Shown here piece by piece: positions 1 through 25,251 of a stretch of 25,251 bases of DNA. Source of the DNA: Pseudomonadota bacterium (GTDB taxonomy: Bacteria; Pseudomonadota; Alphaproteobacteria; Rhizobiales; Kaistiaceae). Each line of letters opens with the position of its first letter. Within the stretch, counting starts at the first letter, position 1. The stretch covers positions 1 to 25,251 of the forward strand of contig JAEZEN010000527.1 in assembly GCA_023433185.1 (NCBI GenBank), written 5' to 3'. The translations under genes were made by a program, and so were the position numbers. The notes beneath the pieces were generated by a model. The model had not been told where the DNA came from. It saw only the letters and a list, made by a program, of their open reading frames with translations, and ran no database searches.

Positions 1-760
1 CCTCCGGGCCCGGCTTCGCCGGGTGGCGGGGCGCGCCGCGCCACGGCGGGGGGAGCGCCGCGGCATTGGCGGGCACCACCGTCTGGTCGGCTTCGCCGTG
101 CCAGATCGCGACGCGGGGCCATGGACCCGCATGCGCCGAGGCGGCCTGCACCAGCCGGTGGAGTTCGCGCTCGCCGGGCAGGCCGGCGCCGCGCATCCGG
201 TCGAATGCCTGCGGCGCGGTGGTGGCGGTTCCATAGGGCAGGCCGGCGATGATGGCACCGGCGGCGAAGAGCTCGGGATGGGTGGCGAGCATGACGCCCG
301 CCATGGCGCCGCCCGCCGACAGGCCGGTGATGAAGATGCGCCCCCGGTCGAGGCCGCGCCGCGTCACCAGCGCGTCGATCATGTGGCGGATCGACAGCGC
401 CTCGCCGCCGTCGCGCGCGATGTCGCCCGGCAGGAACCAGTTGAAGCAGAGGTTGGGATTGTTGGCCCGCTGCTGTTCCGGATAGAGCAGGGCGAAGCCC
501 GCCTGGTCGGCCAGCCGCGACCAGCCGGCACTGTGGTCGTAGCCCGCAGCGGTCTGCGTGCAGCCGTGCAGGACGACGACCAGCGGAGCGCCGGGGCGCA
601 GGCCGTCGGGAACGTAGTATCGCGCCGCGAGGCCTCCCGGATTGGCGCCGAAGCCGGACAATGTCGCGAGGCGATCCGGACTTGCGGCGTCAGAACCCGC
701 CGCGGCATGCTGGGCCCGCAGCGCGTTGAGCCGCGCGATGGTGTCGGCAATGTTTCGCAA
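1..760 (-). CDS. PHB depolymerase-family esterase (3' part beyond left edge)
   Basis: The frame stays open from a TTG at 760 to the left edge, giving 253 residues; the C-terminal part is missing. The TTG start is chosen because a GAGGAAGGA ribosome site lies 8 nt upstream; an ATG at 832 lacks one. The protein has the alpha/beta-hydrolase layout of the short-chain PHB depolymerase/feruloyl esterase family: an oxyanion-side HGC motif, a nucleophile elbow GLSAGGA with Ser148, and a GEADQTVVPANA segment supplying catalytic Asp225. The catalytic His would lie outside the window. Residues at the very edge still fit the family pattern (AL..PWR....PA.P), so I see no frameshift. It should cleave ester bonds in polyhydroxyalkanoate or another polyester; no signal peptide is visible, so the substrate may be intracellular. 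It is transcribed divergently from the amidohydrolase. Confidence 0.85.
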   Translation of the reverse strand, partial: MRNIADTIARLNALRAQHAAAGSDAASPDRLATLSGFGANPGGLAARYYVPDGLRPGAPLVVVLHGCTQTAAGYDHSAGWSRLADQAGFALLYPEQQRANNPNLCFNWFLPGDIARDGGEALSIRHMIDALVTRRGLDRGRIFITGLSAGGAMAGVMLATHPELFAAGAIIAGLPYGTATTAPQAFDRMRGAGLPGERELHRLVQAASAHAGPWPRVAIWHGEADQTVVPANAAALPPPWRGAPRHPAKPGPE

Positions 761-805
761 GCGTTCCGTCCTTCCTCGTGGTGCCCGGCGCCGGACGGGA
801 GAGTG

Positions 806-836
806 TGCATCGCAGCAATATCGTTGTTGCATCGCA
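806..836. promoter_or_regulatory. Direct repeat TGCATCGCA x2 in a divergent promoter region
   Basis: The 289-bp gap between the divergent esterase and amidohydrolase genes holds two exact copies of TGCATCGCA at 806-814 and 828-836. They are 22 bp apart start to start, about two helical turns. This spacing on one DNA face is typical of a regulator-binding site, but no -35/-10 pair is convincing here. The rest of the gap shows no gene or RNA that I recognise. Confidence 0.35.
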
Positions 837-1049
837 CAACGACAAGGGCGAACCTGCACATGCGGAGGGAAGCGCCGGACAGTCGGAGCAAGGCGGGGGC
901 GCGTATCGTTGTCGCGGGCATCCCGCTAATGTGGGGACGAGAATGCCCTTCTGCCGGATAGGCGTCGCTGGGCGGGAGGAACGCGATGGCTCCCGGTCCC
1001 CGCTTGCCTGCGCCGGGGCGATCCGCGCAGGGCGAAACGAGGGGCGGCC

Positions 1050-2465
1050 GTGACGACACTGCTTGCGAGGAATGCCGAGGTCGTCGTCACCATGGACGGC
1101 GCGCGGCGGGAGTTGAAGGACGCCGGGCTCTTCGCCCGCGACGGCATCATCGAGGCGGTCGGCCCGACCGACACCCTGCCGGACACCGCCGACAGGGTGC
1201 TCGACCTGAAGGGGCACATCCTGCTGCCGGGCCTGGTCAACTGCCACCACCACCTGGACCAGGTGCTCACCCGCAACCTGCCGGCCGGCCAGAGCACCAA
1301 CCTGTTCCCGTGGCTCAGGGCGCACTACCGGATCTGGGCTTCGCGGACGCCGGAGGACACGCGCACGGCGGTCCTGGTCGGCTGTGGCGAACTGGCGCTC
1401 TCGGGCTGCACGACGGTCTTCGACCACGCCTATGTCTTCCAGAACGGCTGCCGGGTCGACGACCAGATCGCCGCCGCGGCCGAACTCGGCATCCGCTTCG
1501 TCGTCTCGCGCGGCAGCATGTCGCTTGGCGAGTCCAGGGGCGGCCTGCCGCCGGACGACTGCGTCGAGGAGGAGGATGCGATCCTTGAGGACTCCGTCCG
1601 CGTGATCGAGCGCTATCACGATCCCAGGCCCGGCTCGATGCTGCAGATCGCGCTCGCGCCATGCTCGCCGTTCTCCGTCACCGCCGACCTGATGCGCGAG
1701 TCGGCGACGCTTGCCCGTCGCCACGGCGTCGGGCTCCACACCCATCTCTGCGAAACCCTCGACGAGGAGCGCTACACGCTCCAGACCAGGGGGCTCCGGC
1801 CGGTCGCCTACATGGAGACGCTCGACTGGGTGGGGCCCGACGTCTGGTTCGCCCACGCCGTTCATGTCAGCGACGACGAGGTGCGGCTGTTCGCCAGGAA
1901 GGGCGCCGGCGTCTGCCACTGCCCGTCCTCCAACATGCGGCTCGCCTCGGGCATCGCGCCGGTGAAGGCGTACCGCGATGCCGGGGTCCGCATCGGGCTC
2001 GGCGTCGACGGCTCGGCGAGCAACGACGGCAACAGCCTGCTTCTCGAGGTGCGCCAGGCGATGCTGCTCGCCCGGCTCAGGATCGGCCTGCGGCCGCCCG
2101 AGGGACCGCAGACGGTGCTCTCGACCTCCGACCCGCTCCGCGCGGCGGAGTGGATGACGGCCCGCGAGGCGCTCGAGATCGGGACGATCGGCGGCGCCGC
2201 GGTGCTCAACCGCACCGACATCGGCTCGCTCGAGCCCGGAAAGTGCGCCGACTTCTTCACCCTCGACCTCGACCATATCGCCTATGCGGGCGCGCTGTCC
2301 GATCCGGTGGCCGCAGTGGTGTTCTGCGCGCCGACCCGGGCGCGGCACACGGTGGTCGGCGGACGGATGATCGTCGAGGATGGCGAGATCGTCACGCTCG
2401 ACATGGAGCCGGTGGTGGCCGAGCACAACCGGAACGCCGCCCGCCTCGCGGCCCTCCACGCCTGA
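1050..2465 (+). CDS. Amidohydrolase, 8-oxoguanine deaminase / AtzB-TrzA-like
   Basis: The 471-residue protein starts at a GTG preceded by GAGGGG. It belongs to the metal-dependent amidohydrolase subgroup that contains 8-oxoguanine deaminase, hydroxydechloroatrazine ethylaminohydrolase and SAH/adenosine deaminases. Visible active-site residues follow the subgroup pattern: His66 and His68 in NCHHHLDQ, His232 with Glu235 in HTHLCET, His269 in AHAVH, and Asp320 in GVDGSASND. The C-terminal return to the beta-sandwich (GSLEPGKCADF) is present, so the enzyme looks complete and active. The expected reaction is hydrolytic deamination of a purine-like or cyclic amidine ring in the cytoplasm. The exact substrate cannot be read from the sequence; 8-oxoguanine is the best family guess. 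It converges on the pxp/biotin operon, only 47 bp away. Confidence 0.85.
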   Translation: MTTLLARNAEVVVTMDGARRELKDAGLFARDGIIEAVGPTDTLPDTADRVLDLKGHILLPGLVNCHHHLDQVLTRNLPAGQSTNLFPWLRAHYRIWASRTPEDTRTAVLVGCGELALSGCTTVFDHAYVFQNGCRVDDQIAAAAELGIRFVVSRGSMSLGESRGGLPPDDCVEEEDAILEDSVRVIERYHDPRPGSMLQIALAPCSPFSVTADLMRESATLARRHGVGLHTHLCETLDEERYTLQTRGLRPVAYMETLDWVGPDVWFAHAVHVSDDEVRLFARKGAGVCHCPSSNMRLASGIAPVKAYRDAGVRIGLGVDGSASNDGNSLLLEVRQAMLLARLRIGLRPPEGPQTVLSTSDPLRAAEWMTAREALEIGTIGGAAVLNRTDIGSLEPGKCADFFTLDLDHIAYAGALSDPVAAVVFCAPTRARHTVVGGRMIVEDGEIVTLDMEPVVAEHNRNAARLAALHA

Positions 2466-2485
2466 CGGCGGGCGCTATCGGGTCC

Positions 2486-2509
2486 GGCGGCGGCCGGGCG
2501 GCCGCTGTC
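2486..2509. terminator. Possible bidirectional terminator hairpin between convergent genes
   Basis: The 47-bp gap between two convergent genes holds a 10-bp stem, including two G-U pairs, around a GGGC loop. Its core is a perfect GCGGCC/GGCCGC at 2490-2505. No T-run follows on either side, so a classical intrinsic terminator is only possible, not shown. Confidence 0.4.
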
Positions 2510-2512
2510 CGG

Positions 2513-2734
2513 TCAGCCGTCGATCACCACCGCAACCGCGTCGCCGTCGACGTTCTCCTGGCCCTCGCTGACATGCACCGCGGTGACGGTGCCGGCGATG
2601 GGCGCCTCGTGCGGGAACTCCATCTTCATCACCTCCATGATGAAGAGGACGTCGCCCTCCTTGACCGTGTCGCCGGGCTTCACCAGCACCTTCCAGATGT
2701 TGCCGGGCGACTGAGTCCTGACCTCTTCGGCCAT
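2513..2734 (-). CDS. Minimal biotin carboxyl carrier protein
   Basis: This 73-residue protein is a bare biotinyl/lipoyl-attachment domain. The biotinylation motif EVMKM puts the target lysine at residue 37, with the flanking beta turns (P..G.V..GD) of the hammerhead fold. Typical AccB proteins are about twice as long, with an N-terminal arm and linker; here only the carrier domain is made. It follows the biotin carboxylase gene by 29 bp as the last gene of the operon. The role is to carry carboxybiotin from the biotin carboxylase to a carboxyltransferase. No acetyl-CoA carboxyltransferase is nearby. The PxpB/PxpC pair, related to the carboxyltransferase domains of urea carboxylase, is therefore the likely partner (inference). 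Confidence 0.9.
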   Translation of the reverse strand: MAEEVRTQSPGNIWKVLVKPGDTVKEGDVLFIMEVMKMEFPHEAPIAGTVTAVHVSEGQENVDGDAVAVVIDG

Positions 2735-2763
2735 CGTGTACCCTCCGGGAATGGCGGGCGCCG

Positions 2764-4128
2764 TCAGACCGGCGCCAGCAGGTCCGCCTTGTGAACGTCG
2801 AGGAAGTTGGTGAAGGTCCGTCCCGCGACGAAGGCGGGATGGTCGAGCACCGCGCGGAGCAGCGGAAGGTTGGTCGCCGGGCCTTCCACCACGGTATGGG
2901 CGAGCATGGCTCGGCCGCGGGCGATCGCGTCGGCGCGGTCGCTCCCCTTGACGATCAGCTTGGCGATGAGCGGATCGTAGAAGGGCGTGATCGCGTCGCC
3001 TTCTTCGAAGCCGGTGTCGACGCGGAAGCCCTCGCCCGCGGGAAACGAGACCCGGCTGAGCATGCCCGGCGACGGCATGTAGTTCTTCGCCGGATTCTCC
3101 GCATAGACGCGGAGCTCGATGGCATGGCCCTCGGTGCCGATATCGGCCTGGCCGAAGCCCGAAAAGTCGTCGCCGCGGGCGAGCCGAAGCTGCATCTGGA
3201 CGAGGTCCAGCCCGGTGATCATCTCGGTCACGGCATGCTCGACCTGGATGCGGGTGTTCATCTCGAGGAAGTAGAAGGCGCCCGAGGCGTCGTCGTAGAT
3301 GAACTCGACCGTGCCGGCGCGGGCATAGTCCTGGCTCGCGGGGAGGGCCGCGGCCGCCTCGGCCATCCGCGTCCGGGTCGCCGCGTCGAGGGCCGGCGAT
3401 GGGCCCTCCTCGATCACCTTCTGGAAGCGGCGCTGCACCGAGCATTCGCGCTCGTAGAGGTGGACGGCGCGGCCGTTGCCGAAGCCGAAGACCTGGACCT
3501 CGATGTGCCGCGCCGTGGGCACGTAGCGCTCGAGATAGACGGTGGGGTTGCCGAAGGCGCGCTCGGCCATGCCGCGCGTCGCCGCGACGACGGCGGCGAG
3601 GTCTTCGGGGCGGTCGACGCGGCGCATGCCGATGCCGCCGCCGCCGCCGGCCGCCTTGACCAGCAGCGGGAAACCCGTCGCCGTGCCGTGGCCGGCGATC
3701 GCGTCCGCCTCCGCTTCGGCGAAGCGCGGGCTGCCCGGCAGCACCGGGACGCCGGCCTCGGCGGCGATCGCCCGGGCCCGGCCCTTGTCACCCATCGCGG
3801 CGATCGTCGCCGGATCGGGGCCGATCCAGGTCAGGCCGGCCTCGGTGACGGCCCCGGCGAAGTCGGCGTTCTCCGAGAGGAGCCCGTAGCCGGGGTGGAC
3901 GGCGTCGGCCCCGGCCGCGCGGGCGGCCGCAAGCACGGCCTCGACATCGAGATAGCTGCGGTCGACGCGCGACGGCCCGACATGGTGCGCCGCGTCGGCC
4001 AGGCGGACGTGACGCGCGTCGCGGTCGGCATCCGAATAGATGGCGATGGCCTCGATCCCGAGGTCCCGGCAGGCGGCGATGACGCGGCAGGCGATTTCGC
4101 CGCGGTTGGCTACGAGGACTCTCTTCAA
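2764..4128 (-). CDS. Biotin carboxylase subunit (AccC-like)
   Basis: The 454-residue ATP-grasp enzyme uses ATP and bicarbonate to carboxylate biotin on the carrier protein. It starts with the family signature MKRVLVANRGEIACR. The glycine-rich ATP lid KAAGGGGGIGMR (158-169), ERECSVQRR (227-235) and EMNTRIQVEH (289-298) are all present, so the catalytic Glu, Asn, Arg and bicarbonate-site residues are intact. The length matches free-standing AccC. It lies 28 bp after pxpB and 29 bp before the carrier gene, all on one strand. This context suggests a dedicated carboxylase for a PxpABC-type amide substrate rather than the housekeeping acetyl-CoA carboxylase. Confidence 0.92.
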   Translation of the reverse strand: MKRVLVANRGEIACRVIAACRDLGIEAIAIYSDADRDARHVRLADAAHHVGPSRVDRSYLDVEAVLAAARAAGADAVHPGYGLLSENADFAGAVTEAGLTWIGPDPATIAAMGDKGRARAIAAEAGVPVLPGSPRFAEAEADAIAGHGTATGFPLLVKAAGGGGGIGMRRVDRPEDLAAVVAATRGMAERAFGNPTVYLERYVPTARHIEVQVFGFGNGRAVHLYERECSVQRRFQKVIEEGPSPALDAATRTRMAEAAAALPASQDYARAGTVEFIYDDASGAFYFLEMNTRIQVEHAVTEMITGLDLVQMQLRLARGDDFSGFGQADIGTEGHAIELRVYAENPAKNYMPSPGMLSRVSFPAGEGFRVDTGFEEGDAITPFYDPLIAKLIVKGSDRADAIARGRAMLAHTVVEGPATNLPLLRAVLDHPAFVAGRTFTNFLDVHKADLLAPV

Positions 4129-4156
4129 GGGGAATGGTCCGTTTCTTTGGCCTGGA

Positions 4157-4981
4157 CTACGTCTTTCGGCTGGCGAGATAGCCCTTCACGTCGAACGTCT
4201 CGTCGGTGATGCGATACTTGTAGGTGCCGGCCTGGGCCGCTTCCCAGATCTCGTCATATTCGAGGGCGTTGACGTTGAAGTAGCGCAGCCGGTCGCCAGC
4301 CTGAAGCAGGACGCCATCCTCGGGAAAGACCGCCGGAGTCTTCGAGTTGGGCTCGTAGATGTTGACGGCGAGGCGGCCGATGAGCTGGTAGCCTCCCGGG
4401 CTCGCCACCGGGTAGGCGCCGGTCGAGAAGCCGGCCAGCGCCACCAGCCGTGCCGAGGTGAAGCTCCGCGGCGTCCGGTATTTCGGCGCCTTGAGCCTCT
4501 TGGTCGGGTCGAGCGGCAGCGAGAAGTAGCAGCCCGGCGTGAAGCCCACGCAGACGATCCAGTAGTCGGTGCCGGTGTGGCGGGCGATCACCTCGTCGAC
4601 GTCGATCCCGTTGCACTCGGCGACGAAGTCGATGTTCTTCTTGACGTTGAAGCGCTTGGCGAGTTCCGCCGACCACGGGTCGTCGTACCACATCGGCAGT
4701 TCGATCAGCCGCGAAGGCAGGGTGTCGACATCGGCGACGGTCTCCTGGATCGGCATCACCGCCCGCTTCAGCGACTCGTGGTCGGTCTCGAAACGGTCGA
4801 AGAGGAGGCCGAGCTCGCGGAACGACGGGATGATCTCGATGATCCCCGGCACCCCGGCCTTCCTCAGGGCGTCGGCCAGCGCCAGGACCTTGAAGTTGAG
4901 GCTGAGATCGGCCTCGTCGCCGAACTCCACGGCGAGGTAGCAGTCGCCCAGGGGGCGGTAGATCGGCTCGTCGTAGATCAT
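4157..4981 (-). CDS. pxpB: 5-oxoprolinase subunit PxpB / KipI family (AHS1 domain)
   Basis: The 274-residue protein starts at ATG 4981, overlapping the pxpA stop by 4 bp (ATGA); a longer frame to 5023 would run into pxpA and is not chosen. It has the KipI/allophanate-hydrolase-subunit-1 pattern: an N-terminal GDCYLAVEFGDE segment, the central YDDPWS segment, a GFTPGCYFSLPLD loop, a TPR..SARLVALAG stretch and the C-terminal SPGGYQLIGR motif. The family pairs with PxpC to form the ATP-dependent part of 5-oxoprolinase. It is also homologous to one half of the carboxyltransferase region of urea carboxylase. Coupling to biotin genes supports a carboxylating mechanism here, which is inference. The stop codon is TAG. 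Confidence 0.9.
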   Translation of the reverse strand: MIYDEPIYRPLGDCYLAVEFGDEADLSLNFKVLALADALRKAGVPGIIEIIPSFRELGLLFDRFETDHESLKRAVMPIQETVADVDTLPSRLIELPMWYDDPWSAELAKRFNVKKNIDFVAECNGIDVDEVIARHTGTDYWIVCVGFTPGCYFSLPLDPTKRLKAPKYRTPRSFTSARLVALAGFSTGAYPVASPGGYQLIGRLAVNIYEPNSKTPAVFPEDGVLLQAGDRLRYFNVNALEYDEIWEAAQAGTYKYRITDETFDVKGYLASRKT

Positions 4982-5781
4982 GCACTTGCCCTCTGCCGTC
5001 CGTCGTCCGCCGGCGCCTGCCACGCTGCGGCGTTCACCCCTTCCTCGGCGAGGACCGTCCGCACGGTCCGCGCGATGTCGACCGAGTTCGGCCCGTCGCC
5101 GTGAACGCAGATCGTCTCCGCGGCGAGCGGGATCGCCGTGCCCGTCACGGATTCGACGACGCCCTCGGCGAGGAAACGGCGCAGCCGCCGGGCGACGTCC
5201 TCGAGGTCCTTTGCCGTCTTCTTCCGCTCGACGATCAGCTTGGCCTCGTCGGAATAGCCGAGGTCGAAATAGACCTCGCCGACCACGTCGATGCCGAGCG
5301 CTTGCGCCGCCCGCGGCAGGGCGTGCATCTCGACCGGCGCCGGCCAGTAGAGCAGGGGCGCCGGGCAGGTGTCGCGGATCGCCTCGGCCACCGCGGCGGC
5401 GACCTCCTCCTGGTCATGGAGCATGACATAGAGCGCGCCATGCGGCTTGACGTGGTGGAGCGCCTTGCCCCGCGCCGCGAGGAACGCCGAGAGCGCGCCG
5501 ACCTGGTAGACGACCATGGCGTAGGCGTCGTCCGGCGTGATGTCCATCCTGCGGCGGCCGAAGCCGGCGAGGTCCGGGAGGCCGGGATGGGCACCCACCG
5601 CGACGCCATTGTCGGCGGCGAGCGCCACGGTCTTCCGCATCACCAGCGGGTCGCCGCCGTGGAAGCCGCAGGCGACATTGGCCGTGGTGATCAGCGGCAT
5701 GATCGCGTCGTCGGCGCCCATCGGCCAGTTGCCGAAGCTCTCGCCGCAGTCGCAGTTGATGTCGATGCTTGACCGGCTCAT
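4978..5781 (-). CDS. pxpA: 5-oxoprolinase subunit PxpA (LamB/YcsF family)
   Basis: The 267-residue protein starts at ATG 5781, overlapping the pxpC stop by 4 bp. The LamB/YcsF hallmarks are clear: IDINCDCGESFG at the N-terminus, TTANVACGFHGGDP around residue 35, GAHPGLPD, HVKPHGALY and the GDGPNS segment near the C-terminus. PxpA is the subunit thought to carry out ring hydrolysis in the bacterial 5-oxoprolinase PxpABC, converting 5-oxoproline to glutamate with ATP. Related lactamases act on other lactams, so the substrate is not fixed by homology. The translational overlaps on both sides imply equimolar production with PxpB and PxpC. Confidence 0.92.
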   Translation of the reverse strand: MSRSSIDINCDCGESFGNWPMGADDAIMPLITTANVACGFHGGDPLVMRKTVALAADNGVAVGAHPGLPDLAGFGRRRMDITPDDAYAMVVYQVGALSAFLAARGKALHHVKPHGALYVMLHDQEEVAAAVAEAIRDTCPAPLLYWPAPVEMHALPRAAQALGIDVVGEVYFDLGYSDEAKLIVERKKTAKDLEDVARRLRRFLAEGVVESVTGTAIPLAAETICVHGDGPNSVDIARTVRTVLAEEGVNAAAWQAPADDGRQRASA

Positions 5782-6791
5782 GATGCGTCGAGTGCCGCCC
5801 GAGCGTCCTTCAGCCGCTGCCAGATGTCCTTGATGATCGCGATGCCCTCCTCGGCGCGGACCTTGCGGAAGGTGAGTGCCCCTTTCGGCGCGATCTGGCC
5901 CATCTTGCCGAGGTCGGCCGAGATCACCGTGGCGATCTTGGCGTAGCCGCCGGCAGTCGGGTTCTCGACGCCCATGACGATCGGCTCGATGCCGCCCGGC
6001 ACCTGGATGCCGCCGACCGGGATCACGTCGTCGACGATGTCGGCCGGCCCGGAGCCGGCGTCGCGGGTCAGGTAGTCCGGCCGCGGGTGCAGTTCGAGCG
6101 GCGGCCCGACGAGGCGCATGCCCATCCGGTCAGACACCGGCGACAGCTTCCATTCGGTGCCGAGGAACGTGTCGACGCCCTTGGCCGTGAACATGAAGTC
6201 CTGGGGGCCGAGCACGACGCGGATCACGGTCGGTTCCTCGGGAGCGGCGGGCAGGCCGGCGAGGTGGCGCTTGGCGAGCCTCGCCACCGGCGCCGTCGGC
6301 GGGAACGTCTTCAGCCGGTCGCCCTTGCGGAGCGCCCGGCCGTCGAGTCCACCCTGGGAACCGCGCACATAGGTGGCGCGGCTGCCGATGACGAGCGGCA
6401 CGTCGATGCCGCCGGCGATGGCGAGATAGCCGCGGGCGCCCGACTTCACGGTCCCGCATTTCAGCACGCCGCCGGCCGGCACCACGATCGGCCGGAAGCG
6501 CGCGACCGGCGCGCCGGCGTGGGTCGCGGCCATGTCGGCGCCGGCAAGCGCGACGACCGTCTCTTCGGGATAGCGGAGCGCGACGCCCTTCACCAGCATC
6601 TCGATCCCGGCGGCCCCCGGCCCGGCGCGGCTGAGGGGCGGCGGCGTCAGGTCGTTGCCGACGAGCAGATTGGCGATGGCGAGGCTGTAGAAGTCCTGCG
6701 CTCCGGCGGGCGGGATGCCGCGCGACAGGAAGCCGGGACGGCCGCCGTCCTGGATCGTCGACTGCAATCCTCCGTCGAGGACCTCGATCAT
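5778..6791 (-). CDS. pxpC: 5-oxoprolinase subunit PxpC / KipA family (AHS2 domain)
   Basis: The protein has 337 residues with the start at ATG 6791, which has GGAG 7-10 nt upstream and begins MIEVLDGGLQSTIQDGG, the usual family N-terminus. A TTG at 6830 would add 13 residues inside the operator region and is less likely. Family features are the IQDGGRPG start, GIPPAGAQD, NLLVGND, a GYLAIAGGIDVP strand, GSRATYV, the GPQD segment, SDRMGMRL and the GGYAKIATV segment. The protein family is named biotin-dependent carboxyltransferase/KipA and is homologous to the second carboxyltransferase half of urea carboxylase. It is the first gene of a five-gene operon ending in a biotin carrier, and is expressed from the promoter at 6822-6875. 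Confidence 0.9.
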   Translation of the reverse strand: MIEVLDGGLQSTIQDGGRPGFLSRGIPPAGAQDFYSLAIANLLVGNDLTPPPLSRAGPGAAGIEMLVKGVALRYPEETVVALAGADMAATHAGAPVARFRPIVVPAGGVLKCGTVKSGARGYLAIAGGIDVPLVIGSRATYVRGSQGGLDGRALRKGDRLKTFPPTAPVARLAKRHLAGLPAAPEEPTVIRVVLGPQDFMFTAKGVDTFLGTEWKLSPVSDRMGMRLVGPPLELHPRPDYLTRDAGSGPADIVDDVIPVGGIQVPGGIEPIVMGVENPTAGGYAKIATVISADLGKMGQIAPKGALTFRKVRAEEGIAIIKDIWQRLKDARAALDAS

Positions 6792-6821
6792 CGCCTGCTC
6801 CGCGCCGAAAGGAATATCCAG

Positions 6822-6875
6822 AAAGATCAATTATCTTTACCTTTTCAATATGAAGAGGGGTGCCGGGGCTGTCAA
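6822..6875 (-). promoter_or_regulatory. pxpC operon promoter with A/T-rich operator
   Basis: Reading the minus strand, a perfect TTGACA (6875-6870) is followed after 17 bp by CATATT (6852-6847). Directly downstream lies AAAAGGTAAA (6845-6836), then a perfect dyad AAAGAT-N5-ATCTTT (6822-6838). In a GC-rich genome this A/T-rich block stands out. AAAAGGTAAA recurs in the same orientation relative to its gene at the divergent aldehyde dehydrogenase promoter. The plus-strand word AAAGATCAAT recurs at the ABC importer promoter. Regulation by the nearby FCD regulator is inference. Confidence 0.65.
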
Positions 6876-6970
6876 CACCATTCCCGCGGCGCGGGTGCGG
6901 CTTCCTCCGTGGCTTCAAGAAGGACGCAGTCGTTGTCAAAACGTTCGCGATAACAGGCGGATGGGCCCGC

Positions 6971-7022
6971 TTGACACCCGCACGGCCTGCGTTTTATAAA
7001 AGGTAAAATGTTTTTACTTTTT
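6971..7022 (+). promoter_or_regulatory. Aldehyde dehydrogenase promoter with long palindromic operator
   Basis: TTGACA at 6971-6976 and TATAAA at 6995-7000 (18 bp spacer; TTATAA at 17 bp also fits) form a near-consensus sigma-70 promoter. Overlapping the -10 and the likely start point is an 11-3-11 inverted repeat at 6998-7022, with arms AAAAGGTAAAA and TTTTACTTTTT and one mismatched pair. A bound repressor would block polymerase. A GAGG ribosome site follows at 7022-7025, 7 nt before the ATG at 7033. Confidence 0.75.
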
Positions 7023-7032
7023 GAGGTTGCCC

Positions 7033-8532
7033 ATGCCGCAGGCAGATGCTGACCAGTCGCGCGTGACCTACGGTCACTGGATCGGCGGCGCGGACCGGGC
7101 GTCGTCGTCGGGTGGGGTCTTTCCGTCCTACAATCCCACCACGGGCACCGTATGGGGCGATTTCGCCCTCGGCGAAAAGACCGATGTCGCGGACGCCGTC
7201 GCGGCGGCCAAGACCGCCTTCGGGACGTGGAAGGCGCTCTCGCCGACCCGCCGCGGCCGGCTCCTGATGCGCTGGGCCGATGCGATCCACGCGAACGCGG
7301 AGAAGATCGGCCGCATCGAGACCTCGCAGAACGGCAAGCTCCTCAACGAGATGGTGCTGCAGGCCCGCATCGTGCCGGACTGGCTCTACTACTATGGCGG
7401 CCTCGCCGACAAGGTCGAGGGACGGGTCATCCCGCTCGACCGGACGTCGGTGCTCAACTACACGCTGCGCGAACCGCTCGGCGTCGTCGGCGTCATCATG
7501 CCGTGGAACTCGCCGCTGTTCCTCGCGATCATGGCGGTCGCCCCGGCGCTCGCCGCCGGCAACACCGTCGTCATCAAGCCGTCGGAGGTGACGCCGGCCT
7601 CGGTCATCGAGGCGGCGCGGCTGGCCGAGGAGATCGGCATCCCGGCCGGCGTCATCAACGTCGTCACCGGCGACCGGGCCACCGGCGAGGCGCTGGTCGA
7701 TCATCCCGACGTTGCCAAGGTCGCCTTCACCGGCGGCGTCGAGGCCGGCCGCGCCATCGGCGCGCGCGCCGCCGCGCGCCTCGCCCACGTCACGCTGGAA
7801 CTCGGCGGCAAGAGCGCCAACATCGTCTTCCCCGACGCCGACATGAAGCAGGCCGAGGCGGGGCTGCTCGCCGGCATCTTCGCCGCCGCCGGCCAGACCT
7901 GTGTCGCCGGCTCGCGGGCGCTGGTCCACAGGAAGATCCGCGACGACGTGCTCGAGATCCTGTCGAAGCGGGCCGCCGGCATCGTCATCGGCGACCCGCT
8001 CGATCCGGCGACGCAGATGGGGCCGGTCGCCTCCAGGGCCCAGCTCGAGAAGGACGAGCGCATGGTCGACCGCGCCGTCGCCGACGGGGCCGAACTGGTC
8101 TTCGGCGGCCGCCGCGCCAACCCGCCCGGCTTCCCCGACGGCTACTTCTTCTCGCCCACCATCCTCGCCAATGTCGCGCCCGACAGCTTCATCGCCCAGA
8201 ACGAGGTGTTCGGGCCGGTGCTGTCGGTGATCCCCTTCGAGGACGAGGAGGAGGCGGTGGCGCTCGCCAACGGCACGCCCTTCGGGCTCGCCGCGGGCGT
8301 CTGGACCCGCGACATCCGCCGCGCCCACCGCATGGCCCGGCAACTGCAGGCCGGCACGGTGTGGATCAACATGTACCGCGGCATGACCTTCAACTCGCCC
8401 TTCGGCGGCTACAAGTCGAGCGGCATCGGCCGCCAGAACGGCATCGAGGCCATCGACCAGTACCTCCAGACCAAGAGCGTTTGGTGCGAGCTCTCCGACG
8501 ACGTCCAGGATCCCTTCGTGATGCGGTCCTGA
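7033..8532 (+). CDS. NAD(P)-dependent aldehyde dehydrogenase
   Basis: The 499-residue ALDH superfamily enzyme oxidises an aldehyde to an acid with NAD(P)+. The ATG at 7033 is chosen because GAGG lies 7 nt upstream; a TTG at 7021 overlaps the operator. Catalytic residues are in place: Asn159 in MPWNSP, Glu256 in LELGGK and nucleophile Cys290 in AGQTCVAGSR, with the usual 34-residue Glu-Cys spacing. The C-terminal EVFGPV and SPFGGYKSSGIGR motifs are present. Length and motifs suit the broad betaine/semialdehyde dehydrogenase groups. It is first in an operon with a class III aminotransferase, so an omega-semialdehyde made by that enzyme is the likely substrate (inference). Confidence 0.93.
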   Translation: MPQADADQSRVTYGHWIGGADRASSSGGVFPSYNPTTGTVWGDFALGEKTDVADAVAAAKTAFGTWKALSPTRRGRLLMRWADAIHANAEKIGRIETSQNGKLLNEMVLQARIVPDWLYYYGGLADKVEGRVIPLDRTSVLNYTLREPLGVVGVIMPWNSPLFLAIMAVAPALAAGNTVVIKPSEVTPASVIEAARLAEEIGIPAGVINVVTGDRATGEALVDHPDVAKVAFTGGVEAGRAIGARAAARLAHVTLELGGKSANIVFPDADMKQAEAGLLAGIFAAAGQTCVAGSRALVHRKIRDDVLEILSKRAAGIVIGDPLDPATQMGPVASRAQLEKDERMVDRAVADGAELVFGGRRANPPGFPDGYFFSPTILANVAPDSFIAQNEVFGPVLSVIPFEDEEEAVALANGTPFGLAAGVWTRDIRRAHRMARQLQAGTVWINMYRGMTFNSPFGGYKSSGIGRQNGIEAIDQYLQTKSVWCELSDDVQDPFVMRS

Positions 8533-8581
8533 ACCCTCCCTCCAGAACAGCGGCTTCCCTCCTCCTGGACAGGTCCCGACC

Positions 8582-9943
8582 ATGACATCGCAAGCGGCGC
8601 TCGCCCCGGCCACGGTTTCCTCCCGCAACCGCGCCAAGCGCCACGTCCGTCATTTCCTTGCCGATTTCGCCGCGCTCCAGCGCGAGTATCCCGACGGCTA
8701 CCCCAAGATGATGGTGCGCGGCGAGGGCGCCTATGTGTTCGACGAGGAGGGCAGCCGCCTTTTGGATGCCGGCAGCCATCTCGGCGCCTGCCAGATCGGC
8801 CACGGCCGGGTGGAGATGGCGACGCGCATCGCCGACCAGGTCCGGGAACTCGAGTTCATCGCGCTCGACGCGGGCATCTCGCACATCTACGCGGCCGAGC
8901 TCGCCGAGCGCCTCTCCGGCATCGTGCTCTGCGACGAGCCGGTGTTCTCCTTCACCAATTCCGGCAGCGAATCGAACGAGCTCGCCTTCAAAATCGCGCG
9001 CACCTGGCACGCCCGTCGCGGCGCGCCGGAGCGTACCAAGATCGTCTCCCGCCTCGGTTCCTATCACGGCTCGTCGATCGCAGCTTCCGCCGCCACCGGG
9101 GTCGCCGGCTTCCGGACCGGCTTCGGGCCGCTGGCGCCCGACTTCATCCAGACCGAACCGCCGACCCGGGACGGCTTCGGCCACCGCGAGAAGTCGAATG
9201 CCGAGGAACTGTCCCTGCCGCAGCTCGAGGCACTGATCGCGCGCGAGGGCCCGGAGACGGTCGCCGCCGTCATCGCCGAGCCGATCGCGATACCCGGCGC
9301 GGTCAAGATCCCTCATTCCGACTACTTCGCCGGGCTTCGTCGGATCTGCGACACCTACGGCCTGCTGCTGATCATCGACGAGGTGGTCTGCGGCTTCGGC
9401 CGGACCGGACGGATGTTCGGCGCCGAGCATTTCGGCGTCAAGGGCGACATCGTCACCTACGCCAAGGGGCTGACCAGCGGCTACATCCCGATGGGTGCGG
9501 TCGCGGTCTCGGGCGCGGTCAACGAGGTCTTCGTCAAGGCGCCGCTTCTCCACCTCAACACCTATGCCGGCCACCCGGTGGCCTGTGCGGCGGCCATGGC
9601 GGCGCTCGACGTGACCGAGGACGAGGGGCTCGTCGAGAACGCGGCCGCGATGGAGGAAGTGCTCCGCGACGAGCTGACCCGCATGCGCCAGAGCGTGCCG
9701 CGGATCACCGAGGTGACGGCGATCGGCCTTCTGTCGAGCGTGATCACCGACATCTCCGACCAGCCCGATCCTGACGCGACGGTCCGCAAGCTCCGCAAGG
9801 AGGCCTACGATGCCGGTCTGCTCGTGCGCGTCGCCCGGGACGGGACCAACATGAGCGCGCACTTCTACCCGCCGCTCGTCGTCACCCGGCGCGACATCGA
9901 GGACGGCGTCCGCGCCCTCGAAGTGGCGCTCCGCACGATCTGA
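8582..9943 (+). CDS. Class III PLP aminotransferase (omega-amino acid type)
   Basis: The 453-residue fold-type I enzyme moves an amino group from an amine, omega-amino acid or similar donor to a keto acid. Visible motifs are FTNSGSESNE (PLP phosphate loop), GSYHGSS, Asp266 in IIDEVVCGFGRTG (contact to the pyridine nitrogen) and Lys295 in YAKGLTSG, which forms the Schiff base. The C-terminal segment (FYPPLVVTRRDIEDG) is complete. It lies 49 bp after the aldehyde dehydrogenase gene, and transaminase plus dehydrogenase is a common pair for turning an omega-amino acid into a dicarboxylate. Beta-alanine, GABA or a longer omega-amino acid are all possible substrates; the sequence does not choose among them. 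Confidence 0.9.
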   Translation: MTSQAALAPATVSSRNRAKRHVRHFLADFAALQREYPDGYPKMMVRGEGAYVFDEEGSRLLDAGSHLGACQIGHGRVEMATRIADQVRELEFIALDAGISHIYAAELAERLSGIVLCDEPVFSFTNSGSESNELAFKIARTWHARRGAPERTKIVSRLGSYHGSSIAASAATGVAGFRTGFGPLAPDFIQTEPPTRDGFGHREKSNAEELSLPQLEALIAREGPETVAAVIAEPIAIPGAVKIPHSDYFAGLRRICDTYGLLLIIDEVVCGFGRTGRMFGAEHFGVKGDIVTYAKGLTSGYIPMGAVAVSGAVNEVFVKAPLLHLNTYAGHPVACAAAMAALDVTEDEGLVENAAAMEEVLRDELTRMRQSVPRITEVTAIGLLSSVITDISDQPDPDATVRKLRKEAYDAGLLVRVARDGTNMSAHFYPPLVVTRRDIEDGVRALEVALRTI

Positions 9944-9956
9944 GGACGCCCTTCCC

Positions 9957-11120
9957 ATGCGCATCGTCGACGTCCGCGAAGCCTCCGTCCCGCTCGAGGC
10001 CAACATCCAGAACGCTGTGGTGAGCTTCGCCGACCACACGGTGTCGCTCGTCGCGGTGGTTTCGGACGTGATCCGGAATGGAAAGCCCGTCACCGGAATC
10101 GCCTTCGAATCGATCGGCCGCTACGCCCAGAGCGGGCTCTTGCGCGAGCGCTTCATCCCGCGCCTCCTCAAGGCGAAACCCGAGGATCTGCTCGACGCGG
10201 GCGGCACGGGCATCGACCCCGGCAAGGCCTACCGGGCGATGATGAAGAACGAGAAGCCCGGCGGTCACGGCGACCGCGCGCATGCGGTCGCCGCGGTCGA
10301 GCTGGCGATCTGGGATCTCAATGCCAGGCTCGCCGGCGTGCCCGCCTGGCAGCACATCGCCGAGAGGCACGGCGTCGCGGCGCGGGCGCGGATGCCGGTC
10401 TATGCCGCCGGCGGCTACTACTATCCGGAGGACAGCCTCGGCCGTCTCAAGGACGAGATGAAAGCCTATGGCGACATGGGCTACACGTCGTTCAAGATGA
10501 AGATCGGCGGTGCCCCGCTCGCCGAGGACATGAAGCGCATCGAGGCGGCGCTGTCAGTGGTCGGCGATGCCAGTGTTCTCGCGGTCGACGCCAATGGCCG
10601 CTTCGACACCCCGACCGCGGTGGCCTATGGCCGGGCGATGGCCGATTTCGGCCTCCGCTGGTACGAGGAGCCCGGCGACCCGCTCGACTACCAGCTCATG
10701 GCCGACCTCGCGGCGGTCTACGAGCGCCCGCTCGCCACCGGCGAGAACCTCTTCTCCACCCGCGACGTAGACAACCTCATCCGCCACGGCGGCATGCGGA
10801 AGGGGCACGACCTGTTCCAGATGGACCCGGCGCTCGGCTACGGGCTTGGAGAATTCGCGCGGATGATCGATGCGATGGAGAAGGCCGGCTATTCGCGGGC
10901 CCAGCTCTTCCCGCATGGCGGCCACATGATCGCGCTCCACATCGTGGTCGGGCTCGGCCTCGGTGGGTCGGAAGCCTATCCCGGCGTCTTCGCGCCGGTC
11001 GGCGGCTACGCGCCGGACTGCACGCTCGAGGACGGCGGCATCGCACCGGGCGACCGGCCGGGCTTCGGGCTCGAGGCCAAGCCCGACCTCGCGCCGCATA
11101 TCGCTCGGCTCGTGGCCTAG
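9957..11120 (+). CDS. tarD: Enolase-superfamily dehydratase, D-tartrate dehydratase-like
   Basis: The 387-residue protein is in the mandelate racemase subgroup. The acid/base lysine pair is Lys180/Lys182 in FKMKIGG. Metal ligands are Asp211 (VDANGRF), Glu237 (WYEEPGDP) and Glu263 (TGENLFS), and the partner base is His320 in FPHGGH. As I recall it, the Bradyrhizobium D-tartrate dehydratase TarD uses Lys184, Asp213, Glu239, Glu265 and His322. Every position matches with a constant offset of two, and the length is almost equal (about 389). The expected reaction is Mg-dependent dehydration of a hydroxy acid such as D-tartrate. It follows the aminotransferase by 13 bp, an odd partner for a tartrate enzyme, so a related hydroxy-acid substrate is possible. 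The TAG stop lies inside the adjoining palindromic repeat. Confidence 0.82.
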   Translation: MRIVDVREASVPLEANIQNAVVSFADHTVSLVAVVSDVIRNGKPVTGIAFESIGRYAQSGLLRERFIPRLLKAKPEDLLDAGGTGIDPGKAYRAMMKNEKPGGHGDRAHAVAAVELAIWDLNARLAGVPAWQHIAERHGVAARARMPVYAAGGYYYPEDSLGRLKDEMKAYGDMGYTSFKMKIGGAPLAEDMKRIEAALSVVGDASVLAVDANGRFDTPTAVAYGRAMADFGLRWYEEPGDPLDYQLMADLAAVYERPLATGENLFSTRDVDNLIRHGGMRKGHDLFQMDPALGYGLGEFARMIDAMEKAGYSRAQLFPHGGHMIALHIVVGLGLGGSEAYPGVFAPVGGYAPDCTLEDGGIAPGDRPGFGLEAKPDLAPHIARLVA

Positions 11121-11195
11121 TGAAGCGAGTTTGACATTTGATACCCATCTGCCATGAACGCTTGCTCAAATGTCAAACTCAAAAGCTTCACTTAG
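11117..11195 (+). repeat. Long-stem palindromic repeat, copy 1
   Basis: This 79-nt element folds into an outer stem CTAGTGAAGC (11117-11126) with GCTTCACTTAG (11185-11195, one bulged base). Inside is a perfect 15-bp stem, 11127-11141 with 11166-11180. The right side carries an AAAA bulge (11181-11184), and the 24-nt loop starts TACCC. It shares architecture and 15 of 20 bases of one arm with copy 2 on the other strand. Its first bases include the TAG stop of the upstream gene. It may also act as a terminator between convergent genes. Confidence 0.8.
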
Positions 11196-11208
11196 AATCA
11201 TAGAGTTG

Positions 11209-11284
11209 CTAGTGGTCCTTTGATTCCGACACTTGCTCGGCGCTCCCTCAAAACGGGTAGCAAGTGTCGGAATCGGACCACTAG
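11209..11284 (-). repeat. Long-stem palindromic repeat, copy 2 (inverted)
   Basis: The outer stem CTAGTGGTCC (11209-11218) pairs perfectly with GGACCACTAG (11275-11284). The inner 16-bp stem joins 11222-11237 with 11259-11274. A TTT bulge at 11219-11221 and a 21-nt loop complete the fold. Read on the minus strand it has the same order as copy 1: CTAGTG outer arm, GA.T..GACA.TTG inner arm, TACCC loop start, A-rich bulge. The stem bases differ between copies on both arms together, so pairing is kept. The cupin gene's TAG stop lies inside it. The two copies are 13 bp apart. Confidence 0.8.
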
Positions 11285-11814
11285 GAGTCCGCCACCGGCT
11301 CCCCGGGAAACCTGAGGCCGAACCGCTCCACGAGATCAGGGACGGAAGAAGGGTCCATCTCCAGCCCGTACTCGGCCGAGAGCGCTCCCAGCTCTTGCGG
11401 ATCCGCCTTCATGATCCCTCCGAGATCCAGGACACGCCGGAAGAAGTGTTCGAAGCCCGCCGGCGCGATGATCTCCAGAATTCTGGCCGGCGTGTCGCCG
11501 TTGTTCCAGAAGGTGTGCCACTGGTTGCGGGGCTTGAAGACCAGCGTTCCCGACCCGGCCGTCACGGTCCGGTCGCCGAGGAGGGCCCCGACCTCGCCAT
11601 CAAGCACATAGCTGTACTCGTCTTCTCTGGTGTGCCGGTGAAGCGGCGCCGCCAAAGCGCGCGGGGACATGACATGCTCGACAAGAGAGAACCCGCCGCG
11701 GGTGTCTGCCTCGTCGATCATGAACCTCACGCCGATGCTCCCGAGGAAGCCCTGCACCCCGTCCTTGCTCGTGACGACGCGGGGACCGGAGACCGTTTCA
11801 GCCACTGCTTCCAT
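11281..11814 (-). CDS. Single-domain cupin protein
   Basis: The 177-residue protein starts at ATG 11814 with AAGGAAG upstream. It has one cupin barrel. Motif 1 provides His59, His61 and Glu66 (PLHRHTREDEYSYVLDGEVG) and motif 2 provides His100 (FKPRNQWHTFWN), the usual set of four metal ligands. A longer open frame upstream runs through the TetR gene and is not used. Such small cupins can be dioxygenases, isomerases or sensing proteins; the reaction is unknown here. It is divergent from a TetR regulator whose promoter interlocks with its own, so that regulator probably controls it. Confidence 0.85.
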   Translation of the reverse strand: MEAVAETVSGPRVVTSKDGVQGFLGSIGVRFMIDEADTRGGFSLVEHVMSPRALAAPLHRHTREDEYSYVLDGEVGALLGDRTVTAGSGTLVFKPRNQWHTFWNNGDTPARILEIIAPAGFEHFFRRVLDLGGIMKADPQELGALSAEYGLEMDPSSVPDLVERFGLRFPGEPVADS

Positions 11815-11853
11815 CGTCGCTTCCTTTCGCGGTACAAGGGTGTCGCGCGAAAC

Positions 11854-11882
11854 TTGGCAGGCAGCCGGCCTGCTGTCAATAT
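11854..11882. promoter_or_regulatory. Interlocking divergent promoters with a palindromic operator
   Basis: For the TetR gene, TTGGCA (11854-11859) and CAATAT (11877-11882) lie 17 bp apart on the plus strand. For the cupin gene, TTGACA on the minus strand is at 11879-11874. A perfect 6-5-6 inverted repeat, GCAGGC-AGCCG-GCCTGC (11857-11873), fills the space between the promoter boxes of both genes. One bound TetR dimer could shut both promoters. Confidence 0.6.
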
Positions 11883-11895
11883 TGAAAGGACATAG

Positions 11896-12531
11896 GTGGC
11901 CGACGAAAAGCGTCCCTATCGCATGAGCAGGCGTGCCGCCGCCGAGGAGGAGACCCGCAGGCGGATCACGCGGAGCACCGTCGCCCTGCACGAAACGCTG
12001 GGACCCGCCCGCACCTCGATCAGCGCGATCGCGGACCATGCGGGGGTGCGTCGCTCCACCGTGTACCGCCACTTTCCGGACGAACTGGCTCTCTTCACCG
12101 CGTGCACCGAACACTGGATGAGCGCCAATCCGCCGCCTGACCCGTTGCCGTGGGCGGAGATAAGGGACACCGATGAGAGGCTGGGAGTGGCTTTGGGCAG
12201 CCTTTATCCCTACTACCGGCGGACGCGGCCGATGATGGAGAGCATCCACCGGGACGAGGCCGTCATGCCGCTCGTGAAACAGATGATGGGGGGCTATCGG
12301 GGATACCTCGAGACCGCCCGGGACCTGTTGCTCGAGGGCCGCGCGCTGCAGGCCGACCGGCGCGGCAGCGTCAGAGCCGCCATCGGACATGCGCTTTCGT
12401 TCCCCGCATGGCGGTCGCTGGCAGTGGATCAAGGTCTGTCGGACGAAGAGTGCTGCGACCTGATGGTCCGCCTCGTCCGCGCCGCGCAGCTTCCCCAACC
12501 GCCTGCCGATCGGCGCCCGTCCGGTGCCTAA
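11896..12531 (+). CDS. TetR/AcrR-family transcriptional regulator
   Basis: The 211-residue protein starts at GTG 11896, 5 nt after GAAAGGA; an ATG at 11923 is a possible shorter start. The N-terminal helix-turn-helix spans about residues 41-61 (ISAIADHAGVRRSTVYRHF), typical of TetR. The C-terminal ligand and dimerisation region is divergent, as usual, so the ligand is unknown. Gene position implies control of the divergent cupin gene and itself through the palindrome at 11857-11873. A CAAG-CAA-CTTG dyad followed by T-rich sequence just past the stop (about 12536-12550) could be a weak terminator. Confidence 0.85.
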   Translation: MADEKRPYRMSRRAAAEEETRRRITRSTVALHETLGPARTSISAIADHAGVRRSTVYRHFPDELALFTACTEHWMSANPPPDPLPWAEIRDTDERLGVALGSLYPYYRRTRPMMESIHRDEAVMPLVKQMMGGYRGYLETARDLLLEGRALQADRRGSVRAAIGHALSFPAWRSLAVDQGLSDEECCDLMVRLVRAAQLPQPPADRRPSGA

Positions 12532-12646
12532 ACATCAAGCAACTTGTCTTTTAACGCCCGAAATGGCACCGCTTGGAGCATCTGAGGCGGGGCCGGCCTG
12601 ATTCATCGCGTCCGGAGCGACCCCTGATCGACGGGAGGATCGTGGA

Positions 12647-13396
12647 TTGTCCGGCGCCGGCACCGAACCCGACGGCCACGACCACTGGCACTTCTACCCG
12701 ATCTCCAACCCCCGGGCGCATGAGGAGGTCGTCGAGCAGATCACCTTCGCCATCCTCTCCGGGGCCTTCAACAGCGGTGAGCGGCTGCCGAATGTCGAGG
12801 CGCTCGCCAGGACCATGGGCGTGTCGAAGCCGGTGATCGGCGAGGCGCTCAAGGTGCTCACCAGGGCCGGGGTGGTGAAGGCCCAGCGCGGCGTCCACGG
12901 CGGCCTGACGGTCGACAATGTCGACGTGCCGGACTCGGTGCTGGCTCTCACGGCGCCGCTTCGCCATTTCGAGATTCGCGAGATCGTCGAGGCGCGCCGG
13001 CCCGTCGAGCTGCGGCTGGCGCTGCTGGCCGGGGAACGCGCGACCGAGGAGGACTTCGCCTCGATGCAGGTCTGTATCGACCGGCTCCGCGAGCACAGCC
13101 ACAGCGACCTCACCAACCGCATCCGCTTCGACCACCTGTTTCACTACACGATCGGCCGGACGGCGCGGAGCCGCGCGCTGGCGCTGTACCAGCACCAGAT
13201 CCTCGAGAATCTCTATGCGCGGATGCGCGACTACTTCGCCGACATCGAGGACGTGCAGGGGGTGATCGAGCTGCACGAGATGACGCTGGCCGCCATCCGC
13301 ACCCGCGATCCCGCGACGATCCGCGAGGCCGTCGACGTCCACCTGAAGCCGCTGGAGAAGGTGGTGGCGGAGGCCGGGGAAGCCCGGCCGGCTTGA
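12647..13396 (+). CDS. GntR-family regulator with FCD domain
   Basis: The 249-residue protein starts at a TTG with GGGAGG 8 nt upstream; a GTG at 12642 is in another frame. The winged helix-turn-helix covers about residues 24-90 (LARTMGVSKPVIGEALKVLTRAGVV). The FCD all-helical domain follows, with likely metal or ligand residues Asp162, His166, His210 and His232. FCD regulators usually sense small acids and repress catabolic or transport operons. It sits between the lactam-type cluster and the EthD/ABC cluster and converges on the EthD gene with only 6 bp between stops. It is the best candidate to bind the A/T-rich dyads in four nearby promoters (inference). Confidence 0.88.
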   Translation: MSGAGTEPDGHDHWHFYPISNPRAHEEVVEQITFAILSGAFNSGERLPNVEALARTMGVSKPVIGEALKVLTRAGVVKAQRGVHGGLTVDNVDVPDSVLALTAPLRHFEIREIVEARRPVELRLALLAGERATEEDFASMQVCIDRLREHSHSDLTNRIRFDHLFHYTIGRTARSRALALYQHQILENLYARMRDYFADIEDVQGVIELHEMTLAAIRTRDPATIREAVDVHLKPLEKVVAEAGEARPA

Positions 13397-13402
13397 TCGC
13401 CG

Positions 13403-14161
13403 CTACTCGTCCCGGTGCGGGAGGGCGGTGTTGAGCATCAGCATCTCCTGCCCGCGGAAGAGGCCGGCCAGCGTGTCGGTGCTGGCGTCGCGGAGGGCGC
13501 CGAACTTCTCCTTGAACTCCGCCGAGTCGAGGTAGCGAATGGCGTCGGCATTGGAGTCGAACCACAGCTCCATGTTCCAGTCGTAGAGGAGCTGGCCCTC
13601 CGAGGGCAGGGTCCCGACCATGCCGAGCTTGATGATCTTGTTGACGCTCGTGCCGAAGACGTGCTCGCGGACCAGCGGGTTCCTGCCGAGGTCGCCGAGG
13701 GTGCGGGCGTACCAGTCCTTGATGCCGGCCTTGTCCTTCGCCATGCCGAAGGCGATGAACCTGGTGATGGTGCCGTCCGGCCGCGCCCGCTAGCCGCGCT
13801 GGAAGGTCGAGAACTGCGCCGGCTGCGCGACATCGAACTGGGTGTGCTCGGTCAGCGCGATGCCCGGCAGGGTGCCCGGCTGCAGGCCCATGTTGACCAT
13901 GCCGTCGCCAAGCAGTGCCCAGCCGGTGGAATGGTTCCAGCATTCGACCATCGAATCCCAGTCCGCCCAATATTCCTGAGCGATGCGGAAATAGTCGCCG
14001 TGCGCCACCGCGGGCTGCACGTTCACCCGCCGGTTGATCGAGTAGCGCACGATCTTGTGGGCGACCTTGGCCAGCTCGGTGTGGATGCCGAGGTACCAGC
14101 CGTCGAACTGATCGGCGGTCAGGTGCTTGGGAAGGGTGATGACCCAGTTGAAGCTGATCAC
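13403..14161 (-). pseudogene. EthD-like protein interrupted by an in-frame TAG
   Basis: One continuous frame of 252 sense/stop codons runs from GTG 14161 (GGAG 8 nt upstream) to TAG 13403-13405, broken only by a TAG at codon 124 (13790-13792). Both halves look alive: the N-terminal 123 residues begin MISFNWVITLPKHLTADQFDGWY, and the C-terminal part has FIAFGMAKDKAGIKDWY. These resemble two repeated EthD/dimeric alpha-beta-barrel domains, one on each side of the stop. No frameshift is present. An internal ATG at 13744 could restart translation and yield 113 residues. The function of this type of protein is unclear; EthD-like domains appear in degradation clusters. The gene is divergent from the ABC importer. 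Recent decay, a base error or readthrough are all possible. Confidence 0.75.
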
Positions 14162-14180
14162 CGGCTGCGCTCCGCTAAGA

Positions 14181-14230
14181 TTAAAGAATAAGTCCTTTGA
14201 TGATTATGAGCGGGGCCGGAGGGGTGTCAA
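14181..14230 (-). promoter_or_regulatory. EthD-gene promoter with A/T-rich dyad
   Basis: On the minus strand TTGACA (14230-14225) is followed after 16 bp by CATAAT (14208-14203). Just downstream is an imperfect 6-8-6 dyad (14181-14200; TTAAAG and CTTTGA arms on the plus strand). The minus strand here reads AAAGGACTTATTCTTT, sharing AAAGG with the pxpC and aldehyde dehydrogenase operators. The position after the -10 is the same as at the other three promoters. Confidence 0.55.
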
Positions 14231-14304
14231 GCCAGCCGGCCGGCTGGCCGCGCCCCGCCCTGCCCCCGAATGCGTCGTGCCGCTTCCTTCGGCAGCCTGC
14301 CGTA

Positions 14305-14353
14305 TTGACACGGTCCGCTCCGGCCGGTTAAAACAAAGATCAATGCTTTTGTT
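14305..14353 (+). promoter_or_regulatory. ABC importer promoter with A/T-rich dyad
   Basis: TTGACA at 14305-14310 and TTAAAA at 14328-14333 are 17 bp apart. Immediately after lies an inverted repeat AACAAA (14332-14337) with TTTGTT (14348-14353). Inside it, AAAGATCAAT (14335-14344) is an exact copy of a word in the pxpC operator (6822-6831). GGAGG precedes the ATG at 14408. Confidence 0.6.
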
Positions 14354-14407
14354 CTTTTTCCAGCAGAGCCGAACGATCCACAGACACACCGTTCCAGGAG
14401 GGAAGGA

Positions 14408-15499
14408 ATGACGTCGTTGCGGAAGTTTGCCGCGGTCCTCGGGGTGACCGTATTCTCGCTTGCATCGTATCATGGCCTCGCCAGTGCCCAGGAGATCAAT
14501 GGCGAAGGCAAGGAACTGGTGATGTTCACCATCACCGCGTCCAATGTCTAGGGCGCCACCCAGATGAAGGGCGCCGAGGCCGAGGCCGAAAAGCTCGGCT
14601 ACAAGCTCACCGTCTTCCAGAACAACTTCTCGCAGCCCGAGCAGGACCAGCAGGTCCAGCAGTACATCGCCAGCGGCGCGCAGCCGGCGGCGGTCATCTT
14701 CTGGCCGTGGGTCGCCGACGCCGCGATCAACGACGTCCGCCAGCTCTCGCAGATCGCGCCGGTGATCCAGCTCACCCAGGAGCCGAACGAGCAGTCCTGG
14801 CCCTACGTCCAGGCCTATTCGGGTGCCAACCAGATCCTCATCGGCCGGACCGTCGGCGAGATGCTGCTCCAGGCCCGCGACGCCGCCAAGGCGGCCGGCA
14901 TGGAGTTCAAGAGCCCCGAGGGCAATCTCATCATCTTCCAGCATCCGGAAGGCGAGAAGACCGGCACCGAGCGCTACAAGGGGATGATCGAGGCCACCAA
15001 GGACGCGCCCTTCAACGAGATCCACCTCGAATACGGCGCGAACAGCCCCGAAAGCGGCTACGAGATCGGCAGCCAGGTGATCCCGAAGTTCAAGGGACAG
15101 TTCGACTTCATGTGGGTGTCGAACCAGCAGGCGGCCAACGGCATCATCCGCGCCCTCAAGGAAAACGGTATCGAACCGGGCAAGGACGTCTGGATCGTCT
15201 CGGGCGACTGCTCGGGCTCGCTGGACGCGGTGAAGAACGGCGAGACCTTCGGCACCGGCATCCAGCCGGCGGCGGTCGAGGGCGCGCTCGCGGTCCGCAC
15301 GGCGGCCAAGCTCGTCGCCAACGAGGGCAAGGTCGAAGGCGAGGTCATCCAGATGGAGGTCGCAGCCGAGGCCCCGGCGATCGATCCCGGCCCGCCGGCG
15401 AAGTTCAACTTCATGCCGCATGCTCCGGCGATCGGCGCGGACGGCGTGGCCAATACCCAGATCTGGGGCTACACTGCCGACGAGATCTGCGACAGCTGA
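14408..15499 (+). pseudogene. ABC importer substrate-binding protein interrupted by an in-frame TAG
   Basis: The gene starts at ATG 14408 behind a strong GGAGG. Its first 28 residues form a signal peptide (MTSLRKFAAVLGV...LASA). A TAG at codon 48 (14549-14551) interrupts the frame just after the first beta strand (MFTITASNV); the remaining 315 codons are fully open to TGA 15499. The rest matches periplasmic-binding-protein type 1 (sugar-binding, RbsB-like) proteins: MKGAEAEAEKLGY, a QQVQQYIASGAQPAAVIF segment and the C-terminal NTQIWGYTADEICDS. The only downstream ATG (14564) would lack the signal peptide, leaving a cytoplasmic protein useless for import. The downstream transport genes are intact. 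Either the importer has lost its binding protein, the TAG is an error, or it is read through. Confidence 0.8.
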
Positions 15500-15512
15500 C
15501 GAACGGGGACGC

Positions 15513-17048
15513 GTGAACCCGGGTTCCTCCAGCACGGCAGCGAAGGGCGCGGCGGAAACGCTGCGCCTTTCCGTCCGCGGACTCTCCAAGCGCTACGGCA
15601 GCGTCCAGGCGCTTGCCGAGGTCGACTTCGAGCTCCGCGCCGGCGAAGTGATGGCGCTCCTTGGCGAGAATGGTGCCGGCAAGAGCACGCTCGTCAAGGT
15701 CGTCTCCGGCCTCGTGGAGCCGGATTCCGGCACCATCGAGGTCGACGGGCGGCGCACCGCGCTCTATCCCAGCGCCCGGTCCCAGGCGGCGGGCGTCGCG
15801 GTGGTCCACCAGGAATATTCCTCCGTTCCGTCCATGACGGTCGCCGAGAATCTCGTCCTCGGCCAGGCCGGCGTCTCGGCCTTCTGGTGGCCCGGCAGCC
15901 TGAATGCGCGCGCCCGCAAGCTTCTCGCCACGGTCGGTCTCGACCACCTCGATCCTCGCACCGAGGTCGCGCGCCTCAGCGTCGCCGAGAAGCAGCTCCT
16001 CGAGATCGCGCGGCTTCTCGTCCGCGATGCCCGCATCCTCATCTTCGACGAGCCGACCGCCGCCCTCGCCGACCGCGAGATCGAGCGGGTGCTGGCCGTC
16101 ATCAAGCGGCTCGCGGCCGAAGGGCGGAGCATCATCTACGTCACCCACCGCCTGCCCGAGGTGTTCCGCATCGCAGATCGCGTCACGGTGTTCCGCAACG
16201 GCCGGAGCCTGCCGGCGAAGCCGACTGCCGAACTCGATGTCGATGCCGTGATCACCATGATGCTCGGACGCGACCTCGACACCATGTTCCCGGCGCGCGG
16301 CACGCTCACCGGGGAGACCCTCCTTGTGGTCGACGGCCTGCTCGTCGACGGGCTGTCGCAGCCGGTCAGCCTCACGGTCCGCCGCGGCGAGATTCTCGGG
16401 CTCACCGGTCAGCTGGGCAGCGGCGCCTCGAGCATCGTCGAGGCTCTCGCCGGCATGCGCCCTGCCCAGGCTGGCAACGTGCGCCTCGGTGGCGAGGCGG
16501 TCTCGCTCCGCAGCCGGACGACGACGCTCCAGCGCGGCATCGCCTATTGCTCCGCCGACCGAAAGCGCGACGGCATCTTCGCCGAGCGCCCGATCCGCGA
16601 GAACCTGTCCTCGCCCTGGATTCGCGCGGTCGCGCCGGGCGGCTTCATCGCGCCGCGCCGCGAGCGCGAGCGTGCCGAGGCGATTGCGGCGCGCTTCGCC
16701 ATCGACGTCAGGCGCATGGGCTCGCCCGTCGGCACGCTGTCCGGCGGAAACCAGCAGAAGGTGGCCGTCGGCAAGTGGCTCGGCACCGAGCCCAGGGTGA
16801 TGATCCTCGAGGAGCCGACCCGCGGCGTCGACATCGGCGCCCGCGCCGAGATCTACCAGCGGCTCCGCGATCTCTGCGCCGCCGGCCTCGGCATCATCGT
16901 CTCGAGTTCAGACACCGCGGAGATCCTGGGGCTTTCCGATACGATCGCGACCTTCTACCGTGGCCGCCTCACGGCAATGAGGCCCCAGGCCGAATGGAGC
17001 GAGGACGCGCTCGTCCGCGAGGTGATGCACCAGGAGGCGGTGGCGTGA
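15513..17048 (+). CDS. Sugar-type ABC importer ATPase (RbsA/MglA-like, two ABC domains)
   Basis: The 511-residue protein starts at GTG 15513, 14 nt after the binding-protein frame; longer upstream starts overlap that gene. Domain 1 has Walker A GENGAGKST (51-59), the linker signature LSVAEKQLLEIAR and Walker B ILIFDEPTAAL. Domain 2 has the degenerate Walker A usual for the family, here GQLGSGASS without the lysine, plus a standard LSGGNQQKVAVGKWL signature and VMILEEPTRGVD. Such tandem ATPases energise ribose/galactose/autoinducer-type importers with two membrane subunits. Its stop overlaps the start of the first permease (GTGA), showing translational coupling. Confidence 0.93.
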   Translation: MNPGSSSTAAKGAAETLRLSVRGLSKRYGSVQALAEVDFELRAGEVMALLGENGAGKSTLVKVVSGLVEPDSGTIEVDGRRTALYPSARSQAAGVAVVHQEYSSVPSMTVAENLVLGQAGVSAFWWPGSLNARARKLLATVGLDHLDPRTEVARLSVAEKQLLEIARLLVRDARILIFDEPTAALADREIERVLAVIKRLAAEGRSIIYVTHRLPEVFRIADRVTVFRNGRSLPAKPTAELDVDAVITMMLGRDLDTMFPARGTLTGETLLVVDGLLVDGLSQPVSLTVRRGEILGLTGQLGSGASSIVEALAGMRPAQAGNVRLGGEAVSLRSRTTTLQRGIAYCSADRKRDGIFAERPIRENLSSPWIRAVAPGGFIAPRRERERAEAIAARFAIDVRRMGSPVGTLSGGNQQKVAVGKWLGTEPRVMILEEPTRGVDIGARAEIYQRLRDLCAAGLGIIVSSSDTAEILGLSDTIATFYRGRLTAMRPQAEWSEDALVREVMHQEAVA

Positions 17049-18031
17049 CCGACAACGCCACGAGCGCCGCCGCCGGCCTTGCGACCGGTGTAAGCCGGCG
17101 CGCCGACTGGCTTCCCATGGCGATTGTCGTTGCGATCTCGGCGGCCGCCGTCCTGATCGCCGTTCTGCTGACGCCGAGCTTCCTCACGGTCGACAACATC
17201 CGCGCCATCCTCCGCAACGCGGCGATCGTCGGCATCGTCGCGGTCGGCATGACGCCGGTGACGCTCTCCGGCAACTTCGTCTCCCTCGGCATCACTCAGT
17301 CGGCGATGCTCGCCATGGTCGCCTTCGTGGCGATGCTGGGCGCGGGCTGGGGCCAGGTCCCGTCGGTGATTGCGGTCATCGCGCTGCTCGTCGCCGTCGG
17401 AATCCTCCAGGGCGCGATCATTGCCGTCGGCCTCAACCCGGTGATCACGACGCTCGCCGCTGGCGCCATCATCTTCGGTGTCGTCTCCGAGCTTTCGGGC
17501 GGCGGCATCGTCCGGGCGGGCCCCCATGCCGTCGACTGGGGAGCGGCGACTGTCGCCGGAATCCCGGTCGAGGTCCTGGTCTTCGTCGTCTTCACCGCGC
17601 TGGTCTCCTTCGTCATGCAGCGCACCGTGATCGGCCGCGAGACGACGCTCGTGGGGGCAAACCGCGCGACCGCCGAGATCAGCGGCATCTCCTTCAACCG
17701 CGTCACCATCGTCGCCTTCGCGATCTTCTCGGTCGGCCTTGCGCTCGCCGGCATCATCAACGGCGCCGCCTTCGGCCAGGCGACCGCCGTGTCCTTTCCG
17801 GGCCTGACGGTCGACGCGATCGCCGCGGTGCTGGTCGGCGGAACGGCGATCCAGGGCGGCCGCGGCTCGCCGCTCCGCTCCGCCGGCGGCGCCGTCCTCA
17901 TCGCGGTCATCTCCAACATGATGGTGCTCAACAACTTCTCGACCGGCGGCCGTCTCGCCGTGCAGGGCGGCGTGGTCGTGGTCATCGTCGTGCTGCTCGA
18001 TTTCCTCTGGCGGCGGGGAAGGCGGACATGA
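17045..18031 (+). CDS. ABC importer permease 1 (RbsC/BPD_transp_2 family)
   Basis: The 328-residue integral membrane protein begins at GTG 17045, overlapping the ATPase stop; a longer frame through the ATPase gene is a shadow. It has about eight to ten hydrophobic segments and the family landmarks LTPSFLTVDNIRAILRNAAIVGIVAVGMT near the N-terminus, GLNPVITTLAAGAIIFG in the middle and the late LVGGTAIQGGRGSPLRSAGGA loop that contacts the ATPase. It forms the transport channel with permease 2. Its stop overlaps the next start (ATGA). Confidence 0.9.
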   Translation: MTDNATSAAAGLATGVSRRADWLPMAIVVAISAAAVLIAVLLTPSFLTVDNIRAILRNAAIVGIVAVGMTPVTLSGNFVSLGITQSAMLAMVAFVAMLGAGWGQVPSVIAVIALLVAVGILQGAIIAVGLNPVITTLAAGAIIFGVVSELSGGGIVRAGPHAVDWGAATVAGIPVEVLVFVVFTALVSFVMQRTVIGRETTLVGANRATAEISGISFNRVTIVAFAIFSVGLALAGIINGAAFGQATAVSFPGLTVDAIAAVLVGGTAIQGGRGSPLRSAGGAVLIAVISNMMVLNNFSTGGRLAVQGGVVVVIVVLLDFLWRRGRRT

Positions 18032-19029
18032 CCGGCGGCCTCTTCGGGCGCATCCGCCCCTACCTCCTCCCGCTCCTCGTCCTGGTCATCACCTGGGTGG
18101 TGATCGCCTGGTTGACGCCGACCTTCCGCGGCCAGGCGAGCATCTATTCGGTGCTCAACGGCTTTCCGCTGATCGGCCTCGCCGCGCTCGGCCTCGCGGT
18201 GACGATCATCGCCGGCGAGTTCGACCTCTCGGTCGGCTCGATGGCGGCCCTGAGCGCGGCGATCGCCGTGCTGTCCTCGCAACTCGGGCTGATCGGTGCC
18301 ATAGGCCTTGCGGTGCTCGCCTGCACCCTCCTCGGGGCGCTGCAGGGCGCGCTGATCGGCCGTCTCGGGATCAACTCGCTGGTCTTCACGATCGGTACGC
18401 TGATCCTCATCCGCGGCCTCACCTACATGATCACCGACAGCGCGCCGATCATGATCCGGAACTACGAGATCACCGATCCCCTGCTCATGCGCTTCGGCGT
18501 GTTCTCGTGGAGTTCGATCGTGGCGCTCACGGTCTTCGTGATCGCCGGATTGTTCCTCACCTATACCCGCTGGGGACGCGAGATCTTCGCCATCGGCGGG
18601 GCGCGCAACGAGGCGATCGCCGCCGGCGTGCCGAAGGTCCGCCCCCTCGCCGTCGCCTTCGCCATCTCCGCCTTCTGCGCCGCCCTTGCCGGCGCCCTCG
18701 CGGCGATGCGCGGAGGGAGCGCGGCGCCCCAGAACTACGAGGACCTCCTCCTCTCGGGCGCCGCCGCGGCGCTGCTGGGCGGCATCAGCCTCTATGGCGG
18801 GCGCGGCACGGTGCTGAACGTCGCGCTGGGGGTCGCCATCCTGTCGGTGGTCGGCACCGGGCTCGCCGCGCGCGGCTCGTCGGCCTCGCTGGTCCAGCTC
18901 GTCACCGGCGCGCTCCTCCTCACCGTCATCACCATCGAGTTCGCCGCCGGCCGGCTGCGCCTCGGCAAGACCGTCTTCGGCCGCGCCATCCCGGGAGGCG
19001 GGCCGCGCCGATCGCCCGCCGAAGGCTGA
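18028..19029 (+). CDS. ABC importer permease 2 (RbsC/BPD_transp_2 family)
   Basis: The 333-residue membrane protein begins at ATG 18028. It shares the family plan with permease 1: an N-terminal LTPTFRGQASIYSVLNGFPLIGLAALGLAVTIIAGEFDLSVG region, the GINSLVFTIGTLILIRGLTYM segment, a cytoplasmic loop and the C-terminal LLGGISLYGGRGTVLNVALG motif. The EFDLSVG segment is close to the canonical sugar-permease motif and is better kept than in permease 1 (NFVSLG). A heterodimeric channel is expected. The basic C-terminal tail is cytoplasmic. Confidence 0.9.
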   Translation: MTGGLFGRIRPYLLPLLVLVITWVVIAWLTPTFRGQASIYSVLNGFPLIGLAALGLAVTIIAGEFDLSVGSMAALSAAIAVLSSQLGLIGAIGLAVLACTLLGALQGALIGRLGINSLVFTIGTLILIRGLTYMITDSAPIMIRNYEITDPLLMRFGVFSWSSIVALTVFVIAGLFLTYTRWGREIFAIGGARNEAIAAGVPKVRPLAVAFAISAFCAALAGALAAMRGGSAAPQNYEDLLLSGAAAALLGGISLYGGRGTVLNVALGVAILSVVGTGLAARGSSASLVQLVTGALLLTVITIEFAAGRLRLGKTVFGRAIPGGGPRRSPAEG

Positions 19030-19062
19030 CCGGTCCCCATCCCGCTAAGGAGAGAACCACAC

Positions 19063-19812
19063 ATGGCAGGACGGCTCGACGGCAAGATCGCGATCGTGAC
19101 CGGAACGGCGACCGGCATCGGCTCGGCGATCGCCCGCCTCTTCGTCGACGAGGGGGCCAGCGTCTACGCCACCGACGTCAAGGAACCCGGCGACGACCTG
19201 GCCGCATGCCTGAAGGACCATGCCGGCGCGATCCGCTTCGCGAGACTCGACGTGCGCAGCGAAGCGGACTGGGCGGCGGCGCTGGCCGCGTGCACGTCCG
19301 CCTTCGGGGCGCCGAACGTGCTCATCAACAACGCCGGCATCGGCTCGACCCACAAGCCGGTGCACGAGGAGAGCGTCGAGATGATGCGGGCCAATTTCGA
19401 GGTCAATGTCATCGGCCAGTTCCTCGGCATGAAGACCGTGCTGCCCGGCATGATGGCCGCGGGCGGCGGGTCGATCGTCAACGTCGCCTCCGTGTGGGGC
19501 TGGACCGGGATCAAGAACAACGCTGCCTACCAGACCGCCAAGGCCGCCGCGGTGATGCTGTCGAAGAACGCGGCGGTGACCTATGCGCCGCACAACATCC
19601 GCATCAACTGCGTGCTGCCCGGCTATGTCGACACGCCGATGTCGCGCACCGTCACCGAGGAGGATGCGAAGATGCTGATGGAGTTCACCCCCCTCGGCCG
19701 CCGCGCCGAGCCGGAGGAGATGGCACCGATGTTCGTGTTTCTCGCCTCCGACGAATCGAGCTTCGTCGCCGCCGCCAACTTCATGAACGACGGAGGCATG
19801 TCGGCGCTATGA
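19063..19812 (+). CDS. Short-chain dehydrogenase/reductase (SDR)
   Basis: The 249-residue classical SDR starts at ATG 19063 with AAGGAG about 9 nt upstream. It has the cofactor motif TGTATGIG, an Asp (TDVK) after beta strand 2 that favours NAD(H), the NNAG motif, and the catalytic Ser143, Tyr156 and Lys160 (YQTAK). It should interconvert an alcohol and a ketone; the substrate is unknown. It follows the permeases by 33 bp and overlaps the next gene by 4 bp (ATGA), so it probably acts on the imported compound together with that hydrolase. Confidence 0.92.
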   Translation: MAGRLDGKIAIVTGTATGIGSAIARLFVDEGASVYATDVKEPGDDLAACLKDHAGAIRFARLDVRSEADWAAALAACTSAFGAPNVLINNAGIGSTHKPVHEESVEMMRANFEVNVIGQFLGMKTVLPGMMAAGGGSIVNVASVWGWTGIKNNAAYQTAKAAAVMLSKNAAVTYAPHNIRINCVLPGYVDTPMSRTVTEEDAKMLMEFTPLGRRAEPEEMAPMFVFLASDESSFVAAANFMNDGGMSAL

Positions 19813-20828
19813 GCGAACCCGCCAAGGTCCATCATTTCGCCCTCGGCGACTTCGCGCTCGAATCCGGCGCCACCCTGCCGGACGCGCAGATCGCCTACGT
19901 CACCTACGGCACGCTGAATGCGGCCCGCGACAACGCCATCGTCTTCCCGACCTGGTTTGTCGGATCGCATCTCGACGTGGAATGGATGATCGGCGAGGGC
20001 CGGCCGCTCGACACGACGAAGTATTGCGTCGTCGTCGCCCACATGTTCGGCAACGGCCAGTCGTCGTCGCCCTCGAATACGCCGGCTCCGTTCGACCGTG
20101 GCCGCTTTCCGAAGATCAACGTTCGCGACAATGTCCGTGCCCAGCACCGGCTGGTGAGGGAAGGCCTCGGCATCAGCGGGATTCAGCTCGTCATCGGCGG
20201 CTCGATGGGCGCCTTCCAGGCCTACCAGTGGGGACTGTCGCATCCCGATCTGGTCGCGCGCATCGCGCCGATGTGCGGGGCGGCGCAGGTCAGCCGCCAT
20301 TGCTTCGTCTTTCTCGAGGGGGCGAAGGCCGCGCTCCTTGCCGACCCCGCCTATGACGGCGGCGACTACGACGCGCCCCCGGAAGTCGGGCTCAAGGCAC
20401 TCGGGCGCGTCTGGGCCGGCTGGGCGCTGTCGCAGCAGTTCTACCGGGAGGAGCTCTACAAGGGGATGGGCTTCGAGAGCGTTGACGCGTTCCTCACCGA
20501 CTTCTGGGAGGCGTTCTGGGTGAAGTGTGACGCCAACGACCTGCTCTGCCAGCTTCATGTCTGGCAGACGGCCGACCTCGCGCAGACCCCGGGCTACGAT
20601 GGCGACCTCAAGCGCGCCCTCGGCGACATCAGGGCGAAGTGCATCCAGAGCCCGGGGGCGAAGGACCTCTACTTCCCGCCCGAGGACATGGCCTGGGAGG
20701 CGGCGCAGATGCGGCACGCCGAATGCCGGCCGATCCCCGGCCCCTGGGGGCATTTCTCCGAAGTCGGCATCGACCCGGCCTGCAACGCATTCCTCGGCGA
20801 TTCGATCCGGATGCTGCTGGCCCGGTGA
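19809..20828 (+). CDS. Alpha/beta hydrolase, homoserine O-acetyltransferase (MetX)-like
   Basis: The 339-residue protein starts at ATG 19809, overlapping the SDR stop; an upstream in-frame extension is only a shadow. It has the MetX-type pattern: ALESGATLPDAQIAYVTYGTLN at the N-terminus, a HMFGNGQSSSPSN loop, PKINVRDNVRAQHRLV, the nucleophile elbow GGSMGAFQAYQW with Ser132, and likely Asp286 and His315 (GPWGHFSEVG) completing the triad. The genuine MetX GGSxGGMQ elbow is altered to GGSMGAFQ. The context is catabolic, so hydrolysis or a different acyl transfer is more likely than methionine synthesis. Confidence 0.85.
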   Translation: MSEPAKVHHFALGDFALESGATLPDAQIAYVTYGTLNAARDNAIVFPTWFVGSHLDVEWMIGEGRPLDTTKYCVVVAHMFGNGQSSSPSNTPAPFDRGRFPKINVRDNVRAQHRLVREGLGISGIQLVIGGSMGAFQAYQWGLSHPDLVARIAPMCGAAQVSRHCFVFLEGAKAALLADPAYDGGDYDAPPEVGLKALGRVWAGWALSQQFYREELYKGMGFESVDAFLTDFWEAFWVKCDANDLLCQLHVWQTADLAQTPGYDGDLKRALGDIRAKCIQSPGAKDLYFPPEDMAWEAAQMRHAECRPIPGPWGHFSEVGIDPACNAFLGDSIRMLLAR

Positions 20829-20952
20829 GGCGGTGACGTCCGGGCCGTGCAGCCGCCGCACATCGCCGACGTTGCGCCTGGTGCCAGGAAATGACCCACA
20901 CGTATAGAGTAACGATCTGATTTTATTGATTGTTTTTCATACGGCATCTCAG

Positions 20953-20974
20953 AAGGCCCCCAAAAAGGCCCCCA
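20953..20974. repeat. 22-bp direct repeat, left copy
   Basis: The copy is built of AAGGCCCCC followed by AAAAAGGCCCCC and A, itself a near tandem. It is identical to the copy at 25187-25208. It lies 43 bp beyond the stop of the truncated restriction gene. A candidate attachment or arm-binding site. The 20829-20952 flank shows only a CCTGG-TG-CCAGG dyad and an A/T-rich stretch at about 20920-20940. Confidence 0.7.
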
Positions 20975-21017
20975 ACGCCGTCCGTGATCCACAGATTCGT
21001 CCAGTTTGCCGGTCAGA

Positions 21018-23102
21018 TCATGAGGCCGATAGTCCCGCCCCCATGGCCCGGTCGATCCGGGCGAATTCCTTGTTCTCGACCATGACGAAGATTCCTTTCC
21101 CGGCCGAGCGTTCGGCCCACAGCTCGCCGACAAGCCGCTTCTCCTTCGCGTCGTCGGCCGTCGCTATGTGCCCGCCCTTGTATTCGACCACGAGCGAGCG
21201 GCCGTCACGGGTCTGTGCAACGAAATCGGGATAGAACTTGTCCGACGACGTTTGCAGCCAGAAGGAATGCGGCTGGCGCGCCGTATTCCGAACCCATGCC
21301 GTCACGGCCTCGTGGCGTTCCAGATAGACGGCACACTCATACTCCTCGCCGCTCGGCTCCATGTCGCCGATGACGCGAAACAGGTGCTTCCTGAAATCCG
21401 TGCCGCCCTTGTAGGGCTGGTTATAGCCGTAGCGGCTTTCGTCGAAGACAAGTTCCAAGTCCGCACTCGTTTCGAAATCGAGGCTGCTTTGCGGGAATAG
21501 GGCGCGCTCGAAAGCCGTCGCCTCGCGCGCATCGCGGTGCTTGGCGATGACCTTCACAAGCGCTTCCACAAGCCGGAATTTGGCCCGCGCCAGCCCTTCG
21601 ATGCCGAGACCGGTCTTGGCGTCGACAACGTCCAGCGCCTTGGCGATGAACAGCGTTGACGACACGCGCGTAACGTCGCGCCGCGCCGAGAATGGCACGC
21701 GCCGGTCAAGCCAGTTCACGAGCGCATTCTTGGTCCAGCCGCGTTCCTGCAACGCAAGGGCAAGCTGCTCGTGCAGGTCATTGACGAAGGCGAGCGTGAT
21801 CGCTCCGGCCGTATCAACGTCCACATGGGCTTCGTCGGCCGCACGCTTCGGCGGCTCGAAATAATCGAGGATCGGAGCCGGGTCGGCCTCTTCCAGTTTC
21901 CACGGAATATCGAGGAAGTGGGCGCGGTCGAATAGTTGAAGCCCGCTCGCCGAGCGCACGCCGAGGCGAGGCACCGCGAAGCGGATCGCCGGCGCGCCAT
22001 CGTCCACCGCCTTCAGGCGAGCTCCACGCGATTTGTGCACGAGCGCTTCGACGGCCTTCTCCGCGCCGGGCATCGCCAGCAGCAGCGCCGTGCGGTCATA
22101 GTCACTGAGCGCGCCCCGCGCCCGGATCACGCCCGTTGCCACGTCCACTTCGACCCGGCCGCCGGTCGCGCCTTCCACGTTGGTCTTGAACGTGTCCGCG
22201 GCGGCTCCTTCGGGAAGCGGTTCTTCGAACACATAGGCCGTCCCGCCCTCTTCCATGCCGGGCAGCGAGTCAGGCGCGAGGTGCACCAGTGCCTTGGCTT
22301 CGACCCGTTCGAAGCCGTTGTTCACGAGCCCGTCGCGAAGCGTGTTCGCCGCGTTCTGAAAGCTCGTGGTCGTGGCGAAGGCATAGGCGCGATTCAGGTC
22401 TTCGCGCTTCTTGCGCTTGGCGCGCGGCAGCCGGAGCACGCGGCCAAGAAGCTGCTCCACCGCGCGTGGCGACTTCTGTTCGGCGACCGAACACAGCACA
22501 TAGGCAAAGGAGCAATCCCAGCCTTCGCGAAGCGCCTGTTGCGTGATGATGAATCGCACCTTGCATTCGCGGTCGAATAGATCGACGCCATCAAGCCCTT
22601 TCGAGTCGCCCGTCGCGATGACGGTATGTTCGGCCGGAACGCGGAAGTCTTCGACAAGCAGCTTCTTCACTTCCTCCGCATGCAGCGTCGGCTTTGCCTG
22701 GGACTTCGGTTCGGCCTGCACGAGCATGACCGGCCGCACGAACTCGCCGGTCTCGGCTTCTTCGGCGGCTGCGGTTGCAGCCAACTCATCAAGCCATGCG
22801 ATGGCATCGCCGATGGTATCGCGCGGTTCCGGCCGCCCGCGAAGGATCACCGGCAGCTTGATCATGTCGGCCGCCTTCAGTTCGGCAGCCGAGACGTGAT
22901 GCAGCACGTTGGAAGCGTATATGCCCTTCGCCGGGTTGGCTTCGTCAGGCGTGACCGGCGTCGCGGTGAACTCCACGATCACGGACGGGCTGACCAGACC
23001 AGCGTACGCGCGTCCACAGATGGTCATTGCGGCTGTGGTGATGCCGGCCGTCTTCGCCACGCGGGCGAGCGCTTCGGAAGCGCTGATCCATTCCCCATCC
23101 AT
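21018..23102 (-). CDS. Type III restriction enzyme R subunit, N-terminally truncated
   Basis: The 694-residue frame starts at ATG 23102 with no ribosome site; a TGA lies 14 codons upstream in frame. Helicase superfamily 2 motif III (EFTATP, 44-49), motif V (ALREGWD, 190-196) and motif VI (RAVEQLLGRVLR, 213-224) are present. A C-terminal PD-(D/E)xK nuclease is seen: Pro625-Asp626 and Glu640-x-Lys642 in VVEYKGG. Walker A and the DEAD-type motif II, which should lie some 200-300 residues upstream, are absent. Recognisable homology seems to begin at PSVIVEFTATP (about residue 39). Full-length Res subunits are about 900-1000 residues. Without motifs I and II, ATP-driven translocation should be lost. 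No methyltransferase partner is in the window. It is probably a decaying remnant, though the nuclease core could still be made. Confidence 0.8.
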   Translation of the reverse strand: MDGEWISASEALARVAKTAGITTAAMTICGRAYAGLVSPSVIVEFTATPVTPDEANPAKGIYASNVLHHVSAAELKAADMIKLPVILRGRPEPRDTIGDAIAWLDELAATAAAEEAETGEFVRPVMLVQAEPKSQAKPTLHAEEVKKLLVEDFRVPAEHTVIATGDSKGLDGVDLFDRECKVRFIITQQALREGWDCSFAYVLCSVAEQKSPRAVEQLLGRVLRLPRAKRKKREDLNRAYAFATTTSFQNAANTLRDGLVNNGFERVEAKALVHLAPDSLPGMEEGGTAYVFEEPLPEGAAADTFKTNVEGATGGRVEVDVATGVIRARGALSDYDRTALLLAMPGAEKAVEALVHKSRGARLKAVDDGAPAIRFAVPRLGVRSASGLQLFDRAHFLDIPWKLEEADPAPILDYFEPPKRAADEAHVDVDTAGAITLAFVNDLHEQLALALQERGWTKNALVNWLDRRVPFSARRDVTRVSSTLFIAKALDVVDAKTGLGIEGLARAKFRLVEALVKVIAKHRDAREATAFERALFPQSSLDFETSADLELVFDESRYGYNQPYKGGTDFRKHLFRVIGDMEPSGEEYECAVYLERHEAVTAWVRNTARQPHSFWLQTSSDKFYPDFVAQTRDGRSLVVEYKGGHIATADDAKEKRLVGELWAERSAGKGIFVMVENKEFARIDRAMGAGLSAS

Positions 23103-23188
23103 GCCCGATGCTAAGGCCCGCCGTTCAACCGGTTCAAGCGATCATTGCCGTGGTCGGGGTCGGTCCGGTCGAGGATCGGCGATCGAAG

Positions 23189-23911
23189 CTATCTGGCTTC
23201 CTGAAACTTCCGAAACTCCCGCCACAGTTTTTGCGCCCGCCCCCGTAGGGTCGATTCCGCCGCGTCGAGATTCCTGGCCGCAAGCCAGTCCGCCATCGCG
23301 CGTTCAATGTCGGCCTGCGTGTCCGGCTCAAGGTCGCCGCTGTAGAGCGCGACGGCCATCGCCGCCCACATGTCGTCCCAATGCGCCGCGAGCGGCTTCC
23401 CGCCCTTCGCCTTGGGCGCTTCGGGAACGGCTGCCGCAGCATCGGCGACGACTTCATGCGGCGGGGGCCGGTAGGGAACGGTGAACGTGAAGCGGTGAAG
23501 CTCCAACTGACGACGCAGCCGCCCCCGGGCCTCGTTGAACAGCCCGAGCGCCGCCTTGCGTTGACCCATCTCGCCGAAGACCGAGCCGGGGGCGCCGAAA
23601 GTCCTGTCGATCAGATCCGTCACCTGTCGGGACATGGCGTTCAGCGAAACGTCTACGTTCTCCGCGAGCATCGCAAACGCCTCCATGTCCTTCGCAACGG
23701 CCGAGACCCTGTCCACGGCGTCGGAAATGTACTGGCTGGCGCACTCTTCGATGATCGCGACGGATGCAACCACGGTATTGCCGGACTGGAGCATCCCGCG
23801 GGCGGCATGGGTCCGGCGCAAAGTCTCGATCTTACCGGAAACGGAACCGTTCAGGCGATCGCTGGCGTCCTCAAGGATCAGGCGAATCTGTTGGCGCGCG
23901 GGCTGGTCCAC
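23189..23911 (-). CDS. Hypothetical protein in the integrase element
   Basis: I do not recognise this protein. The frame is open upstream into the integrase gene; the first usable start after the integrase stop is GTG 23911, giving 240 residues. No good ribosome site is seen. The sequence is alpha-helical and charged in the first 150 residues (for example VDRVSAVAKDMEAFAMLAENVDVSLNAMSRQVTDLIDR), which would suit a coiled-coil or helical bundle. A proline/alanine linker follows (about 155-175), then a C-terminal WDDMWAAMA...RAMADWLAARNLDAAESTLRGRAQKLW segment. It has no signal peptide or membrane segment. It lies between the integrase and the truncated restriction gene. Confidence 0.55.
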   Translation of the reverse strand: MDQPARQQIRLILEDASDRLNGSVSGKIETLRRTHAARGMLQSGNTVVASVAIIEECASQYISDAVDRVSAVAKDMEAFAMLAENVDVSLNAMSRQVTDLIDRTFGAPGSVFGEMGQRKAALGLFNEARGRLRRQLELHRFTFTVPYRPPPHEVVADAAAAVPEAPKAKGGKPLAAHWDDMWAAMAVALYSGDLEPDTQADIERAMADWLAARNLDAAESTLRGRAQKLWREFRKFQEAR

Positions 23912-23943
23912 ACGCCGAAGTTTGCCAGCGCCGCGCGATAAGT

Positions 23944-25209
23944 CTAGACCCGACCGGATCGAGGCAGCGGGATGACCATCGCCCCGGCCCGCAGGGTGTC
24001 CAGGTGGTCGCTCCACCACTGCGCCATGGCGACGCGCTCGTTCCAGTGCGCGCCGCGATGGTAGGCGGCGCGGACATTGTCGCCGTCCTTGTGGGCCAGT
24101 GCCCGTTCGATCGCGTCGGGCGACCACTTGCCGGACTCGTTCAGTAGTGTGCTCGCCATCGCTCGGAAGCCGTGCGCCGTCATCTCGTCGGCCGCGAAGC
24201 CCATCCGCCGCAGGGCCTGCGTGATGGTATTTTCCGAAAGCGGGCGTTCGCCGTTGCCGATCGCCGGGAAGATGAAGCGCCCGTCACCGGAGAGCGCCCG
24301 CGCGCGCTCCAGGATCGCGAGCGACTGACGGGAGAGCGGCACGACGTGCTCGCGCCGCTTCTTCATCCGCGAGGCCGGCACGCGCCAGACAGCCGCGTCG
24401 AAATCCACCTCGCCCCATTCAGCCTGCCGCAACTCGCCCGGCCGGACGAATACATGCGGCAACAGCTCCATGGCGAGCTTGGTGGCCGGCTGGCCCTCGT
24501 AGCCGTCAATGGCGCGCAAGAGGTCGCCCGCGCGCTTCGCGTCGATGATCGCGGCGAGGTGCTTCGCCTTGGGGGCTGCGACCGCGCCGAGCAGCAGCGA
24601 TGCCGGGTCGGACTTGGCGCGGGCCGTCGCCACCGCGTAGCGGAAAACGCGGCTGGCAAAGGCCCGGGTCCGCTTGGCGGTTTCGAGGTTGCCGGCCGCT
24701 TCCTGCCGCTTGAGCACCGCAAGCACTTCGTGCGGCTCGATCTGGTCGACCGGGCGCGAGCCGATCGCCGGCAACAGCCACTCCCGCGACCAGCGCAGCT
24801 TGGCCACGGTGGCGGGCGACTTGCCCTCGCGCTCGCACTTCTCGACGTATTCAAGCGCCACGTCGCCGAACGTCGTCCCGACCGCGATCTTCGCCACGAT
24901 GCGCTGCCGGCGCTTCGCGGCTGCAGGATCGTCGCCACCGGCGACGGCTTCGCGGGCATTGTCGCGCAGCTTGCGGGCCGCGCTCAGCGTCAGGTCGGGA
25001 TAGCGGCCGAGGGAGAGCTTCTTTTCGAGGCCGTGGACGCGGTACTTGAGCCGCCACAGCCTGCCACCGGACGGTGTGACCAGAAGGTAAAGGCCCCCGC
25101 TATCGGCCAGCTTGTAATCCCGGTCGCGGGGCGTTGCGTTGCGGACTGGGATATCGGTGAGCGCCCTCTGTTCCTGCCGATCTGAAAAGGCCCCCAAAAA
25201 GGCCCCCAC
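23944..25209 (-). CDS. P4-type tyrosine recombinase (integrase)
   Basis: The protein has 421 residues if it starts at GTG 25209. It has the DUF4102-type N-terminal arm-binding domain (DIPVRNATPRDRDYKLADSGGLYLLV, LGRYPDLTL.AAR), a SAM-like core-binding domain and a full catalytic domain: Arg256 (VRPGELR), His346-x-x-Arg349 (HGFR), His373 (AHK) and Tyr383 (AAYHRG). It should integrate and excise the element. The start is uncertain: GTG 25209, TTG 25197 and TTG 25233 are all possible. Relatives usually begin just before the ALTD-like segment, where no start codon exists here. The GTG and the next 7 codons (GAFLGAF) are encoded by the right 22-bp repeat. Confidence 0.88.
   Translation of the reverse strand: MGAFLGAFSDRQEQRALTDIPVRNATPRDRDYKLADSGGLYLLVTPSGGRLWRLKYRVHGLEKKLSLGRYPDLTLSAARKLRDNAREAVAGGDDPAAAKRRQRIVAKIAVGTTFGDVALEYVEKCEREGKSPATVAKLRWSREWLLPAIGSRPVDQIEPHEVLAVLKRQEAAGNLETAKRTRAFASRVFRYAVATARAKSDPASLLLGAVAAPKAKHLAAIIDAKRAGDLLRAIDGYEGQPATKLAMELLPHVFVRPGELRQAEWGEVDFDAAVWRVPASRMKKRREHVVPLSRQSLAILERARALSGDGRFIFPAIGNGERPLSENTITQALRRMGFAADEMTAHGFRAMASTLLNESGKWSPDAIERALAHKDGDNVRAAYHRGAHWNERVAMAQWWSDHLDTLRAGAMVIPLPRSGRV
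25187..25208. repeat. 22-bp direct repeat, right copy
   Basis: It is identical to 20953-20974. It covers the first codons of the integrase, which translate as GAFLGAF. The remaining 25209-25251 shows no gene or RNA end that I can identify. Confidence 0.7.
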
Positions 25210-25251
25210 ATTGCACCGGCTGTTGGCGAACAAATGCGAACGACGCCGGGC

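Follow-up and report, generated by a model that had tools for sequence, protein, structure and literature searches.

A PxpA hydrolase in one operon with a putative split biotin-dependent carboxylase of the urea carboxylase type

Introduction

Why should a PxpA-type hydrolase be encoded in one operon with a biotin carboxylase and a biotin carrier protein? The question is raised by a 25,251-nucleotide stretch of alphaproteobacterial DNA (Kaistiaceae; here called the window), in which the genes for all three lie together with those for PxpB- and PxpC-like proteins. The classic PxpABC 5-oxoprolinase (YbgJ/YbgK/YbgL in Escherichia coli, KipI/KipA/YcsF in Bacillus subtilis) is not known to need biotin subunits of its own, and the original prediction therefore saw in this locus a distinct variant that carboxylates a cyclic amide before opening it. 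A related problem is older. Lombard and Moreira (2011) asked whether free halves of the urea carboxylase transferase cooperate with different biotin carboxylases or originate in some other reaction, and described functional data for them as then absent (PMC3199775).

Results

Five intact and closely packed reading frames occupy positions 2513-6791 of the minus strand, and their coordinates and Pfam domains bear out the five genes originally predicted there. The features are as follows.

5778..6791, minus strand: PxpC-like carboxyltransferase half, urea carboxylase type (337 aa; CT_A_B, 264 bits)
4978..5781, minus strand: PxpA (LamB/YcsF) hydrolase (267 aa; LamB_YcsF PF03746, 296 bits)
4157..4981, minus strand: PxpB-like carboxyltransferase half, urea carboxylase type (274 aa from the likely ATG; CT_C_D, 168 bits)
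4481..4483, minus strand: codon of PxpB Lys167, aligned with Kluyveromyces lactis urea amidolyase Lys1605
2764..4128, minus strand: biotin carboxylase (BC; 454 aa, TTG start as listed; Biotin_carb_N, CPSase_L_D2, Biotin_carb_C)
2513..2734, minus strand: free biotin carrier protein (BCCP; 73 aa; Pfam Biotin_lipoyl, EVMKME motif)
2624..2626, minus strand: codon of BCCP Lys37, the expected biotinylation site predicted from the MKM motif

The start of pxpA overlaps the stop of pxpC, and the start of pxpB the stop of pxpA, by 4 nt each (ATGA), while gaps of 28 nt and 29 nt separate PxpB from BC and BC from BCCP. The same five genes stand in the same order in the two closest genome loci, both from Bauldia metagenome-assembled genomes (L009 and L010), and within the best 80 of at least 576 loci this order is common to these two and the window only. 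In L010, a contig end cuts PxpC.

Taken together, the operon contains the general set of a biotin-dependent carboxylase: a BC, a BCCP bearing the MKM biotinylation motif, and a carboxyltransferase. PxpA is a normal member of the LamB/YcsF family, scoring 300 bits against NF003814 (cut-off, 226) and matching four solved PxpA-family chains. PxpB and PxpC scored higher with urea carboxylase than with their own equivalog models, falling below the cut-offs of TIGR00370 (PxpB, 99.3 bits against 145.55) and NF045499 (PxpC, 171.6 bits against 500), and PxpC exceeded that of the broader domain model TIGR00724 (239.1 bits against 230.2). The structural model of PxpB matched yeast urea carboxylase from end to end, and that of PxpC matched urea amidolyase and classic YbgK equally well. 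On sequence similarity only, the solved protein closest to PxpB was archaeal PH0987 (102 bits, residues 21-252), ahead of urea carboxylase (77 bits over 19-284).

The profile scores, the PxpB model, and a conserved general-base lysine support the original view that PxpB and PxpC are urea carboxylase-type halves and that every urea carboxylase function is present on a separate chain. Urea carboxylase (EC 6.3.4.6; K. lactis KlUC/KlUA, PDB 3va7 and 5i8i; bacterial Uca) has the same four parts, BC, CT_A_B, CT_C_D, and BCCP, but carries them on one chain, with allophanate hydrolase as the partner where the cassette has PxpA. Against the single-chain model TIGR02712 (cut-off, 1303.85 bits), the four separate chains of the cassette reached 543.9, 205.5, 135.8, and 53 bits. 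Compared with classic PxpABC, the cassette has homologous PxpA, PxpB, and PxpC in one operon, but its PxpB has a longer C terminus and lysine where the classic protein has arginine, and a dedicated BC and BCCP are added. On these profile cut-offs, we rejected membership in either family, though the cassette may still work like one of them.

In the case of the biotin proteins, BC matched solved biotin carboxylases and BCCP matched best the biotin/lipoyl attachment protein 1z6h, and both fell short of the acetyl-CoA carboxylase equivalogs (BC, 523.6 bits against 626.5 for AccC, TIGR00514; BCCP, 33.1 bits against 115.2 for AccB, TIGR00531). A Pfam scan of 22 window proteins found no AccA/AccD-type carboxyltransferase and no Amidase/AtzF, the allophanate hydrolase partner. 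Acetyl-CoA carboxylase was rejected because the transferase is of the wrong type and BC and BCCP lie under the AccC and AccB cut-offs.

PxpB Lys167 aligns with Lys1605 of KlUA, the probable general base of the carboxyltransferase (PMC5770610). This position was lysine in 107 of the 108 urea carboxylase-like sequences gathered and arginine in all 73 ordinary PxpB sequences, a count in which at least two places were entered twice (L009 = L272; L030 = L270) and which is not independent of the class sorting, since an HMM of the same protein was used for it. Among 106 urea carboxylase-like PxpB sequences outside true urea carboxylases, 11 (10 with Lys, 1 with Thr) had neither BC nor BCCP within 7 kb; contig ends cut some of these loci, but four (L012, L016, L042, L062) are flanked by about 10 kb of sequence in both directions. 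Arginine-type classic pairs also occur beside BC and BCCP, so lysine is an imperfect marker of biotin linkage. Three loci that we take as staphylococcal-like (L198, L214, L215) carry the classic arginine-type PxpB.

All five families occurred together in 65 of the best 80 of at least 576 genome loci, a set biased by the cassette-derived query with which it was found. A less biased survey took in 94 PxpA loci in sampled genomes. A urea carboxylase-like PxpB was accompanied by BCCP in 8 of 8 cases, 4 of them also with BC, and an ordinary PxpB by BC and/or BCCP in 6 of 71; the survey omits six loci of four genomes chosen as centers, and on short contigs (e.g., L184, L251, L267) neighbors scored as absent may lie past the ends. 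The linkage exceeds chance. It turns up in different phyla, the genes not always in one order, and cassettes with urea carboxylase-like PxpB and PxpC are seen, for example, in Rhizobium leguminosarum, Thioclava, and Haladaptatus. The viral contigs searched held no match to the cassette. Some relatives have 4 to 6 transferase pairs per genome, at most one of which was found beside BC and BCCP, which hints that biotin parts are shared. The window-type relatives L303 and L304 (64-65% identity) have no PxpA, BC, or BCCP within 13.5 and 18.4 kb, respectively.

In the transferase tree, cassette-type pairs group with urea carboxylase, and true urea carboxylases nest inside the split family. The window's form is a separate, long-branched lineage there, outside the urea carboxylase clade. 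Unlike this tree, the BC tree (108 sequences) scattered the 81 cassette BCs in groups of 33, 23, 10, 8, 4, 2, and 1; its deep nodes were weak, and the haloarchaeal cassette group stood next to another BC (support, 1.0) encoded in a genome that also contributes to that group. One shared history for the five proteins was therefore rejected: because cassette and urea carboxylase BCs do not form one clade, the proteins were not simply inherited as a unit. The scatter means either that BC was taken up on several occasions or that its tree carries too little signal.

Discussion

With all urea carboxylase functions present and PxpB and PxpC of the urea carboxylase type, this operon is best read as encoding a biotin-dependent carboxylase and, coupled to it, the PxpA hydrolase. 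Judging from sequence and predicted structure, we think it probable that the enzyme is a split, biotin-dependent carboxylase of the urea carboxylase type, acting on the nitrogen of a lactam or another cyclic amide that PxpA then opens. BC, as its family membership suggests, would carboxylate the biotin carried by the free BCCP, drawing on ATP and bicarbonate. PxpB and PxpC would together form the carboxyltransferase, in which PxpB Lys167 would serve as general base, and would transfer the carboxyl group to a nitrogen in a cyclic amide, a lactam being the likeliest candidate. PxpA would hydrolyze the activated N-carboxy amide, and loss of CO2 would leave a ring-opened amino acid.

One alternative is that the substrate is acyclic. 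A true urea or guanidine-like carboxylase, split into separate chains with PxpA in place of allophanate hydrolase, would account for the urea carboxylase-type scores and lysine of the pair and for the nesting of true urea carboxylases within the split family, and the Haladaptatus cassette has a gene annotated as an amidase two genes away. We nevertheless consider this unlikely, as no Amidase/AtzF was seen among the 22 window proteins scanned, window-type sequences lie outside the urea carboxylase clade, and the PxpA family is linked to a lactam substrate, 5-oxoproline (PMC13274462). It is also improbable, to a slightly greater degree, that the cassette is an ordinary ATP-dependent 5-oxoprolinase whose co-operonic BC and BCCP serve fatty acid synthesis. 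PxpA is normal, the Bauldia genome G001 has no AccB over the AccB cut-off and no housekeeping pair was found there, and accB and accC of a similar Staphylococcus aureus operon are listed under fatty acid synthesis (PMC11315280). Such a division of labor is at odds with the recurrence of the linkage across phyla in varied order, with the low PxpB score and the lysine, with the lack of an AccA/AccD-type transferase among the scanned window proteins, and with Bauldia G002 and Halomonas G004, where, at a site apart from the cassette, an AccB that passes the cut-off adjoins a BC.

Given equally little credence is the idea that the pair carboxylates carbon, as in a ketone or keto acid, and that PxpA acts on another bond. 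Paralogous pairs do lie near beta-keto-acid cleavage enzymes (L310, L317), a CoA transferase (L306), and hydroxyisobutyrate-type dehydrogenases (L306, L313, L318), neighbors that hint at a transferase family extending beyond lactams, and enolase-superfamily (MR/MLE) enzymes 52-53% identical to the window's stand beside the pairs in L310 and L318. Yet those pairs lack PxpA in the stretch examined, whereas the window cassette includes it with 4-nt overlaps, and the nearest known transferase acts on the nitrogen of urea.

More tentatively, carboxylation of a lactam nitrogen may be one activity of an unrecognized modular superfamily. Free urea carboxylase-type PxpB/PxpC pairs, several per genome, might share BC and BCCP while differing in substrate, which would be a ring nitrogen for pairs with PxpA and perhaps a carbon acid for those beside keto-acid enzymes. 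Single-chain urea carboxylase might derive from them by fusion, with allophanate hydrolase taking the place of PxpA, and even classic PxpABC might use carboxybiotin in trans. We regard this as possible but doubtful.

Two regions in print invite comparison, by description, with the window. In PA0492-PA0496 of Pseudomonas aeruginosa, the genes other than the two biotin-related ones are presumably of pxp type. Published work describes hypothetical genes there next to ones for a protein that requires biotin and for a subunit of a carboxylase (PMC5521831, PMC6249292). The six-gene S. aureus operon is described as including pxpB, pxpC, pxpA, accB, and accC and thus, like the window, joins pxp genes to a biotin carboxylase and carrier (PMC11315280). 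As far as the consulted parts of these papers go, function is unassigned or given as fatty acid synthesis, and the S. aureus operon is already known, without a split-carboxylase reading. Our literature search found no function for the five-gene cassette and no paper treating LamB/YcsF together with biotin carboxylase.

A pair of classic PxpC/PxpB type, MSMEG_0435-MSMEG_0436 of Mycobacterium smegmatis, presumably has no dedicated BC/BCCP beside it. In the PDB entry 9yx5 (released 2025-11-26), for which our search found no paper, the entry information gives this pair as bound to a long-chain acyl-CoA carboxylase complex, which is biotin dependent and contains an AccA3 chain. The proposal of a variant distinct from biotin-free PxpABC stands in part: urea carboxylase-type features favor it, but 6 of 71 classic-type loci near BC/BCCP and the pair in 9yx5 make the contrast less clean, and a five-gene set so widespread, with a similar operon in print, is no one-off. 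Caprolactamase CapAB also opens a lactam with ATP and bicarbonate, and lactam carboxylation is among the mechanisms its authors propose; it belongs to the unrelated hydantoinase/oxoprolinase family, with no biotin role described in the text available to us, and is comparable only in how it works (PMC8453981).

With the lysine/arginine split and the linkage to BC and BCCP, the question of Lombard and Moreira can be put to a direct test in one branch. If the lactam proposal is true, biotin-dependent N-carboxylation would be a widespread route to opening stubborn cyclic amides, many genes labeled "5-oxoprolinase" or "acetyl-CoA carboxylase" would carry the wrong name, and one could trace how urea carboxylase arose. 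Such enzymes could serve lactam chemistry, including that of nylon precursors.

Three genes follow one another on the opposite strand.

7021..8532, plus strand: aldehyde dehydrogenase, divergent from the cassette, possible downstream step (Pfam Aldedh; 91% in Bauldia L009)
8582..9943, plus strand: class III aminotransferase, possible downstream step (Pfam Aminotran_3; 90% in L009)
9957..11120, plus strand: enolase-superfamily (MR/MLE) enzyme (Pfam MR_MLE_C; 91% in L009)

The ring-opened amino acid may pass to the aminotransferase and the aldehyde dehydrogenase, a suggestion drawn from a neighborhood kept in one Bauldia relative; when window neighbors other than perm1 and ABhyd were searched by tblastn against 88 loci, most of the neighborhood was found in L009 only. 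Across other loci, neighbor families are too mixed to point to one substrate. Among 86 open reading frames chosen for Pfam from 140 listed of 185 candidates at 52 loci, LysR regulators were commonest (7), followed by HTH_30 (4); PucR, XdhC, MobA-like proteins, sigma-54 activators, ABC proteins, and sugar-type binding proteins (3 each); BioY and hydantoinase A (2 each); and an amidase and a class III aminotransferase (1 each).

Anatomy of the operon and the proposed reaction

The original prediction had described five overlapping or closely spaced genes in this region, and their coordinates bear it out:

6791-5778, minus strand, pxpC
5781-4978, minus strand, pxpA
4981-4157, minus strand, pxpB
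4481-4483, codon of PxpB Lys167, placed by alignment with urea amidolyase Lys1605
4128-2764, minus strand, biotin carboxylase gene
2734-2513, minus strand, biotin carrier gene, with an EVMKME motif

The pxpC/pxpA and pxpA/pxpB junctions are ATGA overlaps and the remaining intergenic gaps measure 28 and 29 nt; by anatomy the five genes are therefore a single operon. Pfam assignments of all five proteins are well above cut-offs, and the nearest genome loci belong to two Bauldia sp. MAGs, whose PxpB proteins share 94% and 91% identity with that of the window. The biotin carboxylase (BC) and biotin carrier (BCCP) very probably form one biotin carboxylase system with PxpB and PxpC. Its reaction is likely to be an N-carboxylation, and PxpA probably acts on the N-carboxylated product; a lactam is slightly favored as the substrate class. 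The steps are interdependent, and the chain as a whole, with "cyclic amide" read broadly, appears moderately likely. Caprolactamase, a bicarbonate-dependent lactamase of another family, offers a functional precedent (PMC8453981).

Catalytic and signature residues

Lys1605 in the carboxyltransferase of urea amidolyase is most likely the essential general base, and the K1605A substitution severely inhibits the enzyme (PMC5770610). Its counterpart by alignment in the 274-residue window PxpB is Lys167, the lysine within APKYRTPR. The position is lysine in 107 of 108 urea carboxylase-like (UC-like) PxpB proteins and true urea carboxylases, the lone exception being a threonine (locus L063), whereas it is arginine in all 73 classic PxpB proteins gathered; in these counts at least two loci were entered twice, and sequences were sorted by an HMM of the same protein. 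Among 172 complete PxpB/PxpC pairs, Asp101, Lys167, Tyr168, Thr175, and Tyr198 of PxpB are present in all 101 cassette-type pairs and all six urea carboxylases but in only 2, 0, 0, 4, and 0, respectively, of the 65 classic pairs. Asp254 of PxpC is found in 100 of 101 cassette-type pairs, 6 of 6 urea carboxylases, and 0 of 65 classic pairs from the same set.

Linkage to biotin genes across genomes

Genomes were sampled by class around four centre genomes, and PxpA was present in 13 of 58, 39 of 51, 8 of 66, and 29 of 60 genomes of the four samples, centres included. All PxpA matches in genomes other than the centres were taken with flanks of up to 6 kb each, which gave 94 loci (13 from Alphaproteobacteria, 45 from Bacilli, 7 from Gammaproteobacteria, and 29 from Actinomycetes, class names being inferred from the centre genomes). 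UC-like PxpB occurred at eight of them, all with BCCP and four with BC too. Classic PxpB occurred at 71, of which 65 were without biotin genes, four had BC and BCCP, one had BC alone, and one had BCCP alone. Two further loci had PxpC only, and 13 were without PxpB or PxpC nearby, BCCP being present at one of these. In this neighborhood survey, biotin genes were found at 8 of 8 UC-like PxpB loci versus 6 of 71 classic ones (Fisher p = 1.2e-7, uncorrected for kinship).

A separate genome scan found all five families at 65 of the best 80 loci, and these complete loci include, to judge from their titles, Pseudomonadota, Actinomycetota, Bacillota, Chloroflexota, and Haloarchaea. The other 15 carried PxpA, PxpB, and PxpC only (5), PxpB and PxpC only (5), all families except BC (3), all except PxpA (1), or PxpB only (1), with contig ends cutting some loci. 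Gene order varied, being exactly PxpA-BCCP-BC-PxpB-PxpC in 41 of the 65 complete loci, and the order in the window is common to the two Bauldia loci. In metagenomes the window type is no rarity: a protein search returned 290 relatives (E <= 1e-30), with identities of 61-92% among the 120 matches listed.

In Bacilli, classic arginine-type PxpB/PxpC pairs lie alongside BCCP, BC, and PxpA at L198, L214, L215, and L271, and such pairs represent a second, separate kind of biotin linkage. Five Bacillota loci (L029, L034, L039, L049, and L080) have a second UC-like PxpB/PxpC pair a few kilobases from the cassette. On the Thermomicrobium roseum megaplasmid (L001:5646-9376), genes for BCCP, PxpB, PxpC, and PxpA are followed by one for a BioY biotin transporter and preceded by a sugar-type ABC transporter and a xanthine-dehydrogenase-family gene; BC was not found in the 12.8 kb seen at this locus.

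Evolution of the transferase pair

Trees of PxpB plus PxpC were rooted on a single classic tip. Cassette-type pairs and true urea carboxylases formed one group of 107 (FastTree support, 1.0), made up of the window type (4 tips, one Bauldia locus accounting for two of them), an 85-tip group holding the common cassette, and a third part of 18 tips (0.949) that included all six urea carboxylases. The latter grouped with Thermomicrobium and actinobacterial cassettes (0.993), and support for the window type as first branch was just 0.592. IQ-TREE, run on 68 of the 172 pairs, gave a modest UFBoot value of 81 for the whole cassette-type and urea carboxylase group and 100 for urea carboxylases with the Thermomicrobium and actinobacterial cassettes. 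Nested in this way among cassette pairs, single-chain urea carboxylase seems to have descended from split forms by fusion. The BC tree does not follow the same pattern.

Dedicated or shared biotin subunits

Cassette-bearing genomes were also checked for a housekeeping BC/BCCP pair. Five BC matches were present in Bauldia genome G001 and six in Bauldia genome G002, where an AccB above cut-off adjoins BC on a contig other than that of the cassette. No AccB was found at cut-off in G001, perhaps owing to MAG incompleteness; this genome has a complete biotin cassette of the window type (L272) and another of the common type (L182). In a Halomonas genome (G004), accB next to BC, the biotin cassette, and classic pxpABC occupy three separate places.

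Among 385 genomes sampled from its class, six, centre included, had relatives of the window PxpB at E <= 1e-45. Four of these six alphaproteobacterial genomes (G263, G549, G378, and G471) encode 4, 6, 5, and 5 CT_A_B proteins, respectively, and all have several urea-carboxylase-type pairs, 2-3 PxpA, and 4-5 BC. We examined 16 loci (L303-L310 and L312-L319), covering 17 of the 20 CT_A_B places, and found BC and BCCP adjoining the pair at only three: L312 (G263), L315 (G549), and L308 (G378, without PxpA). Within these loci, G471 had no BC and BCCP next to any pair, contigs being short enough that some partners may fall past their ends. The three remaining CT_A_B places are on contigs where BC gave no match, and G549 has another BC about 13 kb from its window-type pair. 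Because few pairs adjoin these genes, BC and BCCP may be common to several transferase pairs. Neighbors of the pairs include keto-acid cleavage enzymes, hydroxyisobutyrate-type dehydrogenases, CoA transferase, and hydantoinase A, which speaks against regarding the family as a whole as purely lactam-based. Homologues of the window MR/MLE enzyme (9957-11120), at 52-53% identity, adjoin PxpB/PxpC pairs in L310 (~5836) and L318 (~1568).

Precedents in the literature

Among the literature found, this operon type appears in print in gene lists only. We take PA0492, PA0495, and PA0496 of P. aeruginosa to be pxp-type genes. PA0492-PA0495 are treated in PMC5521831, and the authors of PMC6249292 call the exact function of PA0493 and PA0494, in the PA0493-PA0496 operon, unknown; a six-gene operon of the same type is given as a gene list for S. 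aureus (PMC11315280). No title or abstract opening among the open-access matches listed describes these genes together as a biotin-dependent hydrolase of cyclic amides. By its title and chain lists, PDB entry 9yx5 has a classic PxpB/PxpC pair from M. smegmatis bound to a long-chain acyl-CoA carboxylase complex including AccA3, which would fit the idea that classic pairs too touch biotin enzymes; no paper on this entry was found among the open-access matches listed.

Neighborhood of the operon

The aldehyde dehydrogenase, class III aminotransferase, and MR/MLE enzyme genes are divergent from the operon, and genes farther away encode a GntR regulator, an ABC transporter of the sugar type, an SDR, and an alpha/beta hydrolase. 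The Bauldia locus L009 shares the ABC ATPase, binding protein, GntR, MR/MLE, aminotransferase, and aldehyde dehydrogenase at 89-91%. We infer that the aminotransferase and aldehyde dehydrogenase would provide the steps expected once lactam opening has yielded an omega-amino acid. An 8-oxoguanine deaminase gene (1050-2465; NF006055, 626 bits versus a cut-off of 532), convergent with the operon, had no counterpart found in L009 and is probably unrelated to the operon. The gene for a sugar-type binding protein (14400-15499, Peripla_BP_4) has an in-frame TAG after a signal-peptide-like start and before the rest of the protein, reflecting either a mutation or a sequencing error. At the window end, a phage-type tyrosine integrase (23944-25233) adjoins a 694-aa ORF (21018-23102) with no Pfam match, and the two are possibly the edge of a mobile island.
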